The notes under the pieces: model-generated
What the model saw: the letters and a program-made list of their open reading frames with translations, nothing else
Databases searched by the model: none
Told to the model about the DNA's origin: nothing
NCBI GenBank assembly: GCA_002803225.1
Contig: NXFV01000341.1
Coordinates: 1 to 64,000, forward strand
DNA: 64,000 bases
DNA from: Gamarada debralockiae
Lineage: Eukaryota > Ascomycota > Leotiomycetes > Helotiales > Hyphodiscaceae
Direction of reading: 5' to 3'
Part shown: piece after piece, positions 1 to 64,000 of the stretch
Layout: every line of letters begins with the position of its first letter
Numbering within the stretch: position 1 is the stretch's first letter
Made by a program: the position numbers and the translations under genes

Positions 1-702
1 TATACCTTACACGTCCTTCAACCCTTAGATTTATTAGTCTTCTCTTCCCTTAAGAGTCATTACTAGAAGTATATTAGATATTTGTCTCTTTTGACAGATT
101 CTAGCCCAATTGGGAAACAGAATTTCTTAAACTACTATTAGAAGGCTAGGAAAGAGGCTTTGTTAGAACAGATCATTAAGAATAGATGGAAAGCAACTAG
201 CCTTTAGCCAAAATCTATAGCAAAACCTCTTATGAGCCCCCTGCTCTTAGAGAACAGCAATTCGAGTGAGAGTACCTTAGAAGTTACTTCTCAAGCTATC
301 CAAGGCTCCAATGAGTATTCAGGAATCGATTCTTCACAAGTTATATAGTCTACACCTAAAAAATCAATTAAACTTAAAGCTCAAACAGCTAAGTTCCAAA
401 AGCTTCAGGACCAAGGGTTTCAAACGCAAAGACTCTTATTTCGGAAGATTGCAAAGGGATTTGAGGAACAGGAGAGTGTTCTTGTAGACTATAAGCTTAG
501 GATTTAGTCTTTAGAAGTCCAATTAAAGAAAGCTAGGCCTAAAAAGCGAAGGAAGGTTAAAACTAGCCCAAATTCTAAGTTTGTAAATATCAATAAGATT
601 AGGAAGGCACAAATGGAGGCTGAAGAGGCTAGGATTGTAGAAGATGATAGAGAAGAGGCTAATGAGTCTGACTCTACTTTAGATTGTATTGAAATTGAGT
701 AG
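1..702 (+). pseudogene. Pogo/Fot1-like DDE transposase, 3' part, RIP-like decay
   Basis: From base 7 the frame reads a C-terminal DDE-1 (pogo/Fot1) transposase, including LHVLQPLDLLVFSSLK, the SPIGKQNFL region and the WKAT...KPLMSPLLLENS segment. A basic, coiled C-terminus follows and ends at 700-702. Five in-frame stops (64, 139, 205, 346, 505) are all TAG, and each stands where family members plausibly have CAG (Gln). That is C-to-T at CpA, the favoured RIP dinucleotide. The 5' half, with the HTH and catalytic residues, lies outside the window. The family call rests on remembered motif similarity; the decay is directly visible. Confidence 0.85.
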
Positions 703-756
703 TTATTTAATAATCAATTATTTAGTAGTGTAGTGTTCTAAAAATCGGCTAATTTT

Positions 757-793
757 GGGGGTGCCGAAATGGGGGGGGGTGCCGAAATGGGGG
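757..793. repeat. Short direct repeat near the pogo relic end
   Basis: The 19-bp unit GGGGGTGCCGAAATGGGGG occurs twice, the copies sharing one base, about 55 bp after the transposase stop. It may be the terminal or subterminal repeat of the pogo-like element. No matching inverted copy is in the window because the left end is missing. Confidence 0.5.
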
Positions 794-2342
794 TGCACGG
801 ACTTATTTGTCTCATACAGGAAGATATTTTTCTGCAAATGCCTAAATTAGGGTTCTCTTCTTCCTACCTCTATATTTACGTTCTCCTACCTCGATATAAA
901 CGCACTTTAGTTAGTTCAATCACTGCTATTCATGTTCTACTGTCAAAATAAGACACGATTTGGTCAATAGATCATCAATACTTTAACGGGGACAAGAGCG
1001 CGAAGTGTCTCCCACGTGATATATACAATTTTGGTCAGAGAATACGGATAGAATACGGATGGAATCTCTGGGTGTGCTTACGCCCATGTAATGGCTAAAG
1101 GAGGAACTGGATAGGTAGGGATATTACAACAAGATCGACGTCGATATACCCCCACCATCAACTGCTCCTGCTCGAGCACAGAGATCGACAAGAAAGCCAA
1201 TGGATTGGTCATATTTGCTTAATAATAGCGACGACGAGATGACCTGGCAATGGACGATCATGCCTCTTTTGATTGGGATATACAAATAATAAGAAGTGTG
1301 AATAGCTTCAGTTTTAACATTTGACTAAAAAATGTCTACACATCGATTCTGCTGCAAATTTCAAGGTTAACGACTTTTACGGGGAAAGCCCACCGATTAT
1401 AGGCTATCAGGGAAATCGATAGCAGCGAGGCTGTGCATTCCAAAGTAAATGAGACCCGCTTAGAATAGGGGATTTAACCCCAAGAAGGAAGTACTCTTAG
1501 CTGAGGATATGCCCGAACAGGGCAGACGTTAGGGGTTTGGTGTTGTAGCGCGGGGGATTTGTTTATGTTTACTGCCTGATTAGGCGAAATTACTTCTAAC
1601 CTTTGAGGTCGGCCAGAGCTCAATCCAATTACTCAGTCTCTCACGATTAAAAGTAGACTAAGTGGGTCTCACTTGCTTTTGCGCCGCAGAGTACTGTACC
1701 TCAATTGGAACGTTACCGCGCAGTTTCCCCCTCGACGGAATATGCTACTGTACCTGCATTAGATACTTGTGAAAACCGCACTCCAAGACGTATACGCACT
1801 AGCAAATCGGCAGGACAGTTCGTACAATGCAGGTACCAAGTACTTGTTGGATACTTCGATCTCTCGTGTCGTGGCGGTGTGTCGAGTTCGGACCCCCGGA
1901 GATACCTGCAAAGCAGCTACCCCTCGCATCGCATCGTTTGACCACCACTTGTCAAGTTTTTAGTGGCTCTTAATGATGTTTCACCACCTCTTCGATTATG
2001 TTGAGGATGTCGGCGCTGGCCATGGCTGGCTCAGCAAAACTGCAGACGGCCAAAACCTGTCCTCTTCCCCGGTCTATATATTAGTGCGGAGCTGATCAAG
2101 TAGGTGTTTGTGCGTCATGTTCCCTCGCATAAAAATACCATCCCTTCTAGCATTTGGTCTGAGTTTTGAAGTACTTGAAAGTGATTCCACTTTATGTCAA
2201 TTCGAGAACCAAATTTCTCGAGTTCTTGGCTTGTAGCCCGATGTCAACAACCCCACCTTTATTTTCCGGGAGGTGGGTGAGATGGGGTTTCGATCTTTGG
2301 AACATAACCCATGCCCCCGTTGATTCCTTAGGTCAAAACGTA
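794..2342. other. Non-coding, likely transposon debris
   Basis: No ORF here has recognisable protein similarity or coding character. The stretch is a mosaic of AT-rich and GC-rich pieces typical of decayed repeats. I see no LTR pair, tRNA or conserved gene. Confidence 0.5.
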
Positions 2343-2744
2343 CGAAGGTTCCCGCCAAAAATCTTGACCATACAGGGGTATGGGCGCTGTAAGCATGCTA
2401 TAAGGCCCTGGAAAGTAGTATACTGGAGAGAGATTGGTGCGCTGAAAGCCCTGTAACTCTAATGGCCTCGTAGCTCTACCCTGTAAAGTGCTGATTTACA
2501 GCGATTAAAGAACTGTAGTTGCCATGCCAGCGCTGTGGCTTACGCCCTTAGCAAGCGACTCCAGTGAGTAGCTACAGGCGCTTATCTAGAGTTGACTCCT
2601 GCCCTGTAGAAGATTACGAATGTAGCGGTCAAAGCGCTGTAGTTGCCCTGCCAGCGCGGTATCTTAAGCCTCGGAAAAAGCGACTGCAGTGCGTCTGTAC
2701 AGGCTTTACACCCTGTACGGTCAAGACTTTTGCGGGAACCTTCG
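2343..2744. mobile_element. MITE-like element with ~34-bp TIRs
   Basis: The left end (2343-2377, CGAAGGTTCCCGCC...) is the inverted, slightly diverged copy of the right end (2711-2744, ...GCGGGAACCTTCG). The element is about 402 bp and has no coding capacity. TA sits directly left of the left end; the corresponding dinucleotide on the right is CA, so a TA target duplication is possible but imperfect. The interior contains several CTGTA-rich short repeats. A non-autonomous DNA transposon is the simplest reading. Confidence 0.7.
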
Positions 2745-2867
2745 CATATTGATCATATGCAATTTTGTCGGTTCCCGTCGGAGTTCCACAGATGTCAAGA
2801 CTTTTTGCGGGAACCTTCCTATATTGATCATATGTAATTTTCCTGTTCCCGTCGGAGTTCCACAGAT
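2720..2867. repeat. Tandem duplication of MITE end plus flank (2 x 74 bp)
   Basis: 2720-2793 and 2794-2867 are near-identical 74-bp units. Each starts within the MITE right end (GTCAAGACTTTT) and finishes at GTTCCACAGAT. Each unit is itself partly palindromic (GCGGGAACC ... GGTTCCCGT, around a CATATTGATCATATG core). Confidence 0.8.
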
Positions 2868-3740
2868 ACAGTAGATGTCAGTAGCCGGAAGTCAGTCCGA
2901 GCTGGCTACTCCAGGAACATCCGTTATGCACAAGACACGGACATATGTCGTCTTGAGGTAGCGAAGCTACGCAAGTACTTCCTTTCCATCCCGTCATGTC
3001 GCTCCACACAAACCATCATCAGTTCATGGCTTGCTTTTCACCAGGGAATTGGTCACTAAAGGGGCCATTCCTTGTTAATCGCCTTAGTCTACTTATACAA
3101 TTGGCTCCCCTTACTTGTCCCATGGCCCGCAGGTTATTTTGCTACAATTCTCATTTCTTATGCAGACGTCAGCAACAATTTCTGAAATTCGGAGCGTCTT
3201 AGAACCTCCTATTTACGACTTTATCATCGAGAGGAACGTTGCGTGTGCGTGTGGCATGTGGTGTGTGGCGCTATGGACGTCGAATCAGATCAGCAATTAC
3301 CATCTTGTCGAGAAGTTTTCTTGCTAAGCTCGGAATCAATATCAGGCCAATCAAGATCACCTCATTTGCTGGTTTTCCAGAGTCTAATTGAACTTCAACT
3401 TCAATCCACTGAGGACTGCATGTCTGGGAGGGCCAATGGTGGTGGTGAGAATTCAGGATGCATTTCACGCTTGCCGCCGTGCCGCGAAGCGTTGGAAGCC
3501 CAAGCCTTACTTTTCGCTCTCCCCGACGTACTGGGACCCAACTTCGAGGTTGTCTATGCACTCATACCCAACCGCGAGGCTGACACAAGACCTGTCGTCC
3601 ACCCACTTGCAGAGCTGGTAAGCCTTCCTCGGTGTTCTGCCAATAGCACAGATGAGTATCCGTACTAAATCTTCGGTAGCCGCCGGGTAGAGGGAGCAGA
3701 GGGAAGCGGTATGTCTATATCTGGCACTGTGTGAGTTTTC
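2868..3740. other. No supportable gene; possible 5' exon material at the right end
   Basis: Several overlapping open frames exist (for example a 141-codon frame at 3243-3668), but none has recognisable similarity. A GTAAGC at about 3619 and a TTTTCAG at 3740 could bound an intron leading into the Cys-rich exon that follows. I could not choose between the competing upstream frames. Confidence 0.3.
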
Positions 3741-3890
3741 AGCTTGGACCCTGAGAATCAATGTCAGCCTAACTCGCCCGAACAGTGTGCCTGTGGGAAG
3801 GCGGGGATTGAAATCATGGTCGACAATTGCCCCGACTGTGGGGCGTCAAGATGTCCTTACTGTAGGACAGAAAAGGTTAGGGTTCAATGA
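3741..3890 (+). CDS. Cys-rich zinc-finger-like 3' exon or fragment, unrecognised
   Basis: The frame ending in TGA at 3888-3890 contains CxC (CACG), then CPDCG followed by RCPYC, a dense knuckle-type arrangement near a short C-terminus (EKVRVQ). Similar CPxC...RCxxC tails occur in small uncharacterised fungal proteins. It is preceded by TTTTCAG at 3740, so it could be the last exon of a gene whose start I cannot place. It may equally be a relic. No function is assigned. Confidence 0.3.
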   Translation, partial: SLDPENQCQPNSPEQCACGKAGIEIMVDNCPDCGASRCPYCRTEKVRVQ

Positions 3891-3954
3891 TGAGACTGGA
3901 CTGGCTCGGTCAAATGCAAGACGTGGTCAACGAGTCCACGCGCACAAACTCCTC

Positions 3955-4295
3955 GAGAATTGCAAAAGCAGAAGAGCGCACTTCTGGACGAGATTCGAAC
4001 GAGGTCGCCTCCAGCACGTTGCCTTTTCGTTTGCCTTGGGAGAGACGGAAGTTGAGAGCCAGCTCAGGTCAAAACACATGTTTTCGTTCGGTCGGTCCCT
4101 GTCTATCTCTTTGGTTACCCAGCATGATGTACTCACCGCTCTTTAGTATATCTTCCTATTCTTGAGAGCCTTTCCCTCTGCTTTTCCCAAGCTCTGTATG
4201 AAGTTGATCGCAACATCACTTCCATTGCCAACGTGCTAGAGGCGATCTCGTTCGAATCTCGTCCAGAAGTTCGCTCTTTTGCTTTTGCAATTCTC
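3955..4295. repeat. 66-bp inverted repeat of an exon-like fragment
   Basis: 3955-4020 and 4230-4295 are inverted copies (62 of 66 matching) separated by 209 bp. Read on the minus strand (left arm) or plus strand (right arm), both encode the peptide NVLEA[I/T]SFESRPEVRS[F/S]AFAIL. It is therefore an inverted duplication of what looks like a coding segment. No complete gene carrying that peptide is present; the intact gene starting at 4489 lies just downstream. Confidence 0.75.
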
Positions 4296-4488
4296 AACTC
4301 CAATCATCTGGACTCCAACGTCAATAATGAAGCGCAAAGGCCACCTCCATGTACCGAGTCTATATCGCATCCTTCGTCCCACACCACCTATCCAGATAAC
4401 TCAAGCGACACGAATGCGTCGATCTTGTCTACTCAAAGACGATCACTCTTGACAAGGCTTCCAATAGGATTGAAACCCGCGCCCACTA

Positions 4489-6640
4489 ATGTCGGGGCAG
4501 AGGGGCCACAGAAAGCGGGCACAACTCCAGTGTTTCCAAAATATCTGGTATGAACGCTTCTTCACCCACCATGACTGGAAGGGGAAGGATGACATTCCCG
4601 CTGTTGAAGACAAAAGGCGCTGGGGTAGCGTGGAAGACAAACTAGCGAGCTTTCTGCAAGTCTCCGATGGCTTGGGATCTTTCTGCGAGGTTGATGAAGT
4701 AAAGTGGTATTGCGAAGGCAGCGCGAGTCTTGAAGAAGTCCAAGATGGCATTGGCGAAGCCGGAACGAGAGCAACTGCCTGGATTGACGACCGAAATAAC
4801 GCAGATCTTATCGGAAGGGGGAACGTAAGGCTGTGCGGGAAATTGTTGACTGCGACGGAGTTATTGAGATATTTGAAGCAACCAGTATGGACTTGACCAG
4901 GCCTTCTGCACTCGAATAGACGAACTGCTAATATAGTGTCAGCGATACAATTACGGTGGCGAACCGGATGCAGAGCGGCGCCTCATGTAAGGCTTGCACA
5001 CATCCAAAATATTATGCAAGGAACTTATACAATATAGCCGCATTGAAGATTTGACCCCGGAGATGATACTTGCCCTAGCAGTTACAGCCCCGTACCATCA
5101 AGTCCCAGCCCTTCGAGATGCTATCTGCAAGCACGTATCTTTTCGGCCATCAATTCGAATCCACGTTCCTGTAAGCCAAATGATTTTCTTGCTGCGTTAT
5201 ACCCCATACTATTGCTTACAATACTCCTAGTCCGATGGAATGACTACCTTCCAGATGGAATTTCATCTGCCATTCTTCGCCTTGAGGAAAGCACCGCCAT
5301 CCAATAGTTCTCCTTTAAAGACACGTGAGAAAGCCTTGCGGGACTGGGAGGAGTTGACCCTTCTGACACGAGACAAGACTGAATCAGAAGGCCAGGAAAA
5401 CTATCGTCTTCACAAAGCCCAGATGTCCTGTGTCGTTCATGGATTTGATGAGTGGCAGTGGGTTGCCCATGCGTTTGAAGACACCAAACACGAATACGAA
5501 GAAGATGGAAATCCAATTGGAGACGGAGAACTCAACAATAACGAAGTCGCGTACTGTCAGAAGATCAACGAAGACCCGATTACATGTGGACTCGAGCCCA
5601 TCTGGAGACCACGACAGTATTTCCTGAAAGCTCTCGAGAAGCAAATAAGGTTCTTCGGGGAAGAGTGGGACGAGCTAGTCCACAAAATGGAGGTTGACAG
5701 AGATGAATATGTGTGTTGTCTCGCTCTCAATCTCCAATAGCTTCTTAGCTGCCAAGCTCGGTGCTGACAACTCGATCAGAAAAAATTGCATTCAAATCCA
5801 AAAGTGCGAGCTGATGAGATGAAGAAATCTTTCCAGTGGACCCGTATCAGGATGGACCTGTTGAACAAGCTCATCTGTGTGCTTTCTGGGACCATTCACG
5901 AATGGGATACCTTCATCTCTTCAGATGGCGATATAGGCTTCTTTTCTGACCTCGATGGGTCTCCGAGCAATTCACCTGAATTCAGCCACCCTGATCATGC
6001 CTGTCAATCGCTCCGAAGTATCAAGCAAGCTTTCGGGAGGCTAGAAAATGACCGACAAAGATTTGTTACAATGAAAGAATCGTTGTCCAGTGAATTCAGT
6101 GCGGTAAGATGGAGTGCTACCTTTTCCTACCAATTGTGTCTGGAAGAACGCACGCTGACAGAATGTCGAGCTTAAACTCCTTCTGTTTCTCGAGGGCAAC
6201 GACGCAACGGCACACTCAGCATTCCTCTCAAAATTCACAGTCTGGGTACGCTTAGACATTTCACAGTTCAAGAGCTCATACTGATTCGTATCTAATTGTA
6301 GGTATTGTTTCCATGGACCCTCGCATCAGGTATGTTTTCTATGCAGCCTACGGTCATTCCATTTGAACTCTCACCTAAGTGGTTCCTCATCACGGTTTTC
6401 ATTCTCATGCTGGCAATGTTTGTTATCCAGTTGTTGATGAAGAGGTGGACTTTGTGGCAGAACAAGCTTTCCCTTTGGATGAAGTTGAAGAGATTCGAAG
6501 AAGAAAGAGAAGAAGCAAATCGTCACTTGAGGCGCGAATATCAAAATAATTTTAGTCCAAGGGCTTATCCATATAGGGCTGGTAGCGATCTGGAAAGCTT
6601 GGGAACCAGGGCCTTATCAGGAAGAAGGAATGTATCATAG
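4489..6640 (+). CDS. CorA-like membrane protein, fungal family
   Basis: Seven exons join in frame: 4489-4884, 4937-4986, 5038-5170, 5231-5710, 5780-6103, 6162-6245 and 6302-6640, giving 601 aa. The C-terminus carries a CorA-type pair of membrane segments. The first ends in PWTLASGMFSM, occupying the place of the CorA GMN loop, and the second is WFLITVFILMLAMFVIQLL, followed by a basic, Glu-rich tail. The upstream cytosolic part has the pattern EMILALAVTAPYHQVPALRDAI...IHVP...FQMEFHLPFFALR, familiar from fungal proteins annotated as CorA-like Mg2+ transporters. The GMN signature is not conserved, so ion transport is unproven. The start ATG at 4489 is the first plausible one; an upstream exon cannot be excluded. 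Confidence 0.75.
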
Positions 6641-7364
6641 ATTAGATGTGATCTCACACGTATGTAGTTGACGGAAGAAATATTATTTCAAAACAAGAGC
6701 TGTACAATTTTCTTTTCGGGCCAAGCTCAGTCTGCGGAAGGGGCGATAGTGGGGTAGTTTAACCCTGCAGTCGTGTAACCCTCACCGGTGTGGGGGTTAA
6801 CTTGATCCCGTACTTGATTGAACAAACAAACATGGAAGAAATATTTCATCATCGGTACGATTTTTCAGACTTTTCTTGCCGGTTTAAACTTCAATAGCTA
6901 CAGTAGCGTGATGGCTGAGAAACTGTGGTATGATACAAAACATCACCTGGCAATAACTCCGTGGCTGCTCACACCATCCGATGACCTTCCACGACCACTT
7001 TCAACTTATTTTGAGAAACGTCCTACTGTACAAGATTCCCAAAGTTTGATCAGCTCTAATCCTTTGCGATGTTACGGCCGCATTGCTAGTACAGTAGTTG
7101 AGGTGACTCGATACGATGAGATAATGCGCACATTACTGTACTATCCCCTCCCCGGTTCAATCTAATGAACTAGGGTTTTGCAAGATCGCACCGTTTGATT
7201 GGCTTGAAGAGAGTATATCAGGAGACTTTCGCGGGATTTAAAGGGCTCTACCCAACCACGAGCTCTACATCCACGCGATCACGATATTCTCACGGTATTC
7301 CAACTCAGATCTACACCGTAGTCCATTACAGTACTATCCTCCCCCTTGAATAATCTACGGTAAC
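6641..7364. other. Non-coding repeat debris
   Basis: The only ORF (6818-7165) has no recognisable features. Similar motifs recur (CTGTACTATCC at about 7138 and AGTACTATCC at about 7330), suggesting decayed terminal repeats of small DNA transposons. Confidence 0.4.
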
Positions 7365-7640
7365 ACCACATTTTTGCCACTTGATAACACCACGATTTAT
7401 CACGATATTGTGCTCACCGCATTGATTCACCGCCTTCCTAGTCAAGACGAATTTAAGGCTACTGTATTAGATACTTCGTATTACTTAGTACTTTTGTTGG
7501 GCCCCCTTTCGCATCAATCACTGCCTGACAACGATCCCACCAGCTATCATATGCGCTTCAATATAATCGTTTGGCACTGTATTCCAAGCCTCCCAAATGA
7601 TCCTATGGAGCTATGGTAAGGGGATCTTTGCTGTATCATA
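7365..7640 (-). mobile_element. Truncated Tc1/mariner relic (second copy)
   Basis: Read on the minus strand, about 7480-7620 gives a damaged transposase C-terminus: IIWEAWNTVPNDYIEA, then, after a frame change, WWDRCQAVIDAKGGPTK. This parallels the ending of the better preserved copy at 7928. The sequence at about 7370-7440 resembles the subterminal region of that copy (CACGATTTA...TCACC). It is an older, truncated relative lying in tandem. Confidence 0.7.
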
Positions 7641-7927
7641 CTGTGCTTGCCATATCTCGAGGGATTATGCCGGTCATATTCGATAATAGCGATTGATTTG
7701 TGGGTGATTTATCAGGAGACGGATGTGGCGTTATCATATGAGATCCGTAGATTATTCAAGGGGGGGAGGGGGATACCAAGGGGGGACCCAAAAAAACCCA
7801 CCAAAAAAAAAAATTTATTTCCCGAATAAAGCAAGCAGCGCTATTTATAATGCCACCTGTCACACGATTTAAAGCACGCTACTGTAGCGTCACCACCTTC
7901 CCAATTAGGAATAATGATTCTATTGGT

Positions 7928-9260
7928 CTAATACTTTGTAGGCCCTCCATGGGCATCAATTACAGCTTGACAGCGTCGCCACCAGCTGTCAAAAAGCGTC
8001 TGAATATACTCGTCTAGCACTGCGTCCCAAGTTGCTTGTATAATCCTTCTTAATTGAGGTAGAGATATCCTATCAACCCAGTATCTTGCTTCCCCAATAG
8101 TTGTCCTGGATCCTAATTCCACACATGCTCGATAAGGTTAAGGTCTGGTGAGTACGGAGGGAACTTTATTGTTGGAATACGTCGTAGTAAGAGGTTGAGC
8201 CTTGTCTCCTACGATTAGTGAGAGCCTGCGTTAGCTTGCATAAAGATATACCGGTCAAAAACGTGGTCTTGGAAGAACTGTTGGATTTGAGACAGGATAT
8301 AACAGCCGTAATACTTGGAATCGATTGTCCTCCATTGTTTCTCCCCGAATCGGGCAGGACCCTTCTTTTCATGACGATTGCTCTGTGAACAGTGTAATTA
8401 ATAAGTAGAGTAGAGGAGAGTAGAGTAGTAGGCACTACTCTACTTAACTATTTTAAATGGCTACTTATATTCTACTCAACTCTACTTAAGTAGTTTAGGT
8501 AGTTTTAAGTACTTGGTCACACTGTCCGTGAAACATCCTAGCTGGTGCCTTAGAGTACTTGTGACGGGGGTTCTCAGGCAAATATCTATCACTTCTATCT
8601 ATTTGAACTGTAACAGAAGAATTTGTATGTGCCCCGCCTATTTCCCACACCTCGTCAGTAAACATTATCCGTTGTACTCGCTGTTTTGTCTATATGATTC
8701 CGTCTTACGCAAGGGCATGCCTCTCTGCCATAACTCTTGGGTCATCTGAATACCCCTTTTTAATAGAAGTGCGTCTAACAAAACTAAGGTCGTGGAATGC
8801 AGGTAATAATCGCGTCTTCTCCAGCATGCAGCTCTGGCAAGAAGGAAGAGGCGTGACGCCAGGGAATTCGCTAGTGAGAGGTGATGAGAGGAGCCAATCT
8901 TTAAGAGTATTCTTCTCTGGCGTGTGTAGCAAAGGATATCACCCTGCGCATGTCTTTTAAGGAGTAAGGCGGTGGTGCTTTGCAAACCAGATCTAGTAGT
9001 TTGTGATTTTAAGAGTCTTGTAGATCTGCTCGTACAGTATCTTGAAAATCAGAGCTGTCTTAATCATAAGACGCTTGTCGCGGGAGGTCTCCTCTGCGCG
9101 AAGTATCAGTGAATTAATAGGTCGAGAGTCTTGCATAGCTTGAATAGACTCTTTAGGACAAGTATCTTGAGAGTCCTGCGATTGTATAGAGATCTCTAAT
9201 TGTAGCTGACTAGATAGGGAAGTCTCTAGGTCAGAGAGGGAGTATGGTGGTGAGATAATA
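7928..9260 (-). pseudogene. Tc1/mariner transposase pseudogene
   Basis: Minus-strand pieces in order are an N-terminal HTH region (EETSRDKRLMIKTALIFKIL), MFTDEVW with DRYLPENPRHKYSKAPARMFHG, KGPARFGEKQW, FMQANAGSH, then PPYSPDLNLIEHVW and the end RRCQAVIDAHGGPTKY. This is the canonical order of a mariner-like DDE transposase. It is broken by stops (for example in KITNY*IW), frame changes and an insertion at about 8395-8514. In FMQANAGSH an Ala stands where the second catalytic Asp is expected (DNA...H), so the protein would be inactive even if the frame were intact. Confidence 0.85.
8395..8514. repeat. Small AT-rich insertion with GTAGAGTAG palindrome
   Basis: The segment separates two contiguous parts of the mariner transposase (MFHG and KGPARFGEKQW). 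It is built from repeats of TAGAGTAG/CTACTCTA, including the palindrome GTAGAGTAGTAGGCACTACTCTAC. It looks like a short foldback element nested in the transposon; the borders are approximate. Confidence 0.5.
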
Positions 9261-9523
9261 AGTCGTCGAATATCTATTGATCTGTGAATAGCTTCAATTT
9301 CTAATTAACTTAAAATCAAGCCAGTTAGGACTTACTACTGTATTCTGCCAGTTTATCTAAAAGGAAGCTTTGTTTACGTGGAAAGTTCTGTGTGATTTGA
9401 TTGGTTGGAGGACCTCCGTTAGGCCTCCTGTAAGTAAGGTGACAGGTGGTCTTATAAATGGCGTTGCTTGCTTTATTCAGAAGGAGGGGGAGGATAGTAA
9501 AGGAGGATGTTGATGTGTGTGCC

Positions 9524-9628
9524 GTGACATGACCTTGACAACGCATTGTCATGCGACATGTCCCGCCCTCGGCACTCAGATTCCGGGACATAATTTTGAC
9601 AATGCATTTTCATGCAACATGTCCCGCC
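9524..9628. repeat. Two ~44-bp partly palindromic repeats
   Basis: 9524-9567 and 9585-9628 share the pattern GACAT...TTGACAA[C/T]GCATT[G/T]TCATGC[G/A]ACATGTCCCGCC. GGGACAT and ATGTCCC bracket the second copy. They lie just before the hAT coding remnant and may be its terminal or subterminal repeats. Confidence 0.5.
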
Positions 9629-9639
9629 ATCCCGTAGCT

Positions 9640-10470
9640 ATCGTACGAATATACCAGTATATTCTACTTCAAATAGTTCAAATATGCGAAAGCATATTCA
9701 GGGAAAGCACAATATTACTGTCGAAATTGCTCTAAGTCGAATTCAAGAAGCAACACTTCAGCAGTTACAGCAGCATTACCTCCGAGCAGAATCTTGCGGC
9801 CAATCAGACTGTATATTCTGGTTAAACCCTCGTTATTACGAATTGGACCGGGGGAATATAGTAGTTTCATTGATTGTCGTACGGGCCCTCCCTTTCCGAG
9901 TAGTTGAGTGGCCTGGATTTCATACTTTTACGTAGTATTAAATCCAAAGTAAGATGGCTTTATTACTACAGTAAATACTCGACATAAGGAAACTGTTGGG
10001 ACCGGGAAAAATCAAGGATATGAAGAGGATATCCTTAGCTTTTTAGTGGGCTTCACGAAAAATAATCCCTGCGGGACCGGAAGATCGATCCTTATTACCA
10101 AGGATTTTAGTAGGGTATCCTTATATCAAGTATCCTTATGTCGTTTCTACTGTACGGCATACTCTCAAATCGGACAGAAAATTGAAGAAGCTTTGCATAC
10201 TCAGAAGGATACCGTGCGAATGAAGCTTCAGTCGGCACTCTCGAGTATTCGTCTTTCTATCGATATTTGGACGTCTCTGAATAGACACCATTTATTAGCA
10301 GTAACTGCCCGATTTTGTCGATTGTATCGAAGAAAAGCATATTAAGGCCCTTCTTGCGCTTCATACAGTAAAAGGCCATAGTGGAGAAGAGCAATTTGCT
10401 ATTCTTCTTTTTATACTTCAAGATTGTGGCATCGTACGGAAGCTCGGGGCTGTTTCTTATAACATGGTAA
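9640..10470 (+). pseudogene. hAT-family transposase relic (BED finger end and N-terminal part)
   Basis: The plus strand reads SSNMRKHIQGKHNI (end of a BED zinc finger), then QEATLQQLQQHYLRAE, SLIVVRALPFRVVEWPGFHTF, KIEEALHTQKDTVRMKLQSALSSIRLSIDIWTS, and after a frame change LHTVKGHSGEEQFAILL. This is the order found in fungal hAT transposases. About 150 bp at roughly 9990-10145 (starting TGTTGGGACCGGG) interrupt it. The C-terminal catalytic half and hATC dimerisation domain are absent. Confidence 0.8.
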
Positions 10471-10893
10471 CGTGACTGATGAGAAGTTGACACAAGAAGG
10501 AAGATATAGTTGGATTATTAAGGCTGCAAAGATACTATAGATACTAACTAACAAACCAAGTACAGTAGTCTGTACTTATAGACAGGAATCTCCCTATTAC
10601 TCATAGAACACGTAGCCCTAATCAAGTGAACTCTGAGTCATGTGATGTGTCACAAGTCTCTCTTATAGTGCCTAGAACTAAAGTCACTGATTACTCATTC
10701 CCACACTGTTGCTGATAAATTTTGGCACGAACAATACCCTTTGTCGAGAGACCGAAGCTTATCTCTTAAAGGTAGAGAATCTTGTGTGAGAGTCTTCACA
10801 TTGGCGGCTTCGTTGCTTAGGCTATATCATCAACCTCGCTGTACAAGCCTTTCTGTTTTATAACATGATTGATATGGAGGAAATGGGGTCGTA
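10471..10893. other. Non-coding transposon debris
   Basis: The sequence directly follows the truncated hAT relic. I see no coding signal, tRNA or clear terminal repeat. Confidence 0.4.
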
Positions 10894-11183
10894 TGAAGGC
10901 TACGGTCAAAAGTCCGGAAAATATAGTGTATTTAAGGCCTGTAAGATCTCGCCTGACTCTGTAACAGCCTCTAATTTGTGCGAGGGTCCCTGTAAACTCA
11001 GCGTAATATCCCTGAAGCGATTGGACAACGAGCGCTTTGACTTGAGGAGGCGCTCAGCTGCCCAATCAGCTACAGGGAGCTTACAGGCACCTGAGCCTTG
11101 AATTACAGGACCTTATAGGGCTCGTCTAAGAGTGATAGATCTTAAATACGCTATATTTTCCGGGTTTTTGACCGCAGTCTTCG
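10894..11183. mobile_element. Tc1/mariner-type MITE with 43-bp TIRs and TA duplication
   Basis: 10894-10936 and 11141-11183 are inverted copies (37 of 43 matching; all six differences are transitions). The element is 290 bp, non-coding, and flanked on both sides by TA (10892-10893 and 11184-11185), the expected target duplication for Tc1/mariner-mobilised elements. Confidence 0.8.
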
Positions 11184-11587
11184 TAGGGGTATTAGTATAA
11201 GGTTTTTAAAATAATGATGTGGCGGGTTTGGGTTTTTACGGTTGTGTGCCTATCGCCCACCGGACCGAGCTTTCGAATAACTTCCCGAAAATGGAATGAC
11301 TCGGCGAAACCTTTAGCGTTTGAGGTGATTATTCGATATGTAAAGGTTATTCAATCAATCTCTATGGAGTATAATACTCCGCTAAGACTCTGAACCGCAA
11401 GTCAATAGATGCATTATGGCGAACAGGTCAGTCTGAACTAGTTCATAGGAGGGGACGTTGGTGCACATACGCATGACTTCCCAGCCCCTCATGGCGTGCG
11501 ACAGGACCAATATTTTGCAGAACTAGCTCTGATGAATGATATAGTTCTTAGGGAGCAGAAATCAGAATTGTCTTTATTCATTCGCAA
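11184..11587. other. Non-coding; upstream of acyltransferase-like pseudogene
   Basis: No ORF or repeat is recognised. It would have contained the promoter of the pseudogene starting at 11588. Confidence 0.4.
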
Positions 11588-12607
11588 ATGTCTGAAACGA
11601 AGTTCTTCGAATGGGTAATCACGCTTTCACCCCAGTTAGAACGCGCAGGTCTCAAATTCCCAGCAAAACTTGCGTTCAGGACTTTTGGCGACACATCGAA
11701 CCCAGCTATTTACTGCCAACCTGCTATGGCGGCCTACTCGAAGACATGACTCCATTTGTGTGCTCGACCAAGCATAAACCCGACCCAATCTTGCCGCCGT
11801 CGAAATACTTCGTAATCGTCACTGGTCTTCTCGGCGGCGGCGAGTCTTCATCGCCAGCAACACTCCCGAACTCCACCACAGTTCCAAGTTCCCTCACACA
11901 ATCTATGAAGACAATGTGCGCTTTCAACATGCTTTGTGTCAGAGTCTAGGTGCCAAGAAGTTGTTCGCATGCATTGGTTTCAGCAGGGGTGGGCAGCAGG
12001 CATACCACATGAGCACACTATATCCAGACTTTGTGGAGATATGGTGTGTTTAGCGGGTTGTGCGAGAACGATCTGGCATAATTGGTGTATCTTGGGGGGT
12101 CTGAAGCATGCCCTCACAAATTCCTCCGGACTTTTACGATGGACACTACAAAGAGCAACCGAGGAAGGGATTAAAGGCGTTCGACAGGGTATGCTCGACT
12201 TGGGCGCTGTCTCAAGGATGGTGCAGGCAGAAGTGTTGGGAAAAGCTCGGCTGCAAGACCTTGAAAGAGTACTTCAATGCGTATTGGTCTGGATCGGGCG
12301 AGCAAATGACCTGTTGCTGTTGCTATGGACATGGCAACATGGCGACATTATGCTGCACCACCCAGAAGACAAAGGCGACGTGGCGAAGACACTAGGAAGG
12401 ATAAAGCCGAGATGTCTCGTCATACCCTTGAGAACGGACCGGTACTTCCCGCCTGAGGAAAATGAAGAGAAGGTGAAGCACCTCAAACATGGGGAATTTC
12501 GGTGTATAGAATCAGTGTACGGCCATCTCGCCGGAGGTGGGGATGGGACGAAGGAGGATACTGATTACATAATCAAGGAGACAGGACGGCTCTTGTATCT
12601 CCACTAG
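11588..12607 (+). pseudogene. Homoserine-acetyltransferase-like alpha/beta hydrolase, ~5 frameshifts
   Basis: Near full-length homology can be followed across all three plus frames: an N-terminal KFPAKLAFRTFGD, then LLPTCYGGLLEDMTPFV and KYFVIVTGLLGGGESS, FPHTIYEDNVR and GFSRGGQQAYHMSTLYPDF, MVCLAGCARTIWHNW, DGHYKE...STWALSQGW, and finally LLLLLWTWQHGDI...PLRTDRYFPPEE...YGHLAGGG. These are the landmarks of the MET2-like (homoserine O-acetyltransferase) subgroup of alpha/beta hydrolases. The nucleophile elbow GFSRGG, the Asp in RTDRYFPP and the His in YGHLAG all survive. Frame changes fall near 11710, 11855, about 12045, about 12110 and 12300. Either the loss is recent or the assembly has indel errors. 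Confidence 0.8.
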
Positions 12608-12874
12608 AAGCTTCGTAAAGAGGGAACGGCGTGATTTGGGGAATTCGAGAGAATTACACTGAAAGACCTTGGCTTGAAAAAGTGATAGTAGAAGCAGAAC
12701 GCGCTGGTTTTTAAAATTGAGGGCAGAGGCCATGCAGTGTTGGGGACGCCGAGGAGGAAAGTTGGAGTGCCCTCGAATCGAGTAACAGGCTGTTGTCACA
12801 CCCCATTTTCACATGATATTCACTGGAGCTCTTAGCCATTCACTCCTTTTATCACTCCCTTTTTCCACTCCTTT

Positions 12875-14582
12875 TCATGCTTCTGTAAGGAAGGATGCTT
12901 GTTCCTGTACAATCGCCTCCTGACATTTCGCCAAAATGGAAGCCTGTCTCGACACCTCCCCAAGCCGTCCAATAACCCTCTCATTCCCTTCCACAAACCC
13001 ATACAAGGCATACGGGATTCCCGTCTCCTTACAAAACTCCCTTACCAACACCTGTGCCCTCCTAAAATTGTGCCTTGGGAGTCGTGGGAAAAGATGATGC
13101 ACGACTTGGAACTGGAGACCCCCATGCATCCAATCCAGCCAAGAAGGACAATCGACATCCATAGTCGTCCGCAACATCTTCTGCGGGAAGGATTCGGAGG
13201 GGCCTAGGTCCGCAGTACTCATGGCAAAATGCGAGACTGTCAACTGTACGTGCAGGGGCATGTTCATCATGTGCGAAACCAAGATGAAGGAGAGACGGGA
13301 CGACCAGGTGGGAATGGAGAGGGAGAGGATCTCGTACCCGAACCAGTACCAGAAGACAATTTCACCGGCGATCTCGAAATAGCGATGCCATCTTATGCTT
13401 CGTGGAGTGCGAGTAAAGAGTAGATGGTTCCACGAGAGGGCATAGAGGTTGAAGCGACCGAATGCCAGGAAAACGTAGTAGAGGTAGGATTGGTATTGGA
13501 CAACGAATTGCGCAAAGTGTGTGTAGTGCATAATGCGATCGTAGTATGTTGACCGCAGCGAGGTGAAGAATCGGTGAGACACCGCGAAGAAAGGCATGTG
13601 TTCAATATCGGGGTCGTGTTCCGGCGCATTCGTCACGATGTGGTGAATATTGTGGTTGTGTTTCCACCAGCCAAGAGAAAGGCCGCCGATGAAATTTGCA
13701 AGAAACATGCCGATGAGGGTATCGATGTGGTAGTTGTGAGTAATTCCCATGTGCCCGGCATCATGAACGACAAAGACTAGTTGATACCAGAAAATGCCGA
13801 GACACATAGCGCTCAGCAAGAACCACTCCCAGCGAAGGAATATGATCATAAGAAGCAAGAGAGCACAACATCGGGCAGCATCAAAGAGATATGAAGAGTA
13901 ATTGCAATCATAAAGGCCTTCCGCATGAATTTTCGCGTCAAGATTCCGATATCTTTCAATGATGTCTCCCTGAATGTCTGGATCGAGGCAGGGGTATTTG
14001 TCAAGGTCAATGCGGATCTCCTTTCTTGTCTGGGCCTCGATATACGTTGGTGCCGCTGGAGTCTGAGATCCCTCAAGCGGTGAAGGAGGGGTCGACGGAG
14101 GAGTCGAAGGAGGGGTCGCTGGAAGTGTATTGCTGTCTCGAGCTTGTCTATGGTGGCGTTTGTTTGAACTCAAAGACGTTAAGATCAAACCAGAATAAGT
14201 ACTCTCAACATCCTGGGCGTCAGCTGCTGGGAGCCCCCGACTCTGGATTGGCGGGACGCAGTTTATCCACGGCTTCTGAATACGACCAATTTGGTACCTT
14301 CCCATCATCGCCTTTGTATCATCGGAGTGAAATCTGTGCGTAGAAATTAGCACAAAGCAAATAGAAAAGTTCATCCCGACTGAGAACTTACGCATTGACT
14401 TCATCGGTAGCATCTCTCCCAACCATATGGAGTATCGCCTTATCACCACCTGGATGATATCTCAACCATGAATCGAGCTTCAGAACTTTATCGTCTAAGA
14501 TGACGATAATATGCCCCTTTGAAATTAATGCTCTCAATTGGGAGGGGGAGAAGACTTCTTCTGAATGCCTTAAAGATGGCAT
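12875..14582 (-). CDS. Delta-8 sphingolipid desaturase (cytochrome b5 fusion)
   Basis: Two exons, 14582-14392 and 14333-12875, are separated by a 58-bp intron and give 549 aa. The N-terminus is a cytochrome b5 domain with heme motif HPGG (43-46) and the second axial His in FHS (66). The membrane fatty-acid desaturase domain has three histidine boxes, HDAGH (254-258), HNIHH (291-295) and QVVHH (473-477), among hydrophobic segments. The b5-plus-VVHDAGH...QVVHH combination is that of fungal ER delta-8 desaturases acting on the long-chain base of glucosylceramide precursors. A Pro/Thr-rich linker (PPSTPPSTPPSP) joins the domains. The protein looks intact; I am confident of the family and fairly confident of delta-8 rather than another regioselectivity. 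Confidence 0.9.
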
Positions 14583-15244
14583 GACTGAAGGGAAATTGGT
14601 CCAAAGCTCTCAGAACAAACGAAGACAAAGAATCGACTTCTGGTTTTGAGGTACTTCCGTAGGCTTGCAAAGTATCAAGCGGATAAATTGTGCCTCAATC
14701 GCACAGCGGAGTAAGCTAGTTAAAGCAACCATATACAGGGGGCGGGTGTTTGGGGAGGGTGCTAAACCCGATACAGATGCTTCACCGCTCCAACTCCCCT
14801 GTTCTCCGCAAGAAGGAGACGGGGCCGTGCGGGAACGAATTTCATTGAACAAATTCCGGAGGAGGAACACACCCCACACACACAACTACATTCAGCCGCA
14901 GCTCTCCCTCTTCTTTTTCCGCACAATTGGAGTCGTTAAAGGCTGTGAAATTTCAGAGACAGGGACGTTTCCGGGCAGAAGACTGACCTTTTTGTCTTCG
15001 CTGGTTGGTAGCTCCACAAAAAAAGGTGACCAACACATCCATCTTGATCGTGGTTAAGGCTGCGCTATATTTCGCCCTATCTTTCTTGTCCCACCACCTC
15101 TCTACGATCACTTGATGACCACCACTGTGAATTCATCATATCCTCAAGAGACGAAAGAAGTTGGGTTTTCACTCTTGCAAAAATTCCCACCCCTTTCGAT
15201 GCTGAAAAGGGTTGGAATTCAGTTTCAGGTCCTATACATGGACT
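14583..15244. other. Promoter region of the desaturase; otherwise nothing seen
   Basis: It lies upstream of the minus-strand desaturase. It has pyrimidine-rich stretches but no convincing coding frame. Confidence 0.4.
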
Positions 15245-15502
15245 TCAACTTGAACTTACAACTTTCTTGCATGATTCGCTATCAAATCCAGAAAGTATCT
15301 CAGCGATTCGATTCGCACTCCCAAGTATCTGATCATAAAATTTCTCGGCGGCTGGATCGACTTCGTCCGAACTGATACCCGTCCCTTTGCGTCGCGCTTC
15401 TAGTCTTTTCGTCTCAATGTCCTCGACCAAATCAGCGCATTCCTGAAGCCAATCACGTTGATGTTGGAGCGGGAGTTCTGCCAGGCGTGTTAATAGCCAC
15501 AA
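15245..15502 (-). CDS. Unrecognised ORF, possibly an exon remnant
   Basis: This 85-codon frame has coding-like composition (LQHQRDWLQECADLVEDIETKRLEARRKG and an amphipathic C-terminal part) and remains open upstream beyond 15502. I do not recognise the family. It lies between a DUF6594-like remnant on the other strand and the desaturase, so it may be a fragment of a lost gene. Confidence 0.25.
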   Translation of the reverse strand: MWLLTRLAELPLQHQRDWLQECADLVEDIETKRLEARRKGTGISSDEVDPAAEKFYDQILGSANRIAEILSGFDSESCKKVVSSS

Positions 15503-15509
15503 GCGCTGA

Positions 15510-15842
15510 GTTTGAAATGTATTTCGCGGTTGTGGAATGGCTGGCGCGCTTCCTGATTGTGATTGGGGGAGGAGCGGCGCTCGTTGTGTTGATGGCTGAT
15601 TATGTCGTTTGATGCATCGAAAGTTGAGAGTTTGGTTACGGTGTTGGTTGCCGTCGTGCTTTTTGCGTTGAGTGTTAGTGCTGGGTTTGATGTGAGGGAT
15701 AAGGATACGTTGATTGCGACTGTGACGTATGCCGCTGTGCTGGTTGTGTTGTTGGGACGAGTGGTAAATGGACTTAAGGGGATTATATGCCTAGCATTAA
15801 ATAAAAGGGCTTGTCGTTTATCAGGCACCAGCGCTTGTTGAT
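15510..15842 (+). pseudogene. DUF6594-like C-terminal fragment
   Basis: The plus strand reads WLARFLIVIGGGAALVVLM, then after a one-frame shift IMSFDASKVESLVTVLVAVVLFALSVSAGF and DTLIATVTYAAVLVVLLG. This reproduces the C-terminal helical hairpins of fungal DUF6594 membrane proteins (ending in AtYAAVLVVF.G). Only this end is present and it contains a frameshift at about 15595-15600, so it is a 5'-truncated remnant. It overlaps the tail of the MFS pseudogene on the opposite strand. Confidence 0.55.
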
Positions 15843-15849
15843 CGGTTCT

Positions 15850-17750
15850 TTGAAGCTCTTTTTGGCCTTTCAATTGTGGATTCCTTCCTGTACGCCAGGA
15901 TCCTTCAACCTTGTCGGACGATTCAAAGACTTCCGCCTCTCCTACCGCAACACTCCCACTCTTGTTCTGCAGCTCAATTTCCGGCACCATGTCTGCTCGT
16001 TTATGAGAGGCCTTTGTGCTAATACCAGCAACAACAGTGGCGGCTTTATCGCCATCAAAGGCGTCACCATGTCTTCCAAGAGCAGGCCGTTCGTTTCCGG
16101 GAGCAGAAGTAGACGGACGCAATCTGCATCCCCAAATTAGTCACTCTTCCATCACATATCAATTGGAAAGATGCTTACCGAGATGAGCAGACAACCGAGA
16201 AAAACAAGATAATACCAAAATCCAATCGCAGCCAGCGCAATGGGGTTCACGAACGCAACACACAGTGATGTGAAGCTTGCTCTCATATCCATTGATACCA
16301 TTCATTTCGTTCGCATAGCATACAGCAGGACCTCGACCGGATGCGAGTACGTCAATGGATTGAGAGCGAAGTTCTAGAAAAGGTGGCAAACAAACAGCAT
16401 CGCTACAACTCCATACTCATCAACTCTTGCTGCCGTCTTCGCATAGAGTCCACTCAGCACCGCCATCGGAATATTCGCAACAACCATCCCAATAAAACCC
16501 AATAAGCCAAAATGTTCTCCTACTAAACCCGTCCGCCATAAAAATGCCCGCGATGAAGCAGAACCAGGAAAAGATCGAAAGCCCACCATTAATACTCGTC
16601 TGCTGACTAGTAGTTTTGAACTCGACCAAATCCAGGATGTCCGTGAAGAAATGAGCAATAGCGCTCTGTCCACACCAGATGAGCATTGGTCCAATCATAA
16701 GGCAGATCATCCAGCGTTTGAGGTTGGCGCGTGTGAACCACATGATTCCATCCTAGACGTGCGGATTCTCTCTCAAGTTGGAGGGTTAGGGCGATTTCTT
16801 CGATTTCGAAGTTCACGAGCTCGGTGGTGGAGAGGCCGTTGGCGTGTTATTTGACGAGGAGGGAGCCTGCGGCATCGTGGTAGTTGTTGGCGATCAGGTA
16901 GCCGGGACTTTTGGGGATGAAGGGCTGGCGGTGCAAGTGAGGTGAATGATGGAAGAAAGGGAGGACGGGGTGGGCTTACCCGTGCACCAAGAGGATGATT
17001 GGGAAGACTTGTGCTATGGGTGGGATTCGCAAGCCCCATGTGGAGGTCATACGACTCGTCCCACTGTATTCCGTCAGTCGAAGTCAATAAAACTGCCGTA
17101 TGGATGAAGCTTACAATTAGAGCCAACTCGCAATTATCGATCCAAAGTACCAAACAGAATTGTACTAATCATCCCTCAGCTGATTCCTTTACCCCACTCA
17201 AGTGTAGAGGTACTCACAGTCAAAGCAGTCATCCTCAGACGCGCCAACTCATTCGCCAGCGATGACCCAGCACTATGAATACGTGATCCCAGCACCCACA
17301 ATAACCCTCCCAACAATAAGCTGCGGATATCCCTGCGCAGAGTTCATCACGATAAGCTCCACGAGCTCCAATTCGCATGCCGTATACAAGTTGGCTTTCC
17401 GGCCGTACTGGTCTGCCATCCAAGCTGCCAATGGCGTTGCGATGATGGTTCCCACGTAGAACATTGCTACCGACATTCTGCTTATATCTGGGAACCGTGA
17501 GTTTCTGTACGGTGGTGTGCATGGGCTTGATCAGGAGACAAACCAGCGAGAAAAATATCTATAGATAGCAAACCTCCTACAAGACTTTCGTCGTACCGGA
17601 CATCATTTAAAGCATCAACACAAAGAATATCAAGAGATTGAGGGACCGCAATCCTGGATTGTGCCACCATTTTGAAGCAGTGTTGTTTTGGAGTTGTTTG
17701 ATATCTGCCGTGATGGTAGCAACGATGCCTGGTTTCTCCGAGAGCTCCAT
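15850..17750 (-). pseudogene. MFS sugar transporter (hexose/lactose permease type), broken
   Basis: The landmarks of a 12-TM sugar porter appear in order on the minus strand: WWHNPGLRSLNLLIFFVL, DESLVGGLLSIDIF, TPLAAWMADQYGRKA, LIVGRVIVGAG, SLANELARLRMTALT, YNSVWYFGSIIASW, RMTSTWGLRIPPIAQVFP, KSPGYLIANNYHDA, INGGLSIFSWFCFIAG, VAMLFVCHLF*NFALNPLTYSHPVEVLLYAMRTK, NPIALAAIGFWYYLVF and LPETNG. Plausible introns remain. It is inactivated by TAA at 16847-16849 (KYHANG to K*HANG), TAG at 16374-16376 and TGA at 16302-16304, plus one-base shifts (for example in the T-run near 16480). The 3' limit is uncertain because the hydrophilic tail continues in another frame. Confidence 0.85.
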
Positions 17751-18405
17751 GATGCTTTTCGAAGGAGTGCGGTACTGGTTAGAAGAGGATGGAGTGTACG
17801 AGTGAATCAATAAAAACATGCCCAATACGAGAGCTGAGCCTCAAGGAATGAAGAACTTCATAGGGAAGCTTCAAGAGTGTAACTTATTTCTGTCCTAAAG
17901 ATAAGGTATGACTTTCAATCGAGTACTATCGAATGCATCCACATACTGAGTGAACAGCATGTGGAAGAGCAGATAAGAAAAATGATACACTTGAATGGCC
18001 ATCGGATCTGCGCTGCGACAGAGCCATCAGAGGCTGAACAGAACCCCGGGGCTCAAGATAGGGGAATGCGCAGTCCAGTAGAATACGGTGGCAGGCTTCG
18101 CATAGCCATTGAGTTGGTGATAAGTTGCCGTACTGAGGAGTGAAGCTGGAATTAGGATGAGGTGAATCAAGCCAAATGAGTGCCGCAGGTTAATGGGGCT
18201 AAAGAGCAGATTTCTTATCTTGGATGAGCGCAAAGGTGGGAGTCTGGATTGAAGCACTATCTACCGTCGCAGCGGGAGCCTTCTCCACAGTTGCGATTGA
18301 TTACACATCAGCCAAGTCCTTATCTCCGAAATACAATTCGGACTGAGGTCAAAGGAACTTCCAATTACAACTTGGATGATATGCATGTATTATACAAGGT
18401 TGGTA
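17751..18405. other. No gene seen
   Basis: The stretch lies between the MFS pseudogene start and the Pex26-like gene end. It has only short random frames. Confidence 0.4.
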
Positions 18406-19843
18406 CTAGATATAGCTAACCTTCACGCCCATACCCGCCGTCTGTCTGACCTTTTGCCAGCCCTGTCCGGTGATTCGCTTGATCCTCTCTCTGATATCCC
18501 TCCTCGCCATAACCGCCAGAATCCCAACAATGAACGCCAAAGTCCTCAATAAAATCATCGGATTCGTCTTGAACGATGCAGCCATCGAGTCGAGCAGTTT
18601 CCGTAAGTTCGCAATAATGTTTGATGCCCGAGTCATTAACGTTGGCGGCGTTCCTTTCCTCACTCCTGGAATCGAAGATCGTGCTGTAGGAGATGTGACG
18701 TTCCTCCTCCTATCATTGTCTCCTTTGGCGCTGCCACCCTTCACACTCCGGGCTTTATTCGAGGCACTACTTGGCAGTGCGTCTTCAACCCCATAATCAG
18801 TCTCACTGCTCGCCCTCCCTTTCCCTTTATCCCTCTCTTCTTCTAATTTCCTGCGTTCCCTCTCCTCTGCTTCCCGCCGCCTTCGCCCCTCCTCAATCTC
18901 CTTCTTTAGTACCTCCTCCTGATATCGCCTCTCTTCTCTTTCTCGCTTCTCAACCTCGTTCTGCTCGTCTTGTAGACTCTGCAATGCTTGAAGGAACGCC
19001 TCTCTCCTTTCTTCGTCCAGAACAGGGCTTATGCTAATGAATTCGCGCGCGTAATCCCACTCGTTGTTTCGTAGTAGTACATGCAAGGTGTATAGCTCGA
19101 GGATTTTGACGCGGGCATTGAGATCGCGAGGTGTGTCGGTTCCGGCGTTGGATTTTGCGGGGCTGGCGTTTCGTTTGTGATGGTCGTGTGATGCTTGGAG
19201 TCGGTCTGAAATGTCAAGATTTGGGTTGGTGGACGCGGCGAGGTAGTTTTCGAGTCGTTGTTGATTTACTTTTTGAGTGCGGGCATGCGCGAGGAGGAGC
19301 GTTGCACTGTGGTTGTTAGGAATTGAAAACATTTGCTTTAGCAAGACGGGCCACTCACAGATTTATGACAACGTCCGAATCAACATCTCCTTCTACCCCT
19401 CCATACCCATTCTTCACAACCTCTTCCCACACTTCCCCATCCCGTACCTTCGTTACCAAACCCCTCCACTCCTGACTCCCAAAAGCCTGCTTCCCCTCGT
19501 CTGGATCCAGCTCCACAACCGCATTCAATATCGTCAAATATAAGCTCCACACCTTTATCCGGGTCGTCCGCGACGCCTTTGAGATGAGTGAGGGCTCGGG
19601 GTCAGCATTCGTATCATCCGAGGCTGGAGGCGTAATAACCGGAAGGATAGTAGATAGAGATTCGGGCAATCGACGCGTTAAAAACAATTGAGAAGCTTGT
19701 CGGTATATCTTGGAGATCTGAGAGGTTGCGTGCCGAGTTGCAGATGAGGAGAGAGAGGAGACGGATGATGTAAGGAGTTGTGAGGAGGTCAAGGTCTCTC
19801 TCGTAGGACTCAGAGTCGTGGCAATAGAGCCGTTGGAAGCCAT
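18406..19843 (-). CDS. PEX26: Pex26-like peroxin
   Basis: Two exons, 19843-19359 and 19306-18406, with a 52-bp intron give 461 aa. The N-terminal half is helical ([25 protein letters not shown], resembling TPR-like helices). The middle is a charged coiled coil ([20 protein letters not shown] onwards). The C-terminus is a tail anchor ([23 protein letters not shown]) followed by a conserved tail ending GMGVKVSYI. In filamentous fungi this architecture is that of Pex26, the peroxisomal membrane anchor of the Pex1-Pex6 AAA ATPase that recycles the import receptor Pex5. The gene is intact. Confidence 0.8.
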
Positions 19844-20510
19844 TGTTGATACGGACCTCTGCTGGCGCGTTGAGAGAAGGGAGGAAAGGTGTCACTAAAG
19901 AAAGGGAGGAGATGCGCGCGTGCTCTGGAATGTCGGGTGAAGATTGTTGAAATGGCCCGTGAAAGCCTCGGCCCAACGGCTGAGACTTCATGATTGGCCC
20001 AGCCTTCGGAGATTAGTGCTTGCTTTTATCCAGGCCCGCATAACTTCGCATTAGTTGTGCAAGACCAACCCTTCACTTCACACGAGGCGACACAAGGCTG
20101 ACAATCCACTGTTCGTCTCCTCCATCCATCGGTCTTCGCCATCAGCTGTAATCATGGACACGATCAGTTGACAACACATCAGTCATAACACAACACGAGA
20201 TGCAAACCCAGATAAATATCTTCTTCCTCACCTCTTCGTCCTCCTTTGAGAACAATTCATTTCTCTTTTGCAAACTTTGGTGCAGCTGTTCTGAATTTTG
20301 CTTATTCTCGTGACCTATTGCATCGCTATTACATCGTCAATAACCTCATCATCGCAGCAACAAAGCTAAGAGACGACTTATCGCTGACGACTGAGCGGTC
20401 ATACACCTATGAAAATTCTTTGACATGTTCTGAACTCTTCTCCCTTTTCCCCCTCAACCACATCAACCCTCAACATCGACCGGGGTGTCCGCCATCATTG
20501 CATAGCAATC
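19844..20510. promoter_or_regulatory. Divergent intergenic region PEX26 / PARN-like gene
   Basis: This 667-bp region separates two head-to-head core genes. CT-rich tracts precede the plus-strand start (TTTTCCCCCTCAACC at about 20450), typical of fungal core promoters. No other feature is recognised. Confidence 0.5.
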
Positions 20511-22630
20511 ATGGAGGTCAACCAGCATCATTACAAGAAGCAGTTGCTTCCCATTTTGCAACACATTGCAAATGCCTCATTTGTTTCTTTCGATCTTGAG
20601 ATGTCTGGCATACACAAAAACAGCCGATTTGGCCCCCGGGCTGGAGGTCATGACAATGGCAAGCCCGGTCTTCAACAACTCTACGAGGAGACTCGAGTTG
20701 CTGCGGAAACTTTCCAAGTTCTTCAAGTTGGTATCACTTGTGTTGAAGAAGACCGTGAGAAGGGTGAGTCAGTCTCAAGCTTTGTTGAGCACATGCTCGC
20801 GATCGCGACGGCAGGAGCTTACATGTCTTCTATTCAGAGTTCTATCTTGCCCGGCCTTTCAATTTCAATCTCAGCCCCTTGCTGTACCTAGACAATCGCA
20901 TCAAAGATCGTTTCCCTGAGCGAAAGATCGTCTTCTCAAGCAGTGCGGCGGACTTCCTCCAATGCGAGGGCTTCAACATTGGAAAGGTATTCTCCGAAGG
21001 AGTCTACTACCTATCTCATGCGGAGGAAGAAGAGACTCGAGAGCGATTCCGTCTTCGAAATGATCGAGAGAACGGCAAGTCGGATGTTATGATCCCTCTA
21101 CGCGATACGAAGGCCTTGGACTTCTATGGCAATGCCCGGAAGACCATATCTGCATGGGCTAATGCCGAGAAGGTAAGCTCTCTGTTCTTCCTGTGATATG
21201 AATGGTTTGGTTTCTGACCTTGGCCTTTCTTGTAGCCAGAGCATAGCTTTGTCAACATTGGAGATCCAAAGGGTGGTGATTTGAACGGCTATCAGCGTCT
21301 CTTGGTCCATCAGCTTGTGAAGAACGAGTTTCCCGGCTATCGATCTTTTGTTCGCAATAAGCAATCATTTATTCAAGTCGAGAAGATCAATCCAAAGAAG
21401 GAGGCTGAGGTACGTTCAGAACCCTTTATGCTCTTGGAATTCACTCCTACCCAATTGATTGAAAATGGACCCTCATACTATACAAGTACTAACAATTCGC
21501 AGGACAAGGCAAAGAAGTTAACCGAATTTAATCATGCAGTGGCTAAACAGATTGGTATGTTCTTCTGCTTGAATAGTTCATAACAAGTACTTACACCCTC
21601 CTAGGACTTCGATGGATCTTCGAAGCATTGACTGGTGGCGATCTCTCCGGAATCCCTTCGACCTGGTTCTCTGAAGAGTCCGATGCAAAGCCCGAACTTA
21701 GCCACAGAGTCATCGACAAGGAGTTTGAGAACGTAAAGACCAAATTGAAGAATAAGGAGCATGTCATTGTTGGCCACAACCTCTTTACCGATCTGGTATG
21801 TCTCTACAAGACTTTCATCGGACCCCTTCCCAACCTCGTGGAGGATTTTCAAGAGCGCATTCGCGGCATCTTCCCAATTGTCATTGATACGAAGTACCTC
21901 GCTACTGAGGGTCATGACTCCATGAGTACCGTGATGCGTAAGAGCCTTAGTGAGCTTCTCGAACCGTTCAAGAAGATTCATACTCCTCTCATTGTCTTGC
22001 ACGAGCAACACACCTCCTATGGAGCTAGCATCGGCAAGAAGCACGAGGCAGGTTTCGATAGTTCGTACTCCTTTCCTTCTCCCATATTTCAACTTCTCAC
22101 TAGCAATGTTGATAGGTTGGATGACTGCCGAACTGTTTGTCAAGCTCTCTTCCAAGATCTACGCCGATCGTAAGCGTCACGAGGACTTCGACTCGGACTC
22201 GGACGGCTCATTGCCTTACTATCTGGCCAACGAGCCTTCTTCACTCAACTTCCCCAGCGAAGACGAATTGAGTGGTGGTGCTAAGCTCTCCTCTCATTTA
22301 TCCGAGGGCGATCTCCTTGGCTGGTCAGTCCAGACCAGTGTCGGAACTCACTCGATGGCTATGAACGACAATATCCCTTCATCATGGCACGCCAACCAAC
22401 TGCAGAGGTTGAATATGAATGACTACAACCCATATTCTGTACTTCAGAATGCTAGTGATGATGGTGAGGACAATGGAAGTGGTGCTGAAGATTCTGGTAT
22501 GGAGGATGAAGAAAAGCCGAGACAATGGATCCCCAAGATGGGGAGCTCTTTCTGGGACCTCTATGCCAACAAATTGCGGGTTAATGCTAGCGAAGGTGGT
22601 GTTTGCGATTTGAACGAGCGGTGTGAGTGA
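20511..22630 (+). CDS. CAF1-family / PARN-like 3' exoribonuclease
   Basis: Six exons, 20511-20763, 20838-21172, 21236-21409, 21503-21554, 21605-22060 and 22116-22630, give 594 aa. The DEDD-type nuclease motifs are visible: ExoI with FDLEMSG (Asp28, Glu30), ExoII within VIVGHNLFTDLVCLYKTFIG, and ExoIII as HEAGFDSWMTA spanning the last splice junction. Between them are RPFNFNLSPL, FLQCEGFNIGKVF and GYQRLLVHQLV, characteristic of the CAF1/PARN family. The likely role is deadenylation or 3' trimming of RNA. The acidic C-terminal tail (DDGEDNGSGAEDSGMEDEE) is unstructured. The splice choice at 20837 rather than an earlier CAG is required to keep the conserved frame. Confidence 0.88.
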
Positions 22631-22893
22631 AGGGAGCGATGGCATGGGCTAGCGTTGGTAGAGCGGGAGTTCTAACACACTTGAGACATGAAGCAGGCAA
22701 TTATAAAAGCATAGCGAGGCGTTTGCAGTCGTTGATATATGAAGTCAATGATTTGGGCGGCGGCTTTGTCGTAGTTCTCTAGAAGATCCCAATTTTCATT
22801 TGAGATACAATCAGGAACTGATAAAGCAAATACACTTTGAGAATTCTCAAACTCTGAAGCATTCATGTGAAGAAAAATTACTCGGGTATCATA

Positions 22894-24150
22894 TCATAGC
22901 CCTCCAACAATCTCCGCAACAGCCTCTCCGCATCCAGAGCTACACTGATACCCACCCCCACTATGCCCATAACTATGCACCATCCAGCAACCATCCACCA
23001 TTCCTCCCTTCTCAACCTCAACCCTGGGCCCTCCTTTTCTTCCCGGTCGCAAGCCCACCTGATAACTCAGAACCTCAAACTCCCTCCCCTTTCCAGTCCG
23101 CAACTCCTCCGCCAATCCCCACCCCTTAATCCTCTCCACAATTTTCTCGTTCAACTCGTCATCCACATTCGCACTCCAATTTCCAACCTGTTTACAACCC
23201 CCCAGAATCGTCGTCCCACTCCTAGGCCGCGGAATCACATACCCAACTTCACCCTCCTCACCAAATCCAACATAAGTTCTTGCCTTATTCGCCTCGCCTT
23301 TGACGAGGATAGTTTGTCCACGAACAGGGAAGAGTTTCGCCGCTTCGTCAGCCCCAACGAAATGCCGTGCTCCAAGGCCTGTGCAGTTGATGATCGCAAA
23401 TACGTCGTCTTCTTTGACGCTCTTGTCGTTTCCCATCAAGATCCGTTTAGCGTTCTTCACCACGCCTTCAAGTCCACCGGAAACGTCTACGTCGGCTTTG
23501 ATAACCCTCGCACCCTGCTCTTTCACGCGCCGAAGCATGAAGTTAAGGTATTGCGGGATATCAATACAAACGCTCTGATACTTAACTCCAAACACCGCAC
23601 CCTCAGGCACATTTTCACCCTCTTCTTGCCGTTCTCGTTCCTTCGCCAAATTCAAAATCTCAAATCCCTCCACGCCCCCCGTCCACCTCGGCCTCCCACT
23701 CCCATCATCAGGCATCCGTTCCCTCTTCACACCCCACCAAAGTCCCCTTCCATCACCACCTTCCGTCTCGCCTCCCACATACTCAGGGCCCCAATAATTC
23801 CTACTCTCCCTAATCCCCAACCCCACCTCCCCTTCCTCGGCATAGTGGTTCTCTAGGATCGCCATCCAACTCTCATACGTCCTTTTATCCCATTCTCGAA
23901 TCTGGGAGTCGGAATCAGAGAGGGACGCGAAGGAACGCCAGTGCCCGCCTGCTTTGGGGGATGTGTAGTCTATTGATGTGGCATTTGGGGAGTCGGGGAG
24001 ATGGGATGCTATTAGTGTTTGGGAAAATGAGGAGGTGGATGGGGAGATGCGCAGGGAGAGGGAGGTTGATAGAGCTGTTATTCCACCGCCTAGGATTATG
24101 ATCTGTTTTTGCTGGGGAGGTTGAGAGGGCGGTTGTGACTTGGAGGCCAT
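22894..24150 (-). CDS. D-amino-acid oxidase (FAD-dependent)
   Basis: A single exon of 418 aa starts from ATG at 24150 (MASKSQPPSQPP). The N-terminal dinucleotide-binding motif is IIILGGGITALSTSLSLR. Further landmarks are DYTSPKAGGHWRSFAS, the NCTGLGAR region, PVRGQTILVK, GYVIPRPRSGTTILGG, EVLSYQVGLRPGRKGGPRVE and VHSYGHSGGGYQ, in the order of the DAO family. It oxidises D-amino acids to 2-oxo acids, ammonia and H2O2, usually in peroxisomes. The C-terminus EIVGGL is not a canonical PTS1. The frame stays open 228 bases further upstream without an in-frame ATG; the ATG chosen puts the GxGxxG motif near residue 20, as usual. Confidence 0.88.
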   Translation of the reverse strand: MASKSQPPSQPPQQKQIIILGGGITALSTSLSLRISPSTSSFSQTLIASHLPDSPNATSIDYTSPKAGGHWRSFASLSDSDSQIREWDKRTYESWMAILENHYAEEGEVGLGIRESRNYWGPEYVGGETEGGDGRGLWWGVKRERMPDDGSGRPRWTGGVEGFEILNLAKERERQEEGENVPEGAVFGVKYQSVCIDIPQYLNFMLRRVKEQGARVIKADVDVSGGLEGVVKNAKRILMGNDKSVKEDDVFAIINCTGLGARHFVGADEAAKLFPVRGQTILVKGEANKARTYVGFGEEGEVGYVIPRPRSGTTILGGCKQVGNWSANVDDELNEKIVERIKGWGLAEELRTGKGREFEVLSYQVGLRPGRKGGPRVEVEKGGMVDGCWMVHSYGHSGGGYQCSSGCGEAVAEIVGGL

Positions 24151-24695
24151 ATTGGCTTTTGGCTTTGCGAAAGATGTCAAATCGTCAGATGGGGTTTGGT
24201 TTGCCCCACGCAGGATGGTGGGAAGTGCTGTTGTGAGGTTGACGCCAATTTCTACGGTGGAACGAGGTGATGCCGTGAGAGTGACTTGTTCGCGAACGAT
24301 GGTTCGCAAGGTCGCTCCTTTTATATGACTGGAGAGGTTTAGAGATCGTATGATCGGACAAATTTTACTTCGACTCAATCGGGGAATGTTAATTGGTGGT
24401 TGTGCTGAGGATATTGAGGTGCAAGATAAACTTAATCGTCGTCACGAGACGCCTCATGGAAGGCTGCGGCATCGGCAGGAAGAGCGGAGTTCGGCCTGAC
24501 CCAAGTTGGCCATATCCTTCTGATATCCAGCTTTCTGAATACCGCATTAATTGGGAAATAATTTAGCCTATCCATCGCCCTGTGCTTCTGAGCGATTGAA
24601 ACCGGATGCTTGAACAGCTAGTCGCTCTTCCCTGTGTCCTTAAGTTCAATTGCTGACCTATAGTCAGTGATCTAAGGCCGTCTGGTGAGCTATGT
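24151..24695. other. Intergenic, nothing recognised
   Basis: It holds the promoter side of the D-amino-acid oxidase gene, then sequence leading into an AT-rich retroelement relic. No gene is seen. Confidence 0.4.
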
Positions 24696-24935
24696 ACTTT
24701 TAGTTATAGATTATTTTAACTTTTTCTAGGTTAACTTTTACTCTATTAGTACTTATTATAAATCTAAGATACTTTACATAGGCAATATTAAATTTATATT
24801 TCTTAATATTAGCCTATAGTCCTACTTAATAGAGCTATAAAAGTACTTTATAGATATACTCTTTAAAGTCTAGGGGATAATTAAAGTAAGTTAAGATATT
24901 ATCTAGGTATATAATATATAGATTATCTGCTTACA
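24696..24935 (-). mobile_element. RIP-degraded Ty3/gypsy reverse transcriptase fragment
   Basis: This AT-rich block translates on the minus strand to YIIYLDNILTYFNYPLDFKEYIYKVLL, then (through TAG codons) VGL*ANIKKYKFNIAYVKYLRFIISTNRVKVNLEK. It reproduces the gypsy RT stretch around YLDDIL...HVREVL...GL.ANLKKCEF...VKFLGFIIS. The second catalytic Asp of YxDD is Asn (AAT). The skew to A and T and the TAG codons are RIP-like. Only about 80 codons remain. Confidence 0.8.
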
Positions 24936-26293
24936 AGACTGCTTCACCCATAAAAGCTTCTTCCACTATCCTTTCCTTCTTCCACTCCCACTGCGATTCT
25001 TGTCCTTGTGTCTCGGCCGTCAGGCAGTCCTGTAGCATCGCCATTAGCGCCATCAGTCATCCGCAGCTCTTTCTGCAGCTTGTTGACAGCAGCAGACTGT
25101 TTCCGAGGAGGTGATAATCCTTGATAAGTCTGGAGTAAGGAGAGAGCGATCTGTTGCGACAGATCGAATTTTCGCTGGGAGCGAGAGAGGGAGTATTGTG
25201 CGTATTAGAGGTGGCAGAGGGCCTGTTGTTGTCGTGGAGGCCGGAGGCGCCTGATTTGGCACCATACCGCTCTAGGCGTCGACATGAATTGATGCTGAAA
25301 TGCGATTTCGATGGTGTCGCGTCAAGATCCGGCAGCCTCTATAATAGGAGCCTAGGCCCCAAAGGAACAGGCTAGGCTACTGCAGGACCCTGGAGAAGAC
25401 AGGAGCCCGGAAGGCTCGGAATCGGAGTCAGCAGCCATTATAGCTGCCATGTGAATTATAAGTAAGGCTTGCCAACCCTACTTGTAAAAGGGCAAGCTTG
25501 AGTATTTTTCGGAAATCAGTGTACGAATGCTCAGGAATACAATCACTATTGTCTCTCTTCCCCTACTGCTACTTATCTTATATACTGTGATCCCTCCTGT
25601 TGCCCTCCAGCTACCTGTAGCTGTTACAGCGTCGTGGTGATAATTTTAGCGTTGGATGGGCGCTGTGGCTGGTGCGGTTGCCCGTACATTAGGCTAACAA
25701 CTCATCCTCCTCCTTTCGTTCTTGAAAACGATATCCTATGTAAAAAGCTCCCAAGGCCATCTCAAGTGAATGTAAAGGGATTTATGTTTGAGTCCTCACA
25801 TGCAGAATGCCTTCAACGCTATTTAATTTGTCTGCTTCTATCTTGATGCCACATACATTTCACACCCCGTCCAAAGCGCCTGATCTGTTTCCCAACTTCT
25901 CCAGTGATGAGGTAGTCTGATGGCAAGTGCTTTTTTTGTGATAACACTTGTTTCTGCATGTCGACAGCACACTCAGTATGTCCCTGCGAGAATGCGGATC
26001 ATGGGGCCAGCTGTCCCTTGGGCTTCAACACCACACATCTGTTGGGCCAGGCTTAGCACCGCTGTGAAAAGCCAGTCACATAAAAAGTAACAGTGGAAAA
26101 AAGGACGATATGAATTTAAGGATAGATCTATCGCAGCCCCAGTGTTTTCTTCCTATTCCCCGCCACGTCTTAAGTTCCCCTATCTCATTTAAATCGTATC
26201 TACTCATCAAAACTAGCCTCATGATCCAAGTCAGCTACTCCTCTTTCCCAACAATCACCCTCAACTCCCATCAGCAGGCGCACTCAAGCGCTT
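24936..26293. other. Retroelement-like debris, then intergenic
   Basis: About 24940-25380 could be gag-proximal sequence of the same retroelement, read on the minus strand as a Ser/Pro/Thr-rich frame, but I cannot confirm this. 25400-26293 has no recognisable gene; it contains the 3' flank of the repeat-peptide gene. Confidence 0.35.
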
Positions 26294-26867
26294 CTAATTC
26301 TTGTCTGAACGCTCATCAACGACGAAGGGATAGTCGTATCCCGGAGGCTCTGGGACAGCACGTTCGTCAACGACGAAAGGGTAATCGTATCCGGGAGGCT
26401 CTGGAACAGCACGCTCGTCAACAACGAAAGGATAATCGTATCCGGGAGGCTCTGGGACAGCACGCTCGTCAACAACAAAAGGATAATCATATCCTGGCGG
26501 TTCGGGAACGGCACGCTCATCAACGACGAAAGGATAATCGTATCCCGGAGGCTCTGGGACGGCACGTTCATCAACGACAAAAGGATAATCGTATCCCGGA
26601 GGCTCTGGGACAGCACGCTCGTCAACGACAAAGGGGTAGTCATATCCTGGCGGCTCAGGAACAGCGCGTTCATCGACCACGAAAGGGTAATCGTATCCCG
26701 GGGGCTCGGGGACTGCACGCTTTGCAGCGGCACCTGGACACTTTTGTGAGTTTCATGAGTTATAGATTGTGTTGCAAGCCAAGTCACACACCCTTGATAC
26801 GTGCGGTGGGAACCGACGCGCCCATTTGGGCCAGGGCCAGTAAAGCCAAGGTAGTCGAGAGCTTCAT
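26294..26867 (-). CDS. Secreted repeat-peptide precursor, candidate RiPP (dikaritin-type) precursor
   Basis: Two exons, 26867-26790 and 26740-26294, with a 49-bp phase-0 intron give 174 aa. The N-terminus MKLSTTLALLALAQMGASVPTA is a signal peptide. CPGAAAKR follows, and its KR is a classical Kex2 site. Residues 35-170 are eight exact copies of AVPEPPGYDYPFVVDER, and the protein ends SDKN. Each unit ends in ER, a less usual processing site. Known fungal precursors of ustiloxin and phomopsin type share the plan of signal peptide plus repeated short cores with basic cleavage sites. Each unit offers two Tyr and four Pro for modification. UstYa-like proteins and a prolyl hydroxylase lie within 6 kb. 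The product is unknown. A plain Kex2-processed repeat peptide without modification is the alternative. Confidence 0.8.
26309..26716 (-). repeat. Eight 51-bp coding repeats
   Basis: Eight contiguous 51-bp units encode an identical 17-residue peptide. DNA copies differ only at synonymous positions: the Pro codons vary among CCA, CCC, CCG and CCT, Ala among GCA, GCC and GCT, and Tyr between TAC and TAT. The peptide is therefore kept constant while the DNA drifts. Confidence 0.97.
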
Positions 26868-27934
26868 GATTAGGTGTATCTGGATCACAAATGTTGATTT
26901 TGATTTTGGGAAAGAGTTTGGAGGGAGGTGAAGAGGGGTTCTTATTGATGAGCTGCTCTTTCTCTGTGCAACGAGCTCTACCTCGGCTCCTTCGCCGACC
27001 AGCAAGGCATGGCCATGGCGACATGGTTCATCAGAGCTCGACTCGGCCAGTGAAGGGTTTCACCGCCCATGAAATTCCTTGTTGCCTATCTTGGTCGCAT
27101 CCATCACTCGCCCGTCCGTCCAGCAGCTTAACTGTCATGGCTATAATTTGCTGAGCATCATTTTTTAGTAGCTCGTATCCTCTTTATGCGTTGATCAACA
27201 CATGCTGTGACATTTTCATGCGGGTCAAGCTTCAAGTGGAAGGTGTTTACTCGGCCAGTGCCGCATACCAAAACTTTGTTAGCAAGATGTCTCCGTAATA
27301 GGATGACGAGGATATAACCGCGAGTGCGTGACTGGAGGTCCGGCGAGTGCCAAAGTATCAGCTGCAAGTATAAATATTACTCAGCGGTTACTATTCCTCA
27401 TCCTTGCAGAGCACTAGGCGCAAGGATTCCTAGCACATGCTGTGGATTGCAACTTCCCGATTGCCTCCCGCCTCCGTGCTTCATGCATATCAACAAGATT
27501 TGCATTGCCGAGTATGAGATGAGATAGTCCTAGAAGATGAGAAAAGATGCAGCCTCAAGCTCCTAATAGGATTACATTGATGGTCGCCATTTACTAGTTG
27601 ATTCCGGATCATGCCTTTAAACAAGGTTTGTGCATATCAGAATTTGGTACCCCGCAGGAGAAATCAAGCCCTGGAGCCTCAAGTAGGCTACTGTAGAGCT
27701 CGTCATCCCACCGTTTGTCGGCTTGATTTGGATGCAGGTAAGCTTATGGCCGTTGCCTTAGCGTACTCGTATTATGCAGCACAGGCATTATCCCCAGAAA
27801 GTTTATCACTGGGTTCTGAAATACCGAAAATACGACAGGCTACAGTTATTTAATTTGCCATTAAAAAATATAGCATTATTCAGGCGTTTGATAGATTCGC
27901 TTTACCTTAATGCCGGGGCGAGTTCCCTGGTTCT
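26868..27934. other. Intergenic between precursor and UstYa-like gene
   Basis: It contains the precursor promoter, including TCGCCGA at 26992-26998, a 7-mer also found twice in the divergent promoter at 29620-29660. I see no gene in the remaining sequence. Confidence 0.45.
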
Positions 27935-28992
27935 TCAAACGTGCCTTCCAAGTCTTTCCTCCCACGCGGCCCTAGATTCTGCAAAATTCAAATCGCCGTG
28001 ATGGTCTTTCACCCATTCAACAATATCATCCCAGTTGCGACACTTCCTCTCTACAAGGAAATTTGGGTTTGGTCGTGGATTGGGGAAACGCTCTTCGGAG
28101 ACGTACTCAAACGTCACGAGTTCGGTATCAGCGCGACACATGATGATTTGTCGCAAGCTGTCGAGGCAGTGACCCACGTGGATTAATTGCATTTCCGGAG
28201 CCTCCCGAAGGTTATAGTAATCCCGATGGATGTAGATTCTGATCTTGTCTCTGTATAATTTCAGTAAGTTGTGCGTGGTTAAAGGCAAACCGCGTTCACT
28301 TACAGGCAATGAAGCTGATGAAACACGTCCAACCTGTATAATATGCCCAAGTTAGCCATGTATTCTGATAAATATCTTTCTGCTTCAATCGACGCACATA
28401 GCGATATACCGATTTGTTCCGTCTGTGAGTTTAACAGAAGTCTTTCCAATGGCCTCCAAATCTTCGATTTGAACAGCAATTTCAGTCACTAAAGGGTTAG
28501 CAAGCGCTAGAATCCTTAACGAATTGTTCATGCCTAGACTTACAATTGTGAAATTGAAGCCAGGCTGCAGTTTGAGCTGGATTTGGATTTCCTTTGAATA
28601 CATTTTCATCCCAGAGGCTATTGTTCATGAGCACTCTCCCGTAAAGGCTTGCTTCATTCGCAGGAGCTGGTAGTTTCAGTAACCAATTCATGATAATCTG
28701 AAAGTAACTGAAACTCACAAGGCACCTCGTAATCGTGATTGATTCTAGAGGCCGATTTGACTGGTAGACTGAGCAGTAGCCCCAGTGTCCATGCGAGATT
28801 AAACAGCAAAAAAAGTAGATGGGGCAGGTAACTTCGAAAGGCTCTGGCACCTTTCGAGAGCTTTTCCCTCGGCGGTCGTTCTCTTTCCAGTGGTTCTAGG
28901 AGTCCGTCGACGCTCTCTTTTTCGTTGCTACATGTTTCCGTCAAGTCATTGGGTTTGTCAGATATCGACTGATATTTGAACGACTCAACCAT
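27935..28992 (-). CDS. UstYa-family (DUF3328) oxidase-like protein
   Basis: Five exons, 28992-28719, 28666-28544, 28488-28398, 28333-28304 and 28250-27935, give 277 aa. A single membrane helix (about 55-77, LPHLLFLLFNLAWTLGLLLSLPV) precedes a lumenal domain with NNSLWDENVFKGNPNP and AAWLQFHNLTEI. The two signature motifs are HQLHC (168-172) and HVGHC (197-201), followed by LDSLRQIIMCRADTEL. The first motif is assembled over a 30-nt exon. UstYa proteins catalyse oxidative cyclisation and related steps in ustiloxin, phomopsin and cyclochlorotine biosynthesis. The gene lies about 1 kb upstream of the repeat-peptide gene on the same strand and head to head with the next gene, which supports a role on that peptide. 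The upstream TTG-initiated extension was rejected in favour of ATG at 28992. Confidence 0.9.
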
Positions 28993-29886
28993 AATTGCTA
29001 TCTGAGTAGAATCAAGATCGTTGGGGGAATTTGAAGCAAAATTTAACAACGGGTGAAATACTCAAGGCAGCAAGAAAACGTTGAGTAACTGAATAAGTGG
29101 ATACTCTTCCGACATCGTTCAAAGTGGAAGCTGAAAACAATTTCGAATTACGGACCTGACATTTTTCTGTAATCTGACCATATTTTCTCCAGCGATCTTC
29201 CTTTCTGCAAGAAACAGGTCATTATTTACAGCAAGGGTATTGCAACTACCGGGGTGGAACTAGGGCTAGGTTTGCCCGGCATTCGGCCACCCAAAACAGC
29301 AGCTCCTAGTCTACGGGCGGCTCGTGGCAGCCATATTTCCATATCAGGCAGTTGAAACACTCGGGAAAAATTTAAAGAACGGCAAGTGTTAATCAAGATG
29401 ATGCAGGTAGAAGCGATGAGTCAGCATCTCACTGCGCAAAGCATATGCAAGTGTTTGCGCTACGAAATCCTAGCATCTAAGCTTATATTCATGTCAGATC
29501 GCTCATCGGCTGAAACTGGGGGTGATCGTTGGCGGTGAGAGATATATCGGCTTGCACACAGATCTCGTATGAAGGCTCGTAGATCTCAGTTCTCGAGTTT
29601 GGTGATGATGATCAGTGATCGCCGAGCAAGTCTCAAGTTACAAAGCACAGGGTTCGGCGACTGCTCCAACATCGGTCCTTCTTTATATTGCCGGAAGGCA
29701 AAACGTCAAGCCGTGTTCTAGTAGCAGAAACGGGTGATCCAGGGTTCCATTCGAGTCGAGATCCTACTCCGCATTGAGCGGTTTATGACCACATTACGCA
29801 TTCAACAATTGAAAAGCGGAAAGTCTATTCAGCTCTCCAATATTCTCTGAGCAGTTGTCTTCAGTATCGAACTTGCTTCTCATACA
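28993..29886. promoter_or_regulatory. Divergent promoter of the two HxxHC-protein genes
   Basis: This 894-bp region is shared by the minus-strand UstYa-like gene and the plus-strand HxxHC gene, allowing co-regulation. It contains TCGCCGA at 29620-29626 and its complement TCGGCGA at 29654-29660, spaced by 27 bp, the same 7-mer as in the precursor promoter. Whether it binds a regulator is unknown. Confidence 0.5.
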
Positions 29887-30729
29887 ATGGCACTTGATTC
29901 AAGGCGAAGGTGAGTTGGGTCGAAAAGTTTCAAACGTCTGACTGTCGACTGACTTAGTAGTACCCAAAGCATAGACGAGGAAGCCAGCGATGTAGATGCA
30001 GTCTCTGGGTCCAAGATAGACAATGAATATCCACTCATCCCTCGAGCTCTGGAACAAATCACATCGGAAGACCATTCCTACGGCACAGAAAACAAATTCA
30101 AGACTTATACGAGGAATCATCGATACAGACCAATATTGATTGCTCTGAAATTGGTGATTATTGGTCTCGCAGGCTGGGGAGTCTTCAGTTTCTGGAAAGG
30201 CCCCACGACACCTGTACTCCCCGAATCGAGTCACAACCAACCAATAATGGCGAATGAGCACATCTGTGATTGTGGAGCTTCAACACAAGAAGCAATCTCC
30301 CTTGGCTGTGAATTCGTAGCTATGGCAGCAGCTTGGCTACCACCAGCTTGCATCGATCACGATCTGAGTGAAGAATTCGACAAAGCTGGGCCGGGGATCG
30401 ACGGAAGTTGGACATATTGGACCGACAACAACCACAATCATGAGATTAGCAAAAATGAAATAGCACTTCTTGCTGATACGGGCGAACTGTTCTATGGGAC
30501 TTGGGAATGGCATGTAAAGCATTGTACTTTTCAATGGCGGCTAGATTATCGGCGGAGATGGTTGAATACCATCGTGGAGCCCAGATATGATCATGAGAGT
30601 CATATCACTCATTGCGAGATGATCATGTTTGCTGATCGGACGAAGTCAACTGGGAGTAATGTGAAGCTGAATAGCAGCAGTCATCAGCCAGATCATGGTC
30701 ACATTCATCAGAGAGACCAACGATTTTGA
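29887..30729 (+). CDS. Divergent UstYa-like type II membrane protein with two HxxHC motifs
   Basis: Two exons, 29887-29909 (23 nt) and 29958-30729, give 264 aa. The cytosolic N-terminus is acidic, with a membrane helix at about 66-87 (ILIALKLVIIGLAGWGVFSF). The lumenal part has a GCEF...AAAWLPPACIDHDLSEEFD segment, then HVKHC (193-197) and HITHC (223-227). The C-terminus is His-rich (HQPDHGHIHQRD). Paired HxxHC motifs behind a single helix mirror UstYa proteins, but the surrounding sequence is not the usual DUF3328, so common enzymology is inference. Position, head to head with the canonical UstYa gene, supports membership of the same pathway. Confidence 0.75.
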
Positions 30730-31354
30730 CTGGGTTTTGAAATTCTAGTTCTTGGTAAAGACATGAACTAGGAGTTTTCGTCGGTCTTGAGGCTTTTGTG
30801 TACACGATAAATTACTTGTGCAGTTAGTTGAGAAGTGCCAAAAACTAGATATGACGAAGGATACAAAGTCCCCGAGCTCTGCAAGTTGCTCCCCGGTCCT
30901 TCCTTCAAATTCAACAGGATTCCTAAACCATGACGTCCATGAACTCAACTTTCAACTAGAGGTTGAAAGTGCTTCAAGGTTCATCAGTCACCGAACCAAG
31001 ATGTGATTGGCCACGTCGTGCTCAAGGAGCTGGAGTCTAACCCATACTCCAAATGTGGTAAATGCACGCCCCGAGTATCGCTTACCAGGGGGTTCTTGAA
31101 TGCTGCAAAAGATCTGCAGATGAGCTTACGGACAGGGTTGAAATGTTAGTCTCAAACGGTAATCTAAATCAACGGCAGCGTAGCCTATGCACCACAATGC
31201 ACCTTTGCAGGGGGCAGAAAAGGAAGGCGAATTTTCGACTAGCATGGCGTCCTGCCTAGGTAGGTAAGAATTTTGCCTTGCGCGGATACGGTCGATGTTT
31301 GCATATTCCTGGCACTCCTCCGCACTGAGTCTCTCATTCACTTTACAGACCAAT
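30730..31354. other. Intergenic; promoter of the hydroxylase gene
   Basis: No coding signal is supportable; short frames on both strands are not conserved-looking. The TCGCCGA 7-mer was not found here. Confidence 0.4.
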
Positions 31355-32208
31355 ATGGCAGCCTCTCTCAAATCTTCGATTTTTGGTCGCAATCGTGCTT
31401 CAACACTTTTGTCGAATGTGCTTATTGTAGGACTGCTTTCAATCGCCGTTCAATATGTACTTCTTTATTTGCGGCCTTCGTCCAGAAACTTAGACAGTGT
31501 GAGCGGTGCTATTTGCGAGAACCAGCCATATGTGACTCGAATAGTGTCCTACGACCCGCTTATAATCCATCTGGAAAACTTCATCACACCCGCAGAACGC
31601 AGTCATTTCGCCAATATTTCGTAAGATGAACCTCAATTTTGCTTACTCGTGACAACGAACTCACAATTCTCAGAGCTCCGCTCCTGAAGCGCTCCACAGT
31701 AGCGAATCGTGAAGGTGGCCCACCAATCCACAAACCATCCCGGACGAGCTCTACTGCATTCCTACCACGAAACGACAGCATCGTAGCATGTCTTCAAGAA
31801 CGAGCAGCCGACCTCCAAGGTTTTCTATCTCCTAAAAAAGTCGAGATGCTTCAAGTAGTGCAGTACACCCAGAATCAAGAGTATAAAGCTCACTACGACT
31901 GGGGCGTTGCGAGTGAAGTTAAGGCCGAGCGCGAAAGTACCATCTTTGGATTCCTTGAAGGAGATTGCGAGAAATGCGGGACTCAATTTCCTAAGATAGC
32001 GATTGATTGGACGAAGGAGTCTCAGAGATGGTGCGAATTTGTGGAGTGTGATATGGAGGATGCTCTTACTTTCAAAGCTGTACCTGGCAGTGCTGTGTTT
32101 TGGAAGAATCTACTTCCAGATGGAAGAGGTGACGTGAGGACTCTTCATGCGGGGCTACCGATTTCGAGTGGTATGAAACTGGGGTTGAATATTTGGACGA
32201 TTGTTTGA
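31355..32208 (+). CDS. Prolyl 4-hydroxylase-like 2-oxoglutarate/Fe(II) oxygenase
   Basis: Two exons, 31355-31620 and 31674-32208, give 266 aa. An N-terminal membrane helix (about 21-37) is followed by a P4H catalytic domain. The iron ligands are in HYD (His162, Asp164) and TLHAG (His247), and Lys257 in GMKLGLNIW is placed to bind 2-oxoglutarate. Between them is FGFLEGDCEKCGTQFPKI, matching the loop preceding the core in P4H proteins. The helix points the domain to the ER/Golgi lumen, where the Pro-rich repeat precursor would pass. Hydroxylation of that peptide is inference; collagen-like or other protein substrates are the alternative. All catalytic residues are present. Confidence 0.85.
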
Positions 32209-33029
32209 TATTTGGCAGTAAACGCCGAGGATATTCCAGGGCCAGGTGTAGTTTAAAGTTTTTGAGAGGCCATGGTGGCTCCAGAGTGTCTAAGTCACAT
32301 GCGAATTGGCTTCAGATTGCAGAGATGGATGACTTGCCAAATATACTTTTTCACCAACCTTAAAATAAGATGGTCTTAGAAGGCTTAATATGACTTTGGT
32401 TACCGTAGTAATTGCTCTATAAGATCGGGTATTGCATGTTAAATTCTATGGTTTTGGTGTTGCAGGACCTAATCTTATTGTAGGAGTAAGACTCTATACG
32501 TATCATATAATATGACGTTTTTAATGATTTTCCATGTTCCTACCTTCACCTCCGTCTTATCATACGTGATATCGACGAATTGAGCGCCCATAGAGGCGTA
32601 GCAGCTGAGAATTCATTATTCAATGCTACTTCCGTCATCAGGAGAGTCGTGGTTTAGGAGATGCTTGCGGGAAAGGGGTGATGAACGCGTCCGACGCGTC
32701 TGCCGCAGGTTAAGGATGGATATAAAGATCGAGGGATTTCCCTACAAATCAAAGGTCAGCCAGAAGCTCTTTTGCTTATCAAACCTACTGTATCGTCTTC
32801 TAATTCTCCTCTTCGTTGCAGAACTCTCGCATCCTTCATAATGGCTCCCCCACCCGGCACCCGGCCCCTCCTTCCAGCCCCTGGACCCTACTCAACTTAC
32901 TATTGCTTCCTCTCTTCAACAACCCCTCTCTACTCGGACTATACGCTCTGGGCCACTTCCAAAGTCTCCATAACAGCGCCGGGCCGCGCAACAGCCTGCC
33001 TGCGGATGCCTACTGACTAGTGGGTTAGA
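32209..33029. other. Intergenic, nothing recognised
   Basis: This is the 3' flank of the hydroxylase gene. A Pro-rich frame at about 32840-33010 is short and unconvincing. Confidence 0.4.
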
Positions 33030-33480
33030 CGAAAGTCGATCATGAATATGTTTGCATTGTACCGCCGCCAGTTTCTTTCTGATGAGGATACTGATATTGA
33101 TGATGGTGAGGATGGCCCGCGAAGAAGGATCCAGTATACTCGAGAACACAAGCTTGCTGCGATTGATTACTTTGGGAATACATGGTATGGGACTATGAAT
33201 GGCCAGCTCAAACGGATCACCAAATATCGGGTCTGCCAGAACCTCAAGATTACTCCAATTATGCTCAAGAATTAGTTCAGCAACTGGGACAAGATTCTTA
33301 ATCAAAAGAAAGGGACTCCCCGCAGTCGGGATCGCCACTAAGCAGGTGCAGAGCCTGAGCTAGAGAAGAGATTGAATGAGGAGTTTGAGGAAGCTCGCGC
33401 GCTGGGGAAACAGATACTCTTTATGAGATGATATCATAACTACAGGCGACGCCAGGCTTGGGTGTCGGGTTAGGGTCTAA
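33030..33480 (+). pseudogene. Pogo-like transposase N-terminal relic
   Basis: The plus strand reads RRRIQYTREHKLAAIDYF, QLKRITKYRVCQNLKITPIMLKN, NWDKILNQKKGTPRSRDRH and EPELEKRLNEEFEEARALGKQIL, the N-terminal DNA-binding region of fungal pogo/Tc5-HTH transposases. In-frame stops are TAG at 33273-33275, where family members plausibly have Trp, and TAA at 33339-33341. The catalytic part is missing. Confidence 0.75.
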
Positions 33481-34028
33481 ATTATTAGCAAGAGTCTTGC
33501 CCCATAAGGCAGGGGGAAAAAAATTTAATTATTTATGAAGGAAGATAAGTAAAGTGAAGTAAAGTGATTTGCCCCACGGGCTAAGCTTATTGATATAATA
33601 TAATACTAATAATGTAACATTACATTATATTTAGCAAGTGAGTCTTTGCCCCACGGGACAAAGAAGATGGTTAACCCACTATATAATAATTAATTTTTAT
33701 TATATATAAGTGAAATTTTTGTCCTATAGAGCAAAGGCTAACCTATATATAGCATTAGTAAGTAAAATCTTCTTTACATTATAAGGCAAGAACTTCTACT
33801 AAAATATCAGTAGGAGGAAATGGTAATTCTTCTTCTTCATCTACGCGGCGTTTATGTGTGACAGGGTTGGGGTTACAAAACATCACTGAACGATTGAAGC
33901 TGTATATTTTTAACACGTGACTCAGATCCTGAAGCTAATCTAACCGCCCGCGCATCTTCTTCCTCTTGAATTGCTACGTCCTTTCCCTTGTGTTGATAGG
34001 TCTAGAAGGTACGGTGATATTTAGGGGC
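33481..34028. other. AT-rich decayed repeat
   Basis: Strongly AT-biased sequence contains repeated GCCCCA[C/T][G/A]GG[C/G] phrases at about 33500, 33570 and 33645. It is probably degraded transposon sequence; no gene is seen. Confidence 0.5.
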
Positions 34029-34098
34029 AGGCAGCAGGCTATCGGTACAGGCAACAAGATATCGGGATAGGCAACCAGCTATCGGGACAGGCAACAAG
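34029..34098. repeat. 20-bp tandem repeat, 3.5 copies
   Basis: Units AGGCAGCAGGCTATCGGTAC, AGGCAACAAGATATCGGGAT and AGGCAACCAGCTATCGGGAC are followed by a half unit. It is possibly part of an LTR. Confidence 0.8.
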
Positions 34099-34320
34099 AA
34101 TAAGCTGTATCAAGTTGTAGATATAACAGAAGGGTTGAACGATACAGGAAGGACAGAGATTTTGAATTGAAGCTTACGAAGCCTATTTTGGACTAGCGCT
34201 ATATGTATTTCAGTAGTAGGGTTCCCATAACAACACCTTGTAGGCCCGTTTCCAGTCGCAAAAAGAATACCTGTACGCAATCCTCACTACGAGCATACTA
34301 CGAGGGCTATTGCCGCCGGC

Positions 34321-35706
34321 ATGGATTCACGCTCCTCGAACGCCAAGTCCCCTTTCGAGATGCTTCCCCTGGAGGCAAGACAGGCAGTCATGTGCGCACT
34401 CCCAGATGTTGAATCATTGAAATGGCTGGCGCTGGCTTGTTCTTCCTTTTATCATGCCTTTCGAGATGCTGAATCGTTGATCACCACTAGAGTGCTCCTC
34501 AACGAGGTACACCTCGACGTCCTCCCCGAAGCCGTTGTTGTGTTTGAATCAGCGCGGAACGGACCTTGGACTCGGCAAGGGATCATAGGCTTTGCCTCCC
34601 AACACCTCGACAGAAGAATGCCGCCACCACAATCCTGGACACTCGCGGATGCGTTATCGATAAGCAAGCTATACCCTCATGTCCATTATTTTGCGACAGA
34701 CTTTGCATGCAAATGCTTAGGAATTCAGGCTCTGGAGCGCGGAGTCCAACAGTCACCGCCATCGCAACTCGAAATAGCTCGTATTGAGCGTACGCTTTAT
34801 AGATTTGAAATGTACTGTAATATTTTCAGAGACTTTAGGAATCCGGTGCTCTCTGTGGATGAGCAAAGAGAAATCCTTTCCTCCAGGTTCTCTCCCTGTG
34901 AAAATGAGCAATTGGCATGTATCCACGATTACCTTTATGGAAAGGTATCTCCAGGTGAGTTTGAGAGCATATACTGCAATTTAGATACTAACTTTAGTAG
35001 CTTTCAATGAGATATCAGAACATGACGTTTCCTGGGGAGAATTACGCGTAAATTATTCCGACATTAGCGACCCTGGCGATATCGAACCTATCCTCGCTCG
35101 TTGCCTCTCAAGCATCCATTCTATTGCCCTAGCAAACACCTATGAAGACCGGTACAGCCTTATCTATCCTGACTATCCACAATACACACCAGATTGGTTA
35201 TTCGAGGCTTGAATGCCGCCAATGACATTCATGACGGCGATTGGCTCGAGGATTATACGGACTGCCAACTTGCCCGAGTTACGGCGTCATTCTTTCCAGA
35301 CTCGGACGCTGGGCCAGTGGAAGCATGGGTCTGGGCACACAAAGAAGAATCTGGTCGTCAGTTCATAAATACCCCTATCCGACAACCTCTTCGTGAATGG
35401 GGCTATGTTATGTGGGATCGCGCTCGAGTTCATGAGTAGAAAGTCTTTCAAACTACCTGGAGAGTGCCCGACGATTACCCTCCTACCACTGAAGTAGTGG
35501 AACGTCACCCCAAAAGAGAACCATCACTACAGAGGAGATCGGAAATATACCGTTCCGGGGGAAGGGGTTGGTGGAGCTTCCAAGACGAGAGCAAAGTAGT
35601 CTGGCCGAAAGTCTCGGATCAACGCCCTGTGAAGCAAAAGCCGAAAGAGGTTGTGTCTCTCAACGAGGCGAAGGAATTTCTTTTGACTCTCAAACCTCCG
35701 TTCTAG
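34321..35706 (+). pseudogene. F-box-like protein, frameshift and premature TAG
   Basis: Exon 34321-34954 begins with an F-box-like helix pair (PFEMLPLEARQAVMCALPDVESLKWLALACSSFYHAF). An intron at 34955-34997 leads to a second exon from 34998. Near 35200 the frame must shift by one base (after TPDWLF, on to LNAANDIHDGDWLEDY) to regain GPVEAWVWAHKEES and PLREWGYVMWDRARVHE. There TAG at 35437-35439 stands where a Trp codon is expected before KVFQTTWRVPDDYPP. The frame then runs open to 35706. An intron explaining the shift was tested and leads to a stop. This is probably a recently dead member of a large fungal F-box family; the N-terminal 211 codons could still be expressed as a truncated protein. 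Confidence 0.7.
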
Positions 35707-36480
35707 AGCTATTCATGCTGAAGTCAAGGTGCCTTTTCGTATCGAATCCAGCACATGCCAGAATTTCCGAGAACAAAGAAATACTGGAAACCTCTGATGA
35801 ACTTCCTCATATTCCCGAAAGCTAGATCGGGATACGGGAAGTTGACAATGAAGCAGCTGAGACATTTCTTTGATGTTCGAGCCTCCAACTTCAGTAGCTT
35901 CACGCTCCCGCATTTCTTAGGATCAAGTCACCCCACACGCCTACCACCACGCAGCTTGCAACAACGACGAACTATTCCACCTCCAGCTCGGATACACAAG
36001 GCGATGGAACGATCATGGCAACATTGACCGAGACTCAGGCCACTACTCACAACGTGACCATCACGAAGATCAAGCAAATTAACCCAAGAAGAACTAGAGG
36101 GAGGCTCAGATCAATCAGGTAGGGGATGCTGGTGATCTGAATCGAGGGAATGTGGGGCGATAGAAATTAGTGCAGGTTAGATATAACGCTGGGTAGTGAT
36201 ATTTTGCCCGGCCGGCGCGCATTCCCTCTTGAGTGTCCAAATCAGAAACACTTGGCCAGTAAATAATTCCTAATGGCTTATAAACTGCTATTCAATTGAC
36301 CTGGGATTTCCAATATCAGATCTTAAACTACTGTTCAATAATTAAGTAGATTTATCTAAAGAATACTGTGATAGTTCTACCTATGTCACCTGATCTTACA
36401 CTTCCCCTGACCATGTTGGCCTGAAAACTCACTGTTGTGTTACCTCACGACGCTAGAAAACACTAGCGTAGCGCACATTA
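35707..36480. other. Decayed 3' continuation and intergenic
   Basis: Fragments in several frames to about 36150 may be former coding sequence. After that the region turns AT-rich without features. Confidence 0.35.
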
Positions 36481-36961
36481 GCAGTATATCTACTACTCTG
36501 TAGTTTAGAACTTCTTTTCCTTCTCTCCTTAGCTTAGTATTCTCGAATAAACAATACTTCTATTTAGTGTTTCACTTGTAAGACCTCTTGTATAGAGCTG
36601 TTATATAATGCTAATCTCTTTCCTCCTTCGCCTAGAAAGATATTAATAATATCTATGATAGCTCTATACAAGGGGTCTTACAGGGAAACATGTGACGGGT
36701 TACACCCGTAAGTAGGACTTGGCGGCCTAAGGCCGCCTGCGTTTGTGCTATGGTGACCAGCTAGTTATTCACAACAATTATCACCAGGCTTTCTTTCTTC
36801 TCTTCTCTTTAGACTTCGTACAATAAAGTAGCTTTAGTTTGAAACACGACTCTCGCTAGCCTGTCACAAAACACTATATAGAATGTACTATATGAACAAG
36901 ATTACTTAGCTAAGGAGAGAAGGAAAAGAGGTTCTAATCTATAGAGCAGTAAATATACTAC
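36481..36961. repeat. Large inverted repeat with nested hairpin
   Basis: Outer arms at about 36481-36542 and 36900-36961 are inverted copies (core TTCCTTCTCTCCTTAGCT / AGCTAAGGAGAGAAGGAA). Inside, 36578-36600 and 36659-36681 form a second inverted pair (GTAAGACC[T/C]CTTGTATAGAGCT). This is either a foldback element or two copies of one element inserted head to head. Confidence 0.75.
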
Positions 36962-37559
36962 TAGTATACATCACGCAGTACGACCTAGCGTGCTCGAGTA
37001 AATAATAGTGAATTATCGAGCTAACTAGCTAGTACATAATTAGGGGGAGCATAAGGTGAGGTGATAAATCGGGTGACGTGCGCTACTACTATTATATTTT
37101 TAGTATTCAAAATAGTGAAATAGTTACTTATATAAAAAAGTAAGTAGAATATAATTAATAAAATATATTAAAAAGTCTATTAAATAATAAGATTAAAGAA
37201 GGAATATATTTAAGGTAATTATAGAATAAACGAAGAAATTTATAGAGAGAAGGCTAGTACTTCCCTTATAGGTATCTATATTAAACTAAGTGTGATTAGC
37301 TAAGGAACCGGAAGGTAAAATCATATGATAAGATGCTCAGGGAGCTCCGGGCGCTACTCAGGCTGCTTAGGCTGCCCAGGTGAGCTAGCTGAGCCGAGGG
37401 TGATTAGTGCCTGAGCAAGAGCGGCAAGCTTACTGAATGTGAAGCACAAGAGAGAAGGAGTTGGTTGATGATACCTAATCATTCATCCGAACAATCCAAT
37501 CTAATAGATCCCTGCACCATAACTCCACCAATATTGGTGAGTTGGGATTGGGATAGGCA
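36962..37559. other. AT-rich non-coding
   Basis: Very AT-rich to about 37310, consistent with RIP-decayed repeat, followed by GC-richer sequence with CTCAGG/CTGCTTAGG repeats. Confidence 0.45.
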
Positions 37560-39160
37560 ATGTACCCCTTATTCATCAATTGGATATAGCACATCGCGTC
37601 TGAGGAGCAGGCTGGCGTGAGGAATCGGACCAAAGAGATCTGGCTCTCAAGCACTATCTCCTTGTCAAGCAGGCGAGCATAAATACTAAAGGACCCAATT
37701 TTAGGTGGATTTCTTGGCTTCAGAATAATGCTAGAATCAATGGATACCCACGACCAACTTGGTCCTCAATAGTCAACAGGTCGTGGAAGTCGATCCACAA
37801 GGGCATCATCTAAATCCCAGCAAAGCTGAACGATTGAGCTTTCACCACCCCAAAAGCCCCGCCAAATAGTCGCCTCGTTGACATTGAGCATTGCGAGAGC
37901 TATACCAGCAATTGTAACCAGTTTGTCCTTTCCAAATGTTAATTTGCAGTGAGAATGGTGCGCAATAGTCTCATTCCAGGAGTATCCTAGTAATGGCTTC
38001 TCTTCCAAAAATTCCTTGCGATCAACCCAAGTACTCAGCTCTTCATGCAACCTCTCTGGGAATGCTTCACAGGCAACATTTTCATTACATTCTCAGACCT
38101 GAGTGGAAGTCAAATGGACAGTTCGTGGTGCAAGGAGCCTCCCTTGCAGAAACCAGCCTCGTTGAGCTAATGGGGATTCTGAAATTGAATCTCTGTACAG
38201 AGCGAGTGGCACGCAGTTAGAGAGCATTTCAAGACCATTCAGTCTTGCCAGTGTGCGAAACGCACTGTTGCGGCACTTGGGACGTTCAAAGGATAGCCCC
38301 TTGCTACTGACGATAGCGGCTGTCGCTCCAACGTTGATAGTTGAAGAACCATAGATCTTGGTCATTTGAGATGACTCTTTGGCCCAGTCATTTGAGTCTT
38401 TGTCCTGGATAATGCACAAGGAGTCGACCCATAGATAGTTATGAAATGAATGAATGACTTCGATGGCATCCCTCAATGTTTGAGCGAGAGCCTCGGGTGA
38501 GACTCTTGTCGTGAAGGTCCCAGATCTTTTGACTCAGAGTTTGATATTTTGCGTCTCCCCGACAGTGGCTTAAAGTAGCGTATTCTGGGAAGCCTTCGAT
38601 GTTCTGAGATAGTACTAGACGTGGAACGCTATCTCCAACGTATATGAGCCTTGATAAAGAAAGTCTCCTTCAAGAGGACGGCAATTCTCGTGTGTTGCAA
38701 GACAATTTCCAAGCCATTTTTTCACAAGCGGTAGAGCATCTTTGCTATTTCTGTCGTGAAAGATGCTGGCTGAGTATGCTGCACCGTTCTCTATCTTCAT
38801 TAACTACACTAACTTGCAACAGGTCCTTTCGAACGTACCTCTTTCTGGCAGTAGAGCTAGAATCATTGGGACAGAGGTTTCATACGCTCGCAATGTAGCC
38901 TCATCAGCCAATGATCTGCGCCCCCGAAGTTGGTCGTCCTCACGTCTAGGTCGTCTTTGATACTGAGGTCTTGCCATATGATTGTTGACTCAAGAATTTG
39001 GGGAAACTACCCAAAAAGAAGGCAGCAATCCACGGCGGCACGCTTCATAGACAATGCGTTCTTGTAGAAAGGAAGCGTTTTCCGTGTGTACCCGGCTCTT
39101 GGTTCCTCGTCCAAGTGGCCGAAAACATATTAGCACTTCTCGCAGGGCATTGTTGCATCC
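37560..39160 (-). pseudogene. HET-domain (heterokaryon incompatibility) protein, broken
   Basis: Minus-strand landmarks are KKWLGNCLATHENC, VGDSVPRLVL and YATLSHCRGDAKYQTL (the usual Trp of SHCWG is Arg), EALAQTLRDAIEVIHSF, YLWVDSLCIIQDKDSNDWAKESSQM and IYGSSTINVGATAA. Further on are SPLAQRGWFLQGRLLAPRTVHLTSTQV*ECNENVACEAFPERLHEELSTWV, LTFGKDKLVTIAGIA and GPSWSWVSID. This is the order of fungal HET proteins. At least two frameshifts (about 38550 and 38650) and TGA at 38093-38095, where TGG is expected, inactivate it. A Cys-containing N-terminal leader (from about 39150) may belong to it. Confidence 0.85.
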
Positions 39161-39738
39161 CGAGGTATGAGAGCGTGTGGCTTGCTGGACTCATCGACGC
39201 TTTTGAGGTCTTTGTTCTGCTTGATCCCAAAGCTGCGTCGTGCATTGGCAAGGCCTCTCTTCAGCGCTTGGCCGGATCGACCTTCTCTAGAGTATTGGGC
39301 TTTCATGGAGAATTCCGTCGTCCTTGGTAAATGAGTGGGAAGGCGGTCAAACTTTCTGGGGAAATTATTCGGAGGCCCCAAGTGAAAATTGATGTCTTAG
39401 GTACTAGTTACTGCGGTATTATGAGACGATGAAATGAGAGACTTGTGTTGAGTAGGGGTGTGCGTCGATTTTGACCCCCAATTCCAAAGAGAGAGTCAGG
39501 TCCCAGTGGCAATCTTCCTTTCGACATTCGAACTGATTGTGTCGCAAACCCCCTGTTTCATACATTGAGCTGAATGGAAAATCTCAAATTCAATAATGAG
39601 TCGAGCGTTGAGCGTCGAGCTCGATTAATCTCTCCAATCAATAAAGCGCACTCAGTCCAAGGGCCAAAGTTGAACTTTTTACATTCTCCAATACACCCAA
39701 ATCTATGCATACAAGGTCCCCATAAATTTTTATACACA
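39161..39738. other. Intergenic, nothing recognised
   Basis: It contains the 3' flank of the mL46 gene and the upstream remnant of the HET pseudogene. Confidence 0.4.
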
Positions 39739-40923
39739 TCATCTATCCGCCAACATGTTCTTAATAGAGCTGAAATATTTGGGCGCAACATGCTTCTGCA
39801 GCTCCTGCTTCGTCAACCACTTGAAATCGCTCAGCCCAAATAAGTTATCCTTGAGATTCGCTTGTCCGGCCATGATGCGCGCTTTCATGAAGAAGGTCTT
39901 CTCGCCTTGTGTTCTTACCAATGTCTCTTTATTGAGGAAGGGATGGATGATGTGGTGGCCTGCTGGAACGTGGCCTACGATCCAGGTATTCATGTTCAGG
40001 CCTGCGGTTTGGACCAGAACCCGTTCTGCTGCCTTCACTCCCAACGTTAGCAAGACTCCCCTCAGCCCAAAATAGGATATGAAGACCAACCTGATGTAAA
40101 TTCTCCCTTCCAACTAACTCCCCAGCCGGAAAACCCCATCCTCCATTTTCTCTCTTCACCACCAAGTATAAGGTTCGCGCCAACTTCCTATCCAACCGTC
40201 TCACATCTTTCGCTTTATCTGCCTCAGTCCAAACACTCAACGGGCGTTCCACCTTCCCTCCCTCCCCATCCGCACCCTCCTTAGCCTCCATGGGCTTCCC
40301 ATCCTTCCCCTCCACCGCTCGAACCTCCGCATCCTTCACCAAACTCTCGACCAAATAGCTCGATTCGCTCCTCTCATCCCCAACCAACAACTCGTCATTC
40401 CATCCCAAATCCCCATACGGATTATACCCACCCAATTCCCTCGCAGGCTGCCCATTCCGTTCCTTAGCTTTGAGCTTCCAGTCGTGGTCTGCAGGCGTGT
40501 CTTTCTTGAAGTAGAAATAGCGACTGAAGGGCATGGCTAGTCGTTCATTAAGTCGTTTTTGGTAGAAGAAGAAGGCTTTTTCAAAGGATGTGAGTGGTCG
40601 CGTAAGGAGAGGGGGTCGGGAGAGGAGGACGCCAGATTTGATCTTGTAGTCAGGGGTCGAGGCGGTGGCTGCTGCGGGAGAGAGGTTTTGGATATGCCAT
40701 TGGTTGGATGTGCTATCGCTGGTCTTGAGAGCTGCGGCGGCGGCGGAGTAGCTGCGTTGGGAGAGTGCTGAGGTTTTGGTGATGTGGTTGATGCAGTCTG
40801 AGCAAACTCGTGGATGTCGTGATGATCCTGTCGTACAATCAGTAATTGCCTTCATACCAAATCCAATTGGAGCTTACTTATCAAAGAGGCCGCAGCCCGA
40901 CTTCCTCTACTACTAGCCGTCAT
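39739..40923 (-). CDS. MRPL17: Mitochondrial large ribosomal subunit protein mL46
   Basis: Three exons, 40923-40878, 40827-40091 and 40032-39739, give 358 aa. The first exon encodes MTASSRGSRAAASLI, a mitochondrial-type presequence. Conserved parts are LLSRPPLLTRPLTSFEKAFFFYQKRLNERLAMPFSRYFYFKKDTP, DRKLARTLYLVVKRENGGWGFPAGEL, and the Nudix-like C-terminal half with GLNMNTWIVGHVPAGHH and ETLVRTQGEKTFFMKARIMAGQ, ending in a segment with FGLSDFKWLTKQEL. This matches mL46 (yeast Mrpl17), a Nudix-fold structural protein without the catalytic Nudix box. An acidic, lineage-variable insertion (EGKDGKPMEAKEGADGEGG) lies in the middle. Confidence 0.9.
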
Positions 40924-41861
40924 CTTCGCTCTGCCCTTCAAACACCAGAATGCCTTCTTGAGCTCGAGCTCCTAACTTTGGGTCTTTGCCGCTAAAACTT
41001 TCTTGCTTACATAATTGCGACTATTCCTTAGCGCCAAATTTTCCAACACCTCTTGAAATTTTGCGCCCAAGAAGTGTTTTTCTTCAATCCATGACACCTC
41101 TTCCTTATCATCAAGACCTGTTTCCTTCCAGAACGTCCTGATCATTTACTGGTGCCTAGAGTGAACCTATCACAGGCTTTTTTCGCTAGCGGTACCTACG
41201 TCTTTATCTACGGGAACTGTTAGATAGCGACTGTTGACATCTTTGAACGAAGGATACGAATTGAAGAATGCATATGGGGGCGTGCGAGACGGGAGGAAGG
41301 ACGAGGCAGGCTGTCAGAAGGACCGTCGCGTGATCAAGGAGATAATGGGCATTCCGTGGACTTCGTGTGGAAGAGATCGCAGTCGTTATATCGTACGTCG
41401 AAACCAGCCTTGATCCGCCTCGAACAGCTTGGGCGTAAACGTTCACAAAAGTCACGGATTGTTGAACTTCTGGACCGCGGTCTTTCTCGCGTTTTCCACA
41501 GCTCATCGTCAGTGGTGATGGCCAGTCGCCTTTTTATTACTGTTCGCATCATATCTCTCTCAAGGAGAGTAAGTATGATATTTATGGTTGATTATCTTTG
41601 ATTTCTATAGACAAAGTTGTGCCAATCACAATGAACACATCGAACAATGCTGCAAAAAACCATCGCTAGAACGCCATTAAGCCCTTCGATACCCAGTTCT
41701 TGACCGAGATTTCCAGTACTCAAACTTCTTCAGATGCAAAACACCGTGACCTCCCATGCCTGAACCGGGTATCTCAAAAAATATTGCGCCTAGGTCTCCC
41801 CTAAATGAACTCTCAGCCATGCGCCGAATGCCGTAAATGCGTTATCATCTCAGTACGTTCA
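40924..41861. other. Intergenic, nothing recognised
   Basis: It carries the mL46 promoter and the RING-PHD gene 3' flank. Open frames on both strands at about 41200-41600 are overlapping shadows of one another with no recognisable similarity. Confidence 0.4.
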
Positions 41862-43896
41862 TCATGCCACCAATGCCTTCACAGCAATTGCTACCTTCTC
41901 GGTGGCTATCTTCTCCAAGGTACATTTATTCTTCTCATCCGTGATACTGCGGTCCGCCACGATTTCGTACAGCTTTCTCGATATGTCGCGATTTATTTTC
42001 TCGTATTGCTCCTTCGAAATCTCGGCGGCTTTCCAGTGAGGTGCCAGAGCCGACTTGACAATCTTGTTGATGCCTTCTTTGGCTTCAATCGACATGGTCG
42101 CTCGAACAGGTGATGATTCCTGTGAGCGTGAAACTGGCACAGGAGCCTGTCGTCTAGGTCGAGGTTGCCTAAGCTCGATAGTCGGCGATTTAGAATGATC
42201 ATGGTCGGGTTTATGTGTGGATTCTGATAGAGATCGATTGGGCGAGTATTCGGCAGGTGGGAAAATTGGTTCGATGCGAGAGGTAAGTGGAAGAGGTGAT
42301 CCAGGGCGTCTGCTGATATGTGGTGGCGGGGTAATGGACATTGCCCGAGGTGAGTGGTAAGCAGATGATGGTGGTGAGGGAGACGCAGCAGGGGAGGAAT
42401 ATTCAAGGGAAGGACTGGTGACTCGGTTTGGGATAGACAACGTTGTGAAGGTAGATCTCGAGGTATCGTCATCTGAAGTGGCCGTCTCGACCTCCTTGAG
42501 TAGTTGTGTCAGAAAGGAAGGCTCGCCGTTCGTATCCTGCACTGCACGAGACGAATGGCTTCCGCGACGATTAGTCCCATTGGTCTGGCGGCTTGAAGTC
42601 GGTATCGATGCCGCAGCTGATGATGGTCCTGGAATATCCAGAACTCTTCGCGTCCGTGGTCGCTTCAGTTTCCGTTCAGGCTCCTTGGGCGCCTCCGGCC
42701 GCTCAGCAGGTGATGCAGTCACTGACCTCGATTTACGCTTCCGGCTCCTGGGACTCGCTGTATCCAACTCCTTCGCCTTCTCCAACGCACCCCAAGCCTG
42801 GGTCACTTCAGGCGTTTCGACAGGGGTGGGGTCACGAAGGACAGGGGCGGCCCTTCGAAAAACATCTCGAGCACCTTGTCGACTAGCAATATTCAGTCGC
42901 TGTTGCCACTGCTGGAACTCTCTCTGCTCTTCGGCGGTGCGTCTTGAATGTATTCTATATGAGTTCAAGTTTTGGTCGTCATCCGAGAAGTCGAGATCGA
43001 GACCAACGACGTCGTGAATCCTGTTGCTGAAGGTGCTCCACGCTCCCATCCACTGATCTGTTCTCATCCGTTGACGAGTCCGACGAACACTTGCTTGGGT
43101 CCTAGGTTGGGTTCGTCCTGTCCGACCAGGGGCATCAATCTCAATAGCTCTTGCTAGTGCAGCGTCCTCCGCGCATTCCATACAGAACCACCGCCCCCGT
43201 GGAACTCGCTCGAGGTTGACGCAGTATGTGTGATATGGGGCAGCGCATCCATCGCATAGAAGGAGCACATCTTCATTGTCGGCCGTATTGCAGATAGGGC
43301 AGGGGGTGGTCTCCTCATCTTCTTCAAGATTGTCCTCAATCCACGCATTTGGGTCGAATTCGGCAACTTGTTTCTTATTTTCGACTATATATTCGGAAAG
43401 GATAGTGCCTAGCAAAAGAACGGTTAGCAAAGGATATCCAAAATTATACAGCCCCACCGCAGATGACCCCAAGCAAATGATTCAGCCCCTAGCAGATGGA
43501 TTACCGAGTTACAAAGCAGCCTCCACTGACTCAGACCACTGGGACACCGAGTAGGAAACAATTCGCAGAAAAATCAGAAAAATAGGAGGGATCGGGTTCG
43601 AGCGACGGGGACTTACCTCCCACCTTATCCAGCACTTCTACTAAATTGAATGTATGGCGGCAAATCGGGCAGCTATTTGCCTTTTGAGACCATTCTCTCA
43701 AACATTCATCGTGTAGAACATGACCGCAGGGTTTTATGAGAGCGATCTTTTGTTCGTTGTCGATTTTTCCGGGATGGGTTGTCGGGAGCTTTGAGATCGG
43801 TACCGCCGCCACCTCTCCCGCATCTCGAAGATCATCGTGAATTCCGTCAGGAACAACGTCCAAATCCTCCAAACAGACAATGCACTGGTCAGCCAT
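41862..43896 (-). CDS. RING and PHD finger protein (Asr1/PHRF1-like)
   Basis: Two exons, 43896-43617 and 43408-41862, with a 208-bp intron give 608 aa. The RING finger starts at the N-terminus: CIVC (5-8), then CGHVLHDECLREW and CPIC. After the splice comes a PHD finger, CPIC...LLCDGCAAPYHTYCVNLERVPRGRWFCMEC. Then follow an Arg-rich stretch, a long Ser/Pro-rich disordered part and a C-terminal helical domain (IEAKEGINKIVKSALAPHW onwards, ending VAIAVKALVA). RING plus PHD plus a C-terminal helical region is the plan of yeast Asr1 and human PHRF1, ubiquitin ligases that bind the RNA polymerase II C-terminal domain. Orthology is inferred from architecture only. Confidence 0.85.
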
Positions 43897-45230
43897 GCTG
43901 ACAAAATGTTTTGCAAAATTGTTCGTGAATATGGAGGAAGGAAGTCATGAAAAAGGATTGTGGCTGTGGTTGGGGAGTATTTGCGGCGAAAGTCGAATCT
44001 CGAGAGTTGGTGGTTTTGAAAGCGACTTGGGAGTTTTGGATGAAAGATGGAGAGAAGCCTGAGCCTGGCGAGAAGGGAACACGGGACGCTAACTTTAGCG
44101 GCTAGGCGAACCAATCAGGCAAGTGACAGCCACGACCACCAATTTTTTACTCTTGAGAAAGCGGTCAAGGTCCAAACCCCGAATGCGGTCTTTTCCAATT
44201 GTTTTGTGGCGTGGGTCCTGTATTGAGCCTATTTTGGCATTTTCGAATAATTCGTCATCAAAAACGTGACAAGAAATCGACTTTGGGTGGCTGATATCTC
44301 CTCGTCTCGGTGTCCCTGTCAGAAGGGACATGTGATGAACGGCAAGGGCTGTGACCACGAACAGGGCAGCTAGCCGCGTTGCTTTGAATTGTCTCGAACG
44401 GCTTGATGGATTCCGGAGTTGCGGTAACTTAGTTCGGGCTTATGAATGAGAGGCGGTGACCTTTGTTTCTTCATGGACGTTGATAGTAAATTGGGGGGAC
44501 TCGGTGGTTTATGTTAGTCTCCAATGAGTGACAGTCAAATCATGTGGTCTGCTCAAGCTTTCAGCTTGAAGCAGTCAGATACTGGTGTTTTACCAGTAAA
44601 GTGACTCATAAGAAAGGGAAATTGAATACTCAACAGCAGGTCGATCCCTCTTAAATAGGCCCGAGAACAAGGCAGCTAGAAGGCAACGATCCGCCCCGCT
44701 TCCACGCAATCGAGAAACAGAACGCGAATTGAATGAGAATCGGTGATTTCGAGATGCTCGATATCCAACGAAGGATTGACAGCCTCACTTTCTTGGAGGT
44801 CCCTTTTCCCCAGGCTTTGTGGTTGCGTGGACATTGATGCGTACTTGCTTCGTAGCAACGTCTTATCGCGATGAATCTGGCATCGCTGGCATTGATTGAA
44901 ATCTTTGGGCCAAATCCCATGGAGGGCTGCTTGGGACAGCGATCGTTTTCAATGACATAAACCCGCTGTTGCCTATAATTCTCAATTAGGAAACCTCAAT
45001 ACCCAATCACCACCACACTCTGCATGTTTCACAAGATATCTCCGCGTATCGAATGATCGCAATGTAGGCACGCATGATATTGTGATATTGGACACGGCGT
45101 GGTTTTTGAATTGCTTTATTCAGCCCTCATCGAAAAGCGACGACGTCGAAACTCGTATCCCGTCTGTGAGACCGATCCCATGCTCCAGCAAATGTAAAAA
45201 CCGTAAGACATCCATCCCATATCCGACCAT
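43897..45230. other. Intergenic, no clear gene
   Basis: A 60-codon minus-strand frame at 44676-44858 (with VNPSLDIEHLEITDSHSIRVLFLDCVEAG) has coding-like composition, but I cannot place it in a family or extend it. The rest has nothing recognisable. Confidence 0.35.
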
Positions 45231-45770
45231 CTAAACCTCAGCAATTTCTCTTAGACGACGAAGGGTTGATCGCATCGCAGCAGCAGCGGGGGTTCTGTTC
45301 CAAGCCATGTTAGCAATGGCCTCGGTGTGCTTCAATTCTTTCCCAACAGAGATATCTCTAATCATCAAACATTTGTACGTACGCGACAGTGTATGCTCCT
45401 CCAGCAACAGTCTTGTGGCACGACTTGCAGTTCCAGATTCCGACTGAGTGGCGCTTGACGGTGGTCTTTCCGCAGAATGTGCAGACGTACTTGGCGTGTT
45501 GGGTGATTTCCATCTTCTTGACTTGCTTTCGGAGGGAGGCACCGTATCTGTAAATCAAGGAATCCAACCATCAGCATTTACATTCCATCCAAATTGATCC
45601 TGCACATTCGCTGCTCGTTGGAGAACGATTCAAGGTGCCCAAAGCTGAAGATGTTGAAAAATCTCTGTTCGTACCGCGACCGGCGAGCATTGATCACTTT
45701 TGCAGAGGATTTTCACATACCTGGTACCGTATTTACCGGTGACTCCGACCTTCTTGGTTCTCTTCGTCAT
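45231..45770 (-). CDS. RPL43: 60S ribosomal protein eL43 (L37A/L43)
   Basis: Three exons, 45770-45721, 45547-45383 and 45294-45231, give exactly 92 aa, the family length. The sequence starts [25 protein letters not shown]. The zinc ribbon is CTFCGK ... WNCKSCHK, and the end is [12 protein letters not shown]. It sits in the 60S subunit. The ribosomal-protein habit of introns early in the gene is seen (the first intron, 173 bp, follows codon 16). It is intact. Confidence 0.96.
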
Positions 45771-46137
45771 CTTGGCTGTGTTGCGTGACGAACGGTGTTG
45801 TTTAGAAGATGGAGGTTCAGAGGTTGTTGAATTTCGATGCGAATATTTCACAGTGGAGGCTCGCTAAACATCCAGCCCTAGGCGTTGTGCCAGATATGTC
45901 AGGCTACAATCATTCACGTGATGTTTTCTTTAACCCGGGCCTTACTTGATTCATCCGTTTGAGGCCGAGGTGGCGATCCTTGCTGAGACAACAGGTGAGG
46001 TTTTCTTGAATTAAATAGTTATGATTTTTGAGGTTCAATTCACCCTCCTTTTTCATTGCCTTGTCTCTTGAACTACCATACGTATTGGGCTGAAATCCTG
46101 CATCGATTCTTTGAGACTGGAGATTATCTTATATACT
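45771..46137. promoter_or_regulatory. Divergent promoter RPL43 / oxidoreductase
   Basis: This 367-bp region lies between two head-to-head start codons. No specific element is assigned. Confidence 0.5.
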
Positions 46138-47569
46138 ATGTTAGCAACTCGCCAATACGACATCGTGGTTTTCGGTGCCACAGGTTACACTGGAAAGTTG
46201 ACTGCAGAGTACATCACCAAGAGCTTGCCAACAGATCTTCGATGGGCTCTAGCTGGACGTACTGCCAGCAAGTTGGAGGCTGTAGCGGCTGAATGTAAAT
46301 TCACCGATGCTGATAGGGTCCAACCTGGTAAGCACTACCAATCTGTCATCCACTCATCGCCCATTTCACGATCACGTGAAGGTGAGAATGTCATCTGAAG
46401 AAACACGACTGACTCTTCGTAGCTATTGAGATATGCGAATTGAACGACGCAGACTTAAGCTCCCTGGCCAAGAAGACAAAAGTTCTCATCAGCACTGTCG
46501 GGCCATATGCTCTGTACGGAGAACGTGCATTCAAAGCTTGCGCTGAGAATGGCACCCACTATTTTGACGTAACGGGAGAGGTTGCCTTCGTTGCCGATAT
46601 GATCAAGAAATACGAGAAGACTGCACAGGCCAGTGGAGCAGTTATGATCCCTCAAATTGGGATCGAGTCAGCGCCAGCTGATTTGGTCACGTGGTCTCTC
46701 GTTTCCATGATCCGGGAGAAGTTTTCTGCGCATACTGGAGAAGTCATAATTTCTGTTCATGAGCTCAGGCAAGTTGGATTTAGCCCCATGGTGGCCAACG
46801 CGTCAAACTAATACATTGATAGTGCAAAGCCATCAGGTGGAACTTTGAACACTGTTTTAACTTTGATGGACGTATACAGCATCAAGCAACTCAGCGCAGC
46901 AAATGCTCCTTACGCACTCTCCCCTATCCCAGGTCCAAAGACCACCAATCCCAAATCTTGGATCACCAAACTTTTTGGAGTGCGCGTCGTTCCAGATCTC
47001 GGGATTCTCACGACGTCTATCGGAGCATCAACAGATCAGCCAATTATCCAAAGAAGTTGGGGCCTGTTGGGAGGCAATAGCTTTTACGGACCCAATTTTC
47101 GGTTCAGCGAGTACTCAAAGGCGCGAAACTATCTCACCGCAGTCATGTTTCACTTCGGGCTGGTTGTGGGGACATTGTTCCTCGCAATTCCGATCCTGAG
47201 GAAGTTCGCTAGGCGATTCGTTTACCAGCCAGGTGATGGGCCGACGAAGGTAGAGTCGCGGAAAGACAGATTCGAAGTCCGAGGAATCGCGAAACCAGAC
47301 GTGCAGAATGCGAACCTTCCGAGAGCTTTCTGCCGAGCTTATTTCAATGGATCCTTGTATGCATGTAAGTATTCTGGTTCGAGAAACCAGGCGCCGCTGA
47401 TTCAAGAACAGTCACCGGCATATCCTTGGCCGAAGCAGCTATCTCTATTCTTCGGGATGAACACAACCTTTCTGGAGGCGTCTACACACCTGCGTGTCTT
47501 GGACAGAAGTTTATTGATCGTCTGCAGACTGCAGGTTTCAAGTTTGAGAAGAAGTTTATTGAGAACTGA
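46138..47569 (+). CDS. Saccharopine dehydrogenase-like oxidoreductase
   Basis: Four exons, 46138-46327, 46423-46768, 46823-47364 and 47412-47569, give 411 aa. The N-terminal Rossmann motif is YDIVVFGATGYTGKLTAEYI, followed by RWALAGRT, then VLISTVGPYALYGERAFKACAENGTHYFDVTGE and MIPQIGIESAPADL. A hydrophobic segment (FGLVVGTLFLAIPILRKFARRF) and a C-terminal AEAAISILR...GGVYTPACLGQKFIDRLQTAGF complete the pattern. This is the eukaryotic saccharopine-dehydrogenase-like (SCCPDH/trans-enoyl-reductase) family, often lipid-droplet or membrane associated; the substrate is not known. Intron 2 (46769-46822) begins GCAAGT, a GC-AG intron, and is needed to keep the frame (HEL|S|AKPSGGTL). Confidence 0.88.
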
Positions 47570-50173
47570 TATGCAGTTGCGTCTGTTCTTCCTGCAGGGA
47601 GCTCCTTGTATCTTTACTTCGGGCATAAGTGGATGGCTTGGATGCTGGCTTTTGACATTGGAAAAAAGAATGGTCATATACACATACCCTACGAGTGGAA
47701 ATCATCAATTTTTAATTATCTAATTCCATTGAGTGATTGCAGATTCCAGATTTCATTGGTGAGGGGAAGGAGTTTGGCAGCCAGTCAATCTTTCATTTTA
47801 TTTCGGCAATTCATCTACTCGTACAATCCTTCTGAAATGCATGTGATCTTTGAGTCACGAGATCTGAGATTCGGCGCCCCTGATTTCAAGGTTTTGACAA
47901 ATTCAACTCTCTCAAATGAGGCATCGAAGGGAGCGAATCAATTGATATGTGAAGGTTTGCAGGGGCAGCACACGCTGGATAAACCTCGAACAAGCAAGGA
48001 TTTCAAAATGATGTCCGGGCTTTGAATCGGAAAGTGGCTTGTTGAGAGTACACCCTTAAATCACTGATAAAACACACAACTCAAATTGTTAGATTTCTGT
48101 CCACGCTTTTGCGAAGTTAACCCAGCATACTTTAACTTCACCGGGTAATAAATGGTGTAATTTAATTCAAATCTTTTCTATTAGAGAAAGAATCTGTAAC
48201 GACCCAGACTCCAAACTGCAAAACAATTTCACGATAGAATATACTACTGCTCTCTAATTTACCATGGCCACTTCCAACTCATCAGATATGTCCACAAGAA
48301 CACATCGTCTGTTTCTGAACATGAATTAATAGAACAGAACACAACCAAACTTACTGTAACTGCAATTGTCACAGTACAGCGCCTTTCCCATCGCCACTTC
48401 CATACTCAGCTCTCAGCAGTTCGAAAGACAAGGATGTCACGAAAGACTCGACGTACTTAAAGAACTTGCCCGCCAAGGAGCGTATCGAAAAACTTGGTAT
48501 AGTTTATGGAGAAACGGTTACTCGAAACAATTCAAGGAGATTATGACCATAAGGTTTGGGAGCGACAGGGTTGAGCTCGCTATCTGTACGAAGAGATTAG
48601 AAAGCAAAAGCACAATTTCGAGGAAGAGTTCGGCTACAGAGGCACATATTATGTCGAAGCGGGAGGACTCTTGGGCTAAGAGGAGGATAAGGGCGTTGTT
48701 ATCGGCTATATCGTCCAATCGCGAGCGGCACAGATTACCACAGGATTCTTAATAAGAGCCCACAGCATGTAGCCGATGTAGAAGATGGGAGGAGAGGGGA
48801 GCTATGCGTTGTGCGTAAGGGCAAAGACCGTTATCATGTGGTTTTTGAGTATAAAGGAAAGCCCACCGAAGAAACTTGAAGGGGTTTTAAGCTCGCATCC
48901 TATAGGAACCCCAACCTCTGTCTCTCTGAATGCGCTGCTGGCGCCTTGGTCTCAAGTTCTCATTCTCGGGCCTTGATTCAAAACCCATCAAGGTAGTTTT
49001 CGAAACCATCGTCGCTGACTATGCGGGCCGAGTGACGGAAAGCTACTGCCTCACAGAACGCCAACTCAAAGAATCCACAGCCTCATTTATTCGGCATTGA
49101 AAATTACTCGTACCTGATAAGTCATTGCGGATGCAACAACTTTCTCGAAAAATTGCGACTATCCCAACCCAACACCGCGCTCCTTGTCACTTCATGTATC
49201 TCTCTATCGAAAACGTGAAGATTCACGAGGATCATATCAAACAGACCATATATTTCCCGGGAACCACCACCAAAATCCGTGATATTGAAGAAAGCGGGAG
49301 TCGTTTGCTTCGAAAACCAGGTGGCGTCCAGGACGGCTCGTGAGGAAATCGAAGCGAAGCTCACAGCGAGGAAAGCGCTGCGCAAAACCGAATATGACAA
49401 ACTCAAAGCTGAAATGGCACAAATACAAGAAGCCCATGAGAAACAGCTAGAGAAACGGCGGAAGATTAAAGGTCATTCTCAAGTTATAGAGTCTTGTGGC
49501 AAGACAGGATTGACCTTGGGCAGAGGCTAAAATGAGAGTCATCTTGTGACCGGAATCACAGTTGGGAGGGGCCCACAGCGCCGGATGCATGAACTCTATG
49601 GATACTATGACCATGTTTTGAGGGAAAACCCAATGCATTTTGCAGATGAAGAGAAATGAGGGCAGGATGGGCCTGTCGTGAGCACACGAGTACGGAATGT
49701 TATCATGTGGTGTTTAAGCATGGAGGAAAGTTCCGTGCTTGAACCTGAAGGAGATTCAGCTTTTTGACCTCCTACCGCAATAGTAGAATGTAAGATATCA
49801 ATAATCAACGTCCCTTTAACATCGAAATTGCAACGTGGGCTCTCCACGGAACGGAGAGCCGGGTCATTCGTTCATATTAAGCGACTGGCTTCGAGTTATC
49901 AGGAGCCCGTAGTTCTTCAACAAGCCTATTTCATGTCACTGAAGCGTCTTGTTGAATGATTGATAGCTCATGTTCTAATTCATACAGTACCTTTCTTGGC
50001 AATGGAAGGTAAACAAGATAAGACATAGATAAAACGTACAGTAGTAAAAGCATACCGGATGGAGTCTTTTGCAAAGTCAACAGAATCCGACATATTGTGC
50101 AGACATACGAAATCCATTGCCATAGCAGTCGCATGTGGAGCTGCTTGAGCCCATAGGTCGAGGGGCCCGTCCA
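47570..50173. other. Degenerate coding remnants, no intact gene
   Basis: Two stretches have protein-like translations broken by stops: 48420-48860 (YLKNLPAKERIEKLGIVYGETVTRNN, then in another frame YLYEEIRKQKHNFEEEFGYRG) and 49279-49530 (a coiled-coil tail EEIEAKLTARKALRKTEYDKLKAEMAQIQ). A phrase TTATCATGTGGT[T/G]TTT[G/A]A is shared at about 48833 and 49699, suggesting diverged duplicates. I cannot name the family. Confidence 0.35.
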
Positions 50174-51021
50174 TCACAACGTCACGTAACCCCAACTCCT
50201 AAGCAGCCGCCTTAAACCCCAGACAAGACCCCACCCAGAAAGTCCAACCACCACCCAAATCCCCGCTCCCCAAATCGCAAAACTTCTAATCAAATGGGCT
50301 GCAGCCTTCGCATCATTGCGATGAGGATATTCGCCGACCGGCCTCTCCTTTCCGAGAAACCCACAAAGAGGCTCCCACCCATCAGCGGCCTTAAACTCCA
50401 GCAATCTATCCTTCGGTACGATCTTCCTGATTTCCTCATTATGGAAGCCATAATACTGTGTACTGCGAACCCCAACACCATATTTAGCCTTTGTTTGTTC
50501 ATCCCAAAGATTGTTCATCAAGAACCCAAAATGCAATTCGGGCACGAAGTACGCAATGTAGTACATTGGTCCCTTTCCGAAGACTTTGCCGATCGAGGCG
50601 TTGACTGAGGTGAGCCATGCTTCCGGGGAGGTTCGAAGGCCGAGAATGAATTTGGCATCAGGAAACAACTCCACCCAATCCGCGATGAAAAAGCACCCGG
50701 GCCCATCAACAATCGCAGAATAGCCCTTCACGATAGACAACAAGATCTTCTGTCGCTTCGCTTTATTTTCTTCTCGCATTGCCTTTGTCCATAACGGACC
50801 TTGGACGCGGGCGTTTGGCACGAAGTCGGTGATCGTATGGTAGCAAGGCTTGTAGCCGAGGATTTGGAGCGCGGTCTGGAGAGAGGAGGTTGATGTGCGA
50901 GGAAGTCCTGCCTAGGAGTTTGGGGGATTGTAAGTATTCCAGCTCTCGGGGACGGGGGAGTGAAAATACGAACACCTATGACTTGAAGCCCAGGGCTGCT
51001 TTCGCTGTCTGACTTTGACAT
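50174..51021 (-). CDS. Fungal sulfotransferase-family P-loop protein
   Basis: Two exons, 51021-50974 and 50911-50174, give 261 aa. The P-loop-like motif IGAGLPRTSTSSLQTAL follows the splice, then ILGYKPCYH, DGPGCFFIADWVELFPDAKFILGLRTSPEAW, a central aromatic region and EFKAADGWEPLCGFLGKERPVGEYPHRND. This is the fungal group usually annotated sulfotransferase family (Sulfotransfer_4-like). A hydrophobic C-terminal helix (WGAGIWVVVGLSGWGLVWGL) suggests membrane anchoring. The phase-0 frame forces donor GTTCGT at 50973, a weak consensus. Whether it binds PAPS and transfers sulfate is unproven. Confidence 0.8.
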
Positions 51022-51639
51022 TGCTGCTTACTATTCAAGTTAAAACAAAAAAAAAGAGGAAGAAAAGCCATTCAAAGGAGACTTTATTTTGAAAGCTCAT
51101 GGAGCTGGAGCTTAACGACCCCTGCACCGGGTATTATTCATGCTTGTGTTAACCTTTTTGGGAAGACGGGACCTTGTGTCAATCATTGAATCCGTGCTAG
51201 TAAACGGACTTAGCAGCCCTGCGGAAGACCAAAAGAGAAAGTTCGGCGAAAGAAGACAAGACTCGGCGAGTCACACGACCAACTTGCTGGGGAGTGCAGC
51301 GCTATGATTATCCCACAGTTCAAATCGCTCATGCTTTGTAGTCCAACGACAAAACTATTGTACACTGGAGCAAGGATGTGGAATCTTTTCTCGGAACAGT
51401 TGCCGAGAGTTATACCCGTGCTGACGTTAGCCGCTTCATTCCTACTGGTTCCCTTTGGGGGCGGTTTTAGCCGCTCAGCCATTAGCTTCCCAATCACATA
51501 TCATCCAACCCACGGCGCGATATTGAGCAATATTCGTTTCGAAGTTCGTATAGATAGCAACTATTGCGGCTTTCAGCACTACACAAAAAATTTAGTCCTA
51601 ATCCAAAATCTCAAAGATTTTAAAACATAACCCCCCAAG
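51022..51639. other. Intergenic, nothing recognised
   Basis: It holds the promoter of the sulfotransferase-like gene and the 3' side of a P450 pseudogene. Confidence 0.4.
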
Positions 51640-52890
51640 ATGGAAAAGACGACTTACTGTAAATAGCATGTGACTTCCCATACACATCCATCCTCCACTC
51701 CCAAAAACCAAAACCATCGATTTATGTCAGCTTCTGCGCACTCTTCATATGCTATCTCTCTGGTTTGAAGGTCATGGGGTCCGGGAAGACATTTTCGTTC
51801 ATGTGCAGCACATATGCCGAAGTCCCCATTATCATCCCGCCGGGGATCTCATACCCTTCGATTACTGTTCCTGCTTCTGGCGCGATACGTGTCAATAGCA
51901 CGGGCGAGGGAAGCTAGAGTCATATAATTTCTTTGAGAATCGCGTCCAGAATGGGGAGTGCGTCCAGTGCTTTTGGATCCGGCAACTGTTGGTGATTTTG
52001 ATCTTGGGATTTGGAAGGGTTGGATTTGAAGGGAGGAGGGTGCGTGAGAAGTTCGTATCGAAGAACGGATTGCAGCTCAGGTCGTCTCGAGAACTTCCAA
52101 TGCAAGTAAGTGAGCGTGATCATTGCCGTCTCCAACCCGCCCCAAAATGATCGAGCATTTCACATGCCAAGATGAACTCCTTTTCCTTTAAACTTTTCAA
52201 GCTACTCTTCTCCGGACCATTCGAAAGTTGCTCATACACCACTGGTCTCGATTCCTCCTTCACACTCATATCATTTCCCTTCAGATTCTGGACCGACCAC
52301 TCAGTGCGTTGAACCAGATACATCACGTACGTTCGATCTCCTGCGTATCTTTCTTCTTGCCACCCAATCCCCTCATCTTGATCTTCCAGTTCTTAGAATA
52401 CTTCCTTGCCACCTCCCAACCTCTCAAAAGTTCGAACCATTCTCGTCCTCGAAAAGATACAGACGTAAAATCTGCGCCAAGAGCTTTGTTCCACTGTGTA
52501 GTGGTGGAATGGACACTTGTCCACGTGGTCGTCTTTTCTGGTCTATTTCTAAAAACTAGTTCAGGAGATCCACCCATTGATGGAGGATCACGTGGATTGA
52601 TTTGCTGAATGTAGGATTTGGAGTACACATGACTCAATATGCGTTTCTGAACATCATGCTCTTCACTCTCCAGCATGGAGACCAGATTTGGGGCTTGATA
52701 GTTCATGAATTCCTCCGCATACCATTCCGTCTTCCCAGGTCCACCCAAGTAAATCTTGCGTAGCCCATCCAATGAAGCAAACACTCAGCTCATTTGGTCC
52801 AAGGCCGATCACTGGACCCAGTTTCTTATGGGCAGCAACCAGAGATGGAAGCCCGTTCGACCACCCCGGCGATGCCATCATATCCACAAT
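51640..52890 (-). pseudogene. Cytochrome P450, multiply broken
   Basis: Minus-strand landmarks are LVAAHKKLGPVIGLGPNELSV, then after a shift SLDGLRKIYLGGPGKTEWY, NYQAPNLVSMLESEEHDVQKRILSHVYSKSYI, NKALGADFTSV and LACEMLDHFGAG (I-helix), TAMITLTYLHWKFSRRPELQ, LDALPILDAILKE (K-helix region), IAPEAGTVIEGYEIPGG, HMNENVFPDPMTFKPER and a heme loop FGSGGWMCMGSH in a different frame. The order is that of fungal P450s. At least three frameshifts are present, and TAG at 51752-51754 follows PER, where PERW is expected. The heme Cys codon survives. Confidence 0.85.
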
Positions 52891-53498
52891 GAAGATATGG
52901 GAGCGGTGGGGCGTGCTGGAGGTATCCGTGACAGTGGGGAGAGGTACAGAGGAAAGATCAGATTTTGTACAAGAATAATGACAGGCATGCTGGCACTAAG
53001 ACGTAGATGGAAACTTGGGACAATTGTACTCAAGTATTGAAAGATGCAAGGTGGTGAAGGTTAAATGCTGCACTTTTCAGGTTCATACGGACGTACACCC
53101 CGTTTCTCATCGCAGCGAATTGGAAGCTAGCTCTCGTGCAGCTCGAAATGCACTTGCAAAGGATGATCACGTGGGTTTCCATATGAACTTGATCAGGAGG
53201 TTGAGGAGCAGTAGTCACCTCTCGTTGTAGCTGAGGTAGTATTTAAAGTACATTCTATAGAAGGATTAACCCGCTCGAGCCTCATATGAGTGCTGTCTAT
53301 TTCTATCAATATCAAACACAAAACTTCTTCCCGCGTCTGTATTAAACGCCACTTGAAACCCAAACGAAAACAAAGGAGATAAAATTTTCGGGAATCGAAA
53401 CTGTAATAACAAGCTATCATTGGATAGCCGTATTATATCTTGATGCAAAGGCCAAAATGAGATAAAAGTCAAAATGTTGTGACCTCGCTCACATCCTC
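52891..53498. other. Intergenic; possible P450 N-terminal remnants
   Basis: No intact frame is present. The membrane anchor of the P450 is not recognisable, so the 5' end of that gene is lost or too decayed to see. Confidence 0.4.
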
Positions 53499-56400
53499 TC
53501 ACTCTGCCGTCTTACTTTTCTTAGTCCGCAACTTCATCAACACGTAAACCAGTATGTATCCACTGAACACAAATAGCGCCACGATCGCCGCATCCCTCCA
53601 GCCATAGTAATAGTCCTTCAAATTAATCGTAGCCAAGTAATCGCTCCCAACTCTGTATTCACAAACTCTACAACCTTCAGTCGCATCTGGATTGACCAGA
53701 TTGGCGCGCGAGCCCATGCCGGAAAGGTAATTGGTGAGGTAGGACTGGCATGTTTCGTTTGCGGGAGGATTGAAGATCGCGAATTCCTTCTCGGCACAGT
53801 TTACGGGCGCGTCGAAGGAAGTGAAGGTAAGGAGGGATCCCATGAGGTAGTTAAATGGGTTAAGGTAGTAAATCCAGTATCTATGAGAAATGAGGTTAGT
53901 TTTGATTCCAAAGATTGAAGGAGTGGGAGAAGGACTTACCTCCAGAAAGGCTGGATTTGAGAGTACGGCACCAAAACACCACAGAAAGAAACCAAGACTC
54001 CGAGAACAAGCGGGTTAGCAAGGGAAGCAAACACAGCGTTTGGTGCATAAGCAGCGATGAATTGTCCAATGCTCGTATAAACGAACTCATACATGAGCAT
54101 GACGAAGAACACTGCACCGGCTTTATTCGAGTCGGATGGGAAGCCGACGGTATAGTACCAGCAAACGAAGTACTGAACGGCACAGACGCAGAGGTAAGGA
54201 AGTTCGGAGACAATAAGACCGGTAACAAAGGCGACCCAAGAATACATCTTCGATTTCTTCTCTCTTGCCTCGTAGATATCGCGACGTTCAATGAAGAGCG
54301 GTTGCAGCTGTGCGAGGACACCAGGAGCGACGAAGATGAAGTTGAATACAGTGAAGAGGCGGAGCTGGAGATCACCCACTGTGTTGCCAATCTTCCAGAA
54401 AGAGAAACCGTTGAAGAGAGCCGATCCAATATGCAAGGCGAACTTGTTATTCACGTAATCTGTGTTTCGCCAGAGAGAGACATTCATGCGCTGAGTAACG
54501 AGCTTTGTCTGCTCCCAAAGTGGCATCGCGAATTCGAATCCATCATCAGAAGTTCCGGGTTCCTTTGCGGCGGCGTCATTGATGATGCGGTCAAGTTCTT
54601 CGACAGTGTACTTGTGTTCGGGAGAGTCGAGCCAGACTTGATTCCAGTCTCTACCTTGGGAGAGAGATCCAGAAACTACGTCGATCATGTGTTCAGCGGG
54701 ATTGGCATCTTTGGGGCAAGGAGCGTCGTAGCGGGCGAAATAATCCTTGACTGTTGCTCCATTATCGCCGATATCGCCAAAGTAAACGGTCTTGCCTCCT
54801 TTGGCCAGGAGGAGAAGGCTGTCGAATTGAGCGAATAGTTGGGCACTGGGTTGATGGATAGTGACTAGAACAGCCTGACCAACATCTGCCAACTTCCGAA
54901 GGAATCTGACAATGTTGAAGGCAGCTTGTCCATCAAGACCGGAAGTGGGTTCGTCCAAAAAGATGAGGATGCTTGGTTTGGAGACAAGCTCGACTCCAAT
55001 GGTCAATCTCTTCCGTTGCTCGACGGAAAGACCAGCGCCGGCGGTTCCAACGAGGGTGTTTTCAATGTCGTGCATCTCGAGCAGATCAATGATAGTGTCG
55101 ACATACTTGAGTTTGTCTTCTCTTGGGATGGTGCGAGATTGTCGGAGGAGTGCAGAAAATTCCAGTGCTTCTCGAACAGTTGTAAGAGGCTCGTGAATAT
55201 CAAGTTGTTCGCAGTACCCGGCTGATCGTTGGAAGGAGACAGAGAGGGGGCGTCCATCAACGAGAATTGAGCCTTTGATCGTGCCATCTGTCTTTCTTTG
55301 GGCCAAAACATCAAGCAAACTGTACAAATCTCGAAGTCAGTCTTTGTTATATAGAGCACGCGATCCTATGGAATCGAAAACAAAATGCCCCGAAAATTGC
55401 TTACGTGGTTTTTCCTGCTCCAGACGATCCCATTAGTGCTCCTAACATTCCAGGCTTGACCCATCCCTGAACGTTGTCGAGAAGGACTCGGTCACCAGAT
55501 GGTGTCTTGACGGTGTATGAGAGATTCTTCCAAGTGAAGACCGAGGTGTTGCGGATCAATTGGTCATCAACCTTTGTCTCGTCCGACGAAGAGCTGCTTG
55601 AATTGACAGCAGTTTTGTCCTTCACGACTTGGGATTCCTCATCGTTGGCCAAGTTATGCACGTTCTTCTTTGCCTTTTCGCGAGGAATGAGGAGGAAGCC
55701 ACTCTTGCCACCCTGGGCTTTCCAATTGCTTGTGGAGATGATAGTTAGAGCGACGAACAAAATCCAGAACGCCCAAAGAATGCCAAAGTTTCTCCAAATG
55801 TTTCCAGAAGAGTACGAAAGCGAGCCCAGATATTGTTCACCTGTGACACTGGTAGCTCCGGGAAGCGCTCCTCCTACACCGGTACAAGCTTGGTATGCTG
55901 CATCCGCATAGCCCGGACCATTGGGCACGAGGTTTGTCGCTACACAAGGGATGATAGCGCCCTTGAACTCGTTTGCTAAAATCGCAGAGAAGCCATATGC
56001 CAGTGGGTCAATCCAGTAAATCCTGTTGACATAATTAGTGCTACGATTCCAATATTGAGATCGACAAATTACTCACCAGACAAACCAAGGATGCATACGC
56101 GGCTTCGGAATCATGTAACCAGTATACATGATCAAAGCAGCGACCATAAAGCCAGACACCTTAGACGCACCATCGAAAGTCGAGAACCCAGCACCGATGC
56201 TACGGAACAAGGCCGTCATACACATAGTGGTTACAAAGATCAGGGCCCAGAACGTGAAGAAGGCGCCGGCATCTTGTCTGAGGCCCACCATGAAATAAAG
56301 TACGATCGAGAAATGTGAGACCTGGATCAGCAGAACCGGAATGTCCGCAGCGATTTGAGCTATGCAGAACGCGGCAGGATGGTACAGTGCGAACGATTTG

Positions 56401-58053
56401 TGTTTGGCGAGAACGGGACGGCCGGAGAAGGAGTCGGTCACCTCGCTCATAGCTAGAAGACTGTTGAATAGAAGGGCCAGGAAGAGAGCGCCGGATTTGA
56501 CGAAGAGACCTGCGGAGTTGTTGGGAGCATTGTAGAAGAGGGATCCTGCGATCAAAGCTTGAGCGAGGGTTGAAAGTTGTTTGATGAGGAATGTCGCTTT
56601 GTCTCCCCAGAGGATTTGGTACTGTCGAGTGACGCATGCCTTCACTTGAGTGATGAAGCTGACCGTAAGGGGTGATTTCTTTGGCAGGTTCTTCGCTTTT
56701 TCATACTGGACACCTTCTCGGAAGTCTTCGGTCAGTTGTTTCGCGAGGTCTGTGGTGGGATAGTTGTACTCGGCTTCCATCTGAGAATGATCGGTCATTA
56801 ATAGCTCAATTTATTTAAAAGATTCAGAAAGCACTCACCTCGGCTTTGATACTGCTCTTCTCGTAATGAGCTCGAATATCATCTGCAGTCCTGGGAAACT
56901 TGTTCTCGAATCCATCTTGAATCATTCGCTCAGTTGGAACTGTGACTCCGGTCAAGAAGTCTCCGATATTAGCTCCATCACGGCAGACAAACCCAAGTTC
57001 CTCCATGAAAGGTCGCGCTTGCTTCATCGGGCCGTAGTAGATCTCTTTGCCCTCGTCGATAACCAAGACCTTGTCGAAGAGATTGTAGATACCATTGCCC
57101 GCCTGGTACAGTGTGACGATGGATGAAAGTCCGAAGATGTCAGTCATCGCTCGAATGGCTTTCGTATACTCAAGCGCAGTGCTTGCATCAAGACCGCGAG
57201 TACTGTTGTCCCAACAAAACACACTGCCTCTGGTGGCCAGTGTCTCGATAATACTTACACGCTTTCGCTCACCACCTGACACGCCGCGAACGAACTCGTT
57301 GCCCACTTTGGTGTCATGAGTGTGGGAAATGCCCATGGATCTGAGAAGGAAGTCCCGGTTCTCCTTCTGGTACTCGACAGGCGTTTGGATGTTCGATGGG
57401 AGGTGAAAGGGGATTTTCATTCGCGTTGCGAAGTCGATTGTCTGTCCGACAGTGAGAGTTGGGAAAAACAACTCGTCTTCGGTGTTCATCACAATCTGGC
57501 CTCGATATTGGGCGGCCTCCTTGTGGTCTAGCGTTCCGAATTTGACGTCTCCATCGACCTCAGCATATCCCGTTCTCCTATTTGCCAACATCTTCAAAAG
57601 CGTTGTACAGCCGGCTCCTGGACGTCCAAGGACCAACAACATCTCTCCAGGTTTCACGCAACCATGACTGTTCTCGATGATTGTCTTCAACGGCGCACCA
57701 TGTCTCGCCTCCTTGATGTTCCTTGGGATGTTGAACTGCGATCCCACATTCTCGTTGATAGCTGCATCAGCACCAACGCCCTTCACTGTGAGATTCTTCC
57801 ACGTAACACCTAATTTGCGGCCTTTCACATTGTCCGCCTCTTCCTGATCATGGACTGCCCTGATGTCTGACATCATCTTCCAATCCACCGCTATTGGCTC
57901 CCGCTTCTCGTCTTCATCTGAATCATCGTATGGGCGACTTCGTTTTCGTTCCAGAAAGGCTGATGAATTGGACATGATCCGACTGATGACATTTCCTTGG
58001 CCATGAGGCTCATGGACTATTGAGGCAAAAGCCTCTGGCTCCGTGGTACCCAT
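53499..58053 (-). CDS. PDR-type ABC multidrug transporter
   Basis: Five exons, 58053-56839, 56780-56077, 56022-55405, 55319-53940 and 53880-53499, give 1432 aa. The layout is (NBD-TMD)2. NBD1 has the degenerate Walker [10 protein letters not shown] (143-151), signature [10 protein letters not shown] (from 258) and [14 protein letters not shown]2 has the canonical GSSGAGKTT (about 838-846, split by an intron) with [15 protein letters not shown] and [12 protein letters not shown]. The asymmetry is normal for fungal PDR pumps, where one ATP site is degenerate. Two sets of membrane helices and a Cys-containing lumenal loop before the last helix are visible. The likely role is efflux of drugs, fungicides or plant defence compounds at the plasma membrane. 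The resemblance to BcatrB/atrB-type pumps is an impression only. Confidence 0.93.
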
Positions 58054-59549
58054 CCTGGACCCGTGAATTACTCAGTCGAGATAAATAATGCTCTAGGTTA
58101 TCAAATACAGAGTTGACCTGAACGATCAATACAACCTCTGATATTAACTGAAATGAATAAAAAGGTCAAGTCACACTCGAAGACGAAACCACCAAAAATT
58201 AAAGAAGTAGATCAAGAGAGTCTTTAAACAATCAAATACGCGGCTCCCATAGAGTAAATAAAGAACATGCCAAACGGGCTGGTTCCACATCCCACTCCTT
58301 TTTTTGTCCGTAGCCATTAGCGCATCTCTTTCCTTCGCCATTTCGGCCTCTACGAAGCTCCCCAGCTCCCGGCCAAGACTTGGGAAGTTCCAGCTCCGAT
58401 TATCAGCTGCAAAATCTCCATAATGGGAAACTAATAAGCAGACATAAGAAGAGAGTGGGCTCTTGAGTATTCGTCATGCAATTAAAGTTTCATATCTGCT
58501 TGGGTTCGTGTTTTCCTGTCAAAAACGAAGAGACGGGACCGAATGATACGGGTCGGCCTTCAGCAGAGGCCGAAGCCAGGCTGGCCAATAGAAATGGAGC
58601 CAAACCAATAGGAATCTAGACATCTGGTGGATCGTGGGTGATTAGACATTGAGCCCCATGTCTGAGAAGAGATTTGGTTGGAGCAGTAGGGTGTTATTGT
58701 TTTGTCGGAGGTTAAGGGAGCTCCGCTGACTAACAATCAACGCACATTTTCTTTGAAGAAAAGTCCGTGGCCCACTTTTCTCTGGGAATTCAGCTTTTGA
58801 TTGGCTGAGCTTATTTCAGAGATTTTCTTCGAAGACCCAAACATACCCCATGAGTTCTACAACGTATCTGATAACTTTACCAATCTGGTGCCTTGGGTAT
58901 CGTCGTTGACGAAAGGTTTATGCGGCTGTGACACATATCTACACCCTGTATGATCGTGGCTTCATCCAGAAGTCCCTTTGTGGTTGCCTTGCCATGACAA
59001 ATGTAAGTTCTCGTCGAGATGCTTGGATGCTCGGAGTTTTTTTGCTCAATAATGGGGCAGATCGAAGACGTGCCTTTTTAGTCTACATCTCCTGCAGAAT
59101 GAGCCTTGAGCTTCTACTCAACTGGATGGCACTCGACAGGGAAAAATCTCAGAAGTACTTCATCACGTGTAATTTTTATCACATGACATCAGTCACGTGG
59201 GTTATACCTTTGGAGGGCAACCTTCGCTGACCACATCACCACAGAGCACATAATAACTCATCGTCTCTATCTGTATTCTCTAAAGCTAAAGTGCATATGC
59301 ATAGGCATCTCCGTCTAAGTAGTCCCGCAACGAACGCCTAGACAAGCGACGCTCAGGACACAAGTAACTCCCAACGCCCATGCTCCACCGGCGTCATTTT
59401 GGAAAGGTAACGCAAACGTAACGCCAAAGCCCATTGCTTGTAATGCTGTCGAGTTCTTTCCTATACTCCATGCTTCCAAATCCAGAGTTGCGTTCCATAC
59501 AAACATTTCAGTACCTCACATATCGACGTTCAAGCATCTCCCGATATGC
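58054..59549. other. Long intergenic region upstream of the ABC transporter
   Basis: 1.5 kb without recognisable genes. Such length is common upstream of regulated efflux pumps. A CGTGTAATTTTTATCACATGACATCAGTCACGTG stretch at about 59166-59199 has several CACGTG/CACATG-like boxes. Confidence 0.4.
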
Positions 59550-62500
59550 TTAGAACTGATATCTCGAACCTTGTCGACCAAGCGGCTTCTCGCCCTTCTT
59601 GCTTCTCGACTCACTCCTCGTAACTCTCTCCTCCTCAACAATAATCGCAGGAGCTTGCTGTTGCGCCTTCTTAGCTGGCTTCCGTGCGCGTGGTTCATCA
59701 ATATGAAGATGTCCGATTTCGGTAATCGCCAAACCGTTACGCCACGCTAAACAACGATGACCTGTATGATCAACGTGTTGTTCCTTCTTCCGGGTCGACA
59801 TGCGCTTGCTACCGGAATCAACAGACTTCTCTTCGGTCGGGTGGAGGTATTCCTTGCGCTTTTCCATGTTCTTAACGATTCTGTCACGGTACAGTTGGAG
59901 TTCCTTCTTTAGTTTCAATTCATTGAAACCGCGAGTGTCAAGCCAAGCGATGAGAGCGTCGATGGACTCCGCATCCTCGTAGTATCCCCATTGATTGGCG
60001 TTGAAGACGGAGGTAGGACCTTCTTCCATCTTCTTTCGCTCCGGAACCGTCATGTTGAATTTCATCTTGTACTCGTTCTGCCACTCGTCCTTCATATCGA
60101 TGTAACCTTCACGCTCAAGGTCATCGGGACCTTGAATCCAAAGACAGCCATTTGCGTAACCGGCATCCACTGTCGAACTGTTTGGAAGACCACCGTAAGG
60201 CATGCCGTTGCGTTCAAACCAATAATAGCGATTCCAGAATCTGTCCTTGCCAAGCACACGAGTTCGAGGGCAGTCGGCTTCTCGAAGATCATTGTCGAGG
60301 ATAGCGATCTCGTCTTCGCATTCCTTGATCGCGTCTTGCTTCTTTTGAATGTCCTTCATAAGCTTTGTGAATTGTTTTGACTGTTTCGGAATCTTCGCTT
60401 CGGCTTCAGCCTTCTCCCGCTTTTCCTGCTCTGCTTCACGCTTCCGCTTCCTTTCTGCTGCTCGGTCATTACCACGGCGGAGTGAGCGGCCTTGGTGAGG
60501 ATCCTCATCAGTGTCCACAATCTCATCTTCGACAGAATCCTGAACTTCTTCCTCGACAACATCAAGCTTGACATCGCCATTGAGGGTTTTGTTCTCTGGA
60601 ACCGGAGATGGCGGCAGATTTGCCGGAAGCTGAATTTTTCGCTCCTCATTTAGAAGACGAAGTTCCTCGAGCCTGCGAATGTTAGTATTTTAAGATTAGT
60701 GGAAATCCAAGAGACTTACAGGGTCTTGCGGTCACGCTGCCACTGGATTTTCTCCTTCCGGAAGCTAGTCATTTGCTCACTGCACTCCTCCATGAAACCA
60801 CGGATTGCCTTGGTCTCGGCCGTAAGCATACAAATGATCTGAAGAGCTTGGATTCGAAGGTTGACATCAAGTCTGGCATACTGCTGGCGTGCGGTCTCCT
60901 TTGTCGGTTCCATATCTATTGGTGCTAATGCTTTCAGAAGAGGCTCGCAAAGTTCGGCTTGACGAGGGTTCTTGGAAAGTTGATGAAGCAATCCAACGAT
61001 GATGATCTGCCAGCCGCCATTCTTGAAATCACGCTTCCGGAGTCGATCGATCCAATGAATTTCAGCCTGCATCTCAGCCGCGCGATGAGTGCTCTTGGGT
61101 TCAGGCATTACTTCTGGAGCTGGTTCTGGCTCGGCCTTCAAAGCCTCTGCCTCCGCCTTTGCCAGACTGCTTCGAGTTGCCCGTCCCTTGGGTTTTGGCT
61201 CAGGTTCGGGTGTCGGTGTCGGAGCCGCACTAGCTTCTGCACCAGATTCCTCATCACTCTCTTCGTCCATCTCCGGTAGCTGAATCTGAACCTTGCCGCC
61301 ATCCGCCTCTGACTTCACCAGGACTTTCAGAGCTGCACAATGCATCTCCACGAAAAGCTCGCAGTCAACGTCTTCCGAAGAAAATTGCATAGCCTCGACA
61401 AAGTCATCGAATGTAAACGAATCTAACTTGAATATCTCGCAAAAGACGTTGAGCGTGTCCCATGACTCGAGCAATGGGCCGATCGATTTCATAAGAATGC
61501 CATTTCCTTCAGCGGCAGCTTCCAGAGGGGTGTCTGGGGTATCTTGCGAGAAGAATTTGAGCGCAGGTCTCTTCGGTCCATCGTGTCGTGGAGCGACTTG
61601 CAAGTCCTCGATCGGGTATTTGATAGGAGGAGGTGGCGGTGGAGCGGGCGGCATTGATGCAAGTGGTGCAAACGCAAAGGTGGAGTTGTGGAAGTTTGCG
61701 AAGTGGGGTCCCACTTGAGGTGGGCCATTGGCTTGAAAAGTGTGAGATACATAGGGATCAGGAGAGATAAATTGGGAAGGGTTTGGGTTTGTAGGAGCAG
61801 GATTCAAGAACGGCTGCTGCTTACTCTTAGCCAACTGACCCAGTTGCTGCTGTTGCTGCTTGCTTTTATGGCTCTTCGGTGCTGGCTTCAATTCCGGAAG
61901 TCGAGCTTGAGCATTTGAGCCTGGGAAACTTCCAATCATTCCTTCAAAGTCGGGACCATTCTTCTTTTGCTGCTGGTTCTGCTTCCGCTCTGCAGCTTTG
62001 CTCTCGTACCGGAGGTGCGGGGGCACACGCGTATCGATATTGAAAGCCTTCGCTACATCGTGCTTGACCAACCAGGGAGCGCCAGTCCAAGCTTCTCTGG
62101 TGACGGTCTTCTTGATGAATGACCGTAGAACCTGTTTTGTGAAGATCTTGCGATCGCGGGTAATATGAGCATCGTCCACCACTGCTTCTTCGGTTGGGCG
62201 ATTGTCGAGGGAGACGAAATACCGGGAGAAAGGTGGGCTGAGCGTGCCGTCTGGCAAGACTTTGGCTCCAAAACGTGTCTTGTCTCTAACAATTCCTGTG
62301 AGTCGCTCGCCCGTAACCACATGTACTGTAACGTGCTCTCCTGGATAGTAATCGGATCGGTATTCGTCGAAAATAAGGTCGACCAGGGTATCGATTCGCG
62401 AGATAGTTTGGAATTGGACGCGCCGTAGGATGGGACCCTTGAGTGCTTCTGGGAAGGCCTCCTCAACTTCTTGTGCGCCGGCTAGCTGTATAGAAGTCAG

Positions 62501-62972
62501 CGTCTGTCTAGCGGAATTACATATATTGTGTGTGCATCCTTACCTCGCTCTTTAGTGCCTCAAAGAATGATAAACCAGAATGACCAGTAATTTGACAGAT
62601 GAATCTCCGCTAGAAAGTGTTAGTGGGGTCGCATAAGGCGCGTGTAGAGCCGGGTATTGCTCACTTGTTTGTAAAAGTCCATTCTAGAATCACGTCAGTA
62701 AGGCTCAGGCGCAAGGCGGAGAATAGTCTCTTACCGGTTAAGATATGTCTCATATTCTACGAAGACCTCGCCCGTTTGAGGAATGACCCAAACCTAGACA
62801 TTAAGTCAGCCCTTGCGCCGCGGCGCACGTAGCCCTCAAGCATCCTTACCTCTGTTTCGTCATTCTCTATATCCGGTTTGGATAGGTATTGAACGGGTTT
62901 CCGCTTGAAGAGCACCTGGCAGGATTAGTTTATGATTGGTACTGGGGTTGGATTGTAGAGTGGACTTACCAT
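59550..62972 (-). CDS. ITC1: ISWI complex subunit Itc1 (WAC-DDT-WHIM protein)
   Basis: Seven exons, 62972-62970, 62915-62850, 62793-62735, 62683-62665, 62609-62544, 62485-60720 and 60672-59550, give 1033 aa. The first coding exon is just the initiator ATG. The WAC domain (about 2-125) starts VLFKRKPVQYLSKPDIENDETEVWVIPQTGEVF and continues RRFICQITGHSGLSFFEALKSE. Later come a Gln/Pro-rich linker, a DDT-type segment (LESWDTLNVFCEIFKLDSFTFDDFVEAM, about 410-440), WHIM motifs (DRFWNRYYWFERNGMPYGG), coiled coils and a basic tail. This is the plan of Itc1/Acf1-type partners of the ISWI remodelling ATPase (yeast Isw2). It is nuclear and intact. Confidence 0.92.
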
Positions 62973-64000
62973 TTTGCCGGTTTGTGGCGGTCAAAAGAAC
63001 TTTGAACGTGCCGGAGAACCTGGGTTTGAGTAGACTGTCAGACTCGATATGCTCCTGAATAGGAGGAAGATGATGGTCTGCAGAGTCGCAGGATGATGTT
63101 GATGGAGGTTAATGGGGATATTGGATAGATAAGTAGGCAAGAATGGGGTCAAAGGAAGTGCCTAGGGACAATGGCGGGCCCTCTGGGGCTTATGTCAACG
63201 TAGGAACTCACAGATATGGCTCCCGACGCGTCTAAGTACTTCGAGACGTGTTAGAGTAGTCGCATGGAGTCGTGGGTTTGATGGCGGGAATTTGTGGTTG
63301 ATGAAGAATTGTTGTAAACGACGCGTTGTAGGTGCGAGAGAGAAGTTTGAAGGGAGGAGGAAATCTGGTGCAGAGGGTTTACTTTTAAGGTGCTTGCTTC
63401 TGCGCTAGTGCGGAGAGCAAGGATTAGGGTCGCGAGGCCGCCTTTCTCAAAAACGGCCCCTCCACACATGGTCCACCACAATTGCTTGCGAAAGGAATCG
63501 TTCATTCGATTTCAACCACTTTTTTGGACTTGATTTGAAGCTTGAAAAGAGCTCTATCGTTCAAGTACTCATTTGTATGTATTTTATCAAAATTGCTGTA
63601 CTGGACGCCCAAAAACAATATCCCGAAATAAATGCGACTTTGATAGCCGCATCTCAGAGAAACAGGCCTCGAAATCAACATCAGGGGTACTTATAAGTCC
63701 GCCTTATATTTATGTTTTCGAAGCTGAATTACTCTGGATGGTTTAATATCCGTCAGTATGTGAACATAAAATACATCCAATTTCATGTCCTTTGTCGTGG
63801 TGCTGAGGCAGCCTGTTGTTTGGTTGACGTCGATGGGTCTTGTCGATCTCCCTTCGAATTCAGGGGTCATTACTGAATCGAGAGAAATCTGTTGCTATTG
63901 CATAATGAAGATAAAATGCAGTCTGGTTGATCTGTTTGCCGTTGGGGAATGAATTGTCATGACACAGACTTACCACGGCACTTCAAGTCTCACTGTCTGG
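62973..64000. other. Promoter side of ITC1; otherwise nothing seen
   Basis: An 85-codon minus-strand frame (63251-63505) has no recognisable similarity and probably lies in the 5' untranslated region or promoter. I see no gene or RNA feature to the window end. Confidence 0.4.

Follow-up and report, generated by a model that had tools for sequence, protein, structure and literature searches.

A block of four genes, encoding a secreted repeat precursor, a UstYa protein (UstYa1), a second HxxHC membrane protein (Y2) and a prolyl 4-hydroxylase (P4H), was identified at positions 26294-32208 of the window, i.e. the 64,000-nucleotide stretch of a Gamarada debralockiae contig analysed here. Its assignment as a UstYa-type RiPP locus is well supported, because the repeat precursor is under strong purifying selection and accompanied by a class-defining UstYa, because the HxxHC partner family repeatedly adjoins UstYa in this genome, and because P4H homologues seem to accompany Y2 in other fungi. 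The block is likely a new variant of UstYa-type fungal peptide pathways, and we consider it reasonably probable that it constitutes a minimal UstYa-type (dikaritin-like) RiPP pathway. From an eight-fold secreted repeat protein, such a pathway would probably yield small peptides in which tyrosines are oxidised or linked and prolines hydroxylated. All four genes that a first-pass annotation had grouped together were found at this place; their splice models are predictions, made by eye and from homology.

Repeat precursor and its junctions

The precursor gene (26294..26867, minus strand; exon 1 26867-26792, exon 2 26733-26294, with a 58-base intron in the splice model) encodes a protein of 171 aa with a predicted signal peptide-like N-terminus, based on hydropathy and inspection. 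Its C-terminal part consists of AAAKR, eight copies of AVPEPPGYDYPFVVDER and a terminal SDKN, the units being encoded by eight 51-base repeats at 26309..26716 on the minus strand (Tandem Repeats Finder: period 51, 8.1 copies, 26309-26721). Every repeat contains PPG once, followed by YDYPF and a VDER end, amounting to eight PPG and eight VDER in all. The eight copies differ at 16 DNA sites, with counts of 0, 0 and 16 at the first, second and third codon positions (P 2.4e-12, Fisher test), and all 21 inferred changes were synonymous (chance probability about 1e-13). Since all variable sites are third codon positions, the repeat peptide is under selection, and a chance repeat or DNA-level satellite was ruled out. 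The secreted precursor with eight identical units noted at first pass was recovered in the spliced model, with purely synonymous DNA variation.

One precursor homologue was found in sequence archives, carrying the same 17 residues and tail after GAVAKR (GAAAKR here); it shows a single repeat, perhaps through assembly collapse. The only other match within the genome itself (contig C1076, E 0.022) was rejected as a paralogue, as it lies among zinc-finger-like and other ORFs with no repeat precursor.

The leader KR is the only dibasic pair in the precursor. According to the account of the Kex2 extended motif in PMC8528282, Glu is allowed at P2 and Val at P4, and V-D-E-R would represent a non-dibasic cleavage site permitted by this motif. 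Host kexin, for which a P-domain search returned one match, may then cut after the leader KR and after every V-D-E-R (P1 Arg, P2 Glu, P4 Val), after which a carboxypeptidase would trim the Arg. Each precursor would in this way release as many as eight copies of a peptide of about 16 residues, or of a trimmed version, that carries hydroxyproline and modified tyrosine. The computed [M+H]+ of AVPEPPGYDYPFVVDE is 1793.827, with values of 1791.811 upon loss of 2H, 1809.822 upon addition of O and 1807.806 for both.

Repeats that close with VDER, and not with KR, RR or KK, would also suit a repetitive protein of the surface or wall that stays uncut and bears hydroxyproline, which P4H hydroxylates and in which the HxxHC enzymes cross-link tyrosines into a matrix, with no peptide being released. 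This reading, with which the resemblance of the P4H model to enzymes acting on proline-rich proteins and collagen is also consistent, is considered unlikely in view of the KR site in the leader and the compatibility of VDER with the Kex2 extended motif. The chance that the repeats are instead linear signalling peptides, e.g. a pheromone, with the HxxHC genes serving another substrate, is regarded as slim: among Kex2-processed repeat proteins (KEPs), nearly all of those with a mating-factor or pheromone annotation are described as being without DUF3328 neighbours (PMC7329392), the core is without the Cys/Trp pattern reported for ascomycete alpha pheromones (PMC6339444), and the next gene encodes a UstYa, even though pheromones do occur among Kex2-type repeat precursors and AVPEP contains X-Pro pairs of the STE13-trimmed type (PMC6339444). 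A pheromone precursor was rejected as the main reading on account of this core and neighbour.

The two HxxHC proteins

UstYa1 (27935..28992, minus strand; 273 aa in five exons), supported by PF11807 and an own-genome search, contains one hydrophobic helix and the motifs HQLHC and HVGHC, and scored 144 bits against PF11807 (cut-off 25), in agreement with the canonical UstYa called earlier. A search by sequence for relatives of solved structure yielded none that was convincing (best E 0.058). UstYa1 and Y2 are divergently transcribed from a common intergenic region (28993..29886, based on the gene models), which is a possible bidirectional promoter.

Y2 (29887-29909 and 29958-30729, plus strand), supported by a splice model, family alignments and paralogues, is a protein of 264 aa encoded by two exons. 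The gene model contains both motifs of the second membrane protein described at first pass, HVKHC and HITHC, which are preceded by a modelled membrane helix at residues 59-81, an arrangement that is UstYa-like, and both HxxHC motifs are invariant among 19 sequences of the family. A Pfam search with Y2 matched no family, PF11807 (UstYa) included, and across the family 3 of 19 members matched PF11807 at E <=1, the best (9e-4, 19.6 bits) falling below the curated 25-bit cut-off. Profile comparison between Y2 and UstYa was likewise weak (P 0.025 and 0.072), no relative of solved structure was detected by sequence, and NCBIfam gave no score near any cut-off for UstYa1, Y2 or P4H.

The Y2 family is represented in this genome by 16 matches on eight contigs. 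A PF11807 match lies within 5 kb of seven of these matches, on four of the eight contigs, while stretches within 5 kb of PF11807 matches account for 0.59% of genomic sequence. The binomial P is 8e-8 when the query contig is counted; when it is left out, the proportion is three of seven contigs. On three of the eight contigs (C131, which carries the block, C497 and C377), an ORF with repeats and, as judged by eye, a signal peptide was found no more than 10 kb from Y2 genes, and no repeat precursor was observed in the stretches read on the other five. Rows of the repeat scan dropped by eye, being of low complexity or without a signal peptide, comprised L039 (the charged tail of an ankyrin-like ORF), L047 (38, 78 aa), L048 (259, 82 aa) and a plus-strand ORF of L043; frames overlapping kept precursors were also dropped. 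Viral contigs gave 32 pattern matches, none of which encodes a Y2 relative.

These data tentatively suggest, at somewhat less than even confidence, that Y2 represents a second, uncatalogued HxxHC oxidase family, distantly akin to UstYa, which together with P4H marks a peptide subclass with V-x-E-R junctions that is missed by mining. Such a subclass would comprise tyrosine-modified, hydroxyproline-bearing peptides with acidic-Arg (V-x-E-R) in place of dibasic junctions.

Prolyl 4-hydroxylase and proposed modifications

The P4H gene (31355-31620 and 31674-32208, plus strand) encodes a membrane-anchored protein of 266 aa in two exons, as deduced from the splice model, Pfam, alignment and structure modelling. 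It scored 29.9 bits against PF13640 (cut-off 27), and an alignment of 12 sequences revealed an HYD...H...K site in which H162, D164 and H247 are fully conserved and K257 almost fully, corroborating the intact Fe and 2-oxoglutarate residues reported previously. The catalytic exon was modelled with a pLDDT of 93.5, the best fold matches being C. reinhardtii P4H-1, which also matched in its (Ser-Pro)5-bound form, and human C-P4H-II. The protein thus models as a peptidyl prolyl 4-hydroxylase, with the 2OG-Fe(II) fold and HxD...H...K site of these two enzymes, from which it differs as a membrane-anchored fungal form adjoining a RiPP precursor, its putative substrate. Pro-Pro-Gly is the classic target of collagen-type prolyl 4-hydroxylases.

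Whether P4H belongs to the pathway was weighed against a reading in which precursor, UstYa1 and Y2 form the pathway and P4H is an unrelated neighbour. One of nine P4H-type matches in this genome lies near UstYa, which does not stand out clearly from chance (P 0.05 for a distance of 5 kb and 0.09 for 10 kb) and is in keeping with a chance neighbour. However, PPG is present once in every repeat, and Y2 and P4H homologues each occur on a contig of 715,948 bases in Lophiotrema nucula and each on a contig of 2,320 bases in one archive source. Moreover, the closer of the L. nucula P4Hs (P0014, 62%) is on a contig of the Y2 contig's size, whereas P0069 (40%) is on a contig of another size. Y2 and P4H homologues hence seem to be paired elsewhere, judging from equal contig size for 2 of 11 Y2 matches. 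Y2/P4H homologues were also noted in Pseudogymnoascus and Viridothelium. An unrelated P4H is accordingly deemed improbable.

In the favoured pathway, the signal peptide would direct the precursor into the secretory pathway, where the membrane-anchored P4H may hydroxylate proline. Its most likely site would be the second Pro of Pro-Pro-Gly, which each unit contains once. As membrane-anchored proteins with two HxxHC motifs, UstYa1 and Y2 could oxidise or cross-link the tyrosines of YDYPF. Ustiloxin and phomopsin contain a link from Tyr to residue +2, the same spacing as Y-x-Y here.

Class membership and known systems

UstYa1 provides the UstYa/DUF3328 domain with two HxxHC motifs that a later definition treats as the class-defining dikaritin enzyme (PMC12048977), and the precursor combines a predicted signal peptide with repeated cores. 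Dikaritin cores are described with KR/RR/KK separators (PMC9769878), whereas here one KR precedes the first repeat and the repeats end in VDER. The list of Ding et al., as quoted in PMC12048977, includes a tyrosinase, methyltransferase, transporter or peptidase, and the block is without a tyrosinase. The first-pass designation 'undescribed dikaritin-type' can therefore be retained for a UstYa-type and undescribed block, and not for a dikaritin in the strict sense. Its novelty agrees with the single precursor homologue and with a literature search, among whose listed papers none linking a prolyl 4-hydroxylase with UstYa was found.

Asperipin-2a (aprA, aprY, aprT and aprR) is similarly small, with a precursor, a UstYa homologue and no tyrosinase among the four genes described, and it likewise has a Tyr-rich core, FYYTGY (PMC6514808). 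It differs from the present block, with its core PPGYDYPF and VDER repeat ends, also in encoding a reductase and a transporter in place of P4H and the second-family HxxHC protein. Ustiloxin and phomopsin likewise involve a signal peptide-like leader, repeated cores and UstYa/UstYb-type proteins, and PhomA also has eight repeats, but with KR motifs, and these clusters are reported to contain a tyrosinase and further tailoring genes (PMC6514808). KEPs share a signal peptide, tandem repeats and one KR with the precursor, yet the rule of Umemura 2020 calls for at least three repeats, each of at least 8 aa, between KR/KK/RK/RR (PMC7329392), and the V-D-E-R junctions place the precursor outside it. 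Because published surveys require dibasic sites, precursors of this type are missed.

If correct, the proposed pathway would extend the chemistry of UstYa-type fungal peptides to proline hydroxylation by a 2-oxoglutarate enzyme, provide an as yet unannotated HxxHC family of several fungi with a name and a function, and imply that dibasic-junction rules undercount UstYa-type peptide pathways.

Consistent with the first-pass annotation, neither tyrosinase (24 matches on 14 contigs) nor S41 peptidase (four matches) was detected on the cluster contig, and no methyltransferase was found among 20 Pfam queries, a selection of window ORFs. When one tyrosinase place was counted per contig, 0 of 14 lay within 10 kb of UstYa. 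Contig C951 carries both a tyrosinase and a UstYa, about 20 kb apart, and an ABC transporter is located 21 kb from the block.

Layout of the four-gene block

Gene models place the repeat precursor, the canonical UstYa protein UstYa1, a second membrane protein with two HxxHC motifs (Y2) and a membrane-anchored prolyl 4-hydroxylase (P4H) together within 5.9 kb (26294-32208), which upholds the four-gene block proposed in the first-pass annotation and probably represents a coherent, functional peptide pathway of the UstYa type. The host contig, C131, comprises 91,743 bases including the window, in an assembly of 54.3 Mb and 1112 contigs. To judge from the short introns, a HET domain and the UstYa family, the genes present are of fungal type. 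The precursor and UstYa1 genes occupy the left part of the block on the minus strand, while Y2 and P4H follow on the plus strand, with UstYa1 and Y2 diverging from an 894-base spacer; all seven introns of the gene models have GT..AG ends.

An AT-richer stretch (window 33021-34100; GC 0.41) may form the right border of the block. It contains a 20-base tandem repeat and a short ORF which, by eye, looks like a degraded transposase start and has no Pfam match. A gene for an FAD-dependent oxidoreductase (DAO, PF01266; window 22894-24441, minus strand) is located 1.9 kb from the precursor, and a HET-domain gene fragment (PF06985) is present at window 38093-38533 (minus strand). An ABC transporter (ABC_tran, ABC2_membrane; window 53499-58071, minus strand), which we take to be of the two-half PDR kind, lies approximately 21 kb from the block.

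The genome has 24 tyrosinase matches, spread over 14 contigs, and 4 S41 peptidase matches; none of either kind is on C131, consistent with the absence of both from the block as first described. At none of 14 places (one per contig) did a tyrosinase and a UstYa match lie 10 kb or less apart; on contig C951 the two are ~20 kb apart. The asperipin-2a cluster, as presented in PMC6514808, consists of four genes with one UstYa homologue.

Precursor repeats and their junctions

The precursor is composed of MKLSTTLALLALAQMGASVPTARIKGAAAKR, eight identical copies of AVPEPPGYDYPFVVDER and a terminal SDKN; the identity of the units noted earlier thus holds at the peptide level, and the copies differ in DNA by synonymous changes only. 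Since the variable sites (16 of 51) are all third codon positions, and every one of at least 21 changes is synonymous (chance ~1e-13 at a synonymous probability of 0.24), the repeat peptide is under strong purifying selection. In a search of ~5.8 billion proteins, where scoring was limited to the 7,996 candidates with the most words in common, P0001 (E 8.4e-5) was the one homologue with an E value no higher than 1. This protein carries GAVAKR, one repeat identical to those of the precursor and the same SDKN tail, its upstream part being out of the precursor's frame (by eye); the single repeat may be due to assembly collapse.

The sole dibasic pair of the precursor is the leader KR, and VDER closes all eight repeats. 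The sites described for dikaritin precursors are KR, RR or KK (PMC9769878), and KR, KK, RK or RR was demanded in Umemura's survey of Kex2-processed repeat proteins (KEPs; PMC7329392). According to a review (PMC8528282), the Kex2 motif has Arg at P1; P2 is Lys, Glu being one of the five leading alternatives, and P4 is Leu or a different aliphatic residue, Val included. VDER fits this motif and would be a candidate cleavage site; one kexin P-domain match is present in the genome. Between two Y2 genes on contig C377, an ER-rich precursor-like ORF (L043:5511-5816, minus strand) encodes NKIER/SPEPNKIER units and, by eye, a signal peptide; it backs the idea of an ER-type junction only loosely, because its P4 residue is non-aliphatic.

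In the proposed pathway, the precursor would be secreted, the proline of PPG hydroxylated and the tyrosines of YDYPF oxidised by UstYa1 and Y2, after which kexin would free the units at KR and VDER for trimming; membrane topology and step order are those we infer.

The prolyl hydroxylase and its possible pairing with Y2

Sequence relatives of P4H in the PDB include Chlamydomonas reinhardtii P4H-1 (E 2e-14) and human P4HA2. In fold, the AlphaFold2 model of the catalytic exon (pLDDT 93.5) best matches peptidyl prolyl hydroxylases: C. reinhardtii P4H-1, both as 2jig (E 3e-13) and as 3gze, the latter with (Ser-Pro)5, together with human C-P4H-II and a collagen P4H of viral origin. Collagen-type prolyl hydroxylases prefer X-Pro-Gly, and PPG occurs exactly once in each repeat (eight in total). 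Within this genome, one of nine P4H-type matches has a UstYa match no farther than 5 kb away (P 0.05; 0.09 at 10 kb), and such nearness alone is not clear evidence for a link.

P4H homologues numbered 76 at E up to 1e-10 (1,183 candidates). In Lophiotrema nucula, a P4H (P0014, 62%) and a Y2 homologue (P0006) are each on a 715,948-base contig, the next P4H of this species (P0069, 40%) being on a contig of different size. Similarly, the archive proteins P0004 (Y2) and P0018 (P4H) each derive from a 2,320-base contig, and Y2 and P4H span ~2.3 kb in the block. From equal contig sizes, found for 2 of 11 Y2 matches, several of which are on contigs too short for both genes to appear, we infer that the two homologues share a contig elsewhere.

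Among the listed papers with open-licence full text, a set with no preprints and few subscription papers that was judged mostly by title and abstract start, none visibly connected UstYa/DUF3328 clusters with a prolyl 4-hydroxylase or described the Y2 family. Words starting with hydroxylase, oxygenase or dioxygenase are absent from the available main text of PMC7329392 and PMC12048977. Since DUF3328 neighbours were reported for 1758 of 7878 KEPs (PMC7329392), pathways of this general kind are common, and what is new about the block lies in its parts.

UstYa and Y2 families and further repeat precursors

UstYa1 matches PF11807 (DUF3328) at E 8e-42, in line with its original assignment. The genome holds 67 PF11807 matches, tallied per exon (66 above cut-off; 27 contigs); UstYa genes are therefore numerous and UstYa1 is not rare in itself. 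Y2 has no Pfam match; its 11 homologues at E up to 1e-5 (594 candidates) cover 48 to 98% of the query with identities of 32 to 89% and come from species including Pseudogymnoascus destructans (60%), Viridothelium virens and L. nucula. Both HxxHC motifs, a CG pair, two more Cys and one Trp are invariant in an alignment of 19 Y2 sequences.

The Y2 family has 16 matches on eight contigs in this genome, two neighbouring ones on C804 probably being one gene. Seven of these, on four of the eight contigs (three of seven without the query contig), have a UstYa match within 5 kb. As UstYa surroundings account for 0.59% of the genome, the binomial P is 8e-8 with the query contig counted. Y2 is likely to be remotely akin to UstYa, because its paralogue on C639 matches PF11807 across both motifs, at E 9e-4 and below cut-off. 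It may also be able to act without UstYa, as no PF11807 match is listed on C377, which has Y2 genes. The first ustiloxin intermediate needs ustQ, ustYa and ustYb, each essential (PMC6514808). Y2 may itself be catalytic or may serve UstYa1 as a partner subunit. On C993 (L039), two UstYa genes are interspersed among three Y2-family genes within ~7 kb, with no recognisable repeat precursor.

Stretches of 8-20 kb from all eight Y2 contigs (C131 via the window, C497, C993, C589, C639, C804, C377 and C238) were scanned for repeat ORFs; on three of them, C131, C497 and C377, such an ORF has a signal peptide as judged by eye. The C497 precursor (L038:4003-4503) has five TNIYPSVGFKGDPDEKVKR units with KR sites, is adjoined by two Y2 genes as well as several UstYa matches, and its core also contains Tyr-Pro. 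No repeat precursor was detected in the remainder of the window outside the block, nor in nine short pieces without a nearby PF11807 match (L013, L030-L032, L034-L037 and L044). Of the UstYa contigs, the scan covered a minority at 8-20 kb and some others as pieces of ~3.5 kb. Among three UstYa contigs without Y2 (C304, C581 and C1048; 10-20 kb scanned), one, C581, encodes a repeat precursor of SPIESDFYDKDEKR units (L049:5690-6042; two exons by eye), which is flanked by UstYa genes.
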